Source: Spirochaetota bacterium
GTDB taxonomy: Bacteria > Spirochaetota > Spirochaetia > Treponematales > UBA12059
Assembly: GCA_029547205.1 (NCBI GenBank)
Contig: JAKPPT010000122.1
Location: forward strand, 62,001-126,000
Direction: 5' to 3'
DNA length: 64,000 nucleotides
The position numbers and the translations under genes are program-made. Every line of letters begins with the position of its first letter. The first letter of the stretch is position 1. Below, piece after piece: positions 1-64,000 of this stretch. The notes beneath the pieces are model-generated. The model was given only the letters and a program-made list of their open reading frames with translations, was not told the DNA's origin and searched no databases.

Positions 1-171
1 AAGCTCCGAACTTGAAACAGTACTGACATCTATATTTTTACTATTAAGCCATAACAACAAATAATTTACTTCCCTCATATACACTTCATGAGTTAGCGGA
101 GAGAGTCTTTTTGATGCTGATATCCAAATTCCAAAGCGGCGCGAATAATCTGTATGCAGTGTTTCTTTCAT
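1..171 (-). CDS. Xer-type tyrosine recombinase, N-terminal fragment (cut by window edge)
   Basis: The 57 codons visible begin MKETLHTDYSRRFG and include a stretch (about residues 23-42) resembling the SAM-like core-binding domain of XerC/XerD integrases, with the usual LSPLTHEVYMREV pattern. Xer recombinases resolve chromosome dimers at dif. The catalytic domain lies outside the window, so whether this is XerC, XerD or another integrase cannot be told. The ATG lies 2 nt after the ftsZ stop (TGATAATG), so it is probably co-transcribed with the division cluster. The family call rests only on the N-terminal domain. Confidence 0.6.
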   Translation of the reverse strand, partial: MKETLHTDYSRRFGIWISASKRLSPLTHEVYMREVNYLLLWLNSKNIDVSTVSSSEL

Positions 172-173
172 TA

Positions 174-1349
174 TCAATCTCCAGTTCTGCGCAAATAAGT
201 AGGCACTTCCAGGATTTCTTCATTATTCCTGCTTTGCAGAAAACTCGTTTTATCTTTTGATTGCAGTATTTTGTCCCATTCTTTTGTAGTAATAAAACTA
301 TTATTTGGTTTTAATGTATCGATACTGCTTGCGGTAGCTCGAACATTACTTTGTTCATCTCTACCGCCGGTAGCTACAACTGTAACATGCACTTCATCAC
401 CCAGTGATTCATCAGTTACTAATCCATAAATCAATAATGCATCAGGGGAAACTTTTCCGAAAATATACGATAGTGTTTCATTAAACTCATGCATAGTATA
501 ATTGCTGCTTGCAGTAATATTCACAAGTATTTTCTCAGCACCATCAATCGTTACATCTTCAAGTAAAGGATTTTTTACAGCACGTTCTGCAGCTTCAATT
601 GCCCTATTATCTCCATCTGCTTTCCCTATACCCATTACTGCATACCCTTGATTTTCCATTACAGTCTTAACATCTGCAAAATCGATATTGATAATGCCGG
701 GTTTGGTAATTAAATCAGAAATACCCTGAACTCCCTGCCTGAGGACATCATCTGCTATGCGAAAAGCATCGATTGCTGATAAATTTTTATCTGCAATTTT
801 AAAAATATTCTGATTTGGAATTGTTATAAGCACATCAACAGCTTTTTTAAGTTTTTCAATTCCTTCCATTGCAAGACGCATTTTAATAGGACCTTCAAAT
901 AAAAATGGTTTTGTTACAACTGCTACAGTAAGTGCACCGCATTCCTTTGCAACTTCTGCAATGATAGGTGCAGAACCTGTACCTGTACCACCACCCATTC
1001 CTGCTGTTACAAAAACCATATCAGCGCCTGAAATATATTTTGCAATATCCTCTCTATTTTCAATTGCAGCTTTTTCACCTATTTCAGGTTTACCTCCAGC
1101 ACCTAACCCTTTTGTAATTTTTGTTCCTAAAGGAATTTTTATTTTTGCCTTTGATTGAGACAATACCTGGAGATCGGTATTTGCTGCAATAAAATCAACA
1201 TCTCTAACACCAGCTTCAATCATGCGGTTTACCGCATTAGAACCGCCTCCTCCTGCACCGATTACTTTGATTACAGTAACTTTTTTAGCAGCACCTTCAA
1301 TGTGAGCTGTTTCCTCTACCGATGTTTCTTCAATTAACTTTAATTCCAT
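174..1349 (-). CDS. ftsZ: Cell division protein FtsZ
   Basis: Tubulin-like GTPase that polymerises into the Z ring at midcell. The protein is 391 residues. A nucleotide-binding [10 protein letters not shown] lies at about 31-40 and the tubulin signature [10 protein letters not shown] at 119-128. The extreme C-terminus carries EVPTYLRR, which resembles the conserved peptide that docks FtsA. The N-terminus has about 25 extra residues before the Rossmann core. A GGGAGGGG Shine-Dalgarno directly precedes the ATG. It is the last division gene of the minus-strand cluster, 42 nt after ftsA. Confidence 0.98.
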
Positions 1350-1391
1350 ATTCCCCTCCCAATATTGAATTCATTTGTATTTAAACATTAA

Positions 1392-2633
1392 TTAAAACAT
1401 TTCCTTAAACCAGTCTGATATTTTTTTAAGCACTCCATGTCTGCTTGTTGAACCTTTATCCGGTTTTTCTTTAATTGAATTACCAGCTAAATGACGTTCA
1501 GCACCCATCAATACCAGACCTACAGCAGTAGCATGTTCTGGTTTTTGGTATTCCTCCGTCAAACCTCCCAATGAAGAAGGGACACCAACACGAACAGGCA
1601 TATTGAATATTTCCTGTACAAGATCAACAACACCATTCATTTTTGCACCTCCTCCTGTCAGTACGATTCCGCCTTTAAGTAGATGCATATAATTCATTGT
1701 AATAATTTTTTCACGGAGCAAGAGTATAATTTCCTCCATTCGAGGCTGCATGATCTGAGCTAAATTGATTCTCGGAATCTCTGAAGGGGCTTTTCCTGGC
1801 ATTCCTGGAATAATTACTGTTTCTCCAGGATCGATATGCGGAAGATAGCAGGTACCGGATTCCTTTTTTATCCGTTCTGCGGCATCGAGAGGAATCTTAA
1901 GCACTATTGAAAGGTCATTTGTAACTTGAATTCCACCAACTCCAACGGATGCAGAAAAATATGGTGCCCCTTCAACAAAAAGCAATGCATCAGTAGTACC
2001 TCCACCTAGATCAATAATCATACTTCCCAATTCTTTTTCGTCTTCGGTAAGCAATGCTTTTGATGATGCTAGTGTTTGAAGAATTAAGCCATCAACAGAA
2101 AAACCAGCTCGATTGATACAACGTACCAAATTCTGAGTTGTCGTTAAAGAACCAGTGATAATATGTACTTCTGCTTCCAGCCTGACACCAATCATATCAA
2201 GAGGATTTTTTATTCCTTTTTGATCATCAACGATAAAGCTCTGTGGAATTACATGCAGTATTTCTCTGTCCATGGGAATAGCTATTGCTCGGGCTGCTTC
2301 AACGACGCGGTTTATATCATCCTCTGAGATTTCTCTATTCTTTCCTGATACTGCAACCACTCCACGAGAATTGATACCTTCAATATTCGCACCAGCAATT
2401 CCTGTAAAACAACTTCGAATCTCTCTTCCGGACATCAACTCTGCATCTTCAACTGCTTTTATAATAGCCTGCACTGTAGCTTCTATATTTACTACGACAC
2501 CACGGCGCAAACCATTACAGGGAGCATTCCCGACACCAATGATTTCGAGAACTCCGCTGTCATTTATTTCTGCAATGACAACAGAGACTTTTGAGGTACC
2601 TATATCCAAACCTGTAATTATTCGGTCATCCAG
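1392..2633 (-). CDS. ftsA: Cell division protein FtsA, probable CTG start
   Basis: Actin-like ATPase that anchors FtsZ to the membrane. Near the N-terminus is GLDIGTSKVSVVIAE (phosphate 1) and in the middle IDLGGGTTDALLF (phosphate 2). The C-terminus GVLKKISDWFKEMF looks like the amphipathic membrane-targeting helix. The frame is open back to a GTG at 2672, but that codon has no ribosome site. An AAGGAGG lies 6 nt before an in-frame CTG at 2633, giving the usual FtsA beginning (x-DDRIITGLDIG), 413 residues and an 8-bp overlap with the ftsQ stop. I therefore prefer the CTG start; 2672 is the alternative. Confidence 0.95.
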   Translation of the reverse strand: MDDRIITGLDIGTSKVSVVIAEINDSGVLEIIGVGNAPCNGLRRGVVVNIEATVQAIIKAVEDAELMSGREIRSCFTGIAGANIEGINSRGVVAVSGKNREISEDDINRVVEAARAIAIPMDREILHVIPQSFIVDDQKGIKNPLDMIGVRLEAEVHIITGSLTTTQNLVRCINRAGFSVDGLILQTLASSKALLTEDEKELGSMIIDLGGGTTDALLFVEGAPYFSASVGVGGIQVTNDLSIVLKIPLDAAERIKKESGTCYLPHIDPGETVIIPGMPGKAPSEIPRINLAQIMQPRMEEIILLLREKIITMNYMHLLKGGIVLTGGGAKMNGVVDLVQEIFNMPVRVGVPSSLGGLTEEYQKPEHATAVGLVLMGAERHLAGNSIKEKPDKGSTSRHGVLKKISDWFKEMF

Positions 2634-3474
2634 AAGCTGCCTCCTTAAATTTAACTGTATAAATTTTCCCACGTAAATCTATTTCTTTTAATTCATTTGT
2701 ATCAATTTTATCTTTTAATGCATCGAGCATCCACATTCCGACTTGCAGCACTGATTCATCAATGATAGAACCGACCCTCATAGTTGTATGAAAATTTACT
2801 GGATATATAACTACTTCAATATAACCATTTGTTTTTTCTTCAAGTTTGAATTCTGAAATTGCTTCAAATAATTTGCTATTGTTCACTTTTAGTGCAGCAA
2901 TGCTATTGAGAACAGGAAGAAACTTATTATCGAGTTTGTTACCCATTTTATAATTTTTTAAAATGATGCCACTTATGACAGGAGTCCGTGATTCTCCAGG
3001 AAATTCATGTTCATACCCTATTATATAGCCATCAGTATCAATGCATATTAGATCATATTCTGTATCTGATGATCCAGCAACAATAATTCCCAGTGGTTGG
3101 CGTTCTTCTATATGTATAATAAGTTTATTGGGAAAACTATATTTAACAGTAGCACTTTTTATTTTGTAATATGCTTCAAGAGCAATTTTTGTTCTTTCAA
3201 CATCGATACTCAGCACACTCTTTTTATCAGCGATGCCAGCTATTCGTACAATTTCCTGCTCTGAAAGTAAAACAGAACCAACGACAGAAATATTGACTGT
3301 ACTAAACATAGTAACAATCAATATTACTATAACTAAAAACAATGAAATTAAAATAATTAAAGGCATTACTCTGTTTTGTAATATTTCCTGCTTTGGTTTT
3401 TTTATTGAGGACTGTTGTTCTTGTTGATACTGAAACATAAAATTATTTGTAATTAAAGCCCTATCACTCATCAT
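2626..3474 (-). CDS. ftsQ: Cell division protein FtsQ/DivIB
   Basis: Bitopic divisome scaffold of 282 residues. A cytoplasmic basic tail of about 36 residues precedes one membrane segment (about 37-58, very rich in Ile/Val/Leu). It is followed by a POTRA-like start (VNISVVGSVLLSEQEIVRIAGI) and an extracytoplasmic beta domain. The start ATG overlaps the ftsW stop as ATGA, implying translational coupling. FtsQ is recognised from its POTRA motif and from its place between ftsW and ftsA; sequence conservation in this family is low. Confidence 0.9.
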   Translation of the reverse strand: MMSDRALITNNFMFQYQQEQQSSIKKPKQEILQNRVMPLIILISLFLVIVILIVTMFSTVNISVVGSVLLSEQEIVRIAGIADKKSVLSIDVERTKIALEAYYKIKSATVKYSFPNKLIIHIEERQPLGIIVAGSSDTEYDLICIDTDGYIIGYEHEFPGESRTPVISGIILKNYKMGNKLDNKFLPVLNSIAALKVNNSKLFEAISEFKLEEKTNGYIEVVIYPVNFHTTMRVGSIIDESVLQVGMWMLDALKDKIDTNELKEIDLRGKIYTVKFKEAASG

Positions 3475-4586
3475 GCTTCCTTCCTCATGAGTTTTGCAGC
3501 TACTGCAAAAGAAAAAATAACTGCAATCACTCCTGATCCACCAGATGAGAGTAATGGAAAAATTATACCTGTTGTTGGTGCAATTCCACTGACAACTGCC
3601 ATATTAACGACAATCTGAGTACTTAAATAAATCCCAATTCCTGACAATGCATAATAGGTAAAATCGTCATCAGCGTTTTTTGCCTGTTTTAATATTATTC
3701 CTATCAACATTACCCATAGAATCAGATACAAAAACAAACCAAAAAAACCAAGCTCTTCAGATAATGCAGAAAGAATAAAATCTGATTGAACTTCTGGTAT
3801 GCTTTTTATTTTATAGACACCCTGTCCTAATCCTTTACCCCATAAACCTCCACTCATAATTGCTCGAATTGAACTATTTATCTGATAGGTTGCTACTCCT
3901 GAATCGTTTTTTACTATAAATCCAAAAATTCGCATGAGCCTATAATCACTAATAAATATTGTCAACACACCAAGCGGTAAAAAAATTGATGCACATGCAA
4001 TAAAAAATATTAACCTAATATTACTTAACCACATAATCGAAAGCGCAATTAAAATTATCATTGCTGCTGTAGAAAAATCATTTTCAAGAAATACTAATAA
4101 TGCTGCAATCAACACAAGCATAAAAGGCGGTAGAATACCATATACAACGTCATCAAGTTTTTCTTTTTTTCGTGAGAGTATATAGGCCATATAAAGCACA
4201 AGTACAGGCTTGAAAATTTCCGAAGGCTGTATCTTCCAGGAATTAAAGCCTATCCATCGATGCGAACCATTTTTTGTTATTCCAATTCCTGGGATTAAAC
4301 AGAGTACAAGTAATATAAGGCAAATAATTGTTAGTGACGGTATAATTTTTTTTAGAAAGTTAAGAGGAATGATCATCACCGGAACAAAGATACCTATATA
4401 CGCTACTGCAAGAAATACAAGTTGCCGAACAAAAAAGTACTCTGGATTTTTATTTAGTGTAAGAGCATATCCATATGAAGCTGAAAATAGAAAAGCGGCG
4501 CCACATAGTGCAAGAAAGATTCCAAGACCAATGAAAAGGTATTGAGAATTATTGGTACCTATCTGCCTTTCTACACTAAAGCTCAT
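3471..4586 (-). CDS. ftsW: SEDS peptidoglycan polymerase FtsW
   Basis: Multipass membrane protein of 371 residues with about ten hydrophobic segments. SEDS hallmarks are present: NGSHRWIGF in the first half, and SALSEELGFFG and PTTGIIFPLLSSGGSG in the second. It polymerises septal glycan from lipid II together with a class B PBP. No ftsI neighbour is present in this cluster, so the partner transpeptidase must be elsewhere. RodA is the other possible paralogue, but position beside mraY and ftsQ favours FtsW. Confidence 0.93.
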   Translation of the reverse strand: MSFSVERQIGTNNSQYLFIGLGIFLALCGAAFLFSASYGYALTLNKNPEYFFVRQLVFLAVAYIGIFVPVMIIPLNFLKKIIPSLTIICLILLVLCLIPGIGITKNGSHRWIGFNSWKIQPSEIFKPVLVLYMAYILSRKKEKLDDVVYGILPPFMLVLIAALLVFLENDFSTAAMIILIALSIMWLSNIRLIFFIACASIFLPLGVLTIFISDYRLMRIFGFIVKNDSGVATYQINSSIRAIMSGGLWGKGLGQGVYKIKSIPEVQSDFILSALSEELGFFGLFLYLILWVMLIGIILKQAKNADDDFTYYALSGIGIYLSTQIVVNMAVVSGIAPTTGIIFPLLSSGGSGVIAVIFSFAVAAKLMRKEA

Positions 4587-4608
4587 GGTATACTTTTTTT
4601 CCTTATTC

Positions 4609-5691
4609 TTACTGAATTTTAAGTGTTGTTAGCGCTATGATGGTAAAAAGTCCGCCAAGTATCCAAAAGCGAGTTACCACTTTCGCTTCATCCCACCCGG
4701 ATAATTCAAAATGATGGTGCAGCGGTGCCATCTTAAATACTCGTTTGCCTTTAGTTATTTTAAAATAAAAAACCTGAATAATAACAGAAGCTTCTTCTAA
4801 AACAAAAACACCTCCTATTATAAAAAGAAGAACTTCTTTTTTAACAATCAGTGCTAACACAGCAAGAACACCGCCAAGACTTAAAGAACCAACGTCACCC
4901 ATAAAAATTTCTGCTGGATGCGCATTAAACCATAAAAATCCTATACATGCACCCATAAGTGCAAGTGTTACTACTGTTAACTCTCCTGCATTTTTTATAT
5001 ATGGTATATTAAGATATGATGACCAATCAGCACGACCTGTAATATACGTTAAAATAGAAAATGCAATAACAGAGAGAATCACAAGACCTATTGCAAGACC
5101 ATCAAGCCCATCAGTGAGATTGACTGCATTTGACCAGGCCATTACATACACAATTGCAACAGGAACCCAAAATACACCAAGGTCAAGAACAGCATTTTTA
5201 ATAAATGGAATATACAAAAGTGTTGTTTCGTTACTACGAAATACGTATAAAATGATTACTGCAATTGCTGATACAAGAAACTGTCCAATTAGCTTAGATT
5301 TTGCAGAAAGCCCATCGGACGTTTTTAATTTTATTTTTAGCCAATCATCCATAAATCCTACGAGACCAAACCCTACCATTACAAAAACAACAATCCAGAC
5401 CTGCATATTTGAGAGATCTGACCACAAGAGTGTTGCTACTACTACACTGACAAGAATGAGTATTCCACCCATTGTCGGCGTGCCTTTTTTTTGCATATGA
5501 GATTCTGGTCCATCATCTCGAATTGATTGTCCAAATTTAAGAATCTTAAGCCACCTAATAACAATTGGTCCTAATAAAAAGGAACACAATAATGCAGTGA
5601 CAGCTGCATATGCAGATCTAAATGTTAAGTAGCGAAAAACATTAAGCGCTGAAAAATACTTGACAAGTGGTAACAATAATTTAGGTAGCAT
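4609..5691 (-). CDS. mraY: Phospho-MurNAc-pentapeptide transferase MraY
   Basis: Integral membrane enzyme that transfers phospho-MurNAc-pentapeptide to undecaprenyl phosphate, making lipid I. The 360-residue length is normal. Signatures include GTPTMGG, the catalytic-region NLTDGLDGLA, FMGDVGSLSLGG and the C-terminal MAPLHHHFELSGW histidine loop. The ATG overlaps the murF stop by 11 bp, with AGG a few bases upstream, so translation is probably coupled to murF. Confidence 0.98.
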   Translation of the reverse strand: MLPKLLLPLVKYFSALNVFRYLTFRSAYAAVTALLCSFLLGPIVIRWLKILKFGQSIRDDGPESHMQKKGTPTMGGILILVSVVVATLLWSDLSNMQVWIVVFVMVGFGLVGFMDDWLKIKLKTSDGLSAKSKLIGQFLVSAIAVIILYVFRSNETTLLYIPFIKNAVLDLGVFWVPVAIVYVMAWSNAVNLTDGLDGLAIGLVILSVIAFSILTYITGRADWSSYLNIPYIKNAGELTVVTLALMGACIGFLWFNAHPAEIFMGDVGSLSLGGVLAVLALIVKKEVLLFIIGGVFVLEEASVIIQVFYFKITKGKRVFKMAPLHHHFELSGWDEAKVVTRFWILGGLFTIIALTTLKIQ

Positions 5692-7096
5692 ATATACCTG
5701 CCTTTTCCTTTAATGCGAGAGCAACTTTATCGAGCATCATTGCTCTACTTCCTTTAAGATACACGCAATCATCTTTATTAACACATGAAAGAACACTACT
5801 TATAATTTCTTCATGGCTATTTGTTATAGAAATATTCATATAACCAAATTCTTTTGCTTTTTCTATGGTATAGCTAGTTTCTTCACCGTAACAAATTACT
5901 CTTTTGGGCTTGACCTGTGCAATTATTTCTCCTAATTTCTCATGAATTACCTGTGACTGTTCTCCAAGTTCTTTCATTGCACCAACAATACAGATTAAAT
6001 TGTGTGAACCAGCAAGCTGTTTTCCTAAAGCTAAACCAGCACTAAAACTTTCAAGGTTAGCATTATAGGTATCATCAACAATAATAAAATTCCCCTGATA
6101 AATTGATGTCCGTGATTTAATAGCCTCAACCTGTTCTAAACCTTTTACAATATCTGCAGTATGAATACCAAGCAGTTCAGCAGTTTTAATTCCTGCAAGA
6201 GCATTGAGTAAATTATGTGAACCTGGAAGCGGGAAAGCTGCTTCAGTACCATTGTACCTGATAAGCCATCCTTGTGAACCTAAGTCTCTTGCTCCTTCAA
6301 AATTCATGCTGGAACGCGGTCCAAACGTGTATGCATTGGTGATGTTTTTTATGAGAAAATCGTGGAATTCGTCATCTTCCCATACTATGAGTTTACCGTT
6401 ATTCTGTGAAAGATATTTTGCAATTTTCTTTTTTTCTTCAGCTATGTGTTGTTTAGTCCCACCCAGCAAACCAATATGTGCTGTGCCAATAAGTGTTATT
6501 ATAGCAACCTCAGGCTGATACAAATCTGCAAGCAGATCCATTTCTCCCCTGTGGTTAATGCCCATTTCAAACACTGCGTATTCATGGTAGTTTCGTATAA
6601 GAAACAGTGATGCTGGCAACCCTATTTCAGAATTAAGATTACCCGGATTTTTTATCACTTTTGACGAAACCGAGAGAATTGATGCTATAATTTCTTTACA
6701 AGTTGTCTTACCCGATGACCCTGTAACACCTATTTTAACAAGCGGTTTGCCATTTCTACATTCCTGAGGTGCACTCATTAAACGGCACCAATATGCTGCT
6801 GTCTGCTGTAAAGCAAAAAGCGTATCTTCTACTACAATATAACAGGCATCGTTATGCAGATGTTCCGCATTTGAAAACCATTTCCTAGAAACTAAGAATA
6901 CGCGGCATCCATTAGTATAAGCCTGATCAATATACAAATGGCCATCGGTATTGTTACCCTTGAGAGCAACAAACAGTGAACTGTTTATAGCATCACGGGA
7001 ATCAGTAACCGCGCATTCAAAATGAGAATTATTTCCATAGATTTCCGCTCCAACAGCTTCTTTAAAAAGAACTGCAGAGGGAAGCATATCATCCAT
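5681..7096 (-). CDS. murF: UDP-MurNAc-tripeptide:D-Ala-D-Ala ligase MurF
   Basis: Cytoplasmic Mur ligase that adds D-Ala-D-Ala to UDP-MurNAc-tripeptide. The 471 residues include an N-terminal substrate domain (DSRDAINSSLFVALKG), the ATP P-loop GVTGSSGKTT at 123-132, and an Asn/His-rich central region (NPGNLNSEIGLP, MGINHRGEMDLLA). VDDTYNANLES is diagnostic for MurF over MurE. murC, murD, murE and murG are absent from this cluster. The gene overlaps the upstream ftsL-like gene by 8 bp. Confidence 0.96.
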   Translation of the reverse strand: MDDMLPSAVLFKEAVGAEIYGNNSHFECAVTDSRDAINSSLFVALKGNNTDGHLYIDQAYTNGCRVFLVSRKWFSNAEHLHNDACYIVVEDTLFALQQTAAYWCRLMSAPQECRNGKPLVKIGVTGSSGKTTCKEIIASILSVSSKVIKNPGNLNSEIGLPASLFLIRNYHEYAVFEMGINHRGEMDLLADLYQPEVAIITLIGTAHIGLLGGTKQHIAEEKKKIAKYLSQNNGKLIVWEDDEFHDFLIKNITNAYTFGPRSSMNFEGARDLGSQGWLIRYNGTEAAFPLPGSHNLLNALAGIKTAELLGIHTADIVKGLEQVEAIKSRTSIYQGNFIIVDDTYNANLESFSAGLALGKQLAGSHNLICIVGAMKELGEQSQVIHEKLGEIIAQVKPKRVICYGEETSYTIEKAKEFGYMNISITNSHEEIISSVLSCVNKDDCVYLKGSRAMMLDKVALALKEKAGIYAT

Positions 7097-7376
7097 CGTT
7101 TTTCTTGTTCACAGAAGGGACAATTCTTATCATTCGTGATGGGTCAATAGTCGTGTATACATCAAACGTCTGGGTATGAGTATCAATACGAGCACGGGAA
7201 GATACTATGCTTTTACTTATTTCCTGCATATACAGGATTTCAATAAGTTTAGCTTGCTGCACTTCGAGTTCCTGTATTGAACTCACAAGCATATGATACT
7301 GTACTGTTTGCCAAATCACAGCAAAAAAAGCCAATGGCAGTATACATGCTACAGCAATAAGTATAATCCGCTTCAC
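7089..7376 (-). CDS. FtsL-like small bitopic division protein
   Basis: A protein of about 95 residues: a short basic start, one membrane segment (IILIAVACILPLAFFAVIW), then a heptad-like stretch (VSSIQELEVQQAKLIEILYMQEI). This architecture and its position between rsmH and murF fit FtsL, which forms a coiled coil with FtsB and FtsQ. Primary sequence is too variable to prove it. The frame is open back to a TTG at 7400, but AGGAG sits 7 nt before GTG at 7376, so I take that start. Confidence 0.65.
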   Translation of the reverse strand: MKRIILIAVACILPLAFFAVIWQTVQYHMLVSSIQELEVQQAKLIEILYMQEISKSIVSSRARIDTHTQTFDVYTTIDPSRMIRIVPSVNKKNDG

Positions 7377-7392
7377 GTAGTCACTCCTAACA

Positions 7393-8379
7393 TTAGCCAA
7401 TGCGTCTTGCAGCCCTTAATTTTGCGCTTCGCGATGCAGGGTTTTGCCGTACTTCTTCCTGACAGGCACTAATTGGCTTTTTCACTAAAAGCTCAAGTGA
7501 GAGCATACTGCTATCACTGTGAACATCTACTGATGATATCGGAGTTTTTAGAACACTTTTTGAGGATTTTTGGTCAGCATATTTATTAACCGATTTTTTC
7601 TGCACATATCGCATAAATGTCTGCTTAACAATCCTATCCTCGAGTGAGTGAAAGCTAATAACTCCAATACATCCTGATGGAGCAAGTGAATACAGCGCAG
7701 GCTCCAGCGCTCTCTCTATTCTTCCAAGTTCATCATTTACAGCAATTCGTAATGCTTGAAAAGTTTTTGTGGCTGGATGTATCTTGCCATATCGCACTCG
7801 AGCAGGCACTGTTCGTTTTACCAGATCGGCTAGATCACGCGCCGTTTTGAGCTCATGAGCATCTCTCGCTCTCACGATTGCCCTGGCAATAGCTGCTGCA
7901 TACTGTTCTTCCCCATACTGTTTGAGTATTCGCACCAGATCGCGCTCACTGGACATTTCAATCAAATCCAAAGCGGTCCTCCCAGTTTTGGCATTGAGTC
8001 TCATATCCAATATTTCATCTTCCATGAGCCCAAAACCCCGCCTTGCTTCTTTGAAATGCACCATTGACACACCTAAATCAAAGAGAATAATGTCTGCCTT
8101 CTGTCCTCCTTTGCTAAAATTTATAAAAAAATCATCAAAAAACTGATGCACCAGTGTGCATCGATTTTTATATGGATACAGACGCTTTTCTGCTTCCTCC
8201 AGCATCGAAGCATCCGCATCAATACCAATGAGCTGTAATCCGGGATACTTTTCTAGAAACGCTATGGAATGTCCAGCAAGCCCAAGTGTTGCATCGATCA
8301 TCAAAACCGGCTCATGTGGCACAGATAATAGCGTAAGCGATTCTTGCAACAGCACAGAAGTATGCCCGTACATTACCAT
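7393..8379 (-). CDS. rsmH: 16S rRNA m4C1402 methyltransferase RsmH (MraW)
   Basis: SAM-dependent methyltransferase acting on C1402 of 16S rRNA. It has 328 residues starting near YGHTSVLLQESL, with the SAM loop DATLGLAGHS, LFDLGVSMVHF, the family segment RRGFGLM..DMRLN, and VISFHSLEDRIVKQTF. The canonical sequence is usually LGVSSxQ at the second motif; here it is LGVSMVHF. It starts 7 nt after the mraZ stop with AGGAAG as ribosome site. Confidence 0.96.
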   Translation of the reverse strand: MVMYGHTSVLLQESLTLLSVPHEPVLMIDATLGLAGHSIAFLEKYPGLQLIGIDADASMLEEAEKRLYPYKNRCTLVHQFFDDFFINFSKGGQKADIILFDLGVSMVHFKEARRGFGLMEDEILDMRLNAKTGRTALDLIEMSSERDLVRILKQYGEEQYAAAIARAIVRARDAHELKTARDLADLVKRTVPARVRYGKIHPATKTFQALRIAVNDELGRIERALEPALYSLAPSGCIGVISFHSLEDRIVKQTFMRYVQKKSVNKYADQKSSKSVLKTPISSVDVHSDSSMLSLELLVKKPISACQEEVRQNPASRSAKLRAARRIG

Positions 8380-8386
8380 AAACTTC

Positions 8387-8830
8387 CTATAAATTCTGGA
8401 TATTTAATGCTTCAGAAGCAGCCTCAAATTCGGCTTCGGTTGCTTCCAGCCAGGCTTTATACGTTTCCTGGTCCCAAATCTCAATGCGGTGAGCAATACC
8501 TAGCACAACGCATTCCTTTTCCAGTTTTGCAAATTCTCTGAGACTCTGCGGGATCGCAATCCTGCCTGCTTTATCAATTTCAACTTCCTGAGCAGGCGCA
8601 ATAACGCGCCGCTGAATATTACGACCCTGTTGCTGAAACAGGCTCGTTGATTCAAAAATCTGGTCCGATAACTTTTGCCAGCTTTCCGGAGTAAAAACCC
8701 ACAGACAGTTATCCATGCCCTGGGTAATAATAAGGACAGAACTCGTCAGGCTTGTTCTCAGCTTTGCAGGCAGAGAAAGACGGCCTTTTTCATCAAGCGT
8801 GTTTCGAAATTCGCCTGTTGCAAGTTCCAT
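8387..8830 (-). CDS. mraZ: Transcriptional regulator MraZ
   Basis: 147 residues containing two SpoVT/AbrB-like MraZ repeats. The first has RNTLDEKGRLSLPAKLR, the second AQEVEIDKAGRIAIPQSLREFA. MraZ binds repeated TGGG-type boxes at its own promoter and represses the division and wall operon in the bacteria where it has been studied. Matching boxes lie immediately upstream, so autoregulation is likely. It is the first gene of the cluster. Confidence 0.97.
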   Translation of the reverse strand: MELATGEFRNTLDEKGRLSLPAKLRTSLTSSVLIITQGMDNCLWVFTPESWQKLSDQIFESTSLFQQQGRNIQRRVIAPAQEVEIDKAGRIAIPQSLREFAKLEKECVVLGIAHRIEIWDQETYKAWLEATEAEFEAASEALNIQNL

Positions 8831-8864
8831 TCCCCTATTTCCCCTTTTATCCCACTTTCTCCCA
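8831..8864 (-). promoter_or_regulatory. Predicted MraZ operator, four boxes
   Basis: Read on the minus strand: TGGGA (8860-8864), 5 nt, TGGGA (8850-8854), 5 nt, GGGGA (8840-8844), 4 nt, GGGGA (8831-8835). This near 10-bp periodicity matches the known MraZ operator of TGGGN repeats separated by 5 nt. The boxes lie just downstream of the predicted transcription start, and the last ones also form the Shine-Dalgarno region of mraZ. Confidence 0.75.
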
Positions 8865-8876
8865 CTATTTAACCTT

Positions 8877-8904
8877 ATTCTACCCTTTTTATCCCCAATG
8901 TCAA
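8877..8904 (-). promoter_or_regulatory. Sigma70-type promoter of mraZ operon
   Basis: TTGACA (8899-8904), 16-nt spacer, TAGAAT (8877-8882) on the minus strand. Predicted start near 8870, right at the MraZ boxes. The spacer also contains TTGGGGA, a further box-like element. The rest of the gap 8905-9097 shows no further feature. Confidence 0.75.
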
Positions 8905-9097
8905 TTGATTTCCATAATAAAAACTGATATAGACAGAAAATATTTTAGAATTTCACTATACATTTGTTTAGGTGTTGCTTAAAATGAGAATAAACACATG
9001 GTTGTATTACAAAAAAAGAGTAGTTATTACGGGAACCAGTCAGCTATTTATAAAGCAAAAGCACATAACGCACTCACAACTGCTGATGCAGTTCAGA

Positions 9098-10267
9098 TTA
9101 CTGTGCCTTTGCTCGTGTTAAATCAGTTATGTAGTTTTCAATAAAATCTTCAGGTTTTATATCCTGATTAAGAATTTTATACACACCAAAGCAAATTGGA
9201 AGATTTACTTTAAACTTCTTTGCAATCCTATACACATACTGTGCAGCTACAGCACCCTCAGGGAAATATCCCAACCTTTGAATATTTGCAAGTAAATCGT
9301 CAAGATTGGTAAATGATGTTAAAACATGTTTCTGGATAATATCTCTTCCAAATCTGCGATTTCTGCCATGGATTGATCGGCAGGTCACGTCGAGATCGCC
9401 AACACCCGCAATCGATGTAAATGTTTCAGGATGCGTCGCACCAAGAACCTGTCCCAACATTTGAATTTCATTAAGACCCGCTGCAAGGAGTAACGATTCA
9501 GTATTGTCGCCAAAGTGATCAGAAGTTTCTTTGAGTGCATCGAGCATACCAAATGCTATAGCAATAACATTTTTTACCGCACCGCACACCTGAACACCAA
9601 TAACATCGAGCGAGGGATACACTAAAAGATACTTATTTGCAAGAGCTTCACGAACGCGTATTGCGTTTCTGCCATTGATGCTTGCAGCAATAAGACCAGT
9701 TACTTTTTTTCGCGAAACTTCTTCCGCATGGCTTGGTCCAGAAACATAGACAAGATTACCTCTATAAAAACCAGGTAAATAATCCTCAAGACTATCAATG
9801 ATAAGTTTTATACCACGTGGAGATTCAATAAATCCTTTAGTAACTACAGCAATGAGCGTATTACCATCACGAATATCAGGAACAACAAAAAGATCTTTTA
9901 CCAATGAAAGTAAAAAGGGAGATGGCACAGCAAGAAACAGCATATTACGATTTTGCGCTGCTTCTACCATGTCTGTTGTAGCGGTGAGACCCTCCGGAAG
10001 CAGTACATCTGGTAAAAAGGTACTGTTCATATGTGTTTTATTTATCGAATCAGCAACTTCTTGTTCCCGTGCCCATATAACAACATCATGACCATTTTCA
10101 GTTAAAACTTTTGCTATCGCTGTTCCCCATGCACCTGCACCAATAACTCCAATTGACAATTTTTTACGGTGAGTAGGAAATCGAAATGCTGGGAATTTCC
10201 ATTTCATAAACTGTTTCTGCTTAGTCGAGTCTAAGTTGTTTCCTGTCATATTATATCCACTCATCAT
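9098..10267 (-). CDS. gpsA: Glycerol-3-phosphate dehydrogenase [NAD(P)+]
   Basis: Reduces dihydroxyacetone phosphate to sn-glycerol-3-phosphate for phospholipid synthesis. The dinucleotide site is IGVIGAGAWGTAIAK (G-A-G-A-W-G at 43-48). Further motifs are GPSHAEEV, the catalytic-lysine region VCGAVKNVIAIAFG and GVGDLDVTC. About 38 residues precede the Rossmann fold, more than usual. The first ATG at 10267 overlaps the ndk stop by 17 bp with GGAAAG upstream. ATGs at codons 7 and 21 are alternatives. Confidence 0.95.
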   Translation of the reverse strand: MMSGYNMTGNNLDSTKQKQFMKWKFPAFRFPTHRKKLSIGVIGAGAWGTAIAKVLTENGHDVVIWAREQEVADSINKTHMNSTFLPDVLLPEGLTATTDMVEAAQNRNMLFLAVPSPFLLSLVKDLFVVPDIRDGNTLIAVVTKGFIESPRGIKLIIDSLEDYLPGFYRGNLVYVSGPSHAEEVSRKKVTGLIAASINGRNAIRVREALANKYLLVYPSLDVIGVQVCGAVKNVIAIAFGMLDALKETSDHFGDNTESLLLAAGLNEIQMLGQVLGATHPETFTSIAGVGDLDVTCRSIHGRNRRFGRDIIQKHVLTSFTNLDDLLANIQRLGYFPEGAVAAQYVYRIAKKFKVNLPICFGVYKILNQDIKPEDFIENYITDLTRAKAQ

Positions 10268-10694
10268 TATTATCTTTCCAATCTATAAAGTCATGTTCAG
10301 TAAAAAACAATGCAATTTCACGTTTCGCAGACTCAATAGAATCAGATGCATGAATTATATTTTTTCCGGTATGTTCTGCAAAATCCCCACGGATGGTTCC
10401 CGGAAGTGCATCCTCCACCCTGGTTGCTCCGCAGAGCTTACGAAGTACAGCAACAGCATCATCACCACCAATGATAAAAGCAATAACCGGTCCACTTGTT
10501 ATATAAGTGACAAGATCATTAAAAAATGGTTTTCCTACATGTTCTTTATAGTGCTCTCTTGCAAGTTCCTCTGAAACCTGCATCATTTTACAGGCATGTA
10601 TCTGCAACCCCTTTTTCTCAATACGCGCTATTATCTCACCAGCAAGCCGCCTCTGCAGCACACCCGGTTTGAGCATCGCAAAGGTATATTCCAT
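10251..10694 (-). CDS. ndk: Nucleoside diphosphate kinase
   Basis: Transfers the gamma phosphate of ATP to NDPs through a phosphohistidine. It begins MEYTFAMLKPGV, the normal family start. The active-site segment is NIIHASDSIESAKREI, where most homologues have HGSDS, so Gly is replaced by Ala after the catalytic His. The ATG at 10694 lies 8 nt from AGGAG; an upstream ATG at 10700 is too close to that site. The product is 147 residues. Confidence 0.95.
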   Translation of the reverse strand: MEYTFAMLKPGVLQRRLAGEIIARIEKKGLQIHACKMMQVSEELAREHYKEHVGKPFFNDLVTYITSGPVIAFIIGGDDAVAVLRKLCGATRVEDALPGTIRGDFAEHTGKNIIHASDSIESAKREIALFFTEHDFIDWKDNNDEWI

Positions 10695-10723
10695 TTTCAT
10701 TGCTCCTAAAATACTTGATTGTA

Positions 10724-10743
10724 TGAGATACTATCGCATCTCA
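10724..10743. repeat. Inverted repeat upstream of ndk
   Basis: TGAGAT (10724-10729) and ATCTCA (10738-10743) form a perfect 6-bp inverted repeat with an 8-nt loop, 30-50 nt before the ndk start. It could be an operator or a 5' leader stem. No known regulator site was recognised. Confidence 0.35.
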
Positions 10744-10832
10744 CAATTTCAAATAATTCTCTCGTTTCGTTTTATCATATAGTAGAAAACAGTAAAAAAT
10801 TAGTCAATCTTAAATCTTCTATTATCACTCAA

Positions 10833-10861
10833 TTGTTTTATTAATTAATATATGCTATAAC
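10833..10861 (+). promoter_or_regulatory. Promoter for the DUF6765-like gene, near-leaderless
   Basis: TTGTTT (10833-10838), 17-nt spacer, TATAAC (10856-10861). The GTG start is at 10871, only 9 nt beyond the -10 box, and no Shine-Dalgarno is present, so the message would have almost no leader. Confidence 0.5.
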
Positions 10862-10870
10862 CACAGTATA

Positions 10871-11854
10871 GTGAATAAAGAATTTCATTTTAATGCAGTA
10901 TATATTCTAGCACGTGAAGCTGGCTTTACTGAAGCAGACAGCTTTACTCTTGCAGGATCTTCACAATTTGTAGATGAAGCGGTGTTCAACCTGCAATTTT
11001 CTCTACCCGATGAAGAAATGCAATTTATCATAACACAAAGCTATCAATTTTGGGATGATATTACACAGAAGAATATATATCTCCCTTTTCATTTTATACC
11101 AGGGAACATAAAAGAACCATTTACGCAATTAAAAAATAACAGTATAAATCCATATTGCGTTATAGCAAATGGAACACTAGCAAAAGAAGCGCTTATCACA
11201 AGTCTGGAACAACGTGATATTTTTCTCATCGGAATAGCACTTCATGGTTTTGCCGATACGTGGGCACACCAATATTTTAGCGGGAAACATGAACAATGGA
11301 ATGCAAATTCAGAAAGCAATGTTTTTAATGCTGCAAAACAGGCAATTGGTCACATGCAATTTGGCACACAGCCTGATACCTGCGGAGCTATTTGGCAGGA
11401 TAACCGCTTATACGAACCTGCATGTAACAATATTGAACGATTTCGCGAAGCTGCAAAAAAAATTTACAGATATTTAAGCATTTATAACAATAAATCGTTT
11501 GATGATGAAGACTTTATTCTTGACAAATTGTGTTCTATCTGGAAACGTCCTGATTCAAATGAACGCTATGCTGATTATATACTTGAATGGGGTGTCCCAG
11601 AATGGTCATACAAACTCTGGTTTGAACAGGCTGGACTTGAGTATATTTCCCAAAATACAGATAATGGAATTCTTGACTCAATGCTAAACTCAAAAATAAA
11701 ACAAAAAATAGAATTATTTATTAATCATATAAACACAAAAACCGTTATCTGTCCTTCATCATTCAAACAGAGCAATTTATATCGTTGGACTCAATCAGCT
11801 CATCATTATAAAAATATAATGAGTAAAATTCTTGAAAGGGAGCATCTTTTATGA
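10871..11854 (+). CDS. DUF6765-like protein, possible metal-dependent hydrolase
   Basis: 327 residues, no signal peptide. The N-terminus (H6, then SSQFVDEA at 30-37) and the H-x3-D-x3-H pattern HGFADTWAH at 125-133 resemble the DUF6765 family. Similar His/Asp patterns occur in the all-alpha zinc phospholipase C/P1 nuclease fold, but this relation is inference. The GTG start is assumed and lacks a ribosome site. The gene overlaps the next one by 4 bp (ATGA), so the lipoprotein is probably made with it. The substrate is unknown. Confidence 0.6.
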   Translation: MNKEFHFNAVYILAREAGFTEADSFTLAGSSQFVDEAVFNLQFSLPDEEMQFIITQSYQFWDDITQKNIYLPFHFIPGNIKEPFTQLKNNSINPYCVIANGTLAKEALITSLEQRDIFLIGIALHGFADTWAHQYFSGKHEQWNANSESNVFNAAKQAIGHMQFGTQPDTCGAIWQDNRLYEPACNNIERFREAAKKIYRYLSIYNNKSFDDEDFILDKLCSIWKRPDSNERYADYILEWGVPEWSYKLWFEQAGLEYISQNTDNGILDSMLNSKIKQKIELFINHINTKTVICPSSFKQSNLYRWTQSAHHYKNIMSKILEREHLL

Positions 11855-12735
11855 AAAAACTCTTATCAGCTTTAATCGCTATAGTGCTGCTAAGTGTATC
11901 TGCATGCACATCAATGCAAAAGTCAGCAGAAAATCTTGCTGTTGATCTTTTGAGAGATGACAGCATTATATACATTGCTATAAAACCTCAGGAGTTTGAT
12001 CCTGCTACAACACAGAATCTGCTTAATTTTATTGTTCCGGCAATAAACAAAGAACAGCGAGATGCTATAAAACGAATCGATTTAATCATAGCAGGGATTT
12101 CTACTGCTGGAAATAACACTCTCAGTATCGATGCAATTGTAAAAGGTAATTTTCCATCTCTTAATTTATTAATAAAACTTGACAAAAGTGGAAATTGGAA
12201 AAAGATAAAAGATTCATGGTACAATGTCAGCAATCATTATTATATTTCAGAACCATCACCTGGTGTATTCCTTATTAGGAGCAATAGTTTAGCTCAAGCA
12301 GCTACAACAAAAGATAAAGCTAAATTAGCAAATTTTATCGCATTCTTAACATCAAAATCGTTATCAATAGGAATTTATTCACTTAAAGATTTTTCTAAAA
12401 CTATACTTAACACAACCAACGATGAACTTGCAATTCAAACAATTTTTTCAAGCTTTACAAAAAATCAAAATACTTATGATTTTTCGCTAACACTTGGATA
12501 TACTGACAAAAAAGTAGCAGAAGAAAATATGCTGCTCTCACGCACAATTGTATTTATTACCATTACTACAATGTTTCAAAGCAATGCTTCTAAAATTATT
12601 TCAAAACTGGAATGGTCAATTGACGATGAAGGTCATGCAACCTGTACTTATAAAGGTTTAACTTTAAATGAGATCTACACTATCATTAATAGCACATCTG
12701 GAGATAGTCTTCAAAACATACTGAACAATCAATAA
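11851..12735 (+). CDS. Hypothetical lipoprotein
   Basis: 294 residues. A basic N-terminus and hydrophobic stretch end in LLSVSACTS, a good lipobox with Cys19 as the predicted lipidation site. The remainder is a mixed alpha/beta sequence (for example DDSIIYIAIKPQEFDP and IDLIIAGISTAGN), with no motif I can name. It overlaps the DUF6765-like gene by 4 bp and is followed by a strong stem-loop, so the two genes form a two-gene unit. Confidence 0.75.
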   Translation: MKKLLSALIAIVLLSVSACTSMQKSAENLAVDLLRDDSIIYIAIKPQEFDPATTQNLLNFIVPAINKEQRDAIKRIDLIIAGISTAGNNTLSIDAIVKGNFPSLNLLIKLDKSGNWKKIKDSWYNVSNHYYISEPSPGVFLIRSNSLAQAATTKDKAKLANFIAFLTSKSLSIGIYSLKDFSKTILNTTNDELAIQTIFSSFTKNQNTYDFSLTLGYTDKKVAEENMLLSRTIVFITITTMFQSNASKIISKLEWSIDDEGHATCTYKGLTLNEIYTIINSTSGDSLQNILNNQ

Positions 12736-12758
12736 GACATACATTTGTGATAATACTA

Positions 12759-12793
12759 ATAAGCTGGCACTATAATCTTACATGCCAGCTTAT
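12759..12793. terminator. Bidirectional stem-loop terminator
   Basis: ATAAGCTGGCA (12759-12769) pairs perfectly with TGCCAGCTTAT (12783-12793) around a 13-nt loop. It separates two convergent genes. No long T-run follows on either strand, but the position supports termination. Confidence 0.7.
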
Positions 12794-12828
12794 AAATTAT
12801 TGGAATAAATTTTATGATTTCAAATAAT

Positions 12829-14088
12829 TTATTGGTTTTCTTTAATAAAATCAAGAATTCCTGTTAATAATTCAAGTGGTATTGGAAATGCAGGATCTGA
12901 AAACGCTTTATTATTATCATCCATAAAAGGTGATACCAGTTTTAGTACATGATTCATTTCAGGAATAACAATACCTTTTGCATGAGGAACTGCTTCCATT
13001 ATTTTAGTATACTCATAGTATGTTACCTGCATATCACGGTCACCCTGAATTACCAAAATTGGTTTCTTTATTTTTGCCAGATCGCGCTTAAGGTCAAATG
13101 TGAATAATTCGATTAAATAATTCTGGAATGAAATTCTAAATGCTGATGCATAAAATTCTGAGTAATTTGTAACTTTTTTCCCTTTTTTAAGAGATTCTAA
13201 AATAGCTTTACCTTCTGCCTGTTTATCCTGTGGTGCATCTTCTATACTCTTAAAATAGGTTTCATATGGAGAATATGCACTTGAGCAAGCAATGATGATA
13301 CCATTATATTCAGATGTTTTTTGTGCTGCAGCTGCAGCAATCAAAGCACCATCATGTATACCCATAATCCATATACTGGAAAATCTGGAATCATTTTTAA
13401 AATATTTAATTATTTCAACAAAATCATTAGTCCAAACTTTGGGACTTAATTCATTTTCACTTTTAACAAGCCAGTAAGCTTCACCAGCACCACGCTTATC
13501 ATAGCGAAATGATGCAACACCGGATAATTGTAGAGCTTCTGCTAATTGTTTTATCGCATCATTTTTACCTGCTATATTATAATTGTTACCATTCCTATCG
13601 GTAACACCTAATCCAGAGTGAAAAATAACAAGCGGAACTTTATCGGGAATATCTTGAGGAACAAGCAGCGTACCAGGAAGAACAGCTCCATTTACCGGGA
13701 TTCGGAGCGCTGACTCGCCTCTTCTCAAGGGTTTCTTTGAAACATTGAGCTCAAAGCTCCCCCCTGTATTACCATTAGTAAAATTGCCAGCATACTGTGT
13801 TCCCGTTATAACACCATCAAATATAAGTTTTGTATTACCAAAAGCAAAAACAATAACCAACTTATTTTTTATAAAGCTTGACGATGCACATGGAAAACCA
13901 TAGAGGTTTTGTGAAGGTATATCGAGCAGCGCTCCCTGTTCTACGAGTCTCATCGCTATCGGAAGCACTCCATCTACAAATTTCATCGAGCCTTCCCAAT
14001 ATCCCGTTATAAAACCTTGAGCGTGAGCGATTCCAGAAAATATAACCATAGTAATTGTAATAAAGATATAAAGAATTCTATAACGCAT
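12829..14088 (-). CDS. Exported alpha/beta-hydrolase-fold protein, nucleophile Ser missing
   Basis: Signal peptide (RYRILYIFITITMVIFSGIAHA) followed by a beta-rich N-terminal region and an alpha/beta-hydrolase domain. Counting from the open frame at 14109, the strand-turn is FHSGLGVTDRNG at about 164, and an Asp in VIQGDRDM (357 or 359) and a His in PEMNHVLK (387) fit the catalytic acid and histidine. The nucleophile elbow, normally GHSxG, reads GIHDGA at 250-255, with His in place of Ser. The enzyme may be inactive or work differently. The start at 14088 is chosen from the promoter spacing and signal peptide. Confidence 0.8.
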   Translation of the reverse strand: MRYRILYIFITITMVIFSGIAHAQGFITGYWEGSMKFVDGVLPIAMRLVEQGALLDIPSQNLYGFPCASSSFIKNKLVIVFAFGNTKLIFDGVITGTQYAGNFTNGNTGGSFELNVSKKPLRRGESALRIPVNGAVLPGTLLVPQDIPDKVPLVIFHSGLGVTDRNGNNYNIAGKNDAIKQLAEALQLSGVASFRYDKRGAGEAYWLVKSENELSPKVWTNDFVEIIKYFKNDSRFSSIWIMGIHDGALIAAAAAQKTSEYNGIIIACSSAYSPYETYFKSIEDAPQDKQAEGKAILESLKKGKKVTNYSEFYASAFRISFQNYLIELFTFDLKRDLAKIKKPILVIQGDRDMQVTYYEYTKIMEAVPHAKGIVIPEMNHVLKLVSPFMDDNNKAFSDPAFPIPLELLTGILDFIKENQ

Positions 14089-14097
14089 AGTGACACT

Positions 14098-14126
14098 ACT
14101 ATATACCATTTATAAAAGGCATACAA
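14098..14126 (-). promoter_or_regulatory. Promoter of the alpha/beta-hydrolase gene
   Basis: TTGTAT (14121-14126), 17-nt spacer, TATAGT (14098-14103) on the minus strand. The ATG at 14088 is 9 nt beyond the -10 box and no Shine-Dalgarno is visible, suggesting a leaderless or very short leader message. Confidence 0.6.
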
Positions 14127-14170
14127 CTAATGAAAAAAATTTATTTTCAATGAAAAAATAAATAATTTAC

Positions 14171-14199
14171 TTTACAATTAAAAAATCACATGATAATAG
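14171..14199 (+). promoter_or_regulatory. Candidate promoter of the TPR-GGDEF gene
   Basis: TTTACA (14171-14176) with either GATAAT (14192-14197, 15-nt spacer) or TAATAG (14194-14199, 17-nt spacer). The ATG is at 14210, about 10-12 nt beyond, with no Shine-Dalgarno. Confidence 0.45.
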
Positions 14200-14209
14200 T
14201 TTATCTAGA

Positions 14210-16327
14210 ATGGATAATTGTAATATTAAAGATTTTTCAAGCGAAATAGCTAAAATTGCTGAGCCAATTAACGCACAAGTTATATCAGTGCCAGAACGAG
14301 CATATTTGTTTGTCCGCAACATATTTAGTGATTTAGAGCGCGACCCAGATTTTTTTGAACATGTTTTTAAATTTCTTGATCATGCATTTATTGATGAACG
14401 AGGATACAATGCAGGAAAAGCATGGAGTATATTTCTCGGTGCATGGCTTGATCTTAAGCATGGAGAAACTGATAAAGCACTCCTTCAATTTCAGGAAGTC
14501 TTGCCTATTTTTCAGGAATATAATGATAGCTATGGCATTGCACGAACATTAAATGGAATTGGTGTCTGCTACATGTACCAGTCAAATTTCACATTGGCAA
14601 TAGAACATTTTGTTCAGGCATTAGAACTAAGTCAGCAAACTGATTATCAGGAAGGATTTTCAACTGCAAGCTCAAATCTTGGTATTGTATACTACCAATT
14701 ACAAAATTATGAAGAAGCAGACCGATATTTTTTACAAGCGCTTTCTTATGAAAAAATATTGCCTAACAATAGAGTAATTACTCAATCGTATAGAGCCTCA
14801 ATTATGGTAGAACAAAATCGAATACAGGAAGCGTATAAATTGTTCCTTAACTGTCTTGAAGAATGCAAAGCAAATAATTTTTTTTACACAGAAATTGATA
14901 TACAGAATCGTTTTGCTCTACTGTTAGAAAAACGTGACATCCAGAAAGCGGAATCACTTCTCAAAGCATCATACGCTCAAGCAAAATCAATACAGAATCA
15001 AAGGCTTATCGCAGAATGTGCATTTCTTATAGCACAATTGCTATTTAAGAAAAAGCAATACAATGAAAGTATTCACTATATTCAAGAAACAATACGCATT
15101 GCAGAAACAGAAAGTATTTCCAAACTCATTGTTGAAGGTAAAGCCCTCGAGGCGCAAATACTTGCAGAACAGGAGGAATGGAAGAAAGCATACGCAACAC
15201 TTTCCGACGGCTACAATAAGCAAAAAGAAGTTTTTAGTGAAAAATTGATAGGTCAATCTTTTAATGCTCACCAAAACAGAGTAGCATTCGAAAAAAATCA
15301 GTACGAACAGGAAATAAAACGGCTTCAGCTCATATCCGAAACAGGAACACTCATTGCAAGTGCAATGGATACAAAAACAATTGGTTCTATTATCTATAGT
15401 AAACTTAAAAATCTCATGCCTATCAATGCGTTTGGTCTTGCAATTTATAATCACCAAAAAAGTGAACTTGCCTTTGAATATTTTGTAGAAAATGATATTG
15501 AGGGCGAACCGTTTACCATGCATATTGATAACAAAGATAGCCTGGCTGCATATTGCATTCGTAATAATGAGGACATTCTTATCAGTAACGTATTTAAAGA
15601 ATATTCTAAATATGTTGAAAAAACACAGTACCTAGCGCTTGATAATAATGAGCCAACACATTCCTTAATGTTTTGCCCTATTCTTGTCGGTAGTTCCGTT
15701 AAAGGTGTTTTAACAGCACAGGCACGGCCAATTGGTGTTTATAAAAAACATCATCTTGAAACTCTCCACGCACTTGCTGCATATGCTGGCGTCGCAATCC
15801 AAAATGCAAAGCTGTTTCATGATGTCCAATTGCTTGCTTCTACAGATCCACTCACCGGTATCGCCAACCGAAGAAAGTTTATGGATACATTTTTTATGGA
15901 ACTGGAACGTGCCTCACGGTATGGAAATAATTTGAGCTTTTTAATGTATGATATTGATTTTTTTAAACGTATCAATGATACCTACGGACACTCAATTGGA
16001 GATATTGTACTACAAAAAGCAGCTGCACTTGCAAAAGCCAATTTGCGAACTACCGACACGATTGGGCGATATGGTGGAGAGGAATTTACCATTCTTTTGC
16101 CAAACACACATCTTGAAGGTGCAAAAATTGTTGCTGAGAGGATAAGAAATTCCTTTGAAAATTCGGAGATTGAAGCATATCCTGGCAAATCGGTTGTTTT
16201 TACTGCAAGCTTTGGACTAGCAGAATATCAGGATGGAGATACAATGGATTCTCTTCTAGCCCGTGCAGATCGAGCACTTTATTATGCAAAAGAAACAGGA
16301 CGCAACAAGGTATCATGGGAACGGTGA
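14210..16327 (+). CDS. TPR-GAF-GGDEF diguanylate cyclase
   Basis: 705 residues, no signal peptide or membrane segment. About residues 60-350 are tetratricopeptide repeats (for example ARTLNGIGVCYMYQ and STASSNLGIVYYQLQNYEEA). A GAF-like domain spans about 370-530. The C-terminal diguanylate cyclase has DPLTGIANRRKF, YDIDFFKRINDTYGH and an intact active site GGEEF at 622-626. An RxxD inhibitory site (RTTD) stands five residues before it, so c-di-GMP synthesis with product inhibition is expected. The input signal is unknown. Confidence 0.93.
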   Translation: MDNCNIKDFSSEIAKIAEPINAQVISVPERAYLFVRNIFSDLERDPDFFEHVFKFLDHAFIDERGYNAGKAWSIFLGAWLDLKHGETDKALLQFQEVLPIFQEYNDSYGIARTLNGIGVCYMYQSNFTLAIEHFVQALELSQQTDYQEGFSTASSNLGIVYYQLQNYEEADRYFLQALSYEKILPNNRVITQSYRASIMVEQNRIQEAYKLFLNCLEECKANNFFYTEIDIQNRFALLLEKRDIQKAESLLKASYAQAKSIQNQRLIAECAFLIAQLLFKKKQYNESIHYIQETIRIAETESISKLIVEGKALEAQILAEQEEWKKAYATLSDGYNKQKEVFSEKLIGQSFNAHQNRVAFEKNQYEQEIKRLQLISETGTLIASAMDTKTIGSIIYSKLKNLMPINAFGLAIYNHQKSELAFEYFVENDIEGEPFTMHIDNKDSLAAYCIRNNEDILISNVFKEYSKYVEKTQYLALDNNEPTHSLMFCPILVGSSVKGVLTAQARPIGVYKKHHLETLHALAAYAGVAIQNAKLFHDVQLLASTDPLTGIANRRKFMDTFFMELERASRYGNNLSFLMYDIDFFKRINDTYGHSIGDIVLQKAAALAKANLRTTDTIGRYGGEEFTILLPNTHLEGAKIVAERIRNSFENSEIEAYPGKSVVFTASFGLAEYQDGDTMDSLLARADRALYYAKETGRNKVSWER

Positions 16328-16434
16328 AAAAATCCATTGCAGATTGATAATCCGATATCCCTATTACAATCGTGCTGGTGCTTCAAAACTATCTTAAAAT
16401 ATAACAACTGAACTAAATTCTCACTGTATCATCC

Positions 16435-16466
16435 AGGACTGGCTATTCCAACATGCAGCCAGTCCT
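16435..16466. terminator. Stem-loop between convergent genes
   Basis: AGGACTGGCT (16435-16444) and AGCCAGTCCT (16457-16466) form a perfect 10-bp stem with a 12-nt loop, 8 nt from the glmS stop. There is no clear T-run; termination is inferred from position. Confidence 0.6.
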
Positions 16467-16473
16467 AAGCCGA

Positions 16474-18312
16474 TTACTCTACCGTAACACTCTTTGCAAG
16501 GTTTCGAGGCTGATCGACATCCTTCCCAAGTTCCAGCGCACAAAAATAGGCAAAGAGCTGTAATGGAATCACCATTAAAAATGGCTGGAAGAGCGTATCA
16601 CAGTGCGGTATGCCAATATACGCATCGGCAATACTTGAGACTTCCTCATCGCCAGCTTCTGCAATTGCAATGATAAGCCCACCTCGAGCCTTTATCTCTT
16701 TCATGTTGCTGATTGTCTTTTCCCGAAGATGATCGTTGGACACAAGAAAAACGCTCGGAGTTTCTGGGCTTATGAGCGCGATTGGGCCATGCTTAATTTC
16801 TCCAGCTGCATATCCTTCTGCATGAATATATGAGATTTCCTTGAGCTTTAATGCGCCTTCAAGTGCTATCGGGTACAATAAGTTTCTTCCTAAAAAGAGA
16901 AAATCTTTATAGTGACAGTATCGTTTTGCAATCCGTTGTACTGTATCCCTCAGCTTGAGTGTTTCCTGTACCAGTCCCGGAATCTGCTGCAATTTTTGAC
17001 AGTATTGCTGTCCCTGATGCGCAGACATATCATGAAGCCGCGCAAAGTTTAGCGCAAGGAGATAAAATGCTGCAAGTTGACTCGTAAAAGCTTTTGTGGA
17101 AGCAACTGCAATTTCAGGACCTGAGTGCACATAGACACCACCGTCACTTTCCCGGGCTATTGTTGAACCAACAACATTGCAAATTCCCAAGACTGTGCCA
17201 CCGCGACGCTGTATTTCCCGCATGGCATAAAGTGTATCAGCAGTTTCTCCTGACTGCGAAACAGCAAAATAGAGCATGCCAGGGAATACGATAGGGTTTT
17301 TATATCGAAGTTCACTTGCAAGGTGTGCTTGAGAAGGAATGCGCGCAATCTGTTCAAAAAGATACGATGCGGTCATTCCAGCATGGTAGCTCGTGCCAGC
17401 CGCTATTATTTGAATAGCATCAACACCGAGGAGCTCTTTTTTGGACAAATTGAGCCCACCGAGTTTTGCTGTACCGGTTTCAAGATCTATTCTGCCGCTC
17501 AGCGCACGGGCTATCGAATCAGGTTGTTCAAAGATTTCCTTTTCCATATAGCAGGAAAAACCTTCTTTTTCTATCGCGCTGATTTCCCAATCGATATGAT
17601 TAATTTTTGGAACGATGGGTCTATCCTCTGCATCACTAATAGAAAATTCATGCGGATACAGGGATACAATTTCACCGTCATTGAGATAAACGACACGCCG
17701 AGTATGGGCAAGCATGGCTGTAACATCACTTGCTAAAAACATTTCTCCATCACCAACACCTACAACAAGTGGGCTGCCATTTCGTGCGCCAACAATTCTT
17801 CCCGGTTCGGCTTTATGCATACATGCAATTCCGTAGGTGCCTTTGAGGTAGGATACCGCTGTCTTTACCGCTGTTTCTAAATCACCCTCATACACATAGG
17901 CAATAAGATGAGCAATGACCTCACTATCGGTTTCACTTGCAAAGGTAAAACCTTCTTTGCTGAGCATTTCTTTGAGCGTTGTATAATTTTCTATAATGCC
18001 GTTATGAACAATAGCTATTCTGCCATCAGAGGAGCAATGCGGATGTGCATTGGTATCCGTAACTCCGCCATGGGTAGCCCAGCGAGTATGTCCAATGCCA
18101 CATATTCCTGGTAATTCTTTTGGAACTATTTCACGCAGTTGAGCAATTTTACCTGTACGCTTATATACGGTAAAGGGTGTATCGTTGTTTTCTAAATCTT
18201 CATTAACTGCAATACCTGCAGAATCATAACCGCGGTATTCAAGACGCTTGAGACCTTCAAGCAGAATACGAGCTGCACGTTTTGGCCCTGTATAGCCAAT
18301 AATGCCACACAT
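16474..18312 (-). CDS. glmS: Glutamine-fructose-6-phosphate aminotransferase (isomerising)
   Basis: Makes glucosamine-6-phosphate from fructose-6-phosphate and glutamine, the entry to peptidoglycan amino sugars. The product is 612 residues. The N-terminal glutaminase begins MCGIIGYTG with Cys2 as nucleophile, and has GIGHTRWATHG. Two SIS domains carry the sugar site (AAGTSYHAG, SQSGETADT). The C-terminus LAKSVTVE is the usual GlmS ending. AAAGGAG precedes the ATG. No glmS ribozyme is evident in the leader. Confidence 0.98.
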   Translation of the reverse strand: MCGIIGYTGPKRAARILLEGLKRLEYRGYDSAGIAVNEDLENNDTPFTVYKRTGKIAQLREIVPKELPGICGIGHTRWATHGGVTDTNAHPHCSSDGRIAIVHNGIIENYTTLKEMLSKEGFTFASETDSEVIAHLIAYVYEGDLETAVKTAVSYLKGTYGIACMHKAEPGRIVGARNGSPLVVGVGDGEMFLASDVTAMLAHTRRVVYLNDGEIVSLYPHEFSISDAEDRPIVPKINHIDWEISAIEKEGFSCYMEKEIFEQPDSIARALSGRIDLETGTAKLGGLNLSKKELLGVDAIQIIAAGTSYHAGMTASYLFEQIARIPSQAHLASELRYKNPIVFPGMLYFAVSQSGETADTLYAMREIQRRGGTVLGICNVVGSTIARESDGGVYVHSGPEIAVASTKAFTSQLAAFYLLALNFARLHDMSAHQGQQYCQKLQQIPGLVQETLKLRDTVQRIAKRYCHYKDFLFLGRNLLYPIALEGALKLKEISYIHAEGYAAGEIKHGPIALISPETPSVFLVSNDHLREKTISNMKEIKARGGLIIAIAEAGDEEVSSIADAYIGIPHCDTLFQPFLMVIPLQLFAYFCALELGKDVDQPRNLAKSVTVE

Positions 18313-18396
18313 AACGTTCTCCTTTCGGCTGGTATATGCCTCTGCACAGCCAGCGCCAATACAACACTTTCCATATGAAAGCTGAGTATTAATAAA

Positions 18397-18425
18397 AGTA
18401 TAGCATGCTACAAATTAATTTACAA
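18397..18425 (-). promoter_or_regulatory. Promoter of glmS
   Basis: TTGTAA (18420-18425), 17-nt spacer, TATACT (18397-18402) on the minus strand. This gives a leader of roughly 78 nt before glmS. Confidence 0.6.
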
Positions 18426-18463
18426 TTACAATGAGTTGAATATTTATTATATTAGCATTACCG

Positions 18464-18495
18464 CTGGCAATACTAAAAGATTTTTACAATGCCAG
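18464..18495. terminator. Weak stem-loop after parC
   Basis: CTGGCA (18464-18469) and TGCCAG (18490-18495) form a 6-bp stem around a 20-nt AT-rich loop, 34 nt beyond the parC stop. It may be the end of the parE-parC transcript; the stem is short. Confidence 0.35.
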
Positions 18496-18528
18496 TATAA
18501 TTTCATTATAAAATTTCTCAAATACTAC

Positions 18529-20709
18529 TTACTGCTCCTTTTTGGTATTTTTCTTTTTTGGGTTTGTTTTTGGAGTTTCTTTCTTAGATGTTTTCTTATT
18601 TTCTTGTTTCTTACTTGATGATGATATTTTTTTTACCGTTGTACTACCTTTCTCCTTTTTTTCTTTATTTTGCTGTTTTGACTTTGATGATTTAGCTTCA
18701 TTTTTTTTCTCTGTTGCTTTTGCGAGCAGTCCCGTTTTTGATGGTTTTTCTGATACTCTTTCTTCTTCGATATAGCTAGTTACCAGTTTGCCTTGAGGAA
18801 TTTCCTGTAAATACTCTCCCGTTTGAGCTTCTCGAGGGGCAAGACGTAGTCCCTTTGCCTTCAATGCACGAACAGGATATTGAGTTATTTCAAAATATTC
18901 ATCTGTTATTTTTATTCTTGGTTTTGGCGTGTACGTTATGTGTATATAACCATTTTGCTCTGTTGTAAACAGCAATATTTCTGCATTCTCTGGAACAATC
19001 TCATAATGTTTATTCATAATCCAGCCAGAAATTGTAAAACGCTTTATATAAGGATACCCTTCCCTGTCTCTGTACACACAGGTAAAAACAATCTGCGTAA
19101 TAAGTTCCTTTTCTGCAATAGAACAAAAGAGCATATTTTTATCAACAAAAGTTTTTTCTGGAACGGGTATCACAGAAACAATACCATTATTTCTGATTAT
19201 TAACACTTTATCAAATGGCGATACTGTTTCGATCTGCTCACCAGATGAAATAGCTGTTCCAAGATATCCTGTTTGTGTATCATAACGGAGTGCTACATTA
19301 CGCCGTGCTGCTTCACGAACTGCAATTTTTTCAAAACTTACTATCTTAGTTTTTCTCTTGAATGACTCATCAAGCATGGATTCCATATTTTCCAACACAG
19401 TAATTGCATAATCTGTAATATGCTTGAGATTATATTTTATTTCCTTTATCTTTTTTATTATTGTTTCCATTTCATGGCGTGCTTTTTCAATATCATATAA
19501 AGAAATTTTTCGTATTGGCGTCTTTAATAAAAATTCAATATCTTCTTCTGTCACAGGTTTACCAATCTCATCTTTAAACTTCATTAAGCCAGTATATACA
19601 GCTTTAAGTACAGTCTCCTGTGTTTTCTTGTTCTCAATTTCTTTATAAATTCTCTCTTCGATAAATATTCGTTCAAGTGTTCTTCTAAAATATTCTTTTT
19701 CTAATTCTTCTAATTCGTAGGTAAGTTCTGCTTTTAATATTTGTACCAGCTTCTTTGCATGATACTGTATAATTTCAGACACTTTCATTATTTGCGGCGA
19801 ACCATCTTTTATTACGAGAAGGTTGCAATTGATGGTTTCCTCGCATTCTGTGAATGCATACAATGCGTCAATTACTTCCTTGCTGGTTTGCTCGCCTCTT
19901 GCCAGCTTAATTTCAATTTCAACTTTCTCAGTTGTAAAATCATTGATGCTTGCTATTTTTATTCTTCCTTTTTTGCCAGCATTTTCAATGCTTTCAATTA
20001 ACGATTCTGTAGTTACTCCAAAAGGTAATTCTTTTATAACAATACGTTTTGGATCACTATCATCAATAACTGCTCGAACTCTGACTTTTCCCAATCCGTC
20101 ATTATATTCGCTAACATCAATGAGACCACCCCCTGGAAAATCAGGATACAAGGTAAAAGGTTTTCCTTTAAGTGCTGCTATTTCTGCTTGTATTACTTCT
20201 AACGGATTATGCGGAAGTATTTTGGTACTCATGCCAACCGCTATACCCTCAGCACCAATCATTAAAACAACAGGTAGTTTAGCAGGAAAAACCAGCGGTT
20301 CTTTATTTCTTCCATCGTAGCTGTCAATATATGTTGTGATATGTGGATTATAAAATACGCTCTTGGCAAACTGATTTATCCGGCATTCAATATAGCGTGC
20401 CGCTGAAGCTTCATCACCCGTAAGCAGATTACCAAAATTCCCCTGTTTATCTATAAACAAATCTTTGTTTGCAAGTACCACTAAAGCAGAATATATAGAA
20501 GCATCTCCGTGTGGGTGATACTTCATCACCTGCCCAACAACATTAGCAACTTTGTGATATTTTCCATCATCAAGTTCAAAAAGCGTATGCAATATGCGAC
20601 GCTGCACAGGTTTAAGACCATCATCAAGTTCTGGAATTGCCCGATCGGTAATTACGTAACTTGCATAATAAAGAAAATTTTCATCATAAATTTTATGTAC
20701 ATATGCCAT
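18529..20709 (-). CDS. parC: Topoisomerase IV-type subunit A (ParC/GyrA family)
   Basis: Type IIA topoisomerase cleavage subunit, 726 residues. The winged-helix region is normal (KPVQRRILHTLFEL, KYHPHGDASIYSAL), and the DNA-linking tyrosine is Y106 in AARYIECR. The C-terminal beta-pinwheel is reduced. The last 63 residues are a low-complexity tail with 24 lysines. The short C-terminal domain and the pairing with a ParE-like gene favour topoisomerase IV over gyrase, but the assignment is by similarity. It starts 12 nt after the parE stop. Confidence 0.85.
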   Translation of the reverse strand: MAYVHKIYDENFLYYASYVITDRAIPELDDGLKPVQRRILHTLFELDDGKYHKVANVVGQVMKYHPHGDASIYSALVVLANKDLFIDKQGNFGNLLTGDEASAARYIECRINQFAKSVFYNPHITTYIDSYDGRNKEPLVFPAKLPVVLMIGAEGIAVGMSTKILPHNPLEVIQAEIAALKGKPFTLYPDFPGGGLIDVSEYNDGLGKVRVRAVIDDSDPKRIVIKELPFGVTTESLIESIENAGKKGRIKIASINDFTTEKVEIEIKLARGEQTSKEVIDALYAFTECEETINCNLLVIKDGSPQIMKVSEIIQYHAKKLVQILKAELTYELEELEKEYFRRTLERIFIEERIYKEIENKKTQETVLKAVYTGLMKFKDEIGKPVTEEDIEFLLKTPIRKISLYDIEKARHEMETIIKKIKEIKYNLKHITDYAITVLENMESMLDESFKRKTKIVSFEKIAVREAARRNVALRYDTQTGYLGTAISSGEQIETVSPFDKVLIIRNNGIVSVIPVPEKTFVDKNMLFCSIAEKELITQIVFTCVYRDREGYPYIKRFTISGWIMNKHYEIVPENAEILLFTTEQNGYIHITYTPKPRIKITDEYFEITQYPVRALKAKGLRLAPREAQTGEYLQEIPQGKLVTSYIEEERVSEKPSKTGLLAKATEKKNEAKSSKSKQQNKEKKEKGSTTVKKISSSSKKQENKKTSKKETPKTNPKKKNTKKEQ

Positions 20710-20721
20710 TGCTGTTTCCTG

Positions 20722-22524
20722 TTATAATTCCCTTATAAGATGTTTCATAATATACTCTCGTCTTTCTGGTGTATTTTTACCCATATAAAACTCAAGTATC
20801 GATGGAATATTTTTGAGTGTTTGAACATCAACTGAAATCAAGCGCATATCCGGACCAATGAATTTTCCAAACTCTCCCGGGCTTATTTCTCCAAGTCCTT
20901 TGAACCGCGTTACCTCTGCATGACTACCCAATTCAGTTATAGCGGTATCACGTTCTTTTATATTATAACAATATTTTGTTACCTGTTTATTTCTTACTCG
21001 AAAAAGCGGTGTTTCGAGAATAAAAACGCGATTATGCACAATAAGTTCTTCAAAAAAATTAAGGAAAAATGTTAACAAAAGATTCCTTATATGAAAACCA
21101 TCGTAATCTGCATCAGTTGCTATTACAATTCGTGCATAACGCAGCCCATCAAGTGAATTTTCAATACCAAGAGCCATCATAAGATTGTAAAGTTCTTCGT
21201 TTTTATAAATGTTTGTTTTTTTAAGCCCATACATGTTTTCAGGCTTGCCACGCAGGCTGAAAATTGCCTGTGTGTGTACATCTCGAGCACTAACCATTGA
21301 GCCGGTTGCGGATTGTCCCTCAGTTATAAATATGGTGGTTTGTTCGCTCAACTTATGAGCATCACCAAGATGGATTTTGCAGTCTTTAAGATTGGGTATT
21401 TTAAGTTCTATTTTTTTTGCAGCTTCTCGTGCTTCCTTTTTTACAGTATTAAGCTCAGTCCGTAACTTTTCATTAGCAATAATTTTTTGCTGAAGCATTG
21501 CTGCAGATTCTGGATTTCTCCGTAAAAACTCATCAATACCTCGCTTAGTCTCCTGTAAAATCCACGGTCGTATATCTGTGTTTCCCAGCTTGTTTTTTGT
21601 CTGACTTTCAAAAACCGGATTTGCAATTTTGATTGCAATTGCTGCAGCTATGCCTTCTCGTATATCTTCACTTTTATAGTTTTGTCCAAAAAACTCATTC
21701 ACTGCTTTTGAAAATCCTTCCTTAAAAGCTGAAAGATGTGTACCACCATCAGATGTATATTGACCGTTTACGAATGAAAAATATTCTTCACCATAGCTAT
21801 TTGTATGGGTAAAAGAAAATTCAATGCGATCTCCTCGCCAGTATGCAGGTTCATAAAGAGAATCTGAGCCCAGTTCATCTTTTAATAAATCAAGGAGCCC
21901 CTTATCACTTGTATATGAAACACCATTAAAAATGAGTTCAAGTCCTGCATTCAAATATACATAATGCTTAATTCGTTTTTCAATGAAATCGGTATTAAAT
22001 TCATAATCACCAAAGATTTCTTCATCGGGTGTAAATTCAACGTAAGTACCATCGGGTTCATTTTTAGCTTTTGCATAACCAGAATCAATGAGTTTACCGC
22101 GCTTAAACTGTGCATAAAAACACTCTCGGTTGCGGTATGAGATTACCTTAAAATTAACAGAAAGTGCATTAACAGCTTTGGTGCCTACACCATTCAGTCC
22201 TACAGAAAACTGAAATACTTCATCATTATATTTTGCACCAGTATTGATTGTAGAAACACAGTCAATAACTTTACCAAGCGGTATCCCGCGTCCATAATCG
22301 CGTACACTGACTGTATGACCAGTAATAGTTACTACAATCTTTGAACCAAACCCCATGATATATTCATCAATTGCATTATCGATAACTTCTTTAAGCAGTA
22401 TATAAATACCGTCATCGGGGTTAGAACCATTACCAAGTCTTCCTATGTACATTCCGGTACGTAATCGTATATGCTCGAGTGAAGATAATGTTTTTATTTT
22501 TGATTCATCATACACTGGTTTCAT
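20722..22524 (-). CDS. parE: Topoisomerase IV-type subunit B (ParE/GyrB family)
   Basis: GHKL ATPase plus TOPRIM subunit, about 600 residues from the ATG at 22524. ATP-site motifs are EVIDNAIDEY, VRDYGRGIP and GLNGVGTKAVNAL. In TOPRIM the usual EGDSA reads EGQSATGSM, keeping the catalytic Glu, and DADYDGFHIRNLL supplies the acidic metal ligands. The open frame extends 27 codons further upstream (22605), but that extension is hydrophobic and overlaps birA on the other strand. The start MKPVYDESKIKTLSSLEHIR is the family-like one. A TATAGT -10 box is only 7 nt upstream. Confidence 0.87.
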   Translation of the reverse strand: MKPVYDESKIKTLSSLEHIRLRTGMYIGRLGNGSNPDDGIYILLKEVIDNAIDEYIMGFGSKIVVTITGHTVSVRDYGRGIPLGKVIDCVSTINTGAKYNDEVFQFSVGLNGVGTKAVNALSVNFKVISYRNRECFYAQFKRGKLIDSGYAKAKNEPDGTYVEFTPDEEIFGDYEFNTDFIEKRIKHYVYLNAGLELIFNGVSYTSDKGLLDLLKDELGSDSLYEPAYWRGDRIEFSFTHTNSYGEEYFSFVNGQYTSDGGTHLSAFKEGFSKAVNEFFGQNYKSEDIREGIAAAIAIKIANPVFESQTKNKLGNTDIRPWILQETKRGIDEFLRRNPESAAMLQQKIIANEKLRTELNTVKKEAREAAKKIELKIPNLKDCKIHLGDAHKLSEQTTIFITEGQSATGSMVSARDVHTQAIFSLRGKPENMYGLKKTNIYKNEELYNLMMALGIENSLDGLRYARIVIATDADYDGFHIRNLLLTFFLNFFEELIVHNRVFILETPLFRVRNKQVTKYCYNIKERDTAITELGSHAEVTRFKGLGEISPGEFGKFIGPDMRLISVDVQTLKNIPSILEFYMGKNTPERREYIMKHLIREL

Positions 22525-22531
22525 GTATGCT

Positions 22532-22537
22532 ACTATA
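22532..22537 (-). promoter_or_regulatory. -10 box of parE, leaderless candidate
   Basis: TATAGT on the minus strand ends 7 nt before the parE ATG. The -35 region (TTTCAT at a 17-nt spacing) is poor. No Shine-Dalgarno precedes the ATG. Confidence 0.4.
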
Positions 22538-22554
22538 CCACAAAGGATTAAAAC

Positions 22555-23325
22555 ATGAAAAGCGCTGATACAGCTGACAATATGATTGATATAGCAGTTT
22601 TTCATATTGCTGAAACTACAAGCACTATGGTGGCAGCCCGAGAATTGGCGAACAAAACTCCTTATGGTGTTGTGTATGCTGATAGACAGACTGCAGGTAA
22701 AGGACGCCTTCCTGGACGCATCTGGGAATGTCCAAAAGGAGAAGGACTTCTTGCCACTTTCTGGTTCCCAACATTTTTTTTTAAAAATTATCCTCCTGCT
22801 CTTGTTACCGGAGCCGTGGTTTTTCAGGCTTTGCTACAACTCATACCTCCTCCTGTTAGAGCTGCTCACCCGCTCACAATAAAATGGCCCAATGATATTC
22901 TTGCAGAAGAGAAAAAACTCGTGGGAATACTCTGTGAAAATACCGGGACAACAATTTTGGCGGGTATTGGAATCAATCTCGCACAAAAAGAATTTCCTGG
23001 ACAATACCGCACAGTGCCAACATCGCTTTTATTGAGCTACAATGTATTGGTAAGTCAGGAAACTATGCTTCAAACAATCATTGATCAATTTATAGCATTC
23101 CAGAAACAGCCAGAATCATGGTTTACTGTTGTTAACAACAATTGTGCCTACAAGAATGAGCATGTAATATTCAGACGCGGAACTGATACCGGTACTATTA
23201 TTTCAGGAATTTTTAAGGGAATTGACAGAAACGGTTTTCTTATACTGGAAACAGAACATGGAATTCTTACCGAAGCATCTGGAGAAATACATGCAACTAT
23301 TGACCCAGAAACAATCATAGAGTAA
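22555..23325 (+). CDS. birA: Biotin-[acetyl-CoA-carboxylase] ligase
   Basis: Activates biotin as biotinyl-AMP and attaches it to biotin carboxyl carrier protein. The 256 residues include the biotin-binding segment (ETTSTMVAARELA), the GKGRLPGRIW loop that matches the GRGRxxRxW motif, and KWPNDI. The N-terminal DNA-binding domain of bifunctional BirA is absent, so it is a monofunctional ligase. AAAGGA precedes the ATG. It is divergent from parE. Confidence 0.93.
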   Translation: MKSADTADNMIDIAVFHIAETTSTMVAARELANKTPYGVVYADRQTAGKGRLPGRIWECPKGEGLLATFWFPTFFFKNYPPALVTGAVVFQALLQLIPPPVRAAHPLTIKWPNDILAEEKKLVGILCENTGTTILAGIGINLAQKEFPGQYRTVPTSLLLSYNVLVSQETMLQTIIDQFIAFQKQPESWFTVVNNNCAYKNEHVIFRRGTDTGTIISGIFKGIDRNGFLILETEHGILTEASGEIHATIDPETIIE

Positions 23326-23335
23326 TGTTATAGAT

Positions 23336-24922
23336 ATGGCTTCTAAAGAAACATCACAGGGAAAAAACTCTGACTCAAAACAGGCAAGCAGTACAGGTTT
23401 TTTACAGCACATTCTGGATTTTTTTACCGGATTAAATAGTCCAGAAGCAGAAAAAAGACGCCAACTCAAAACAATTGCTCGGGAAATACATCAATCTCCC
23501 TATAGCAAATTCTATCGTCCAAAAACATTTGAAGCGCTTCCGACACTCGCACGATTTTTTTATGACACATATAGGATAATAGCTCCAGCACAGCTTCAGC
23601 TTGAAAATGCATCAAAATCGGGTGTACTTAAATCTTTTGTAATCGATAGTTTTTTGACCTCTAACCAAAAATCAGTACTTGATGCACTTGCAGAATCAAA
23701 AATTATCGAGCTATCAAGTTCTATGAACTTAAAACAACTTCAGGAATATGTTAAGACTAATATACAAACCCTTGATAGCATTTTTGATGCAGAAAAAACT
23801 AATCAAATTAATAAAGCATACAACACACTGCTTACGTTTATTCAATTTGTTAATTACGATTATTATTTTTTACTCAAGAAATTCGATTCGAGAATTATTG
23901 AACGCAGTTTTAGCTATACTCCAAAATTTGAAACTATTTCCTGTGAATACATTGCAGATGATATGGCCGAATTTGTAGACAGGCTCTTAGTGCTTAATCT
24001 TGATGCTGATTGGAAACGAATTTTTGAGGCTCTTAAAGCATACAGGAATATCGAGCTGATTCAGATTGATAGCTGGCTCAAACACGCTCAAATACTCAAA
24101 GCAATACGGCAAAACGGGATTCTTGAAAACATTATTAGACACTGCAAGCAGGATCCTAACTTTAAGTTTATTCTCAAAGTTCCTAATGAACAGATCGTTG
24201 ATCCATATATCGAAAAAATAAAAAATCAGGCAAACGCGCTCTTACAAAAGATTGCAACAGAACGAAAGACTTCAAAAATTGAAGAACTATCACAGTTTAT
24301 TTTTGGCACTGTCGTAGTACTTCGTATGAAAAATTATACGGAAAAAGCCAATGCTAATTTTAATAAACGTAATATTGCTGGTTATACCCATACAGAACCA
24401 CTTAATTATGTAAAAGCATTTTTAATAGATTACCTCAAAAAAGATATACGCGAAATCATCGATCTTTTGATAGTTAGGGGACAGTGGATTACTAATGTAC
24501 AATCTCAGGAAGTTGCAGATGCTTTCCATAATCTTCTGGAAATCTCCGATATGATTACAGCATTCGATGATGATATTGGCGATGATGGCAGTACAGGAAG
24601 CAGATTACGGAGCCTTCTTGCAAGAAGCGATCGCGACCGTGATCAGCTCAGACTCTTAAAACAGCTTATAAAAGTTATAAATGATAAAGCCATGGAGCTT
24701 ATTAAGAAGACCGCTCTTAACCTCATTGCTCTGGGTAAATACATACATGCTCTCATTAACGATCAGGCAGCACCTACACATTCTATAATTACAAACTGGA
24801 AAGAGCTTGATAATTTTACCGAATCCCGTAAGCCAGTCAAAGAATTATTAATTCATAACTATAAAAAGCTATATGCCATGGTTCAGCTGCTTAATTTCTA
24901 TGTTAACGATGCTGCTGTATAA
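23336..24922 (+). CDS. Conserved hypothetical protein, possibly spirochaete DUF5312
   Basis: 528 residues, mainly helical, with no signal peptide or membrane segment. After a short Ser/Lys-rich start comes LQHILDFFTGLNSPEAEKRRQLKTIAREIHQSPYSK (residues about 21-56, cited by position). Many Leu/Ile-rich helices follow. I recall a spirochaete-specific family called DUF5312 with a similar beginning, but this is unverified. It starts 10 nt after the birA stop without a ribosome site, so it is probably in the birA operon. Function unknown. Confidence 0.7.
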   Translation: MASKETSQGKNSDSKQASSTGFLQHILDFFTGLNSPEAEKRRQLKTIAREIHQSPYSKFYRPKTFEALPTLARFFYDTYRIIAPAQLQLENASKSGVLKSFVIDSFLTSNQKSVLDALAESKIIELSSSMNLKQLQEYVKTNIQTLDSIFDAEKTNQINKAYNTLLTFIQFVNYDYYFLLKKFDSRIIERSFSYTPKFETISCEYIADDMAEFVDRLLVLNLDADWKRIFEALKAYRNIELIQIDSWLKHAQILKAIRQNGILENIIRHCKQDPNFKFILKVPNEQIVDPYIEKIKNQANALLQKIATERKTSKIEELSQFIFGTVVVLRMKNYTEKANANFNKRNIAGYTHTEPLNYVKAFLIDYLKKDIREIIDLLIVRGQWITNVQSQEVADAFHNLLEISDMITAFDDDIGDDGSTGSRLRSLLARSDRDRDQLRLLKQLIKVINDKAMELIKKTALNLIALGKYIHALINDQAAPTHSIITNWKELDNFTESRKPVKELLIHNYKKLYAMVQLLNFYVNDAAV

Positions 24923-25014
24923 CGTATATAAACATATTTGAATTTTTATTTAATTCTCAAATTTGAATTAATTAGTTCCTAATAATATTTCGTTTTTAAA
25001 TTTTTAATCAACAC

Positions 25015-26094
25015 TTATTTTATTGTTATGTTTTTAAAAAAATCTAATAAGGTTTCAATACCTGCACCAGTTCGTGCTGAAACAAAAAAATCTGCGTGTG
25101 TATGATTATTCTGTAAATCGATTTTATTCATTACTATACGAGCAGGTATTCCAGCACAACCAATTTCTGCCAGTACATTCCGTGTTGTTGCTATCTGTTC
25201 TTCGCATTCAGGATCTGAAGCATCCGCTACTATAAGCAACAGGTCAGAATAAACTGCTTCTTCCAATGTTGCTTTGAAAGCAGCAATTAGTCCATGCGGC
25301 AAATTTCTTATAAAGCCTACAGTGTCAGTAATAACAAGTTCACGTTCGTTAAGGCATATTCTTCGAGTTGTTGTATCGAGTGTTGCAAAAAGCTTATCTT
25401 CGGCATACACACTTGCTTTAGTAAGCCTATTAAACAATGTCGATTTTCCTGCATTAGTATAGCCAACAAGCGAAATATGCAAAATTCCTGACTTTTCTCT
25501 GCGTTTTCTTTGTGTTTCACGCACTTTTCGTACTTCAACAAGCTCTTTTTTTATGTGTACAATTCGTTTTTCAATATAGCGTCTGTCAAGCTCAAGCTGT
25601 TTTTCCCCCGCATCTTTTGTACCATAGCGGCCACCTTTTTGCCTATGAAGATCATCATGAGCATGCAAAAGTCGTGGAAGAAAATATTCAAGCCGGGCAA
25701 GTTCAACCTGAAGCTGTGCTTCTTTAGTATGAGCACGTTGAGCAAATATTTTTATAATGAGCTCAGAACGATCAAACACCTGAACATTCCATGCAGCTTC
25801 AAGATTACGCTGCTGCAATGGTGAAAGACTCGTATCAAAAATAACCGTATCTGCATTATGTTCGCGTATCAGTATTAGTAATTCTTCTATTTTGCCGCTT
25901 CCAAGTAACGTTGAAGGAATTTTTTCTCTTATACGAATAAGTTCACTATGCACAACTGGAATATGAGCAGTATCTGCAAGCATCGATAATTCTTTTAATA
26001 GTGACTCTGCAGTTTGTTTTTCCTGTTTTTCTGTCCAAACACCTATAGTAAGAGCTCGCTGAACCTGTTTTTGTTTTATTTCATGTAAAACCAT
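25015..26094 (-). CDS. hflX: Ribosome-associated GTPase HflX
   Basis: 359 residues. The N-terminal HflX domain has the family segment STLLGSGKIEEL (61-72) and FDTSLSPLQQRNLE, followed by a basic coiled coil (160-200). The G domain has the P-loop GYTNAGKST at 211-219, DTVGFIRNLP (G3) and NKID (G4). HflX binds the 50S subunit and splits stalled ribosomes in bacteria where studied. It is the last gene of a minus-strand operon that starts at the DUF192 gene. Confidence 0.95.
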   Translation of the reverse strand: MVLHEIKQKQVQRALTIGVWTEKQEKQTAESLLKELSMLADTAHIPVVHSELIRIREKIPSTLLGSGKIEELLILIREHNADTVIFDTSLSPLQQRNLEAAWNVQVFDRSELIIKIFAQRAHTKEAQLQVELARLEYFLPRLLHAHDDLHRQKGGRYGTKDAGEKQLELDRRYIEKRIVHIKKELVEVRKVRETQRKRREKSGILHISLVGYTNAGKSTLFNRLTKASVYAEDKLFATLDTTTRRICLNERELVITDTVGFIRNLPHGLIAAFKATLEEAVYSDLLLIVADASDPECEEQIATTRNVLAEIGCAGIPARIVMNKIDLQNNHTHADFFVSARTGAGIETLLDFFKNITIK

Positions 26095-26106
26095 GTAGTT
26101 CCTGAT

Positions 26107-27261
26107 TTATTTGCTGACCATCATAACTTGAATAATTTGCAGGAGAGGGAAAACAATGCAAACAATAATAAAAACTATTTCCAGCCAGAGCATAGTTCGT
26201 TCACTTTTTTCAGATTTAACGATGTCATATACATCCTGCAAAGCAGTAATACGTCTCTCAATTGAACGCGTCCACTCATTAGTATTAAAAATATAACATA
26301 AATGCTGATATATTTCGCCAAGAAAATAATCACCAATTATTTTTGATGAATTCTCCAGATTCTCAAGAATAAAAAGTGCATCAAGTCTCATTGATTGAAT
26401 AAATGCTATTTTCTTTTTTAATATACCACTCTTCATTTTTTTAGGCTTTGTATAGGAATAAAATATTCCTACATCATCTTCTGCTTCATCAAGCCAGGCA
26501 TCAAGCATCCGATCAAGTGTACGAAGCTCCAAAAGCTGATAATTTGCTAATTCGCAAATGAGGAGTAAATCCTCATAATCCTTTGAAGGATCAATAATAA
26601 TGCAATTATCTAAACCGAACACAGCCCAGTCGCATGCAGAATATGAAAAGCTATTTGCAAGCGCTTTTGCAATCTGAGATTCATGCAGATTTGTTGTCGA
26701 AGCGTCGCCATTGATAAGATTGGCAAATTCTTTTCTGTTTTTTTCTACAAACTGATTACAGGATCCTATTGCACCTGAAAAACAAAAAGCTGTATACATC
26801 TCATAATCGAAATTTTCACTAATGGTATTACTACTCCGTATTGCAGGTTTGAGAATTCTTGAAAGTTCAATAAATTGATCCTCTAAAAAAAGTGACAATG
26901 TTGTAAATCTGCTGCCTATTTGAAAATTTTCAACGTCTAATAAATCATTGAGTGTCGCAGTAACTTTGAGCCTGAGCATAAAAGAGATAACGCCTTCTTC
27001 ATAGACACGCGCAGACAATGTAAGCGATTTTATTCGAGAATCAAGAATGGCAGCTTGAGGTCCCACTCTGAGATCGATACTGAGCGGTTTAGGTAGCTGA
27101 ATAGAACCAGGCGTATTCCTTCGTTTATCAAGCTTCATTCCAGGAGTACCCGGAACAATTGTCAAAACTCTAGATAAATCAATGGATCGCCCCACATCAT
27201 AAAGAGCAAAACGAACTACTTCGGTCTCAAATAATTCCTTCTGCTTCGTGCGTATGCTCAT
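26107..27261 (-). CDS. DUF155/RMND1-like membrane protein
   Basis: 384 residues with one C-terminal membrane segment (LWLEIVFIIVCIVFPLLQII). The region before it, with NEWTRSIERRITALQDVYDIV and a WLE at the membrane entry, resembles the C-terminus of the DUF155 (RMND1/Sif2) family. The segment SACDWAVFGLDNCIIID also fits the start of that domain. The match is by eye and moderate. Function in bacteria is unknown. It lies between hflX and the PASTA gene with gaps of 12 nt and 1 nt. Confidence 0.55.
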   Translation of the reverse strand: MSIRTKQKELFETEVVRFALYDVGRSIDLSRVLTIVPGTPGMKLDKRRNTPGSIQLPKPLSIDLRVGPQAAILDSRIKSLTLSARVYEEGVISFMLRLKVTATLNDLLDVENFQIGSRFTTLSLFLEDQFIELSRILKPAIRSSNTISENFDYEMYTAFCFSGAIGSCNQFVEKNRKEFANLINGDASTTNLHESQIAKALANSFSYSACDWAVFGLDNCIIIDPSKDYEDLLLICELANYQLLELRTLDRMLDAWLDEAEDDVGIFYSYTKPKKMKSGILKKKIAFIQSMRLDALFILENLENSSKIIGDYFLGEIYQHLCYIFNTNEWTRSIERRITALQDVYDIVKSEKSERTMLWLEIVFIIVCIVFPLLQIIQVMMVSK

Positions 27262-27262
27262 A

Positions 27263-28291
27263 TTAGTTTTTTATTTCCTTACGCAATATTACTCTATCGA
27301 GCACGGATAATACAAGCACAGTATTCTCAGGTAAAAAATACGGGAGTGAAAATTCTTTTCCTGGATGTTTAGTCTCAAGCAATGTCTGTTTCTGTCCGCT
27401 CGGAAGTTCTGCTACAAGCTTTAGAGACAGTGGATATGGATACTCAGGCAACTCAGTTGTGAACAAACCTCCAATCATACCAGAAGTAGTTTGTGTATTA
27501 GTACAAACTATTTGTACTTGTTCGGTCGGATCAATCAGTGTTCCTGGCTGTGGATTCTGTGATACAATATACCCCTGTTTTTCTTTTCCTTCAGCTGACC
27601 GCATAACAACTTTAAAATTAATGCCTGATTCAGCCAGTACTCGATAGAGTCCGGAAATATCAAGCCCTATGAGGTTTGGGGTTTTAATTTTTTCTTGTTC
27701 GGGTCCTTTTGAAACAACAAGTTGTAATTCAGTTAAACCGGTAACTGGTGTACCAGGAGCTGGTGTTTGAGCAAGGATAGTACCTGATGGACTTTTGCTA
27801 TAGTCATAAACAAGTGGGTCTTTAATAACAATGAGCTGTCTGCTCGCACCAAATTGTGACTGCAAAAGTATCTTTACTTCATCAACTGTTTTTCCTACAT
27901 AATTATCAACCTTATCAACAACAGCACCTTTATTAACAACTAATGCAATTCTTCTTCCTGCTTTTACTACCGTGCCTGGCCGCGGATTCTGTTCAAGTAT
28001 TTGACCTTTAGTTTCTATTTTATCCGAAGTCCGCAAAGTAATTCGAGGATACAATTCTTTTTCCTGAAGTTTTAACAGCGCCTGTGTTAGTTCCATTCCT
28101 TCAACATTTGGTACAAGAACCTGCTCTTCACCGCGTAACGTAAGTGAAAACACAGCTATACCGGTTATAACCATAATTACTATAGCAGTAATTAGCAGTA
28201 AAATAATTGTTCTAAGCTGATGTGGTTCTAAGTTAACTAATTCTTTGCCTGATATTTTTTTAAAAAAATCTTTAATCTTTTCAGTATTCAT
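27263..28291 (-). CDS. Stand-alone PASTA-domain membrane protein
   Basis: About 342 residues: a cytoplasmic N-terminus of about 35 residues, one membrane segment (TIILLLITAIVIMVITGIAVF), and three extracytoplasmic PASTA repeats. Each repeat carries a Pro-Gly turn of the QNPRPGTVVKAG type (QNPRPGT, QTPAPGT, QNPQPGT). A C-terminal region of about 70 residues follows. There is no kinase or transpeptidase domain, unlike PknB or PBP2x. PASTA repeats bind peptidoglycan or muropeptides in known cases. The ATG at 28291 has AGGAG 9 nt upstream; an earlier ATG at 28312 lacks one. Confidence 0.88.
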   Translation of the reverse strand: MNTEKIKDFFKKISGKELVNLEPHQLRTIILLLITAIVIMVITGIAVFSLTLRGEEQVLVPNVEGMELTQALLKLQEKELYPRITLRTSDKIETKGQILEQNPRPGTVVKAGRRIALVVNKGAVVDKVDNYVGKTVDEVKILLQSQFGASRQLIVIKDPLVYDYSKSPSGTILAQTPAPGTPVTGLTELQLVVSKGPEQEKIKTPNLIGLDISGLYRVLAESGINFKVVMRSAEGKEKQGYIVSQNPQPGTLIDPTEQVQIVCTNTQTTSGMIGGLFTTELPEYPYPLSLKLVAELPSGQKQTLLETKHPGKEFSLPYFLPENTVLVLSVLDRVILRKEIKN

Positions 28292-28314
28292 TCTACAAAC
28301 TCCTGTAAGCAATA

Positions 28315-29244
28315 TTACACAAAATACGAACCAGATGTAAACCGTGCTCCGTTAATGAAATCTTTGATGGGAAGCAAGCTTTTACCCGACCACTGCACAC
28401 TCGTTAAACAAAGTACACCAGTACCTGTTTGTACCATTATTCCCCTGTTTTTGTCTATGGAAACAATAGTTCCTGGAGATGCACCATGGTGTGCTTCATC
28501 GAGTACTGCATTATGAATATAGAGCACTTTACCATCTATAGTTGTTCGGGCAAGCGGCCAGGGATTATATGCTCGTATGATCGCATGAATGGTTTCAGCA
28601 GGTTGATTCCAATCGACTATACCATCCTGCTTAGTGATCAATCGGGAATAGGTAGCATTGCGTTCATCTTGAGGTTGAGCATGCGCATTTCCTGATGAAA
28701 GCTTAGCAAGCACATCGCTGAGGAGCTGACTTCCTTCTACCGCTGCTCGTTCTGTAAGCTCTGCAGTGGTTTCATTGAATTGCATGTTCCAGACCACCTG
28801 GGCAAAAATATCACCGCTGTCTACTTGCTGGGCAATACGCTGAATGCTGATGCCTGTTTGAGCATCGCGGTTCAATATCGAAAAAGGTATTGGTGCAGGT
28901 CCACGCCAGCGTGGCAGTAGTGATGGGTGCACATTGATACACTCCGAAAACAACGATAAAAATTTTGGACCAAATATTTTGCCATATGCATAGACAACAA
29001 GCACATCGGGCTTATATGCCCGTATTTGTTCACGGACTTCCTGGTTTAGTCGTTGAGGCTTTAATACCGGTACATGCGGGCAGTATGATGCTGCTGTAAG
29101 CGCTACAGGACTAGGTGTTAGAACAAGCCCGCGTCCCTGCGGAGCATCGGGACTGGTGAGAATAGCAACGAGCTCATACGTATCCGCAATCATTTTGAGT
29201 GAAGGAATAGCAATTTCGGCAGTTCCGGCAAACAGTATGCGCAT
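28315..29244 (-). CDS. fmt: Methionyl-tRNA formyltransferase
   Basis: Formylates initiator Met-tRNA using 10-formyl-THF. The 309 residues have FAGTAEIAIPSL at the start and the catalytic NVHPSLLPRWRGPAPI segment. The usual continuation AAPIQ is PAPIP here. The C-terminal OB-like domain is present. The stop is 23 nt before the PASTA gene, and def is directly upstream, 3 nt away, the usual fmt-def pairing. Confidence 0.96.
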   Translation of the reverse strand: MRILFAGTAEIAIPSLKMIADTYELVAILTSPDAPQGRGLVLTPSPVALTAASYCPHVPVLKPQRLNQEVREQIRAYKPDVLVVYAYGKIFGPKFLSLFSECINVHPSLLPRWRGPAPIPFSILNRDAQTGISIQRIAQQVDSGDIFAQVVWNMQFNETTAELTERAAVEGSQLLSDVLAKLSSGNAHAQPQDERNATYSRLITKQDGIVDWNQPAETIHAIIRAYNPWPLARTTIDGKVLYIHNAVLDEAHHGASPGTIVSIDKNRGIMVQTGTGVLCLTSVQWSGKSLLPIKDFINGARFTSGSYFV

Positions 29245-29247
29245 GCT

Positions 29248-29736
29248 TTATGCCCGCATCCTTTTTTCATACTGTTCAATAAGCTTTTTGCGCACACTGG
29301 GAATCAGCTTATCGATAAAAAGCACACCATCAAGATGATCATTTTCATGGAAAATTACCCTAGCAAGCAATCCCGAAGCTTCCAGCGTAAACCGCTTTCC
29401 TTTTTCATTGAGTGCCTGTACAACCAGTGCAGAAGAGCGTTCTATTTCTGCATATACCCCAGGTATCGAAAGACAACCCTCTTCATACAAAATTTTTTCA
29501 GAACTTGTTGATATAATCTCAGGGTTAATAAAATAGAGCGGTTTTTCGTTTTCAAGCTGTACAACAAAAAATCGCTGGCTTATACCAACCTGCGGAGCTG
29601 CAAGACCAATACCCCGAGCCCGATGCATGGTAACAACCATAGACTCAAGCGTTTCAACAAGCTTGCTATCAAATTTAAGCACAGGTTCTGCTTTGTTCCG
29701 TAATACCTGCTCACCTAACGTATATATATCCAGCAT
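29248..29736 (-). CDS. def: Peptide deformylase
   Basis: Removes the N-formyl group from nascent proteins. The 162 residues carry all three motifs: GIGLAAPQVG, EGCLSIPG and HENDHLDG (the metal-binding HExDH). The ATG has AGGAG upstream. It is 3 nt from fmt, so formylation and deformylation genes are coupled. Confidence 0.97.
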   Translation of the reverse strand: MLDIYTLGEQVLRNKAEPVLKFDSKLVETLESMVVTMHRARGIGLAAPQVGISQRFFVVQLENEKPLYFINPEIISTSSEKILYEEGCLSIPGVYAEIERSSALVVQALNEKGKRFTLEASGLLARVIFHENDHLDGVLFIDKLIPSVRKKLIEQYEKRMRA

Positions 29737-29756
29737 GAATTCTGCTCCTTGTTCTC

Positions 29757-30221
29757 TTAAATCTTTGTAAGCACATCGGATAAATCAACTTTATCCCCTG
29801 GTTTAATAGTATGTTTTGCAAACCAGCCCTGTGACACCTCAAGTGCATAGCGAACGGAACGAGAGCTGGGAACAGGAGCCAGTGAATATGGCTGCATATC
29901 AACAATATCGACAATTGTCCCATCTGAAGCTATGAAGGCGATTGAAAGCGGAACTTTTGTATTTTTCATCCAGAACGTAAGTGGCCTATCCTCATAGTAT
30001 ACAAAAAGCATTCCAGTACCATCTGGAACACTATTGCGAAACATGAGCCCTTTTTCTTTTTGCGCTTCAGTAACTGCTAATTCAACCGTGAGTTTTATAC
30101 CATTGATTGAAACTATAGCTGTTGGTAATTTTTTTTGTGGAGCATTATCTTGTGAGGTACACCCTGCCCCGGCAGCAATTATGAGCATTATTAGTACTGT
30201 ATGGCGCAGTATTTTTTTCAT
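29757..30221 (-). CDS. DUF192 lipoprotein
   Basis: 154 residues. A hydrophobic signal ending in AAGAGC suggests lipidation at Cys21, with a lax lipobox. The mature part is a complete DUF192 domain (EKGLMFRNSVPDGTGMLF, LTFWMKNTKVPLSIAFI, ALEVSQGWFAKH). The function of this family is unknown. It is the first gene of the operon leading to def, fmt, PASTA and hflX. Confidence 0.9.
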   Translation of the reverse strand: MKKILRHTVLIMLIIAAGAGCTSQDNAPQKKLPTAIVSINGIKLTVELAVTEAQKEKGLMFRNSVPDGTGMLFVYYEDRPLTFWMKNTKVPLSIAFIASDGTIVDIVDMQPYSLAPVPSSRSVRYALEVSQGWFAKHTIKPGDKVDLSDVLTKI

Positions 30222-30239
30222 GGATTCTCCTTGTTTTCT

Positions 30240-30268
30240 ATATTACTCAAATTCACATAATAAGACAA
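30240..30268 (-). promoter_or_regulatory. Promoter of the DUF192-def-fmt operon
   Basis: TTGTCT (30263-30268), 17-nt spacer, TAATAT (30240-30245) on the minus strand. The DUF192 start codon is at 30221, with AAGGAG in between. Confidence 0.5.
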
Positions 30269-30289
30269 TGCAGACAGGTAAAGACCCTC

Positions 30290-30318
30290 TTGACCTATAC
30301 TACAATTGATTGTATAGA
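30290..30318 (+). promoter_or_regulatory. Promoter of nrdJ
   Basis: TTGACC (30290-30295), 17-nt spacer, TATAGA (30313-30318). The leader would be about 45 nt, too short for a cobalamin riboswitch. Confidence 0.65.
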
Positions 30319-30346
30319 TAAAAGCGACAGACACTATATGTAGTAT
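30300..30346 (+). promoter_or_regulatory. Predicted NrdR operator, two boxes
   Basis: Box 2, ACACTATATGTAGTAT (30331-30346), matches the NrdR consensus acaCwAtATaTwGtgt at 14 of 16 positions. Box 1, CTACAATTGATTGTAT (30300-30315), is a palindromic weaker match at 11 of 16. Starts are 31 bp apart, about three helical turns, the usual NrdR spacing. Box 1 overlaps the -10 box, so repression is expected. No nrdR gene is in this window. Confidence 0.65.
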
Positions 30347-30369
30347 TATATGACGATGAAGGAGCCACT

Positions 30370-33300
30370 ATGAAAATTAAACGCTACTATACCACCGAAA
30401 CATCAGGACCATATTTTGATATACAGTGGGAAAAACGTGTATCAGAAATACGAAACAAAGATGGTTCACAGGTTTTTTACATGAATGGTGTTGTTGCTCC
30501 TTCATCATGGAGTCAAATTGCAACCGACATACTTGCACAGAAATACTTCCGTAAAGCAGGTGTACCGGGAGATAAGGCAAGAAGCTGGGAAGCATTTGTT
30601 CCTGAACAGCAGCGCGCACTAGCAGGACCATCACCTGTCCCTGGATCAGAACACGATGCCCGCCAGGTATTTCATCGGCTTGCATATACCTGGATGCTCT
30701 GGGGCAAAGAAGGGGGATATTTTGATACAGACGAAGATGCACGGGCATTCTATGATGAACTCTGCTATATGCTCGCTCACCAGATAGCTGCACCAAACAG
30801 CCCGCAATGGTTCAATACTGGTCTCTATGCAGTCTATGGCATCGAAGGACCCTCGCAGGGCCACTTTTATGTAGATCCTGAAACAAATGAAGTGGTACCC
30901 TCAGACAGTGCATATAAGCGTCCCCAACCCCACGCATGCTTTATCCTAACCATTAAAGATGATCTGGTAAATGAAGGCGGAATAATGGACCTTATAGAGC
31001 GCGAAGCCAGGCTTTTTAAGTATGGCTCTGGAACCGGATCCAATTTTTCTACGATTCGAGGCTCTGGAGAACCTCTTTCTGGCGGAGGAGTATCGAGCGG
31101 TCTGCTTTCATTTTTAAAAATTGGGGATCGTTCTGCAAATGCGATAAAATCGGGTGGTACTACCCGTCGTGCTGCTAAAATGGTTATTCTCGATGCCGAT
31201 CATCCTGATATCGAAGAATTTATTCAATGGAAACCGCATGAAGAATACAAAGTAGCATCGCTCGCAGCAGGTAGCCATCAGATATATCAATTTTTTGAAG
31301 AACTTGCACATGCAATACATACCGGAGATTTTGAACCCAGGAAACGATTGCTTGTCAGTGAAAACCCGAATCTTCAGCATGCATGCAAAAAAGCCATCGC
31401 TGCTGGCATTCCGCTTTCATTTATCTATCAGACAATGAAAAAGCTAGAACAGCAGGATACCGAACTCATGGCTCTGCTATTTGATACGAACTGGGAAGGC
31501 GAAGCCTACAATACAGTAAGCGGTCAGGCGTCAAATAATACGGTGAGGGTAACGAATGAGTTTATGGAAGCAGTGGTTACTAACAAAGATTGGAAACTCA
31601 TTGCACGAACAAACCGTAAAACCACAAAAACAATTAAAGCTGGATATCTCTGGGATTTAATTGTAAAGGCAGCCTGGCAATGTGCAGATCCAGGACTGCA
31701 ATTCCATACTACCATTAACGAATGGCATACCTGCCTTGCCGATGGCGAGATCCGTGCATCAAATCCGTGTTCGGAATATATGTTTCTTGATGATACCGCA
31801 TGTAATCTTGCGTCTCTCAATCTTACCACTTTCTACGACGAACAAACTGCCAGCTTTAATATTGAAGCGTACCGACATGCAATCAGGCTCTGGACCGATG
31901 TACTTGAAATATCGGTGCATATGGCACAATTCCCATCAAAGGAAATTGCCCGCAAAAGCTATGATTACCGTACCCTCGGATTGGGTTATGCTAATTTAGG
32001 TACGCTGCTCATGATCTCTGGTCTGGCCTATGATAGCGAAGAAGGGAGAGCATTTGCAGCAGCGCTATCAGCAATTCTTACAGGAGAATCCTATTCAGAG
32101 TCTGCACGCCTCGCACAGGCACTGGGACCATTTCCCCGTTTTTCTGCGAACAGAAATGATATGCTCCGTGTAATAAGAAACCACAGACGTGCTGCATACA
32201 ATGCGCCGCCAAAGGAATATGAGAAGCTTTCAACTATTCCGCACAGCATTGATAGTAAAAAAGTTCATCCTGCCCTCGTAAAAGCCGCACAGCAGTGCTG
32301 GGATGAAGCACTGGCATTGGGCGAGCAATTTGGCTTCAGAAATGCACAAACTACTGCTATTGCACCGACAGGAACAATAGGTCTTCTCATGGACTGTGAT
32401 ACTACCGGTATAGAACCGGATTTTGCTCTTGTTAAGTTTAAAAAACTTGCTGGCGGAGGTTATTTTAAAATAGCTAATAAATCTGTAGTACCAGCTCTGC
32501 GCAAACTTGGATATACCAGTACACAAATAGACGATATTGTTACCTATCTTATCGGAAGAGGTACCCTTAAAGATGCACCAGGTATTTCGCTAGAAACATT
32601 GAAAACACGCGGATTTTCAGATCAAGCACTCAAAACAATAGAACAGGCATTGGCTGGAGCAATGACACTTGATAGTGCCATTGCTGTCTGGAATCTCGAC
32701 GAAGCTACAAAAGCAGCCATTGGCCTCACTGACGCAAAGCTTGCGAAAAAAGGATTTAATCTGCTTGAATACCTCAATTTTTCAACAGAAGAAATACAGG
32801 CAGCCGAACTCTGGGCTTGCGGATATATGGGCATAGAAGGAGCACCACACCTTAAACCTGAACATTATGCAGTATTTGACACTGCAACGCCATCAGGCCG
32901 CACGGCAAAACGTTCGATTCCATGGCAAGCACATATTGCAATGATGGCAGCAACACAGCCTTTTATTTCAGGAGCTATTTCAAAAACCATCAATATGCCA
33001 GCAGCTGCAACGTATGCTGACGTCAAAGGCGCTTTTATGTCGGCCTGGCAATCATGCTTAAAATCAATCACAATTTATCGTGATGGATCAAAGTTATCAC
33101 AACCCTTATCATCCGTTTTAAATACCGATCAGGATCCTATTGCAAAAACGCTTCTTGAACTTTCCAAAAAATCTCACATTCCTCAGACACAGGAAGCAAA
33201 AAAAGATTCACACCGATACGGCATTCGGAATCCGCTTCCTAACAAACGTTCTGGTTACACACAAAAAGCGAAAATAGGCGGCCATTCAATTTTTATACGA

Positions 33301-33828
33301 ACTGGTGAATACGATGATGGCAGGCTTGGTGAAATATTTTTGGATATGCACAAGGAAGGAGCCGCATTCCGAAGCCTCCTTAATTCTTTTGCAATATCGG
33401 TCTCGATAGGTCTCCAGTATGGTGTTCCGCTCGATGAATACATTGATGCGTTCACATTTACACGGTTTGAGCCCAATGGCATGGTGCAGGGTCATGAATA
33501 CATTAAAATGGCTACCAGTGTTTTAGACTATGTGTTCCGCGATCTAGCGATTAACTATCGCGAACGCTATGATCTGGGACAGATTAAACCAGATGATCTC
33601 AATGCGACAGCAACTAACTCCAAAACAGAGTATAAAAAGCTGCACAATCATGAAAACACTACTGTAGAAGTATCGTCCAATGAAAACGATTATCAGGAGG
33701 AACTTGCTATAGCTCGTATGAAAGGTTATGAAGGAGACCCCTGTCCTGTATGCGGTCATCTCACGCTTGTTAGAAATGGAACCTGTCTTAAATGTGAGAC
33801 TTGCGGCAGCACCACAGGATGCAGTTAA
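30370..33828 (+). CDS. nrdJ: Adenosylcobalamin-dependent ribonucleotide reductase (class II)
   Basis: Reduces ribonucleotides to deoxyribonucleotides with a cobalamin radical, so it needs no oxygen. The 1152 residues include YGSGTGSNFS, the substrate-site segment SNPCSEYMFLDD and NLASLNLT. A TSCPD-type region lies near the C-terminus (GGHSIFIRTGEYDDGRLGE...MHKEGAAFRSL), and a Cys-rich tail (CPVCGHLTL...CLKCETCGS) ends the protein, probably for re-reduction or zinc binding. GAAGGAG precedes the ATG. It is monocistronic with its own promoter. Confidence 0.96.
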   Translation: MKIKRYYTTETSGPYFDIQWEKRVSEIRNKDGSQVFYMNGVVAPSSWSQIATDILAQKYFRKAGVPGDKARSWEAFVPEQQRALAGPSPVPGSEHDARQVFHRLAYTWMLWGKEGGYFDTDEDARAFYDELCYMLAHQIAAPNSPQWFNTGLYAVYGIEGPSQGHFYVDPETNEVVPSDSAYKRPQPHACFILTIKDDLVNEGGIMDLIEREARLFKYGSGTGSNFSTIRGSGEPLSGGGVSSGLLSFLKIGDRSANAIKSGGTTRRAAKMVILDADHPDIEEFIQWKPHEEYKVASLAAGSHQIYQFFEELAHAIHTGDFEPRKRLLVSENPNLQHACKKAIAAGIPLSFIYQTMKKLEQQDTELMALLFDTNWEGEAYNTVSGQASNNTVRVTNEFMEAVVTNKDWKLIARTNRKTTKTIKAGYLWDLIVKAAWQCADPGLQFHTTINEWHTCLADGEIRASNPCSEYMFLDDTACNLASLNLTTFYDEQTASFNIEAYRHAIRLWTDVLEISVHMAQFPSKEIARKSYDYRTLGLGYANLGTLLMISGLAYDSEEGRAFAAALSAILTGESYSESARLAQALGPFPRFSANRNDMLRVIRNHRRAAYNAPPKEYEKLSTIPHSIDSKKVHPALVKAAQQCWDEALALGEQFGFRNAQTTAIAPTGTIGLLMDCDTTGIEPDFALVKFKKLAGGGYFKIANKSVVPALRKLGYTSTQIDDIVTYLIGRGTLKDAPGISLETLKTRGFSDQALKTIEQALAGAMTLDSAIAVWNLDEATKAAIGLTDAKLAKKGFNLLEYLNFSTEEIQAAELWACGYMGIEGAPHLKPEHYAVFDTATPSGRTAKRSIPWQAHIAMMAATQPFISGAISKTINMPAAATYADVKGAFMSAWQSCLKSITIYRDGSKLSQPLSSVLNTDQDPIAKTLLELSKKSHIPQTQEAKKDSHRYGIRNPLPNKRSGYTQKAKIGGHSIFIRTGEYDDGRLGEIFLDMHKEGAAFRSLLNSFAISVSIGLQYGVPLDEYIDAFTFTRFEPNGMVQGHEYIKMATSVLDYVFRDLAINYRERYDLGQIKPDDLNATATNSKTEYKKLHNHENTTVEVSSNENDYQEELAIARMKGYEGDPCPVCGHLTLVRNGTCLKCETCGSTTGCS

Positions 33829-33834
33829 CACGTA

Positions 33835-35778
33835 TCAGTATTGGTTTAATGCCTGGACAAACAGTAAATCTTGAATACGGAGCACAAAATACCGTTTACC
33901 ATTGATAATTCCCCAGCCTTCCTGGGGAACAGTTTGTCCAAAATCGAAATATTTTATTCCAATCCAATATATACGCGAGTTAGTATCATTGATCAGAGGG
34001 AGTTCCTCTCCCTTAAAAAGCACCCGAATAGGAACATTATTTTTTATATAGACAATGAGCGGGAATGTACCCGACATATCGATTGCAGCATCATACTTGA
34101 GTACACCGTTTGTTTCTTCGGTTACGATAATATCCTGTATTCCATCCTGGTTAGTATCCCATATTTTAGTCAAAGCAGGAGAATAGCGTTCTATATATTC
34201 ATACACGCCATTGCTATCACTGTCGATCCTCGTTTCAGCTAGTACGGGAACACCTTGCGCATTTCTAATATACATTCGTACCCCATCGAACTTACCATCA
34301 GCATTAATATCGATACGTTCCAAAACAGGGAAACCATCGTGATACATGGTAAATATTTTATATCCTGCATCATTTTGCATGCTCTGCAGGGGTACTCCAC
34401 TAGCAATTTTTACTGTAGCAAAAGTATTGTTACCATTGCGATCAACTTTTATACAATTTTTTACAAGAGCATCCTCTGTAGGAATTGCAATGCGAGCAGG
34501 AAAATCATACCAGATTGCTACCGTTTTATCGATTGTGCCTAAAAATTTCTGCTCTACAAGTGGCAATGAAAAAGCTCCAGGACCAAAATAATATGTACGT
34601 GTTCCAGAACTGTTTGAAACTGTTATTTCACGTACATGTGGCCATCGGAAATAGGTTACAGAAATCATTGTGCTTCCAGCAGAAAATTGGCAAGATTCCG
34701 GGATACCATCAGCAAACTGCACAGAAGCTTCATAGATTCCATTTTGATCAGCATCTCGATACGCATAGACAGAAAGTCCATTATTAATTTCTAAAACCAT
34801 CTCTGGAATTGCATCATAATTTCTGTCAATGATAATAAAACCTTTCCATGCTGCTAATTTCCTTCTAAGCACAGAAAGCGCATCCGGTGTGGGTATACGT
34901 TGTGCTACTGTTTCGTAAATCTCATAGGGAACCACACTATTTTGAACAAACAATTCATCCAGCATTGTATCCCAGGAAATAAGGCCAAATTCATACGCAT
35001 AGTATGTGGCATATGCATTGTTTCTGTTATAGGCTCTGTATTCCCTGAGATAAATTTTTGCAGTTTCTGTGTCTCCGGCAAACGGCACGAGTGCAGGTAA
35101 AATATCCGGATGGTCAAACCGTATATAGTTCAGCAAAACTGTTTTAATGTATTCGATAAATGATGCAGCTTGTGCAGAGTAAGCGTTTTTTCGCATCTGC
35201 ATGAGCCAGGGTATTATGCATTCTATCGAATCAGGATTAATGCTAATATACGATTTATAGTATTCGAGCGCTGTTTCGTAATTACCTAATGCTAACTGTG
35301 CACGAGCCATGATGTACCAGCGTTCTGGTTCAGAAACAATTGCTTCTGAAGCCTTCAGTGCTTCATATATTCTCTGAATCGATATGAGCTCGTGGCAGTA
35401 CCGTACAAGAATATCTTCTTTATAAAAATTTTTAAAAGTATCAGCTTGTAAAGCTGCTTCTAATAGCTCAATGCAAACTTCTAGAGGTTTTTTGCGAGAT
35501 TTTAGTATAAAATATTTAACTACAAGCGCATCTGCTGAGGCAGGATAAAAACTCAATGCTGCGTCTGCTATCTCGAGTGCAGTATCATAGTTTCCCTGCC
35601 ATAAAAACACAAAAGCAGAATCAGCATACACTTCTGCAATTTGCTGATTCCGCTTTAATAGACTATCAGTTTCTTCTGTTTCTGCAAAGCTTAGCTCTGC
35701 AACTACTACCAATACAACAACAACATTAAGTAGTTTGAACGCGTTTTTCAAAACCAAACAGAGCCCTGATTTCTTCAT
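33835..35778 (-). CDS. Exported TPR protein with six Ca-binding-like loops
   Basis: 647 residues with a signal peptide ([21 protein letters not shown]). Residues about 45-185 form TPR-like repeats (for example QGNYDTALEIADAALSFYP and LGNYETALEYYKSYISINP). The second half is beta-rich and carries six Asp-loops of the DxDxDGxxD/E type (starting near D318, D342, D446, D490, D519, D541), such as DINADGKFD and DTNQDGIQD. These resemble EF-hand, dockerin or thrombospondin-3 calcium loops. The ATG at 35778 has AAGGAG upstream and overlaps the ftsH stop by 53 bp. The role is unknown, probably periplasmic. Confidence 0.75.
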   Translation of the reverse strand: MKKSGLCLVLKNAFKLLNVVVVLVVVAELSFAETEETDSLLKRNQQIAEVYADSAFVFLWQGNYDTALEIADAALSFYPASADALVVKYFILKSRKKPLEVCIELLEAALQADTFKNFYKEDILVRYCHELISIQRIYEALKASEAIVSEPERWYIMARAQLALGNYETALEYYKSYISINPDSIECIIPWLMQMRKNAYSAQAASFIEYIKTVLLNYIRFDHPDILPALVPFAGDTETAKIYLREYRAYNRNNAYATYYAYEFGLISWDTMLDELFVQNSVVPYEIYETVAQRIPTPDALSVLRRKLAAWKGFIIIDRNYDAIPEMVLEINNGLSVYAYRDADQNGIYEASVQFADGIPESCQFSAGSTMISVTYFRWPHVREITVSNSSGTRTYYFGPGAFSLPLVEQKFLGTIDKTVAIWYDFPARIAIPTEDALVKNCIKVDRNGNNTFATVKIASGVPLQSMQNDAGYKIFTMYHDGFPVLERIDINADGKFDGVRMYIRNAQGVPVLAETRIDSDSNGVYEYIERYSPALTKIWDTNQDGIQDIIVTEETNGVLKYDAAIDMSGTFPLIVYIKNNVPIRVLFKGEELPLINDTNSRIYWIGIKYFDFGQTVPQEGWGIINGKRYFVLRIQDLLFVQALNQY

Positions 35779-37585
35779 CTAGTAAAGTCTCCTTACGGAT
35801 AAGTTCTTCGGTAAGGGCTACGAGTTGGTCTTTGTGTTCAGTAAGTATGGATAGTGCCCGATTTCTGGCTTCACTGAGAATTCGTGTGACAGCACGATCA
35901 ATTCTCATTGCAGTATCTTCTGAATAATCCTTGTGCCGGGCAAGTTCCTTCCCAAGGAAAATAGGTTCATCTTCCTGACCATACGCTACTGGTCCTATTT
36001 CTTCAGCCATACCCCATTCACAGACCATTTTTCGCGCAAGCGCAGTTGCCTGCTTGATATCATTTGCAGTACCGGTGGTAGTTTGTGAATAAATGATTTC
36101 CTCTGCAGCATAACCACCATACAGTATCACCATCTGATCGAGTATTTGCTCCTTATTCCGGGAAAAGGTATCTTTTTCCGGAAGTGAGAACGCAACACCA
36201 AGCGCTCTGCCGCGTGGAATAATCGTAACCTTATGTAAAGGATCGGCATGTTGAACGTAATAATGAAGTAAAGCATGCCCGGATTCATGGTAAGCAGTTG
36301 CACGCTTATCTTCTTCTGAAATAGCCATTGATGTACGTGCTACACCCATGAGCACTTTATCTCGAGCTTCTTCCATGTCCTGCATTTCAACTTTATTCTT
36401 ACCACGCCTGATGGCAAACAATGCTGCTTCATTTACCATGTTTGCTAGATCAGCACCGCTCATACCGGGAGTTGCCCGGGCAAGTTTCTCAACATCAATA
36501 TCAGGACCCATGGGCACCTTTGCCATGTGTATTTTAAGAATATCTTCCCGTTCTTTAATATCAGGCATTGCAACGACAACCTGACGATCAAAACGACCGG
36601 GTCTCAGTAATGCAGGGTCAAGCACATCGGGTCTATTTGTTGCGGCGAGAATGATAATTCCGTCTTTCGTGCCAAAACCATCCATTTCTACGAGCATCTG
36701 GTTAAGTGTCTGCTCACGTTCATCATGACCACCACCAAGACCTGCACCTCGTGTTCGTCCTACAGCATCAAGCTCATCAATAAAAATGATACAGGGTGCA
36801 TTTTTCCTTCCTTGCTCAAAGAGATCTCGGACACGGCTTGCACCGACACCAACAAACATTTCAACAAAATCAGAACCGGACATATGGAAAAATGGTACAC
36901 CTGCTTCTCCCGCTACCGCTTTAGCGAGAAGCGTTTTACCGGTACCAGGCATACCGACAAGGAGTACACCTTTGGGAATCCTTGCACCCATTTTTACAAA
37001 TTTTTGTGGATTTTTAAGGTAATCTACTACTTCTGTCAGTTCATATTTTGCTTCTTTCTGGCCAGCAACATCATTAAAGGTTATTTTATTACCATCATCC
37101 ATGTAGAGCTTTGCTCTGCTCTTTCCAAAGGTAAATGCTTTGTTATTACCCTGGTACTGTTTGTAAAACATCCATATTATGAATAAGAGAAATACCCATG
37201 GCACGAGATCAAAAAGAATTTGCCATGGACTTGTGCCAGAAATAGCGCCTTCTACTTTAACGTTGTGCTCCTGCAATTTATCTAACAGGTTTAAATCAAC
37301 ATACGGAATAGTTGTTTTAAATTCCTGAGTTTCTCCTTCTAGAGCATTTACCTTAAAAACAATAGTAATCTGATCCACTATCTTTACTGAGGTAACTTTT
37401 TCTTCCTGTACTAATGTCATAAAAGATGAATATGGCACTATTGTTTTTGCTTTGCTGGCATCTGAAAGTACAAACCATGCCGTTACACCAAGTAATGCGA
37501 GGAAAAAAAACAGAGAAATTTTACCGCGAGGACCTGGTGTAATTTTCTGCGGTGAATTTCCATTGTTATCATCATCAAGCTGCAT
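35726..37585 (-). CDS. ftsH: ATP-dependent zinc metalloprotease FtsH
   Basis: Membrane-anchored AAA+ protease that degrades membrane and short-lived cytosolic proteins. The 619 residues have two membrane segments (about 24-41 and 123-140) around a small periplasmic domain. The Walker A is GMPGTGKT at 211-218 (usually GPPGTGKT), the second region of homology is [19 protein letters not shown], and the zinc site HESGH is near residue 432. Its ATG shares one base with the tilS stop (TAATG). Confidence 0.98.
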
Positions 37586-38955
37586 TATTCGTTATCAACC
37601 CCTTTCATTGTAATTGTAATATAATCATTTGTGTCTGAATTTGCCAAATTTGGATTATGCCTGAAAACCACAGTTTTGGCTATATGCGCTCCCCAGACAG
37701 CAATTATTCCATCGCTATCTTCGACGATAAGAACCAGCTGTTCCTGTTCCCTGGAGAGATTCCAGGAAGCAACAATTGCATCTACTGCCTTGTGTCCTTC
37801 TTTCATCAAAATAGCATCACCATTTCTCCGGCTGCGTACAATAAAGGGCATGGTACAGGCATCAATTCTTATACCAGATGTATCATGTGTAAACTGAATT
37901 TCAAGTACATATTTGTTCGTAAGCTGAAAACAACCTGGCTTATCTACAACACAGGAAAACATATACTCAGTTTGATCTTTTTGTTGCTCTGTATCGTTCT
38001 GAACAATTCTTATGCACGAATCAGTGCTAATAAACTGATAGCCTCCAATTGATGCCTGGCCTTTTTGTACTATGGTTTCAGCCAGTATTTTCATAGTTTC
38101 CCATGGAATACGTTTTTTATGCTGACGCACAAGCAGGTATAGTGCACGAATTTGCACTGCCAGCGGGCTTTTTTTAAAACCTTCCGCATCGATTACCGTA
38201 ACCCCCTCTCGTGCGAGCAAGAGATGTTCTGCATACGCAGTGAGTGCGACTGCATCACACTGAGCTTTTTTTTGCACTGTTGTAAGCGATGCATTCACTG
38301 AAGGGAAAATTTCTCTAATAACAGGCACCAGCATATGCCGTACTTTGTTTCGCAGATACACGGTTTCTTGATTGGTTGAATCATGTGATACTGGTATATT
38401 CCATCTGCTGATATACTCAAGTATGTCGCTCCGTGTTACCGTAAGTAACGGACGAACAATACATCCCTGCTCCTCTGGTATTCCGCACAATCCATCAATA
38501 CCGGAACCGGTAAAAAATCTCATGATGAGTGTTTCAATCACATCAGATTGAGTATGTGCAGTAGCAATTACCTCACAATGCTCCCGTTCTGCTACTTCAT
38601 GAAGTTTTTTATACCGAAATGCACGCGCTGCGGCCTCTATGCCGCCTGACACACCCAGATCGCGCTGATACGCTTCGATTTCACCGGTCTTTGCTGTTAC
38701 AATAGTAAGCGGAATACCGAGACTATGAATGAAACGCTCAACGAGGCGTTGTTCTTCCACCATTTCTTGGGCTGGCCGCAGTGCATGATTGATCCAACAT
38801 GCTTTCAGTGTACAGAACCGATTTGCATTATTGAGACGCCAGAGTGCATGGACGAGTACTGCAGAATCTGGACCACCGGAATATGCAACCAATAATGAAT
38901 GTACAGCCCGACGGGAAAAAAATAATTGTACTATTTCATCTATGGTTTGTTTCAT
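37585..38955 (-). CDS. tilS: tRNA(Ile)-lysidine synthase TilS
   Basis: Modifies C34 of the CAU-anticodon tRNA(Ile) to lysidine. The PP-loop SGGPDS is at 26-31 when started from the ATG at 38955. Further family segments are NHALRPAQE, ATAHTQSDVIETLIMRFFTGSG and RPLL. The C-terminal TilS domain has SRRNGDAI. The frame is open to a TTG at 38979, but that codon lies in the T-run of the rplY terminator, so the ATG with GGAAAAG upstream is preferred. It lies directly before ftsH. Confidence 0.93.
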   Translation of the reverse strand: MKQTIDEIVQLFFSRRAVHSLLVAYSGGPDSAVLVHALWRLNNANRFCTLKACWINHALRPAQEMVEEQRLVERFIHSLGIPLTIVTAKTGEIEAYQRDLGVSGGIEAAARAFRYKKLHEVAEREHCEVIATAHTQSDVIETLIMRFFTGSGIDGLCGIPEEQGCIVRPLLTVTRSDILEYISRWNIPVSHDSTNQETVYLRNKVRHMLVPVIREIFPSVNASLTTVQKKAQCDAVALTAYAEHLLLAREGVTVIDAEGFKKSPLAVQIRALYLLVRQHKKRIPWETMKILAETIVQKGQASIGGYQFISTDSCIRIVQNDTEQQKDQTEYMFSCVVDKPGCFQLTNKYVLEIQFTHDTSGIRIDACTMPFIVRSRRNGDAILMKEGHKAVDAIVASWNLSREQEQLVLIVEDSDGIIAVWGAHIAKTVVFRHNPNLANSDTNDYITITMKGVDNE

Positions 38956-38975
38956 GAATCTTTTCCAATAGTGAA

Positions 38976-39011
38976 ACAAAAAACAAAGGCTGTCCAGTAC
39001 GGGACAGCCTT
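38976..39011 (-). terminator. Rho-independent terminator of rplY
   Basis: On the minus strand, AAGGCTGTCC pairs perfectly with GGACAGCCTT (38986-38995 and 39002-39011, 6-nt loop), followed by TTGTTTTTTG. It ends rplY and overlaps the region just before the tilS start. Confidence 0.9.
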
Positions 39012-39034
39012 ATAGTCTAAAGACATATTCCTGG

Positions 39035-39649
39035 TTATTTCTTTTCTTCTGTTGAAGCAGATTCTGCAGCTGGGGCTGCCTCTGCAGCTGTTGTTTCGTG
39101 TTTAGCATATTTTACAGTTGCTACTACCATATCAGGAGCACTCAACAGCTTAATTTTGTTATTTACTTTTATATCCCTAACATGAATTGATTCGTTTACA
39201 TTAAGATTAGATACATCTACCTCAATGTGCTGAGGAATATCGCCCGGAAGAGCACTTACTTCAACTTCATGCATTGGGCTTTCAAAGATTCCACCTAATT
39301 TAATTCCAGGAGCTGTACCCACAAAGTGGAGCGGAACGCGTACATGCACCAAAGCATTCTTCTCAACTTCAAAGAAGTCAATATGAATGAGATTCCCGGT
39401 AAGCAGATCAAGCTGACGATCTTTTACAAAGCAGCTATGCTCCTTACCATCGATGAGAAGAGTAACAATTGAGCTCTCTGAAATTTCGCGAGATATTTTA
39501 GAAAATTCCCGCAGATTTACAGAAATTGATTCTGATTTTCCATGCTGATTATACATAATAGCAGGTACTTTGCCTTCCCTGCGCATTGTATTCAAAGCAC
39601 CCTTAGTTGACACATTCCGTTTTGATGCTTGCAATGTAATTTGTTCCAT
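39035..39649 (-). CDS. rplY: 50S ribosomal protein L25/general stress protein Ctc (bL25)
   Basis: 204 residues with the two-domain CTC-type architecture. The 5S-rRNA-binding N-terminal domain (KRNVSTKGALNTMRREGKVPAIMYNQ) is followed by the TL5-like beta domain (VHVRVPLHFVGTAPGIKLGGI, ALPGDIPQHIEVDVSNL). The last 30 residues are Ala/Glu-rich. GAGAGG precedes the ATG. It lies downstream of tRNA-Gln, possibly on the same transcript, and ends at a strong terminator. Confidence 0.95.
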   Translation of the reverse strand: MEQITLQASKRNVSTKGALNTMRREGKVPAIMYNQHGKSESISVNLREFSKISREISESSIVTLLIDGKEHSCFVKDRQLDLLTGNLIHIDFFEVEKNALVHVRVPLHFVGTAPGIKLGGIFESPMHEVEVSALPGDIPQHIEVDVSNLNVNESIHVRDIKVNNKIKLLSAPDMVVATVKYAKHETTAAEAAPAAESASTEEKK

Positions 39650-39728
39650 ATTAGTAAACCTCTCTCACACCTCATAACGCTCTAATCGTTCTCATACTGG
39701 GAACTGTTTGTATGCAAAAACTATTGAT

Positions 39729-39800
39729 TTGGGACGGCAGGATTCGAACCTGCGAATCGCGGAACCAAAACCCGCTGACTTACCACTTGTCGACGTCCCA
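39729..39800 (-). tRNA. tRNA-Gln (UUG)
   Basis: A 72-nt cloverleaf on the minus strand: acceptor TGGGACG/CGTCCCA, D-stem GAC/GTC, anticodon stem GCGGG/TCCGC with loop TTTTGGT (anticodon TTG), T-stem GCAGG/CCTGC with loop TTCGAAT, discriminator A. The CCA end is not encoded. A short palindrome GCAAGCGCTGCTTGC lies just upstream in the 5' leader (39805-39819). Confidence 0.95.
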
Positions 39801-39833
39801 AGAAGCAAGCGCTGCTTGCATGATTGCGGATGC

Positions 39834-39862
39834 ACTATACACTATTATTAAAACTTTGTCAT
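39834..39862 (-). promoter_or_regulatory. Promoter of tRNA-Gln (and possibly rplY)
   Basis: ATGACA (39857-39862), 17-nt spacer, TATAGT (39834-39839) on the minus strand, about 30 nt before the mature tRNA. Confidence 0.55.
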
Positions 39863-39914
39863 CAGGTATTGAATAATTTGTATAGTTTTTTCACCGTCTT
39901 AAAACAGAAAAAAC

Positions 39915-40199
39915 TCAATCTTCATCTTCATCAGTTGCTGCTGCTGTGTCAGCAGAGCTATATGCTTTTAAGATTTCGTTTTGCAGTTTTTCCCTAAAGT
40001 CCGGACAAATGGGATGTGCTATGTCTTTATACTCGCCATTTTTTGTTTTGCGGCTTGGCATAGCAATGAAAAGATTTGATTTACCTTCAATAACTTTTAC
40101 ATTGTGAATGACAAAGCAATTGTCAAATGTTACTGTTACGTAAGCCTTTAGCTTACCCTCTGTTGTAACCCGTCGAATACGAATATCAGTAATATCCAT
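39915..40199 (-). CDS. spoVG: SpoVG-family nucleic-acid-binding regulator
   Basis: 94 residues beginning [20 protein letters not shown], the standard SpoVG start, with [26 protein letters not shown] and the C-terminal [15 protein letters not shown] helix. SpoVG proteins bind DNA and RNA; in Borrelia the homologue is a site-specific binder. The tail is acidic (ATDEDED). AAGGAG lies 9 nt before this ATG. The frame is open 38 codons further upstream (to 40313), but that extension lies in the leader. Confidence 0.95.
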
Positions 40200-40280
40200 G
40201 GAGCAAATCTCCTTGACACGTTGTAAATTTGCCAGTATACATCGATACTGGTACTGGTTAAGCCCCATACGCTTACTAGT

Positions 40281-40309
40281 ATTCTTTATTATATATAGTG
40301 AGTTGTCAA
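40281..40309 (-). promoter_or_regulatory. Candidate promoter of spoVG
   Basis: TTGACA (40304-40309), 17-nt spacer, AAGAAT (40281-40286) on the minus strand. The -10 is weak; the leader would be about 75 nt. In the 353-bp gap 40200-40552, this and the divergent promoter at 40431-40494 are the only signals I can support. Confidence 0.45.
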
Positions 40310-40430
40310 GCAATTTTTATTCATTATTTGTACCAATGCTTGACTATACGGTTGCTATCGGTTACACCTCATAGTAGAACACGTGATGCAAGAGACGGAT
40401 CTGAATGTTGGTAAACAAAATTGGTGGTAA

Positions 40431-40494
40431 AACTAGAAAAAAATCAAAAAAAATGAAAATTCTAGTTGACATAATTGCAATTCGTCTTTTAGAT
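40431..40494 (+). promoter_or_regulatory. Strong promoter with A-tract UP-like element
   Basis: TTGACA (40466-40471), 17-nt spacer, TTAGAT (40489-40494). Just upstream lies a run of A-tracts (about 40437-40459), like an UP element. It is bounded by an inverted repeat AACTAGAA (40431-40438)/TTCTAGTT (40460-40467). The 11 bases TTGACATAATT recur in the infA promoter. Confidence 0.65.
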
Positions 40495-40552
40495 TTCCAT
40501 TATACAGCGATGGATGCAAACAATCATTCCATAACATTCATAGGGGGAAATT

Positions 40553-40837
40553 ATGAATACTAATCTTAATGAATTGGAATTGGAGTTACAGACATATACA
40601 CAACTGGAACCTGAGGAAAAACTCCCATTGTATATGTTTGGTGACTTTGATGATGATTTCGATGATGATTATGACGAAGACTTTGATGACGAAGATCTCG
40701 ATGAAGATGATGATTTTGATGACTTTGATGAAGACGACGAAGACTTCGAAGATGATGAAGATTTCGATGATGAAGATGATGATTTTGACTATGACGATGA
40801 TGAAGATTTAGATTTTGACGATGACTATGATGAATAA
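40553..40837 (+). CDS. Extremely acidic small protein, function unknown
   Basis: 94 residues. The first 29 are ordinary and possibly helical (NLNELELELQTY). The last 65 contain 40 Asp, 10 Glu, 9 Phe, 3 Tyr, 2 Leu and 1 Gly, arranged as acidic runs broken by single aromatics (DDDFDDDYDED). No other residues occur there. A strong promoter, a GGGGG ribosome site 7-8 nt before the ATG and a strong terminator support a real, well-expressed gene. Candidate roles include cation buffering, nucleic-acid mimicry or an RNA polymerase delta-like acidic tail; none is shown. Confidence 0.8.
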   Translation: MNTNLNELELELQTYTQLEPEEKLPLYMFGDFDDDFDDDYDEDFDDEDLDEDDDFDDFDEDDEDFEDDEDFDDEDDDFDYDDDEDLDFDDDYDE

Positions 40838-40853
40838 GTAACGTTTTTTACAA

Positions 40854-40887
40854 AAGAGGCTGTCAATAAATGTTTTGACAGCCTCTT
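40854..40887. terminator. Bidirectional terminator
   Basis: AAGAGGCTGTCAA (40854-40866) and TTGACAGCCTCTT (40875-40887) form a perfect 13-bp stem with an 8-nt loop between the convergent acidic-protein and glutaredoxin genes. Confidence 0.85.
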
Positions 40888-40914
40888 ATTGTATATCCCA
40901 TGCACAAACTAAAA

Positions 40915-41142
40915 CTATCTGAGCGCTCGTTCAAGCTCAGCAGTGTTAAAACCAATAATAATTTTTCCATTGATATCCGTTACCGGAACACCCATCTGAC
41001 CTGATTTCCGAACCATTTCTTCTGCCTTTCTTGGATCACTTGCGACATTGTACTCTTCAAACCGTACATTCCGTGCTTTGAGCCAATCTTTAACCATGCG
41101 ACAGTAACTGCATGTTGGTGTTGTGTATACCGAAACTGCCAT
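40915..41142 (-). CDS. Glutaredoxin-like protein (NrdH/YruB type)
   Basis: 75 residues, a minimal thioredoxin fold. The redox motif is CSYC in TTPTCSYCRMVKDWL, followed by the cis-Pro segment GVPVTDINGKIIIGF. It may reduce ribonucleotide reductase or other thiols; pairing with NrdJ is a guess. AAGGAG precedes the ATG. Single-gene unit. Confidence 0.9.
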   Translation of the reverse strand: MAVSVYTTPTCSYCRMVKDWLKARNVRFEEYNVASDPRKAEEMVRKSGQMGVPVTDINGKIIIGFNTAELERALR

Positions 41143-41171
41143 TTGAAACTCCTTATATATTGTTTTATATA

Positions 41172-41200
41172 TATATAATATTTTTTACATAAAACGTCAA
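41172..41200 (-). promoter_or_regulatory. Promoter of the glutaredoxin gene
   Basis: TTGACG (41195-41200), 17-nt spacer, TATATA (41172-41177) on the minus strand. Confidence 0.6.
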
Positions 41201-41251
41201 GCGATTTCAATCACTGCATGCATTTTGGCTGTTTTAGTGGAAAGATACAGC

Positions 41252-42568
41252 ATGAAACGTTATAGCATAATTTTAATTATACTGTTACTTGCTCTAGTAT
41301 GGTACCATGCTGAAGAACAGGAAGTTCCGGAACTTTTATGGAAAGCAAAAACTCGGTGCAGCTATGACAATGTATTCACACTACATAGCGAAATAACAGT
41401 AAAAGATCAATTATTTTCAACATACTGTTCCATTACTAATGACGAGAACGGCTTATTTTCTGGTACCTTGAGTTTTAGCATGCCAGGTATTCGTGCTGGA
41501 GTACTTTCGTATACCTCTATTGCATACCTCATGTTTAACCCTACAACCAATACTGCAATACAGTACAATAGTCCTCTTTCGGCTTTTTCAGCTACTGTCG
41601 ATGGCGCTCTATACGGATACGCATTAGGTCAAAATGCTGGTTTCTATTCACTCTATAAATCTCAAGATACATTGATTACACCACTGTCTTCTGGATTTTG
41701 GATACAAAAACAGTGCACGAGTTCTGTCATCTTTCGTTTTATCACAGGATACGGAGAATTTTCCAGTACTGGTGCTGTTTCATGGATAAATACCAGTACT
41801 ATGCCATCAATATGGTCAGTACTCGGACTCATTTCACAGGGTAGTGCAATGAACGGTGCACTTGTATATGGTTTGCGAAGAGGTATAGATAATAGCTTTG
41901 GCTGGTTTATACGAGCTCAAAGCACTCTCAATTTTACAATTGCCACAATAACAGCTGATACAGCAGTGTCAAATGGAATGTACCATACACCCACAATGAA
42001 CAATATTGCAATTATGTCAGTATCAGCTAAAACAACCCTTTTCCCGCAATCAATGTGTTCATTTGCGTTCGGGGTAAACCACATTCAAAAAACACTTCTC
42101 GATGAGCCAAAACAAGCTTATAGTGGATCTTTTTATATTAATGGTCTCATACTCAAAGGGAAACTATCAGCAGAATTAGTTACCTCACAAACAAATCAGG
42201 AATTAAATCTCTTTTCATCTATCGAATATAAACCAATACCCTTCCAGGTACAGTCACAACCATTAAATCATTCTCGACAACCACTAATAATTTCTCTGGC
42301 AACGAGGTGGAAAACAATTAATACACAGGCAGAAATTTTCTCAATTACCGGTCTCATTGAATATGAGCACTTCATGACCATGAGCATTGCAATAAAAACT
42401 ATATGGGATACTCAGGGCAGCAGACTGTATTTTGATCCCAAAATTTCAATACCATTTTTTACTGGCAGTATAACGGGAGTTTTTCATTTTTTATTTAATC
42501 CTGAAACATACATGCCAGAATTGCAAAAACTAGAATTTGTGTTTTTCTGCAAAAATAAAGAATACTAA
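41252..42568 (+). CDS. Exported hypothetical protein, beta-rich
   Basis: About 438 residues. A signal peptide (KRYSIILIILLLALVWYHAEE) is followed by a long sequence of alternating polar and apolar residues rich in Ser, Thr, Tyr and Gly (for example FSGTLSFSMPGIRAGVLSYTSIAYLMF), as in outer-membrane beta-barrels. The last residues are Glu-Tyr rather than a terminal Phe. No family is recognised. The ATG at 41252 has GGAAAG upstream; an in-frame codon at 41225 is less likely. Confidence 0.7.
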   Translation: MKRYSIILIILLLALVWYHAEEQEVPELLWKAKTRCSYDNVFTLHSEITVKDQLFSTYCSITNDENGLFSGTLSFSMPGIRAGVLSYTSIAYLMFNPTTNTAIQYNSPLSAFSATVDGALYGYALGQNAGFYSLYKSQDTLITPLSSGFWIQKQCTSSVIFRFITGYGEFSSTGAVSWINTSTMPSIWSVLGLISQGSAMNGALVYGLRRGIDNSFGWFIRAQSTLNFTIATITADTAVSNGMYHTPTMNNIAIMSVSAKTTLFPQSMCSFAFGVNHIQKTLLDEPKQAYSGSFYINGLILKGKLSAELVTSQTNQELNLFSSIEYKPIPFQVQSQPLNHSRQPLIISLATRWKTINTQAEIFSITGLIEYEHFMTMSIAIKTIWDTQGSRLYFDPKISIPFFTGSITGVFHFLFNPETYMPELQKLEFVFFCKNKEY

Positions 42569-42571
42569 CTC

Positions 42572-42599
42572 TTGTTTTATACAATTTATGTTTTATACT
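42572..42599 (+). promoter_or_regulatory. Promoter of the YbjN-like gene
   Basis: TTGTTT (42572-42577), 16-nt spacer, TATACT (42594-42599). The leader is about 100 nt. Confidence 0.6.
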
Positions 42600-42602
42600 A
42601 AA

Positions 42603-42625
42603 AAAGGTGAATGTTCATTACCTTT
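42603..42625 (+). other. Leader hairpin at the transcript 5' end
   Basis: AAAGGTGAATG (42603-42613) pairs with CATTACCTTT (42616-42625) with one bulged G and a 2-nt loop, right at the predicted transcription start. It may stabilise or regulate the mRNA. Confidence 0.4.
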
Positions 42626-42707
42626 GCAGATAAGAAATTCAATAGTATGAAAGCTGCATAAAAAACAAAAGGACACTTCACTGTAATATGATTGCAAGGA
42701 GGTTACG

Positions 42708-43199
42708 ATGCGCAATCGCAAAATATTGTTCGTATTATTAATTTTTATCATTGCTCTCAGTATGCTTGCTGCACAATCGGCAACAGGCGATCCTCGAGTC
42801 AAGAAAACTCTTGAACGATTAGGATTAAACTATCAGATCTCTAAATCGGGTAATTTTACTGTGACGTATAATATTGAAAATTCAGATCGGACACATATGG
42901 TCACAATAAAATCCCAAACTGAAATGTATCGAGGCATCGAGATTCGTGAAATTTTTGCAATTGCAGCTGCGCTTGACGACTATCCACCCGACGAACTTGT
43001 TTATCGAATGATGGAGGAAAACTCTACACTTAAGCTCGGTGCCTGGGCTATGGAAGCCGACAGCAGTGGTGTTTACATTTACTTTACTACCAAAATTCCT
43101 GCTGACGTTCGTGACAATGACCTTAAATACTATTCATACTTTGTTGCAGAAATTGCAGACGAGATGGAAGAAGAGCTTTTGGGAACTGACGATTTTTAA
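42708..43199 (+). CDS. Exported small protein, YbjN-like domain
   Basis: 163 residues. A signal peptide (LFVLLIFIIALSMLAAQS) precedes a domain resembling the YbjN/type III chaperone-like fold: RVKKTLERLGLNYQISKSGNFTV near the start, and EIREIFAIAAAL followed by VYRMMEENSTLKLGAW. The acidic C-terminus is EIADEMEEELL. Function unknown. AAGGAGG lies 6 nt before the ATG. It stands alone between two unrelated units. Confidence 0.7.
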   Translation: MRNRKILFVLLIFIIALSMLAAQSATGDPRVKKTLERLGLNYQISKSGNFTVTYNIENSDRTHMVTIKSQTEMYRGIEIREIFAIAAALDDYPPDELVYRMMEENSTLKLGAWAMEADSSGVYIYFTTKIPADVRDNDLKYYSYFVAEIADEMEEELLGTDDF

Positions 43200-43208
43200 T
43201 CAATCAGA

Positions 43209-43234
43209 GTAAATAGTATCAGAATACTATTTAC
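43209..43234 (+). terminator. Stem-loop after the YbjN-like gene
   Basis: GTAAATAGTAT (43209-43219) and ATACTATTTAC (43224-43234) form a perfect 11-bp AT-rich stem with a CAGA loop, 10 nt after the stop codon. Confidence 0.6.
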
Positions 43235-43247
43235 ATAGTTGTAATAA

Positions 43248-43307
43248 AAAACGCAGTATGCCATGCTTATGCGACTATAGTTACACAAGCACATCATACT
43301 GCGTTTT
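43248..43307. terminator. Bidirectional terminator of tmRNA and the YbjN-like gene
   Basis: AAAACGCAGTATG (43248-43260) and CATACTGCGTTTT (43295-43307) form a 13-bp stem. The 34-nt loop holds a smaller TGCTT/AAGCA pairing. A T-run follows on the minus strand (TTTTTT) and TTTTCTTTT on the plus strand. Confidence 0.8.
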
Positions 43308-43313
43308 CTTTTA

Positions 43314-43667
43314 TGGAGGTGGGGGGAGTCGAACCCCCGTCCTAATATGCGAAGCATGAGCTTCTACAGGTTTAGATAATCTTTTTTAGTCTCAAGCCTG
43401 GCTTAGCGGATTATCACGCGGCACAGGCTCCAGCTTGTTATGTTGTCCTGTATGAATCACAAGCACATCACACAGTAAGTCCCGTAAGGTTACAGACACA
43501 TGCAATGCCCGGGACAAAACAAAGCACAGTCCGTCGTTCAACGCTTATGCAGCGAGAGCGAGAGTACCATTATTGTTGGCACTTATAGGTTTTCCCAAGA
43601 GTAAGAGCTGGGAACTCTACCTGCCACCCATGTTCCGAATCATACCAGTCGAATCCGGGGCACCCCC
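43314..43667 (-). ncRNA. ssrA: Transfer-messenger RNA (tmRNA), tag ANNNGTLALAA
   Basis: One-piece tmRNA of 354 nt. The 5' end GGGGGTG pairs with CACCTCC at the 3' end, including the G3-U70 wobble that AlaRS recognises, then discriminator A; CCA is not encoded. The 5' part has CGGATTCGACTGG and the 3' part the T-arm GGGGGTTCGACTCCCCC. The tag frame (43545-43580) is GCC AAC AAT AAT GGT ACT CTC GCT CTC GCT GCA TAA, encoding ANNNGTLALAA. It rescues stalled ribosomes and tags the products. Confidence 0.95.
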
Positions 43668-43679
43668 ATACATATGTAT

Positions 43680-43708
43680 AGTATATTGCAATCATAAGAA
43701 AAGGTCAA
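43680..43708 (-). promoter_or_regulatory. Promoter of ssrA
   Basis: TTGACC (43703-43708), 17-nt spacer, TATACT (43680-43685) on the minus strand, 13 nt before the mature tmRNA 5' end. Confidence 0.7.
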
Positions 43709-43829
43709 ATGGCGCTATTTTATTTACTTTATTTATTCTATATTTTGCTATATACTAGTGCCTGGCATCATGCAGGCTCAATGCTTGTGTGCTACAGTCA
43801 AAAATTATTATGATTAAGGATAGGATGAC

Positions 43830-46800
43830 ATGTTTACAGTAGGAAATCTCGTCACGTTGTTTATATCAATCATTGTAATCCTTGTTTTTCGATATCTTGA
43901 TAAAGATAATAGGTCACTTGAAAAGATTAAACGCTTTACCGACAAGCTCATGGCAGAAATTGATGAATATGCAGCTAAACGTGAAAAAGACGTTAAAACC
44001 TATGCTGCAGAGCTTGATGCTTACAAAATGTCAGCAAAAGAAGTGCTCCGGCAGGTAACAGAAACACAAAAAAACCTTGAAGATAAAACGAATGCAATGG
44101 GACTTATAGCTCAACGCATCAGTGAATATGATGAGGCTCTTGCTGAGCTTAAAGCGATGAGCGCACGAGTAGATGAAAATTTGCAAATTATCCACAATGA
44201 AAGCAGTTTTGTTGACAAAATTGCAAATACATTAAAAAGCACAAAGCAAGATTTAGAAGCACTTAAAGCAGCAATTCCCGAAATTCGCGCACAAGCCGAA
44301 CAAACTGTTCGAATCGAAGCTGAAAACTACATTAGTGAGTTCAGAAACCTACTTGACGAGTATCAGCAAAAAGCATCACAAGAGCTTTCAACATATATGG
44401 AAACACTCAAAGAGACTAAAGCGCTTCAAACTGAACAGTATGAAACCTATAAAGCACAGTTTGACAGTGCTTTTGAAAAAGCTCAGAAAACTGCCCGTAC
44501 ACTGGAACATGAATCATTCGAACAATTAAAAACTTTTATAGTTGATCGTGGTAAATTGCTCCATGATGAATTTGAAAAAACAACACGTGAACTTGAAAAC
44601 CAGCTTACTGAGCGCACTGATAAACTGGAGGATGCATTAATACAACGTTCCAGTAAGCTAGAAGAAATGATTGATGAAAAAACTGGAACGATAAAAGAAC
44701 AACTCAAGGATAAATTACAGGATGTGCAAAATTCGCTAAAAACGATTCGTACGGAATGGACAAAAGAAGCAGAAAACCTTATGAACGGTCTTCGTAGTTC
44801 AGTAGCAACTATGCATAATGAATTGCTCACAGCTTACACACAGGCTAACACTCGCGCAAAAAAATCAGAAGAAGCTCTTATCGAAAAAATACAAAAACTC
44901 GATGCAAAATCATCAGAAATGCTTCAGACACTGCAAACAAAAATTAAAGAACAACTCAAAACGTACCAGGAAGAGCTTATCGGGAAGCAGCAGGAATACA
45001 AAGACACCATTAAAAAAGTGCTTGCAGAATTAAAATTGGAAACTGAACAGGCACAGGGACAGCTCAGTGATACTGAAAAAAGCATACTCACTACTATTAA
45101 TTCACTTGAATCTAAACTCAACACGCAGTTTGAAAAACGTATCGAAACGGCGCGAACTAATCTCGAACAGGCATTTGCTGTCATTGAAGCATCAAAACTT
45201 GATATTAAAACAATGGATCGTAGTCTTAAAGAAGCCATGCAAGCTATACAAAAACAAGTGCTCGATGAATTTTCTCAATTTGCTACTTCCATTAGAGAAC
45301 AAAAAGAAACATTTGCTCATTCAGTTGAAGATGAGATTATTAAGTTGCAATCTACAATGACTACGCTCGATGAAGAGCTTAGCAAGCTCAAAGCGCATGC
45401 ATATGAAAACGTATCAGCACAGATGAAAGTCTTTGAAGATGATTTCTTTGCTGATCTCAAGCAACGGAGCAGCGAAATTGAAAAGAGGCTCACAGAGTGG
45501 AGACTTACACTCGAACAGAGACTTGAGACTGAACTTACAAAATCAGGAGAATTCCGCACTGCAATAGAACAAAAATGGCTCACAGAGGCTAATGAACGCG
45601 CAAAAATGATTCAAAACAGAATTCAGGAAGTGTTTGAAAAAATCTCTGCAAATGTAGAAAAATATAAAGCAATGCTTGCACAGGAAACCCAGAACACGCA
45701 AGAACAGATTAAAAACCTGCACAGCTCCATTACAAAAGAAATAGCTGCAGTAAAAAAAGATACTGAAGCTCAAACAAGTACAATACAGGGAGAAATTAAG
45801 AGTTTATCACATTCAATTAATCTACTGGAGCAGGACCTCAAACAGCGCAGCACACAAGCGCTTGCTGAATTTTCAAAGACATATGAAACACTCACACTCG
45901 ATGCAGGCAAACGCACTGAAGAGATACAATCAAATCTGAACAGTGCAATCAATGCCTATAAACTGCAAGCTAAAGAATTTGAAGAAAGATTCCAGTCTAC
46001 CATTCAAAAGCTAAATCAAGAACTTAGCATCCAGGAAAAACGACACGATACGCTCTTTGCAGATTTTGAAAAACAGTTTAAAAATTTTGAAAAAGAAACC
46101 AGGCTGTTTGAACGAGCGGATGAACTTAGACAAAAACTTTCAGTGGCTATTGCAAACATGAAAGAAGATCTTGCTGCTATCAACAACCGCCAGAGTGAAA
46201 TCAATGAACTCGATCAGCAGTATGCACGCATCAAGAAAACCGAAGAAGAAATGAACCAAAAAATCAACCGATTCCTGGCAGAAAAGCGCCGGCTTGATGC
46301 AATGGAACAAGACTTTAACAAACTACTGAGCATTTCACAGCAAATTGATCAGAAACTATCACAGGTTACTGCAAGTAATGATCAGCTGACACAAATCCAG
46401 GTCGAAATTAAAAAGCTCATAGAAATTGCTGACGAAGCTTCAAGCAAATATGACCGTCTTGAAAAGAAAACTGCAGTTATTGAATCTACAACGGATACAG
46501 TGGATAAAAACTTTGATGCAATTAACAAACTCGAAAAGACTCTCGTACAGCTGCAAGAAGAACTCAATGCTATTCCAAACCAGATTATTGATATTAAGCG
46601 TTCATTGAGCGAAATTGAAGAACTTGAACCGCGGCTAGACAGCATACTTGAAAAGTACAATACAATTGATTCAGTATTGGAAGATTCTGAAAAACGAATT
46701 GATAACTTGCAAAAAGCCAGAGAATGGCTTGTTCGAGCTGAAACCCGATTCGAAGAGCTTAATAAAAAGGCAGGTGAAAACCTTAAACTCCTCCGTGATG

Positions 46801-46973
46801 TATTAAAGAAAGAACCAGTATCAGGTGATTCGAGCAGCGCACCACCTCTGAGCGTTCAGGATTCAGTCCGAAAGCTGGCTCACCAGGGTTGGAAAACTGA
46901 TGAAATTGCTAAAGCATTAAAACTTTCTCGTGGCGAAGTCGAGCTCATACTTGAGCTTCCCTATGAAAAATGA
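43830..46973 (+). CDS. SpiroCoCo-type giant coiled-coil membrane protein
   Basis: 1047 residues. One N-terminal membrane segment (VGNLVTLFISIIVILVFRYL) is followed by about 950 residues of nearly continuous coiled coil rich in Glu, Lys, Gln, Leu and Thr. The C-terminus (after a Pro/Ser linker at about 1000) is a small helix-turn-helix-like unit: VRKLAHQGWKTDEIAKALKLSRGEVELIL. This fits the spirochaete coiled-coil (SpiroCoCo) proteins, probably structural and linked to the membrane. AAGGATAGGA precedes the ATG. Confidence 0.85.
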   Translation: MFTVGNLVTLFISIIVILVFRYLDKDNRSLEKIKRFTDKLMAEIDEYAAKREKDVKTYAAELDAYKMSAKEVLRQVTETQKNLEDKTNAMGLIAQRISEYDEALAELKAMSARVDENLQIIHNESSFVDKIANTLKSTKQDLEALKAAIPEIRAQAEQTVRIEAENYISEFRNLLDEYQQKASQELSTYMETLKETKALQTEQYETYKAQFDSAFEKAQKTARTLEHESFEQLKTFIVDRGKLLHDEFEKTTRELENQLTERTDKLEDALIQRSSKLEEMIDEKTGTIKEQLKDKLQDVQNSLKTIRTEWTKEAENLMNGLRSSVATMHNELLTAYTQANTRAKKSEEALIEKIQKLDAKSSEMLQTLQTKIKEQLKTYQEELIGKQQEYKDTIKKVLAELKLETEQAQGQLSDTEKSILTTINSLESKLNTQFEKRIETARTNLEQAFAVIEASKLDIKTMDRSLKEAMQAIQKQVLDEFSQFATSIREQKETFAHSVEDEIIKLQSTMTTLDEELSKLKAHAYENVSAQMKVFEDDFFADLKQRSSEIEKRLTEWRLTLEQRLETELTKSGEFRTAIEQKWLTEANERAKMIQNRIQEVFEKISANVEKYKAMLAQETQNTQEQIKNLHSSITKEIAAVKKDTEAQTSTIQGEIKSLSHSINLLEQDLKQRSTQALAEFSKTYETLTLDAGKRTEEIQSNLNSAINAYKLQAKEFEERFQSTIQKLNQELSIQEKRHDTLFADFEKQFKNFEKETRLFERADELRQKLSVAIANMKEDLAAINNRQSEINELDQQYARIKKTEEEMNQKINRFLAEKRRLDAMEQDFNKLLSISQQIDQKLSQVTASNDQLTQIQVEIKKLIEIADEASSKYDRLEKKTAVIESTTDTVDKNFDAINKLEKTLVQLQEELNAIPNQIIDIKRSLSEIEELEPRLDSILEKYNTIDSVLEDSEKRIDNLQKAREWLVRAETRFEELNKKAGENLKLLRDVLKKEPVSGDSSSAPPLSVQDSVRKLAHQGWKTDEIAKALKLSRGEVELILELPYEK

Positions 46974-47032
46974 AGTGCCGATAGCATAATACACCTGGGC
47001 ATTTCACATATTTGACCGGTATTATTTTCTCA

Positions 47033-47962
47033 TTATTTCTTGCCTGACTGACTGTTCTGTATCATTGTTTCAAGTTCGCTTTTTATTGCTTCTATTTCTT
47101 TAAGATCTAGGAGTTCTGAAATTGATTGCGTATCCGAATATCCAGCTTTGAGCGCTTTTTGCAAAGTTTCTTTACCTTCTTCTAGTTTTCCAACAAGAAA
47201 TTGCAACCGTGCATACATAAACAGCGCTTCTGCATCACTTTGCGCATTTAGTGTATAATTTTCAAGAAGGGCAATTGCATCATCAAATTTTTTTAGCTTT
47301 TCAAATATTTTTGCTAATATTTTTACACCTACCCCATCGTTTGGCTTTTCTGATGTATACTGTTGAGCTTCGATAAGCGCTTCATCATACTTTTCAAGTT
47401 TATACAATACTTGAGCAAGCTTAAGCCGATACACATTCGGCGTAGAGCTTATTTTTATTACATCACGGTAATATTTTACTGCTTCTTCATACTGATTTGT
47501 AGCTTCCAGGAGTAAACATAGGTTTGCTATACTTACTTCATCATTGTATCGGAGCGCTACAACTTTCTGGTATACTTTTATTGCTGAATCATAATTTCCT
47601 GTTTTGTACTGTGCATATGCTAAAACTGTTAGATAAAGTGAGTTCTCTGGTTCACTGGCAACAAGTTTTTCTGCAAGGGGAATGGCGTCTTTTACTTTAC
47701 CGGTTTCAATAAGAGCTCGCACATAATTGTAAGTGCCACCCAAGTTATCAGGATCCAATTCTAATGCTCGTTCATATGCAGCAGCAGCCTTATCCCATTT
47801 TTTTAACTCCATATATGAGTTGCCCAGTTCAATATATTTTTCTGCCAGCGATTTCCGTTCCTGAACAGTAATACACGATGTTGCTGAAAAAAAGACAAAA
47901 AATAACAGGGCCATCACCATGTAAAATTGACATGTACTTTTTCGATTTATTATTTTTGCCAT
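47033..47962 (-). CDS. TPR lipoprotein
   Basis: About 309 residues. A hydrophobic signal ends in FSATSC, a lipobox-like site with Cys near residue 30. About seven TPR-like units follow (AEKYIELGNSYMELKKWDKAAAAYERALELDPDN starts the first, and YKTGNYDSAIKVYQKVVAL is typical). Such lipoproteins act as scaffolds in the envelope; the partner is unknown. AAGGA lies 9 nt before the ATG at 47962. It is convergent with the coiled-coil gene. Confidence 0.85.
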   Translation of the reverse strand: MAKIINRKSTCQFYMVMALLFFVFFSATSCITVQERKSLAEKYIELGNSYMELKKWDKAAAAYERALELDPDNLGGTYNYVRALIETGKVKDAIPLAEKLVASEPENSLYLTVLAYAQYKTGNYDSAIKVYQKVVALRYNDEVSIANLCLLLEATNQYEEAVKYYRDVIKISSTPNVYRLKLAQVLYKLEKYDEALIEAQQYTSEKPNDGVGVKILAKIFEKLKKFDDAIALLENYTLNAQSDAEALFMYARLQFLVGKLEEGKETLQKALKAGYSDTQSISELLDLKEIEAIKSELETMIQNSQSGKK

Positions 47963-48007
47963 CACTATGCTTCCTTTACAAAATGGTTAGTGAATTACCG
48001 CAGCATA

Positions 48008-49072
48008 TCAACGCCTCAACACTGTTTCCTCAATAACCCTAATTTGTGAACGATAGAGAAGAGCAATATTTGAACCATAATCTGCTATGAGCTGAATAAT
48101 GTCTCGTGGATACATGCATTCATCTTTACCATTGATCCTGTCACCTGCATCTCCGAGACCTGGCATGATATACGCAATATCATTTAGTACAGGGTCCATC
48201 CATAATGTATACAGTTTAACATTATCTAGCGCTCGTACGATACGAAGAGCACCTTTTAACGCAGAAATTATAGTAAAAAAATTAATAGATTTTGGTTTTA
48301 CCCCTAAGTCATATAAATATTTTATAACTGTAACAAAACTGCCGCCCGTTGCATTCATTGGATCAGCAAATACTAAGTCCTTCCCTTCGAGCTGTTCAGG
48401 CTTAAAATAGGATCTATCAAGATCAAGAATATACTCCATCGATTTTTCATCACGCGATTCATCACGTTTTATTTTAAAAAGAGCAAATGGAGTTACATAA
48501 CCGTGCGAGGAATATTCTTGTATTTCTTTTGACATAATCATTGAAGGAAGCAGTGCGCCGCGCAACATAACGCACATAACTGTGTTCTCAATTTCAGCAT
48601 CGATATTTGGTATTTTATGCACTGCAAAATTCTGGAAAGGATAGGTAACAGGTGTTTTTACAATCAAATAGTTTTTGTTTACATTTTTTGTTCCGCCATA
48701 AGCAAGATTAAACAAAAGCTCATAAGCCCGCTGTGTATAATACACAAACTCATGTCTGCTTGTATTAACATCGCGAAGCTTTGCAATAAGCCTACTCGCT
48801 TCTGCATGGTTTTCCTGCGGCGTATTAAAAGAATATACATTTATTCTCTCTTCACGCTGACAAATCTGCTGCATGAGATTTCCCATCTCATTATATAGCG
48901 TTACTATATTCTCAGTTTCACGTGCATAGGTAGCAACGGATACTGAATGGCTTAATACTTTGAAATTTTCCATTGCTTTTGCATAGAGCTCATCCATCTG
49001 CAAAAGCAGTTTACTATCTTCGTCTGTCAGATAACCATCAAGATCACGTGCTTTTCGTATTACTTTATTCAT
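48008..49072 (-). CDS. Uracil phosphoribosyltransferase-like protein with N-terminal extension
   Basis: 354 residues. The C-terminal ~210 resemble Upp, which converts uracil and PRPP to UMP. The PRPP loop [15 protein letters not shown] is at 232-246 (canonical DPMxATGGS) and the uracil site [13 protein letters not shown] at 304-316. The N-terminal ~130 residues are helical and not part of a standard Upp (about 208 residues). They may be regulatory. GGAG precedes the ATG. It could also act on a different base. Confidence 0.8.
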
Positions 49073-49170
49073 TTTTCTCCGCCAATCTTTTCATTGTATT
49101 GTTAATAGTATTGTATAAAAAAACAAGCGCAATGTCATCCTCGTATTATAAAACATTTTAAATAGTAAGT

Positions 49171-49204
49171 AGACATGAATGATCCAATAGAACCATCCAT
49201 GTCT
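49171..49204 (-). terminator. Stem-loop after PduL
   Basis: AGACATGAATGAT (49171-49183) and ACCATCCATGTCT (49192-49204) pair over 13 positions with two wobbles on the RNA of the minus strand, 8-nt loop. It sits 42 nt after the pduL stop. No strong T-run. Confidence 0.5.
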
Positions 49205-49245
49205 TTCAAGCAAAATTATATTATTACAATAACCTGTTTATGAGT

Positions 49246-49827
49246 TTAAACTTTAAGTACTTCTCCAAATGCACCTGAAGTTATACCAAGTGCATTACCT
49301 TCATCAAAATCAAGATGGCACTCAAGTGCAAAAGCTGGATTTACTCTGCAAACAACATTCATAAGAATTGCACCGCGTTCTCCGCTTATTTTAATGTTAA
49401 CAATTTCCTTATCACTTACACCAAATCGTTTTGCACTTTCAGGATCAAAATGAATATGACGCTTTGCTACAATAAGACCTTTTTGTTTTGTTACCTTTCC
49501 TTTAGGTCCTTCGATAACAAAACCTGGAGTATCATCGAGCTGTCCAGATTCTCGAACTGGCACACTGGTGAATCCTAGCTTAAAAACATCACTTGCAAGA
49601 ATTTCACACTGTGTTTCTTTACGCTCTGGTCCTAATACGCGAATATTTGCAATTGAGCTTTTTGGGCCATGAATTGTGACACACTCTTCACATGCAAATT
49701 GTCCTGGCTGGAGCAGATCCTTCGTTTTTTTAAGTGAATAACCTGAGCCAAAAAGAATTTCAACATCCTCTTTCGATAAGTGAATATGACGGTTTGACAG
49801 GTTAATGAGTACGTTTGTTTCTGGCAT
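49246..49827 (-). CDS. pduL: PduL-type phosphotransacylase
   Basis: Interconverts acyl-CoA (acetyl- or propanoyl-CoA) and acyl phosphate. The 193 residues have two metal-binding histidine segments: SNRHIHLSKEDVEILFG near the N-terminus and AKRHIHFDPESAKRFGV at about 122-138. No shell or Pdu genes lie nearby, so it probably serves acetate metabolism as an alternative to Pta. No encapsulation-type N-terminal peptide is visible. AAGGGG precedes the ATG. Confidence 0.92.
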   Translation of the reverse strand: MPETNVLINLSNRHIHLSKEDVEILFGSGYSLKKTKDLLQPGQFACEECVTIHGPKSSIANIRVLGPERKETQCEILASDVFKLGFTSVPVRESGQLDDTPGFVIEGPKGKVTKQKGLIVAKRHIHFDPESAKRFGVSDKEIVNIKISGERGAILMNVVCRVNPAFALECHLDFDEGNALGITSGAFGEVLKV

Positions 49828-49844
49828 TTAATATCCCCTTGTGT

Positions 49845-49893
49845 AGTATAGTTGGCGGGGCAGTTTGACATATCAACTATTTTTGTTGATATG
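49845..49893 (-). promoter_or_regulatory. pduL promoter region with 9-bp inverted repeat
   Basis: A -10 box TATACT (49845-49850) lies upstream of pduL on the minus strand. A perfect inverted repeat CATATCAAC (49869-49877)/GTTGATATG (49885-49893) covers the -35 position. It could be an operator, or a stem ending the upstream recJ transcript. Confidence 0.45.
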
Positions 49894-49943
49894 AAATAAT
49901 AAAATTTTTACCCTCATTACTCTATCAAAATTTTTCAAAGATG

Positions 49944-52070
49944 TCATGGGGTTTGAGAAAGTTCAGCATGCAGGATAATAAGCTGCAGCGTTTCTATTCC
50001 GTTCCAGACATTACGCTGGACCCTATAAAATACATCGATGCGTTTTCCTGGCTGCATTGTATTGTGATGCTCTTCTGCAGCACCCCACCACAGTGCAGGC
50101 CACTTGTTCTTAAGAAAATCAAGCGTGAGCTTGAGATGCAGTTTGTCAGATTTACCAACAATTTCAGTATTAAGAATCATAACATTTCTTGAAAAAAACA
50201 CTGGAGCTGGATTTCCCTCTCCGCATGGCTCTATAAAATCATTTAATTTTATTAAATCAGCAGTAACATAATCGAGAGGAAGTTCTGCATCAACCTCTAA
50301 AACATTTTCGTGTTCATCGAGATCCATAGCATAAAGGTACTCACCTGCTTTTTCTTCAAACAATTTCCAGTTTTCCTGTTTAAGAGAAAAACCAGCCGCA
50401 GCTTCATGCCCACCATAATCGGTAAACAAATCCGCACAGTAATCCAGTAGACCTTTTACATTGAGCCCTCTGCTGGTCCTCACGGAACCTGTTGCAGTGC
50501 CATCAGATGAAAATGATGCTGCAACGGCTGGAACTTTGAATGTATCAGCGAGTTTACTGGCAACAATACCTGCAATACCCCTGCTTATTTTTTCACTTCC
50601 AATAATAATGAATTTTCCTTCACTCTCTTCAAATCTGCGCATTGCCTCTTCATAAAAGGCTAACCATGTATCTGAAGCAAGCTGTCTCCGTTCAGTGTTC
50701 ATGCTGACAATCGTTTCAACCAGCTTTGTCCGTTCCTGAATAGTATCAGCGATAAAAAGCTCAACCGCGACTTTTGCGTTTCCCATTCTCCCTGCTGCAT
50801 TGATGATGGGAGTAATCTGCCATGATATGTCCCTTGCACTAACTTGCTTATTCAATAATGACTGTCGTGTCATTAATTCCAGGAGTCCTTTTCGCGGTTT
50901 AAGAGCAATAGCCTCAAGTCCGGCTTTTACGAGCAGTCTATTCTCATCTTTAAGTGGCATGAGATCAGCAATTGTAGAGAGGGCAACGAGCTGTAACTCA
51001 TCAGGATCGATTGATGCCGTGATCTTTGATGTTTTGAGCGAATATGAAATAAATAAATTAAAAAATGTATCAATTTCTGAACCCGGGCTTGATGTGTACT
51101 TATCAATTTTGGATATTTCAGTTAATCGCAAGAGACTCAAACCTGCTGTTTGTGGAAATACTCGCGCAATATCAGGCTGAATATCATAATAGCAAACTTC
51201 TACTGTCTTACCTAATGCTTTTTCTAGCAGCTTGCCTTGCATCGCCCCATCCCAGACAAGAATCTGTGAATCTTTTAAGAATGGCAACAATCTTGTTTTT
51301 TCTATTGGTATAGTTCCCGGTACAATTACTTCGCTCAAGCGAGCTTTTTCAACTAGATTTTCTATTTTGATAATATCGATGCTATATGCATCGTTGAGCG
51401 GCCGTATATTAAGCAGTGCAAAATTTTGCTTATAGAGGTTCGAATGGGCAAAGCGAAGTGCCCATAAAAACTTGAATACCACACCGCAGCCAGATAAATC
51501 GCGAAATGGATAGATTTCGTTGGCAACTTTTGGATTGATGATAGCCAATGCTGATGGAAGCGTTTCTCCTTGTGCTTCATGGTGATCGAGAATAATCACA
51601 TCAATACCAAGTTCGCGCGCATGGGCAATCTCTTGAAAATTAGAAATTCCACAATCTACTGTTATGATTAATGATCCAAATTCATCAGCAAACCGATCAA
51701 TGCTCTCTATAGAAAGCCCATACTTTTCTTCTTCACAGGGAACATCCCAGCTGACATCAGCCTGGAGCTTTTTGAGCGCTTCATATAACAACACCGTTGC
51801 AGAAACCCCATCGGTATCGCGATCGCCAAATATCAGTATTTTTTCCTGCTCATCAATTGCGAGCAATACCCGGTCAACTGCATCTTCCATGTCCCTGAAT
51901 AAAAATGGGTTATGGAGAAACCGTAAATCCTTTTCAAGATAAAAAAGAAGTTCCTCTGGTTTCACAATGCCTCGCCGCGTTAACACTGCAGCATAGAGTA
52001 AATCCAATTTATACTTTGCTGCGATTTCTCGAATCAATGAGGCAGGAGCTTCTCTCTTATTCCATTTCAT
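49944..52070 (-). CDS. recJ: Single-stranded-DNA exonuclease RecJ with a central insertion
   Basis: DHH-family 5'-3' exonuclease, 708 residues against about 570 usually. Motif I is GDRDTDGVSAT (82-91), motif III DHHE (162-165) and motif IV TIADLMPL (366-373). The DHHA1 part has NAAGRMGNAK (424-433), RGIAGIVASKL (498-508) and GGHEAAAGF (553-561). Between FKFLWALRF and the TIAD motif there are about 110 extra residues that resemble a degenerate DnaQ-like domain. The ATG overlaps the phosphorylase stop by 4 bp. Confidence 0.95.
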   Translation of the reverse strand: MKWNKREAPASLIREIAAKYKLDLLYAAVLTRRGIVKPEELLFYLEKDLRFLHNPFLFRDMEDAVDRVLLAIDEQEKILIFGDRDTDGVSATVLLYEALKKLQADVSWDVPCEEEKYGLSIESIDRFADEFGSLIITVDCGISNFQEIAHARELGIDVIILDHHEAQGETLPSALAIINPKVANEIYPFRDLSGCGVVFKFLWALRFAHSNLYKQNFALLNIRPLNDAYSIDIIKIENLVEKARLSEVIVPGTIPIEKTRLLPFLKDSQILVWDGAMQGKLLEKALGKTVEVCYYDIQPDIARVFPQTAGLSLLRLTEISKIDKYTSSPGSEIDTFFNLFISYSLKTSKITASIDPDELQLVALSTIADLMPLKDENRLLVKAGLEAIALKPRKGLLELMTRQSLLNKQVSARDISWQITPIINAAGRMGNAKVAVELFIADTIQERTKLVETIVSMNTERRQLASDTWLAFYEEAMRRFEESEGKFIIIGSEKISRGIAGIVASKLADTFKVPAVAASFSSDGTATGSVRTSRGLNVKGLLDYCADLFTDYGGHEAAAGFSLKQENWKLFEEKAGEYLYAMDLDEHENVLEVDAELPLDYVTADLIKLNDFIEPCGEGNPAPVFFSRNVMILNTEIVGKSDKLHLKLTLDFLKNKWPALWWGAAEEHHNTMQPGKRIDVFYRVQRNVWNGIETLQLIILHAELSQTP

Positions 52071-53377
52071 AAAGCTGTGATTTCCTTAATAATCAATGGA
52101 GCATGATCCGGCTTTTGGTCTGCAATGGTGAGCGATGCCTCAATGAGCGGCCATGCAGCATCGAGTGCTGTTTCTGAATGTGCAAATACGCTTGCAATAG
52201 TATCACCACTTGAAACAGAATCGCCCTTAACTTTATCAAAAATAAATCCTACATCCGGATGTACCGAATCGGTGGTTTTATTACGTCCAACACCAATATA
52301 TACACCTGCAAGCCCTATTTTGTATGCATCAATTGATGCAATAAAGCCACTCTTTGGTGCTTTGAGTTTTTTTACGAGCGGTGCTCGATAGTTTCCATAT
52401 TTTTTCATCATATCAGCGCTGTCTCCGCCCTGCAGTTCAATGTTTTTGATAAAGAGATCCCATGCTTTGCCTGATTTGATTGCTGTCTTACACTGGTCGA
52501 TACCTTCTTCAACCGTTCTGGCTTTTCCTCCAAGAACAAGCATCCACCCGCCAAGCCTATAGGTGATGTCCATTACATCCTGAGGACCAGTACCTTTAAG
52601 ACAGTCAATAGATTCTTCAACTTCGAAAAAATTACCTACTTTGCGACCTAATGGTTCTGTCATATCGGTAATAACACCGACAATTTTTTTACCCATGGTT
52701 TTCCCGGTTTTAACCAAGCTATTTGCAAGCCGTTCTGCATCTTCGATTGTTTTCATAAAAGCGCCAGGACCAGATTTAACATCAAATACGAGTGCGTCTG
52801 CTCCTTCTGCTACTTTTTTAGAAAGTATACTGGCAGTAATTAACGGTATTGACTCAACAGTTGCTGTAACATCACGAAGCGCATAGAGTTTTTTATCGGC
52901 TGGAACGATTTTTTCTGTTTGTCCAGTCATTGCAAAACCGCATGATTGTATTATTTTTCTGAATGTTGCTTCATCAAGTTGTGTCCTGTATCCTGTGATG
53001 CTTTCAAGCTTGTCCAGTGTGCCGCCTGTATGACCCAATGCTCTACCAGACATCATTGGTACTCGTACACCGCATGCTGCAACCATTGGTGCAAGAATTA
53101 GCGAGAGTTTATCGCCCACACCGCCCGTTGAGTGCTTATCGACAAATGGTCCTTCAATACCATCGAGATGAATTACATCGCCAGATTGCAGCATGAGTTC
53201 AGTCAGAGCTGCGGTTTCTTCAAAGCTCATGCCATTAAAAAAAATAGCCATTAACAAAGCCGATATCTGATATTCAGGTATGTCTCCTGCAACATATCCC
53301 TGTATGATATATGCTAATTCTTCCTTTGTTAAACTTGAACCATTGCGTTTTTTCATAATGATATCAACTGCTCGCAT
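52067..53377 (-). CDS. Pyrimidine-nucleoside (thymidine) phosphorylase
   Basis: Splits thymidine or uridine to base and (deoxy)ribose-1-phosphate. The 436 residues begin MRAVDIIMKKRNGSSLTKEEL and have VDKHSTGGVGDKLSL (phosphate site), SGRALGHTGGTLDKLESI and DVTATVESIPLITASI. A C-terminal PYNP domain is present. DeoA and Pdp cannot be separated by eye. It sits between recO and recJ, linking nucleotide salvage with DNA repair in one operon. AAAGGAG precedes the ATG. Confidence 0.95.
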   Translation of the reverse strand: MRAVDIIMKKRNGSSLTKEELAYIIQGYVAGDIPEYQISALLMAIFFNGMSFEETAALTELMLQSGDVIHLDGIEGPFVDKHSTGGVGDKLSLILAPMVAACGVRVPMMSGRALGHTGGTLDKLESITGYRTQLDEATFRKIIQSCGFAMTGQTEKIVPADKKLYALRDVTATVESIPLITASILSKKVAEGADALVFDVKSGPGAFMKTIEDAERLANSLVKTGKTMGKKIVGVITDMTEPLGRKVGNFFEVEESIDCLKGTGPQDVMDITYRLGGWMLVLGGKARTVEEGIDQCKTAIKSGKAWDLFIKNIELQGGDSADMMKKYGNYRAPLVKKLKAPKSGFIASIDAYKIGLAGVYIGVGRNKTTDSVHPDVGFIFDKVKGDSVSSGDTIASVFAHSETALDAAWPLIEASLTIADQKPDHAPLIIKEITAL

Positions 53378-53403
53378 GTTCTCTTACTCCTTTCAGTAGT
53401 TTT

Positions 53404-54153
53404 TTATAGCAGTGCTGAGGTAAAGAGTGGTCGTTCAAGCATATGCCCAAGCATATCAAGCACACTTGCTTCAAGACTTGTGAGTGCGTCTACATCGGTG
53501 AGGCACTCGTACATTGGCTTTTCAAGAGCAGCAAACAGTAGCTTGACAGCTTCGTTCTGAACAGGTAGTGATCCTTCATCACTGCATGCTTCGCATACAA
53601 AACCCATAGTATTTTGGGAATAATACAATACCGAATTTTCTGTATTTGTACCAGTACAATGTTCACAAGCATACGTTTTTTGAAAATACCCTGTGCTGTT
53701 TAAGACTTTGACTCCAAAAAGAATCTTACAGGCTCGCATGAGCTCTGCCACAGGAGCATTAAAAGTTGGTTGTGTTACTACAGCTTCAATAGTCGTAAGC
53801 AGTTCCTGCATTACAGAAAAACCAGTACCACCAAGACCATGAGTTTTTATCATCAGTTCGCTTGCCCAGTTTGCAAGCATAATTGATTCATAGCATGATC
53901 GCACTGCTGCAAATAAGCATTCCGGATCAAAATCACAAATTTTTTTTAGGTCATGCTTACTATCCTTATACAACCATATACGGCCTGTATGCCAGGGCAG
54001 CACCAGTGAACGATATTTACTTTTGCTTCCACCAAATAGAAAGCACTCTATGAGTCCATATTCATTGGAGAGACAGGTAACAAACTTGCCACCTGATGGA
54101 CTATCTTTTGTATGCAGAATGGTTACATATGCTGTTATATTTCTCTCTGCCAT
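53404..54153 (-). CDS. recO: DNA repair protein RecO
   Basis: 249 residues. An N-terminal OB fold (ITAYVTILHTKDSPSGGKFVTCLSNEYGL) is followed by a helical domain with a four-cysteine cluster CEHC...CEAC (about residues 168-199), as in zinc-binding RecO proteins. RecO helps RecR load RecA on SSB-coated DNA. It starts 3 nt after the upstream outer-membrane-like gene and ends 26 nt before the phosphorylase gene. Confidence 0.88.
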   Translation of the reverse strand: MAERNITAYVTILHTKDSPSGGKFVTCLSNEYGLIECFLFGGSKSKYRSLVLPWHTGRIWLYKDSKHDLKKICDFDPECLFAAVRSCYESIMLANWASELMIKTHGLGGTGFSVMQELLTTIEAVVTQPTFNAPVAELMRACKILFGVKVLNSTGYFQKTYACEHCTGTNTENSVLYYSQNTMGFVCEACSDEGSLPVQNEAVKLLFAALEKPMYECLTDVDALTSLEASVLDMLGHMLERPLFTSALL

Positions 54154-54156
54154 TAG

Positions 54157-54642
54157 TTAGAAACGATATTGAATACCAAGACCACCTGTACCCTGGAAAC
54201 TTGTAGCGGGGAATAATTGCATACCGAGTCCAATTTCAAGATATATACCTAATGGTACGGTAGAAGGTCTCCAGGAAAGCCCAAATGGTATTCTAAATCC
54301 AATACTTACATCATCAGGACGCAAACCAACAGACAATCCTGGGCCTACAAATGGAACGAGATCAACAGTATTATTTATTACAAAAACACCAGGAAATGCT
54401 AGTTTATAGCTTGCAAAGAGCAAAAATGCATAATTTTGATTCGTTGGTCCAGTAAAATCCCATGCTGCAGTAATGTCAACCCAATTAGTAGCATTAAGAT
54501 CAAACTCAAACACTATGCCGGTAGGCTGACCGAGAAATAATCCAATACCAACAGGATGAGAATTTTTTTTCGACTGAGCAAATACGGCTCCCGATGCGAT
54601 TACACAGAGCAATAACACTAGTGCAACATTATGTTTTTTCAT
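54157..54642 (-). CDS. Small outer-membrane beta-barrel-like protein
   Basis: 161 residues. The signal peptide is KKHNVALVLLLCVIASGAVFAQS. The mature part alternates polar and apolar residues (GIGLFLGQPTGIVFEFDL, YLEIGLGMQLFP) and ends GIQYRF with a C-terminal Phe, as in barrels inserted by BamA. About eight strands are likely. The family is not recognised. It heads the recO-phosphorylase-recJ operon. Confidence 0.75.
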   Translation of the reverse strand: MKKHNVALVLLLCVIASGAVFAQSKKNSHPVGIGLFLGQPTGIVFEFDLNATNWVDITAAWDFTGPTNQNYAFLLFASYKLAFPGVFVINNTVDLVPFVGPGLSVGLRPDDVSIGFRIPFGLSWRPSTVPLGIYLEIGLGMQLFPATSFQGTGGLGIQYRF

Positions 54643-54733
54643 ACAAACTCCTTATAACAGTATACTGATAGTTTTTAGAAACTAAAAAGACAATTGCATA
54701 CTCATTTTACATGCATGGATCAGCATGGAGAGA

Positions 54734-54742
54734 TTATAGCAT
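54734..54742 (-). promoter_or_regulatory. Extended -10 promoter of the recO operon
   Basis: On the minus strand TGCTATAAT (54734-54742) is an extended -10 box, with no good -35. The leader would be about 85 nt. Confidence 0.5.
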
Positions 54743-54783
54743 TAAAATGAAGTATTTGCTAGAATTGTATAAGGCAATCAAAC

Positions 54784-55638
54784 ATGAAAACTAATTTTCA
54801 CACACATTCTACCTTTTGTGATGGTACATGCAGTATTTTGACCATGGCTCAAACAGCACGTGATCATCGATTCAGCATGCTCGGATTTAGCGGGCATGCT
54901 CCGCTTCCATTTCCTACTGATTGGAATATGAAACAGGAAGATATCCCCCGCTACTACACAGCAATACAGGAAGCACGCGAGTTAATTGGACAGGATCTTA
55001 CTCTTGTTACCGGATTAGAAATCGATTATATCGAAGGAATGCTTGGCCCCCAAACAGTGACGTACCCTGAAATTACATACAGCATAGGTTCTGTTCACTA
55101 TATCAACCCCAAAAACAGTAAACAGCACACAGATCTTTTTGCTGTCGATGAAAAACAGGATGATTTTGATCGTCACATTCAAACGTATTGCAATGGAGAT
55201 TACGAACAGGCTGTAAGTTTATATTACAAATCGTTGTATGCTATGATTAGTGCAGGTGGATTTACCATTCTGGGCCATCTTGATTTAATAAAAAAGAACA
55301 ATCCAAGACAATCTCGTTTTAGTGAAACTTCTTCATTCTATAAAGATGCTGTCATGCATGTTGTAGATGCATTACAGGGCACTAATATTGTAGTTGAAAT
55401 AAATACTGGAGGACTTGCTCGGGGAAAAACACAGGAAGTTTACCCTGCACACTGGATACTCAAAGAACTCCATGAAAGAAACGTTCCAATCTGCCTCAAT
55501 GCCGATGCTCACGCGCCGGAACATTTATATGCTTACTATGATCATGCGCTTAGAGCTGCTCTGGAAGCAGGTTATACGAAACAGGTTGTACCCAGTATGC
55601 ATGGACTCATAACTGTATCGCTCACTGATTCTCAGTAA
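54784..55638 (+). CDS. hisK: PHP-domain histidinol-phosphatase-like protein
   Basis: 284 residues with the PHP metal motifs: NFHTHSTFCDGT at the N-terminus, GFSGHAPLP, TGLEIDYIEG, GSVHYINPK, GHLDLIKK and CLNADAHAPEHL. This pattern fits HisK/HisJ-type histidinol phosphatases. No other histidine gene is in the window, and many host-associated treponemes lack the pathway, so the substrate may differ. AAGG precedes the ATG, and TGCTAGAAT upstream looks like an extended -10 box. Confidence 0.85.
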   Translation: MKTNFHTHSTFCDGTCSILTMAQTARDHRFSMLGFSGHAPLPFPTDWNMKQEDIPRYYTAIQEARELIGQDLTLVTGLEIDYIEGMLGPQTVTYPEITYSIGSVHYINPKNSKQHTDLFAVDEKQDDFDRHIQTYCNGDYEQAVSLYYKSLYAMISAGGFTILGHLDLIKKNNPRQSRFSETSSFYKDAVMHVVDALQGTNIVVEINTGGLARGKTQEVYPAHWILKELHERNVPICLNADAHAPEHLYAYYDHALRAALEAGYTKQVVPSMHGLITVSLTDSQ

Positions 55639-55671
55639 GTAATTTCTCTTTATTTTTATAACACTCACAAC

Positions 55672-56028
55672 CTATCGGTTTTTTCTTTCATCAACTCGCT
55701 GACAATCGATACAGAGTACAGCATACGGTAATGCTTCAAGACGTTCGTGTGGTATTTTTTTACCGCATTTTACACAAGAACCGTATCTGTTCTGCTCAAT
55801 TCTTATGAGTGCATTATCAATAGCTTTGAGACGTTTCATATCCTGAATACCCAGAACATCGAGCATTCTTCGATCTGTATCATCAGAAGCTTCATCTGCT
55901 TGATCGCGTGGTTCAAGTTCTTCAAATAAGGAACGAAATTCTTCATCACTTGCTATTAATTTATCCACAATTTCCTGTTTCATTGATAAAAGTAGTTCTT
56001 TCATTTTTTGAATAAATGCTGCTTCCAT
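55672..56028 (-). CDS. dksA: DksA/TraR-family zinc-finger regulator
   Basis: About 118 residues: a coiled coil (FIQKMKELLLSMKQEIVDKL, then ELEPRDQADEASDDTDRRMLD with the Asp-rich tip), followed by a C4 zinc finger CVKCGKKIPHERLEALPYAVLCIDC. DksA acts in the RNA polymerase secondary channel with ppGpp. AAGGAGG lies 6 nt before the ATG at 56028. It diverges from infA. Confidence 0.92.
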   Translation of the reverse strand: MEAAFIQKMKELLLSMKQEIVDKLIASDEEFRSLFEELEPRDQADEASDDTDRRMLDVLGIQDMKRLKAIDNALIRIEQNRYGSCVKCGKKIPHERLEALPYAVLCIDCQRVDERKNR

Positions 56029-56071
56029 TACAAGCCTCCTTTTTTCTCTCAATACTATAATACGGCTGCAT

Positions 56072-56100
56072 ACTATTTACTATTATAAGGGTTATGTCAA
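56072..56100 (-). promoter_or_regulatory. Promoter of dksA
   Basis: TTGACA (56095-56100), 17-nt spacer, AATAGT (56072-56077) on the minus strand. Confidence 0.5.
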
Positions 56101-56115
56101 GTCTTTTTATAGTTG

Positions 56116-56144
56116 TTGACATAATTATGCATAGTGCATAGTAT
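56116..56144 (+). promoter_or_regulatory. Promoter of infA
   Basis: TTGACA (56116-56121), 17-nt spacer, TAGTAT (56139-56144). With the dksA -35 it forms the perfect inverted repeat TTATGTCAA (56092-56100)/TTGACATAA (56116-56124). Confidence 0.65.
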
Positions 56145-56174
56145 ATATCTATAAAATATTATAAAGCAAAAGGT

Positions 56175-56204
56175 TACTGCCCATAGATGCGTAGAGAGGC
56201 AGTA
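56175..56204 (+). other. infA leader hairpin
   Basis: TACTGCC (56175-56181) and GGCAGTA (56198-56204) form a 7-bp stem with a 16-nt loop, ending 23 nt before the infA start. A 5' leader element of unknown role. Confidence 0.45.
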
Positions 56205-56227
56205 CATATGAATAATCTGGGGGTCTT

Positions 56228-56446
56228 GTGGCAAAAGAAGAGGCTATTGAGGTCGAAGGAACAGTAAAAGAGGCTTTGCCTAATACTATGTTCCGGGTTG
56301 AATTGCAAAACGGGCATGTTATTCTTGCTCATCTTTCAGGAAAAATGCGTAAGCACTATATACGCATAGTGCCGGGTGATGTTGTTAAAGTAGCACTTTC
56401 ACCCTATGATCTTTCCCGTGGCAGGATTATCTTTCGGGAACGATAA
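56228..56446 (+). CDS. infA: Translation initiation factor IF-1
   Basis: The 72-residue OB-fold factor that binds the ribosomal A site during initiation. The sequence [44 protein letters not shown] and [19 protein letters not shown] is canonical full length. The start codon is GTG, with GGGGG 4-5 nt upstream. Confidence 0.98.
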
Positions 56447-56478
56447 TCCCTTTCTCTTATACAGTAAAAACTTATTTA

Positions 56479-56925
56479 TTACTGCTTAATAAATACAATT
56501 ACAGCACCTGAGCCTCCCAAATGCTGTGGCGCCTGCATTGTTCTCCCGGCTTGAGGACATGATTCAAGCCAATTCTTTACAAATTTTGCTAGCACTGCAC
56601 CTGTTTTAGAGTGATTTCCTTTCCCGTGAATAATGCAGACTTTACACCAATTCCGTGAAACTGCTTTTGCAAAAAATTGATCGAGCAGTAATTCTGCTTC
56701 ATGTATGGTACAGCCATGTAAATCCAAACTTTCGTCAATGGGAATACGCTCCAGCTCTTTTCTGCTCATTCCTTTTTGATGCTGTACTTTATCGTTTACT
56801 TCGCTATCTTTATCAATTATCGCATGTGATTCTAACCATGTTTCCTGCATCTTTCGCGTGGAATCGTCAGTGTTTTTTGAATGCTTTCCCCGCTCCCATG
56901 CTTCGAATATTTCTTTAAAGCTCAT
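56479..56925 (-). CDS. Smr-domain protein
   Basis: 148 residues. A charged N-terminal region of about 65 residues is followed by a stand-alone Smr domain: SLDLHGCTIHEAELLLDQF (the LDLHG motif), CIIHGKGNHSKTGAVL (the HGKG motif) and a C-terminal SGAVIVFIK. Smr domains nick DNA or cleave RNA in known members. It is convergent with infA. Confidence 0.92.
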   Translation of the reverse strand: MSFKEIFEAWERGKHSKNTDDSTRKMQETWLESHAIIDKDSEVNDKVQHQKGMSRKELERIPIDESLDLHGCTIHEAELLLDQFFAKAVSRNWCKVCIIHGKGNHSKTGAVLAKFVKNWLESCPQAGRTMQAPQHLGGSGAVIVFIKQ

Positions 56926-57000
56926 AGTTTCTGGTTTTCTCTCCTATTTCCAAAGACTATTCGTATAAGCAACCTTGTATTATTATATACCAGCATTCAA

Positions 57001-58671
57001 TTACTTTACCCTATACACAAGTGCTGCTGCTGGTACCCATCCTTGTTTTCCTTCAAATTCAATATAGTTCCATGCATGTGATGCGCTTAGTATTTTCACA
57101 ATAGAACCCGTACTGCACATTGCTATTGTAGTTGCTGTTCTATCAGGAACCTTATATACAGGTGTAGCATCAGTAATACCATAATGAGGGATTCGTTCAT
57201 AGATTGCCAGTCCTAAAAGCACAGCTAAAATTGATATGCTGCTGATTAGCACTATTGTAAAAAAAATTGATTTTCTATTTCTCTGTTTTTGAAGTTTTAT
57301 AACAAGAAGAAGAGTAATACCACATATACAAAGAAGTACTAAAAAATACTGAGGAGCAGGCATTGTAAAAAAGAGTGATTGATAGATTGTTGGATATGTT
57401 ACCTGTAATAGTATAGGAATACCATGTTTCTGTGCTTCCATTATTTGATACGATGCATATGCTTTATCTTGAATAACTAATGCAAAAGCAATACGTGCTG
57501 CATAACTCCTTGACCACCATCCATACTGCTCACTTTTTAAGCGAGTGAGTTCTTTAATACACTCACTGTTATCTGTGTTCATTATTTCACACAACAGGCG
57601 TTGTTCTTTTGTTAATAAGTTTTGCAGATCCGCTGATTCTTGTATATCTTCCTCTACACTAATCGCAATTTCTTTTCCACTTATTAGCTGCTGTTTGCCT
57701 GTTTTTAGATTAAATACAACAATTGGATCTGTTACTATTGTATATCTTCCGATTCCAGTAAGAATGACTGTTCCCGATCCTTCCTGCATTGACAATAGTG
57801 TATTTTGCACAATTGAATATTGTGTTCGTAAAGGGATTTCTAAATGTTCTTTGTATTCATTTGTTCCAACTATATGTATTGATTTTGTTTGTGAACTTAC
57901 TGGTATTCCAGTAGCATGTATCTCTAAATCAAATACAACTGGTTCATTACTTGAATATATCGATTTCTTTGTATGCACTGTATAGTGCATTGTATTATCC
58001 TTAGTTACCCAATCAGTTCCTGGAGGTATATCTATTGTTACAATAGTGAACGGCTCTGTTTTAATTAAAAACTGTACAGCACCATTTGTATTTTCATCAG
58101 TAATTTTTAATTGAAAATCTGGCAGCATACATGATGATCGTGCAATTACTAGATATTTATTCGAGTCTATATACATGGCCTCACAGTATTTATTAATTTT
58201 ATTTGCTAATTCTTTATATACATTTTCATTAAGATTTATAGGAACAGTTAACTCAAGTATAAATGGTTCATATTGATAAACTTTTTTAGGCCCATTCCAG
58301 ATACCATTAATGGTAATAACACCTTCGACTATGAACGCTGCTCCAATGTCAAATGTATGAAGTATGCTGCCACTCTTAAGTACTACATTTTTTAAATAGT
58401 GTTTCCCTGCTTGAGTAGGTTTGAGTTTGACAGTAAAAAACAATCCATCTTTTTGAGGGACTATCGTATATTCACTAATTGTTATTCCATCAGTTACATT
58501 GAATGAAACCGAATCAATTGTTTTTATATTTGTCGCAAGCAGAAATGTAATTGTTACCGGTGTTTCTACTGTTATCTTTGAAGGCGAAACTGTATATACC
58601 GTTTCTGCATTAGAAATATTGTAAATACATATATAAATTAAAATTATATAATATCTAAGTCTACATTTCAT
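57001..58671 (-). CDS. BatD-like exported protein with C-terminal SH3 domain
   Basis: 556 residues. A signal peptide (IILIYICIYNISNA) precedes two or three Ig-like beta domains typical of BatD (VYTVSPSKITVETPVTITFLL; GNEPVVFDLEIHATGIPV-like segment). A membrane segment (about 430-450) and a second short one (about 465-485) follow, then an SH3-like domain (about 495-556: VYKVPDRTATTIAMCSTGSIVKIL, WNYIEFEGKQGWVPAAALV). It is the last gene of the operon. Confidence 0.8.
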   Translation of the reverse strand: MKCRLRYYIILIYICIYNISNAETVYTVSPSKITVETPVTITFLLATNIKTIDSVSFNVTDGITISEYTIVPQKDGLFFTVKLKPTQAGKHYLKNVVLKSGSILHTFDIGAAFIVEGVITINGIWNGPKKVYQYEPFILELTVPINLNENVYKELANKINKYCEAMYIDSNKYLVIARSSCMLPDFQLKITDENTNGAVQFLIKTEPFTIVTIDIPPGTDWVTKDNTMHYTVHTKKSIYSSNEPVVFDLEIHATGIPVSSQTKSIHIVGTNEYKEHLEIPLRTQYSIVQNTLLSMQEGSGTVILTGIGRYTIVTDPIVVFNLKTGKQQLISGKEIAISVEEDIQESADLQNLLTKEQRLLCEIMNTDNSECIKELTRLKSEQYGWWSRSYAARIAFALVIQDKAYASYQIMEAQKHGIPILLQVTYPTIYQSLFFTMPAPQYFLVLLCICGITLLLVIKLQKQRNRKSIFFTIVLISSISILAVLLGLAIYERIPHYGITDATPVYKVPDRTATTIAMCSTGSIVKILSASHAWNYIEFEGKQGWVPAAALVYRVK

Positions 58672-58673
58672 AA

Positions 58674-59234
58674 CTAATGGTCCAAAAATTCATTAGAATT
58701 GGCCTGTGTACCTGGAAATAAAATACCATAGGGTACAGGTGTAAAAATCAGAGCATCTGTTTTCACTTCAGGTTGTCCAAATACCGCAGACATCTCTGTA
58801 ACAGCTGTAATCCCTAAACCCGGATCGAGTCCGGCTAAAACACATTGATACAACATCTGTACATCCTTATCATTTGTTACCATGAGTGCTTCGCGCAAGA
58901 GCTCTGCTGCCTCTGAATATTGTTTTTTTTCATATAAAATATAAGCAGCATTATAGAGTGAAGCTATACGAACTGTATCAGGATTTTTTTTAGTAATAAT
59001 TTTTTTATATACGTTTAGTGCAGCCTGATACTCTCCCAGTTCTGTATACAGAACAGCACAGTTATATGCAATCATTGGATTTTCCATATCTTCATCAATC
59101 GAATGATACAATGCAATTGCTTTTTGATAATTGCCCTGTTTCCCAGCCTGTTCAGCTTGATAGAGCGTAAGATCATGACATATGCAGGATATACAAAAAA
59201 AGGGATATATAAAATAGATCAATCCTTTCCACAT
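58674..59234 (-). CDS. TPR protein of the Bat operon (BatC/BatE-like)
   Basis: 186 residues. A short hydrophobic N-terminus with cysteines (FIYPFFCISCICH) is a signal or lipoprotein signal. Three TPR-like units follow (AEQAGKQGNYQKAIALYHSI, LYTELGEYQAALNVYKKII, LYEKKQYSEAAELLREAL). Position between BatB and BatD matches the TPR genes in Bat operons. The start overlaps the BatB stop by 16 bp with GGAG upstream. Confidence 0.8.
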   Translation of the reverse strand: MWKGLIYFIYPFFCISCICHDLTLYQAEQAGKQGNYQKAIALYHSIDEDMENPMIAYNCAVLYTELGEYQAALNVYKKIITKKNPDTVRIASLYNAAYILYEKKQYSEAAELLREALMVTNDKDVQMLYQCVLAGLDPGLGITAVTEMSAVFGQPEVKTDALIFTPVPYGILFPGTQANSNEFLDH

Positions 59235-60193
59235 AAAAACTCCATGTAGTGTTTATGTAATAGCAAATAACTACTATACGATATGGCAAGTAAACAATAT
59301 GATATTAGAGCGATAAATTGTTTAAGCTGTAATGGTTTTTCGCGAGTAACAGCAAGCCCCTGCGCTTTTTTTAATGATAGTATTTCTTTTAAGAGTTTAT
59401 CAAAGCTATCGGAATCTTCAAAATCGCAATAGTGTGCATGACCTTTTTTTACCCAGAGCAATAATTGTTGACGATTCCTTCTTAGTTGTATTGGTTTTCC
59501 TGTGTTATCTCTTATTATATTTCCATCACTATTAGTAATAACCGATGGGCTTTCTGATCCAAAACCGACAATGTAAGTTTCTATTCCCAATGTATACAAT
59601 TCAATCAACTCCCTATCTGCAGAACTGCTATTGCCATCGGTACAGATTATAAGTACTGCACTTTCAGGTTCATGGACCGCTGATTTTGCCAAAGCAAGCG
59701 CATCAGCTAAAGCAGAACCAGCTCCCGAAATTGATGCAGGTTGCACCCATGTAAGAGCATCAATAATGTATCCTGTTTCCTGCACCGCAGGAACAAGCAC
59801 TACAGCTTTACCTTTGAATGCAATGAGCGAATAAAAACAATCTGTATTTTGCTTAGATTCTTGCAGCAAAAGCAAGCGAGTAATATATTCTTTTGCATCA
59901 TCCAACGCTGTTGTTTTAGATCCCTTCATCGTCATGGAATTTGAGACATCCAGTACAAATACTATAGATGTATTGCGAATAACAGTCGTTTTTTTATATG
60001 CAGGAACAATCGGTTCTGTCATACCTATAACAAGCAGCACCAGACCAAGCAAACCACAGATAATCATACTCTGCAAGTATGCTCCGGTAATGCTAAATAG
60101 CCTTACTGCATTAATATTTTTTTTATACCTATTCATTATCAATATATATGGTATTACAATAATGAGCATATAGAGATTATTGGGATACATCAT
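59219..60193 (-). CDS. batB: BatB-like VWA membrane protein
   Basis: 324 residues: two N-terminal membrane segments, a von Willebrand A domain and a C-terminal membrane segment. The MIDAS metal site starts with FVLDVSNSMTMKG (DxSxS pattern), with ALADALALAK and IICTDGNSSSADRE later. The start at 60193 overlaps the BatA stop by 4 bp (ATGA) with GGAGG 6 nt upstream; the frame is open to 60229 but that codon lacks a ribosome site. Confidence 0.9.
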   Translation of the reverse strand: MMYPNNLYMLIIVIPYILIMNRYKKNINAVRLFSITGAYLQSMIICGLLGLVLLVIGMTEPIVPAYKKTTVIRNTSIVFVLDVSNSMTMKGSKTTALDDAKEYITRLLLLQESKQNTDCFYSLIAFKGKAVVLVPAVQETGYIIDALTWVQPASISGAGSALADALALAKSAVHEPESAVLIICTDGNSSSADRELIELYTLGIETYIVGFGSESPSVITNSDGNIIRDNTGKPIQLRRNRQQLLLWVKKGHAHYCDFEDSDSFDKLLKEILSLKKAQGLAVTREKPLQLKQFIALISYCLLAISYSSYLLLHKHYMEFLCGKD

Positions 60194-61152
60194 ATCTTGC
60201 CTCCAATAATCCCGAATACCATAAACCATCCAACAAGGAGCATTCCGACAGCAAAAGGAAGTAGATTTATTTTAATTTCCATACTGGCATCAATAATTTT
60301 ATGCGTTTCCGATCCTTGTGAAAGTGAAATATCTAAAAATTCAGGATTTACAAAAAATGTTATTGACGTAGATTCAAGTGCACTTTTTAATTTTTCTTCA
60401 TTAAATTGAGAGCGATACAAACCTGTAGTTTCTTCTTTTGTAAATGGATCTGTATAGAGAACAGGGATATCACCACCCTTTCCTATTGCAGCAAAATACA
60501 CTGCTGATTGTATCGCAAATGTATCGAATAATGCAGAAAACTGGCTTATGCTCTCATAATCTTCGCCATCTGAAAGTAGCACAATTGCACTTTCATGAAT
60601 ATTTGTTGTAGTGATTTGCACTAATGCACTTTTTAAGGCTGCAAGAATATTGGTGCCATCACCACATATTCCAGGTTGTATTGCGTGTAATCGTTCGAGA
60701 AAAATATCAGTCTGCGGTGTTGGTGGACAAACAAGCAGTGCATCTTTGCCAAAAGCAATAAGTGCATGGAGAGCATTGCTGCTTTTAGCAGATTGTTCTA
60801 TGAGCGTTACTGCTTTAGTAAATCTGGTAGGGCTAATATCAGAAGCAGACATGCTCGGCGAAGCATCTAGAATATAGAGAATCATATTATTTGTGTTAAT
60901 TTTTTTTGCATTCGATACAAATTTAACAGGATCAAGTGCCGAAATACCTATAAGCAGCCAGCCTAGTACCATTAATACACAACCGATACAGTAAATTGCG
61001 TTTATATAAATTGGTGGATTTTTAAATTTCTTACCATTGTATATTTCAAAAGAAATCCTATACCGTTTTCCATATTTTAAAAACATAGTTATTTGAACAG
61101 CCACAACAAGTAAAACTATAACACCAAACTCAGGATTATTAAAAACAATCAT
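60190..61152 (-). CDS. batA: BatA-like VWA membrane protein
   Basis: 320 residues with N-terminal membrane segments (IVLLVVAVQITMFLKYG; IYCIGCVLMVLGWLLIGISAL), a VWA domain and a C-terminal membrane segment. MIDAS residues: YILDASPSMSASD, DGTNILAALKSAL and LLSDGEDYESI. BatA and BatB probably form an envelope complex whose assembly depends on the MoxR ATPase. 4-bp overlaps link it to both neighbours. Confidence 0.9.
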   Translation of the reverse strand: MIVFNNPEFGVIVLLVVAVQITMFLKYGKRYRISFEIYNGKKFKNPPIYINAIYCIGCVLMVLGWLLIGISALDPVKFVSNAKKINTNNMILYILDASPSMSASDISPTRFTKAVTLIEQSAKSSNALHALIAFGKDALLVCPPTPQTDIFLERLHAIQPGICGDGTNILAALKSALVQITTTNIHESAIVLLSDGEDYESISQFSALFDTFAIQSAVYFAAIGKGGDIPVLYTDPFTKEETTGLYRSQFNEEKLKSALESTSITFFVNPEFLDISLSQGSETHKIIDASMEIKINLLPFAVGMLLVGWFMVFGIIGGKI

Positions 61153-62003
61153 GATTGATCCATGCCCTTCAAAACATTTTCTGCAAAAAGTGCAGGTAAT
61201 GTCTTTGCTCTATTGCAACAGGCTATATAGTTTTCGTTACTGTTTTGCCAGCGAGCATTTTCTATTATTTTTAATATATCAACAATAGCCACTTTAAGTG
61301 GTTCCGGAATTTTTTTATACATTGCTATTTCCGAAGCAGTTAAACTTTGAGCATGGATATAATCGATATAATCTTTATAAAGTTCATGACGCACTAAAGC
61401 GCAGGTAATGCTATCACAATACTGACGAATACAATAATCGAGCTCTTTCCAATTATTTTTTTTCTCCAGCACAGTTAATTTTTTTAACAGACGATATTGT
61501 TCAAGGAAAATAGCTACATACAGTTTTATTGAAGCAATTATTATTCTTCGCTTAAATATTAAAAAGCCAATTATTGCGATTATCACAAAAAGCATAATTG
61601 CATAAATAAGCAGCCGTATATAAAGACCATCATATGGAATATTTTTTTTACGTGGTGGAACATAGAGACTCTTTTTATCTATTGATGTATAAATTGTTTT
61701 CGAAGGTATCACATCATTATTTACCCGAATAGTGGGTATTGTATTAGTGCCACTAAACCAGGGAATACATTCTACCTGCCAATAAAAACCTGTATCTTTT
61801 TTAATGAGCCTTACCGCACGAATATAGCAGACCTGTGATAATTCGCTATTCTTATCAATATCAGTTTTCCAGGAAACAGATTGTGTATCTTTACTGTTTG
61901 CTGGATATTCAAAAAATGCAGCTTTACCAGGGACATATGTATCGTCTGTAAATCCCTGTATTGTGAAAAGTAGTACTACAATTATAAACACAACTCTTTT
62001 CAT
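61149..62003 (-). CDS. Exported membrane protein of the Bat operon (DUF4381-like position)
   Basis: 284 residues. A signal peptide (FIIVVLLFTIQGFTD) is followed by an extracytoplasmic region of about 125 residues, a membrane segment (LLIYAIMLFVIIAIIGFLIF) and a cytoplasmic helical tail (EKKNNWKELDYCIRQYC). The position between DUF58 and BatA matches DUF4381-type genes, but the sequence link is not certain. 4-bp overlaps on both sides. Confidence 0.75.
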   Translation of the reverse strand: MKRVVFIIVVLLFTIQGFTDDTYVPGKAAFFEYPANSKDTQSVSWKTDIDKNSELSQVCYIRAVRLIKKDTGFYWQVECIPWFSGTNTIPTIRVNNDVIPSKTIYTSIDKKSLYVPPRKKNIPYDGLYIRLLIYAIMLFVIIAIIGFLIFKRRIIIASIKLYVAIFLEQYRLLKKLTVLEKKNNWKELDYCIRQYCDSITCALVRHELYKDYIDYIHAQSLTASEIAMYKKIPEPLKVAIVDILKIIENARWQNSNENYIACCNRAKTLPALFAENVLKGMDQS

Positions 62004-62872
62004 ATTAATGTTCGTTGTTTTAAAAAATTTGCTAAACGCATATAAACATCATCATCTTCAAGAAGTTCCAATAAAAATAAGGCATTAAAACTGGCATATA
62101 ATTCTGACTCAATAAAAGACTTTTTTTCTCGGAATGCTTCTTTTGCATATTTCAAACCTGGTATAAGAAGATATGTATTCCCGGATTCAGCGTCCTTTCC
62201 CTGCAGTGCACTACAGGGCAATCTCGAATTATTATGTATAAACCTTATTCCTGCTACTGTATGAAGGGTTTTAAGCATCATAACATATTGTTTGTAACCT
62301 GCAATACAAAAATCACTTAATATAAAAACAAGTGAACCAGGATGCAGTTTTTTGTTAATATAAAAAAGAGCATCGGTAATATTGCTTTGTATGGAAAGAT
62401 CTGGATCTATAGAAAAGAGCAAATTTTCTATTCTGTGGTAATGCATACTTGTTGATTCAGGTTTAATATATATTACATGAGAAGCAGCATCACCTCGTTG
62501 TTTGTAACCAAAAACTGTACAGCCAATCGGAATATGCTGCCACATTGCAGCATAGAGCAGTAAGAGAGCACATTCTTGTATTTTTTCCCACAGTATACGC
62601 GATGCTGTCACCGACGCGGATAAATCGAGAACAAGCATTATTGGGATATTACTGTCTTCTACAAAATCCTTAACATACGGTTTCCCAAATCTTGCTGTTG
62701 CATTCCAATCAATAAAACGAATATCGTCGCCAGGAACATAATCCCGAATGCTTTCAAAGTTTAAACCTCGCATTCTAAATTCACGCTGAAATTTTCCAGT
62801 TTTCATCAAACTGGAAAGGTGTATTGCATTAAAGCGAATTTTTTTTGCTTTTTCGTACAGTGACACATTCAT
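62000..62872 (-). CDS. DUF58-domain protein
   Basis: 290 residues with a complete DUF58 signature, LNFESIRDYVPGDDIRFIDWNATARFGKPYVKDF (about 34-67, cited by position), followed by a VWA-like core beginning MLVLDLSASVTAS. These proteins accompany MoxR ATPases and VWA partners. Cytoplasmic, no signal peptide. Overlaps moxR by 4 bp and the downstream gene by 4 bp. Confidence 0.93.
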   Translation of the reverse strand: MNVSLYEKAKKIRFNAIHLSSLMKTGKFQREFRMRGLNFESIRDYVPGDDIRFIDWNATARFGKPYVKDFVEDSNIPIMLVLDLSASVTASRILWEKIQECALLLLYAAMWQHIPIGCTVFGYKQRGDAASHVIYIKPESTSMHYHRIENLLFSIDPDLSIQSNITDALFYINKKLHPGSLVFILSDFCIAGYKQYVMMLKTLHTVAGIRFIHNNSRLPCSALQGKDAESGNTYLLIPGLKYAKEAFREKKSFIESELYASFNALFLLELLEDDDVYMRLANFLKQRTLI

Positions 62873-63864
62873 GGCAGTGGAACTGATTTTAATGTAAGTG
62901 CAATAATATCGTCAGGTACTATACCCTGAGCTTCTGCCTCATATGAAAGTACGATGCGATGCCTCAATACTGCTGGAGCACAGCGCTTAATGTCATCAGG
63001 ACTTACTGATTGACGACCATCAATGAGCGCATGAGCACGTGCAGCTCTGTGCAATGACAGTACTGCTCTCGGACCAGGACCATACTGAATCCCCCGTACA
63101 ATTTCCTGTTGTACTGTAACAGGAAGGCTCTGATCTCCTTGTTTACGGAGTATACTGACAATTCGAATTATATATTCAAGCAACTCAGAACTAATTGCTA
63201 CTGCATCAAGAATGGTTCTGAGCAAATTCAATTCTTGAGCTTCAATTACTTTTTTGATCTGCGAAACAGGAGTTTGCGTAACCGCACTGTACTGTTTTGC
63301 TATCTCATATTCCTCTTTCTGTGACGGATACTGCATGAGAACCTTCATCATAAACCGGTCAAGCTGCGCTTCTGGCAAACGGAATACACCTTCATGCTCA
63401 AGAGGATTTTGCGTTGCCAATACAAAAAATTGATCAGGAAGTGGATATGTTTCTCCACCAAATGTTACCTGAAGCTCTTCCATGCCTTCGAGCAGTGCTG
63501 ATTGAACTTTTGCAGGCGCTCGATTAATTTCATCAGCCAGGAGCACCTGTGCAAAAATTGGTCCTTTATGTGGAATAAAGCATCCTGTACCCTGTTCAAA
63601 AATCATTGTTCCAGTAATATCACCAGGAAGCAAATCTGGCGTAAATTGAATTCTACTAAATGAAAGCCCTGTACACCCAGCAAATGTTTTTACAGCAAGT
63701 GTCTTGGCAAGTCCAGGAACTCCCTCGATGAGCACATGCCCATGTGCGAGAAATGCCATTATCACCGCATCGATAAGCGCTTCCTGGCCTATTATCACTG
63801 TTTGCATCGCATGTTTTAGTGTTTTGATTATTCTGATACCATCAGACAACTGTTCATTATCCAT
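62869..63864 (-). CDS. moxR: MoxR-family AAA+ ATPase
   Basis: About 331 residues. Walker A GVPGLAKT, Walker B LLADEINRAPAKVQSALLEGMEE, sensor 1 LATQNPLEHEGVF, and the C-terminal lid RAHALIDGRQSVSPDDI. MoxR ATPases act as chaperones for metal or VWA protein maturation. It is the first gene of a seven-gene operon with DUF58, BatA, BatB, TPR and BatD. The ATG at 63864 has AAGGA upstream; the frame is open to 63903. Confidence 0.94.
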   Translation of the reverse strand: MDNEQLSDGIRIIKTLKHAMQTVIIGQEALIDAVIMAFLAHGHVLIEGVPGLAKTLAVKTFAGCTGLSFSRIQFTPDLLPGDITGTMIFEQGTGCFIPHKGPIFAQVLLADEINRAPAKVQSALLEGMEELQVTFGGETYPLPDQFFVLATQNPLEHEGVFRLPEAQLDRFMMKVLMQYPSQKEEYEIAKQYSAVTQTPVSQIKKVIEAQELNLLRTILDAVAISSELLEYIIRIVSILRKQGDQSLPVTVQQEIVRGIQYGPGPRAVLSLHRAARAHALIDGRQSVSPDDIKRCAPAVLRHRIVLSYEAEAQGIVPDDIIALTLKSVPLP

Positions 63865-63938
63865 GCATAGTTCCTTGTAAACACTTTTAATGTATAGTAC
63901 CATGTTATTATAATTATTTCTATTACGGAGTATCCTTT

Positions 63939-64000
63939 ATGAACATACTGATTGCTAATGATCATGGTGCTGTTGCGCTCAAACAAGCTATTCAAAATGC
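63939..64000 (+). CDS. rpiB: Ribose-5-phosphate isomerase B/LacAB family (cut by window edge)
   Basis: Only 20 codons are visible: MNILIANDHGAVALKQAIQN, a normal RpiB start with the DHGA substrate loop. The ATG has CGGAG upstream. It diverges from moxR across 74 nt. Confidence 0.8.
   Translation, partial: MNILIANDHGAVALKQAIQN

Follow-up and report, generated by a model that had tools for sequence, protein, structure and literature searches.

On comparative evidence, a small gene for a 94-residue protein built mostly of acidic and aromatic residues is a real gene, anciently conserved in the Spirochaetia; codon comparisons showed it to be fast-evolving yet under purifying selection, and it appears to be transcribed on its own, from a promoter dedicated to it. 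The family to which it belongs looks undescribed and, in the collections searched so far, is confined to spirochaetes, while acidic disordered proteins as a kind are already known. The gene was studied in a window of 64,000 nucleotides from a Spirochaetota genome (contig JAKPPT010000122.1, positions 62,001 to 126,000), the features of which are listed in Table 1. From the conservation described below, we infer that the gene is transcribed and translated.

Table 1. Features at the acidic-aromatic protein locus (window coordinates)
Feature	Coordinates	Strand	Evidence
Gene-specific promoter: -35 TTGACA (40466-40471), 18-bp spacer ending GTCTTT, -10 TAGATT (40490-40495)	40466..40495	+	Comparative
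Ribosome-binding site AGGGGGAA	40542..40549	+	Placed as in homologues
Acidic-aromatic protein gene, 94 aa	40553..40837	+	ORF present; homologues
N-terminal module, residues 1-29, NELELELQ...LPLYMF	40553..40639	+	Alignments, structure model
65-residue D/E tail, F/Y 2-11 residues apart	40640..40834	+	Composition, model
C-terminal motif DFDYDDDEDLDFDDDYDE	40781..40834	+	Alignment, C-terminal column analysis
Inverted repeat, probable terminator	40854..40887	+	Perfect 13-bp stem, 8-nt loop
spoVG, divergent neighbour	39915..40199	-	NF009749; usual neighbour across the acidic-aromatic family
YruB-type glutaredoxin, convergent neighbour	40915..41142	-	Particular to the window genome; rsfS at that side elsewhere

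The Protein and Its Gene

The protein bears a net charge of about -55, with very few basic residues. A recount of residues gave exactly the composition reported in the first-pass annotation: counted from G30, the tail comprises 40 Asp, 10 Glu, 9 Phe, 3 Tyr, 2 Leu and 1 Gly, or 66 residues in all if F29 is included. In a single-sequence structure model (mean pLDDT 55.9), residues 5-12 formed one weak helix and the rest had no regular structure, the tail region being of low confidence; the protein is predicted by this model to be disordered. It should be cytosolic, because a reading of the sequence by eye, rather than by a formal predictor, revealed no hydrophobic signal-like segment.

The ribosome site proposed earlier was recovered: AGGGGGAA lies at the same distance from the start as the GGGAGGA of the homologues, the start codons of some of which were picked by a ribosome-site match. 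The terminator assigned to the gene was confirmed in part. Its stem is perfect, but the T-run is weak on the plus strand, and the inverted repeat is probably common to the convergent glutaredoxin gene. Farther along, the window holds a tmRNA gene (43314-43667, tag peptide ANNNGTLALAA) and a coding region for a 1047-aa coiled-coil protein of the SpiroCoCo family (43830-46973; NF047514/NF047515).

Homologues Revealed by Gene Order

The first-pass annotation had advised a search for homologues at this locus and had held a lack of conservation in related genomes against its reading; the search did find conservation. With the bare protein as the query, genomes of the same family gave two weak matches only (E 0.02-0.04), both of them acidic-aromatic proteins of about 100 residues adjoining spoVG. 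The spoVG flanks were read in all 23 genomes of the family, and the order was then searched with an alignment, which placed members in families f1, f4 and f5. Because of their low complexity, such proteins are under-counted by profile searches: alignment A3, which contains the window protein, missed that very protein at E 0.01, and the match that the window protein did give (E=3e-16) was to a profile including the window protein itself. We therefore also inspected the rsfS flanks, where an acidic ORF converging on rsfS was found in 17 of the 22 genomes with rsfS, the member in the window adjoining spoVG instead. Four genomes (G024, G027, G032 and G036) showed no acidic gene beside rsfS, as judged from the rsfS flanks only, and the first three are suggested to belong to the T. 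denticola and T. pallidum lineages. The carriers include the metagenome genomes HGW-Spirochaetae-3 (locus L008), RA.bin110 (L016), QR_Bin.15 (L017), UBA4077 (L022) and UBA6076 (L025).

Family members are about 80-118 residues long, with net charges of about -42 to -81. The usual gene order is a LytR-CpsA-Psr protein gene, rsfS converging on the acidic gene, the acidic gene itself, and then ispE and spoVG reading away, so that in most of the order the single-copy gene lies where the LytR-rsfS block meets the (ispE)-spoVG-L25 block. The window protein shares with the family the divergent spoVG, the promoter, an alignable N-terminal module and body, and a lengthened form of the C-terminal motif. 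Beside rsfS in G026, the acidic ORF of locus L138 (1035-1478, plus strand; net charge -81 in 104 aa) has Trp for some of the Phe/Tyr and shows neither the N-terminal module nor the C-terminal motif usual in the family.

Among 30 genomes from other orders of the class, 8, representing six families, had an acidic ORF at the corresponding position. None of these ORFs matched the family significantly in sequence; their proposed homology relies on position and composition, to which some add the same promoter (L200, L208) or a similar C-terminus (L197, L200, L201).

The locus had been described as lying between spoVG and a glutaredoxin gene. The first neighbour proved to be the usual one, but the second did not: rsfS is generally found on that side, and in the window genome it sits apart from the acidic gene (G000:C132:7179-7460). 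In a control set of 36 spirochaete glutaredoxin loci, every ORF fell short of 20 D/E in 30 residues; the association with glutaredoxin is therefore peculiar to the window genome. In relatives, a short protein adjoining the glutaredoxin gene combines a very basic KRQKDLAKKKKKEEKLKKKQERK stretch with an acidic tail (L008, 5251-5478; L009, 869-1132; L011, 5271-5588; L013, 1645-1923; all on the minus strand); a basic motif of the KRQKDLAKKKKKEEKLKKKQERK type was sought in the window and none was found.

A functional link to rsfS or spoVG was considered but not adopted. In G002 and G003 the gene is found with rsfS and outside the spoVG flank, and the window shows the reverse; since the rsfS, ispE, spoVG and L25 blocks break apart without loss of the gene, its neighbours give no functional clue.

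A Promoter Specific to the Gene

The promoter in the window was first picked by a simple scan, the total hits of which were no more than expected by chance; it is the comparison that gives it weight. The same architecture was found upstream of 43 of the 47 homologues, comprising TTGAC[AT] and, 18 bp farther on in 37 members and 17 bp in 6, TAGATT, TATGTT or a close variant of these. The flanks are also kept (AG before the -35, GA after it, and CTCYYT just before the -10), giving the family pattern AGTTGACAGA-N10-CTCYYT-TA[GT][AG]TT, which the window promoter matches without a mismatch. When 27 genomes were scanned for the composite pattern TTGACA-N12-STCYYTTAKRTTT, allowing up to one mismatch, 22 of them, including the window genome, had exactly one match, always before the acidic gene. 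The promoter claimed for the gene from the window sequence thus finds its counterpart in nearly all homologues. A reversed control pattern gave one match each in G031, G039 and G240 (family f5), above the chance expectation.

The leader from promoter to start codon is anywhere between 20 and 104 nt long, and an Rfam scan of it for an RNA element gave no match. Since leader length varies freely, it is the promoter that is constrained, rather than an RNA element. The CTCYYT element, the 18-bp spacer and the single occurrence per genome suggest unusual kinetics of open-complex formation or a regulator devoted to this promoter.

Conserved Ends and Purifying Selection

Three conserved parts were recognized in the family: the N-terminal module (consensus E-L-x-L..V....P[FL]...F-D-D), an acidic body studded with aromatics, and a C-terminal motif with the consensus [DE][YF]DY[ED][DE]D[VIL]DY[DN]DFDE. 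The N-terminal sequence of the window protein given in Table 1 is its form of the first, and DFDYDDDEDLDFDDDYDE is its form of the last (DYDYxDD[VIL]DY[DN]DFDE), lengthened by about three residues. When the C-terminal residues of 27 diverse members were aligned from the stop codon without gaps, the summed entropy over 18 columns was 20.7, as against a mean of 34.7 and a minimum of 30.5 for 1000 shuffles of the tails, and the Asp at -4 from the C-terminus was invariant. In 29 of 46 members (63%), the window protein among them (p=0.02), the spacing of the aromatics was more even than expected at random (p<0.05).

Close pairs gave dN/dS values of 0.04-0.20 for the whole gene and 0.01-0.13 for the tail alone. 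Across the 832 tail codons compared, synonymous differences (135) outnumbered replacements (83), and 48 of the replacements exchanged Asp and Glu; only 8 gained or lost an aromatic. Together with the occurrence of homologues in many genera and C-terminal columns conserved beyond the shuffles, these tail values bear out the earlier statement that the ORF is not a chance frame.

Relation to Known Acidic Proteins

Searches of Pfam, NCBIfam, PHROGs and PDB gave no family match above the cut-off, and a literature collection with few subscription journals gave no relevant description of a spirochaete acidic protein.

The closest comparison is with the delta subunit of RNA polymerase (RpoE) of Bacillota, whose disordered C-terminal region (residues 91-173, net charge -47) enters the main channel, competes with nucleic acid and displaces it from the polymerase; the C-terminal peptide alone, in excess, has similar activity (PMC7749165). 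The spirochaete protein, comparable in length and charge (about -55 in 94 residues), is likewise predicted to be a disordered acidic chain, with Asp or Glu at 50 of 65 tail positions and an unstructured model. In contrast to delta, it has no folded N-terminal HARE-HTH domain, only some 29 residues preceding the tail; aromatics are spaced along its chain, and its C-terminal motif is conserved. PF05066 was found neither in the protein nor in the window genome, where control profiles did match; the genome has no delta gene. Membership in the delta family, to which the first-pass annotation had compared the tail, was therefore rejected; a delta-like action is possible.

Long Asp/Glu runs also occur in the eukaryotic tails of HMGB1, ANP32 and DAXX, which autoinhibit DNA binding or serve as electrostatic chaperones (PMC10250230, PMC11333492). 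Each of these tails belongs to a larger folded protein that binds DNA, RNA or histones, whereas here little of the protein lies outside the acidic chain, in which Phe/Tyr recur at regular places. An acidic tip of the SSB type (...DDDIPF, with a terminal Phe) was rejected as well, since members end in ...DY[DN]DFDE and not in Pro-Phe.

Among bacterial proteins, MsyB and other highly acidic proteins are small, cytosolic and extremely acidic. The spirochaete protein resembles them in size, acidity and probable cytosolic location, but it has no Pfam or NCBIfam match above the cut-off and, in the collections searched, is so far found in spirochaetes only.

Possible Function

By analogy with the delta tail, we tentatively favour, at somewhat less than even chances, a free-standing disordered polyanion that is docked by its end motifs and mimics nucleic acid against a basic partner. 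Position-specific conservation at both ends and the conserved aromatics point to a specific protein partner rather than to bulk charge, and the charge of the protein suggests that the partner surface is basic, such surfaces being mostly those that bind nucleic acid. The N-terminal module and the C-terminal DYDYxDDVDYDDFDE motif would dock the protein in the cytosol on a basic component of transcription or translation, RNA polymerase being the first choice and a ribosomal or RNA-binding protein the second. The flexible acidic chain would compete electrostatically with DNA or RNA on the partner surface, and the aromatics would supply short-range contacts. Release or recycling would thereby be promoted, or unproductive binding prevented, just as with the disordered acidic region of Bacillus delta, by a spirochaete protein lacking the folded anchor of delta. 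The fact that the gene was not seen beside rsfS in the presumed T. denticola and T. pallidum genomes suggests that such a function is not universally required.

A general polyanionic chaperone or solubiliser, acting with little sequence specificity in the manner of MsyB, DAXX or ANP32, would keep basic or aggregation-prone proteins soluble. The extreme charge, the predicted disorder and the spaced aromatics, able to contact exposed hydrophobics, all suit such a role, which acidic low-complexity tails are described as playing elsewhere (PMC11333492). We regard it as rather unlikely, because conserved end motifs and a fixed C-terminal spacing exceed the needs of bulk charge.

With about 50 carboxylates in 65 residues, the tail might also buffer Ca2+, Mg2+, Mn2+ or polyamines with low affinity and high capacity. 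The calcium binding suggested earlier did not hold in its EF-hand-like form: the window protein has no DxDxDG-type loop, only 2 of 47 members have a loop-like sequence, and no flanking helices appear in the model. Moreover, buffering needs neither conserved aromatics nor end motifs, and no metal-homeostasis gene was found among the neighbours, which makes this role improbable.

Aromatic "stickers" within acidic "spacers" could phase-separate with basic or RNA-binding proteins, making the protein a condensate scaffold or client. This accords with the even aromatic spacing seen in the majority of members and with the rarity of aromatic gain or loss, but several members (e.g., L137 and L138) have large aromatic-free stretches, and spacing is less conserved than the C-terminal motif; we consider it improbable. 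Finally, a functionless expansion of GAT/GAC/GAA triplets can be dismissed almost with certainty, since the detectable repeats of 6-48 bp are only 59-87% alike, synonymous change dominates with D/E identity kept, and the promoter and ribosome site are conserved, so that the comparative data rule out a chance ORF or a repeat expansion.

A more particular and improbable reading is a free-standing, spirochaete-specific polyanionic cofactor of RNA polymerase (or the ribosome), functionally the tail of delta with the domain left out, which would be anchored by short end motifs and whose dedicated promoter, with its 18-bp spacer and CTCYYT element, would make expression sensitive to the protein's own activity.

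In bacteria, conserved disordered proteins made almost purely of acidic and aromatic residues easily escape detection. Here, synteny and a gene-specific promoter revealed one that purifying selection has kept in much of a bacterial class. The apparent absence of the gene beside rsfS in T. pallidum- and T. denticola-like genomes makes presence/absence comparisons useful for approaching its function. If the protein is a nucleic-acid mimic acting on transcription or translation, it would give D/E-repeat and acidic-aromatic sequences a simple model in bacteria and would fill a gap in the picture of spirochaete gene expression.
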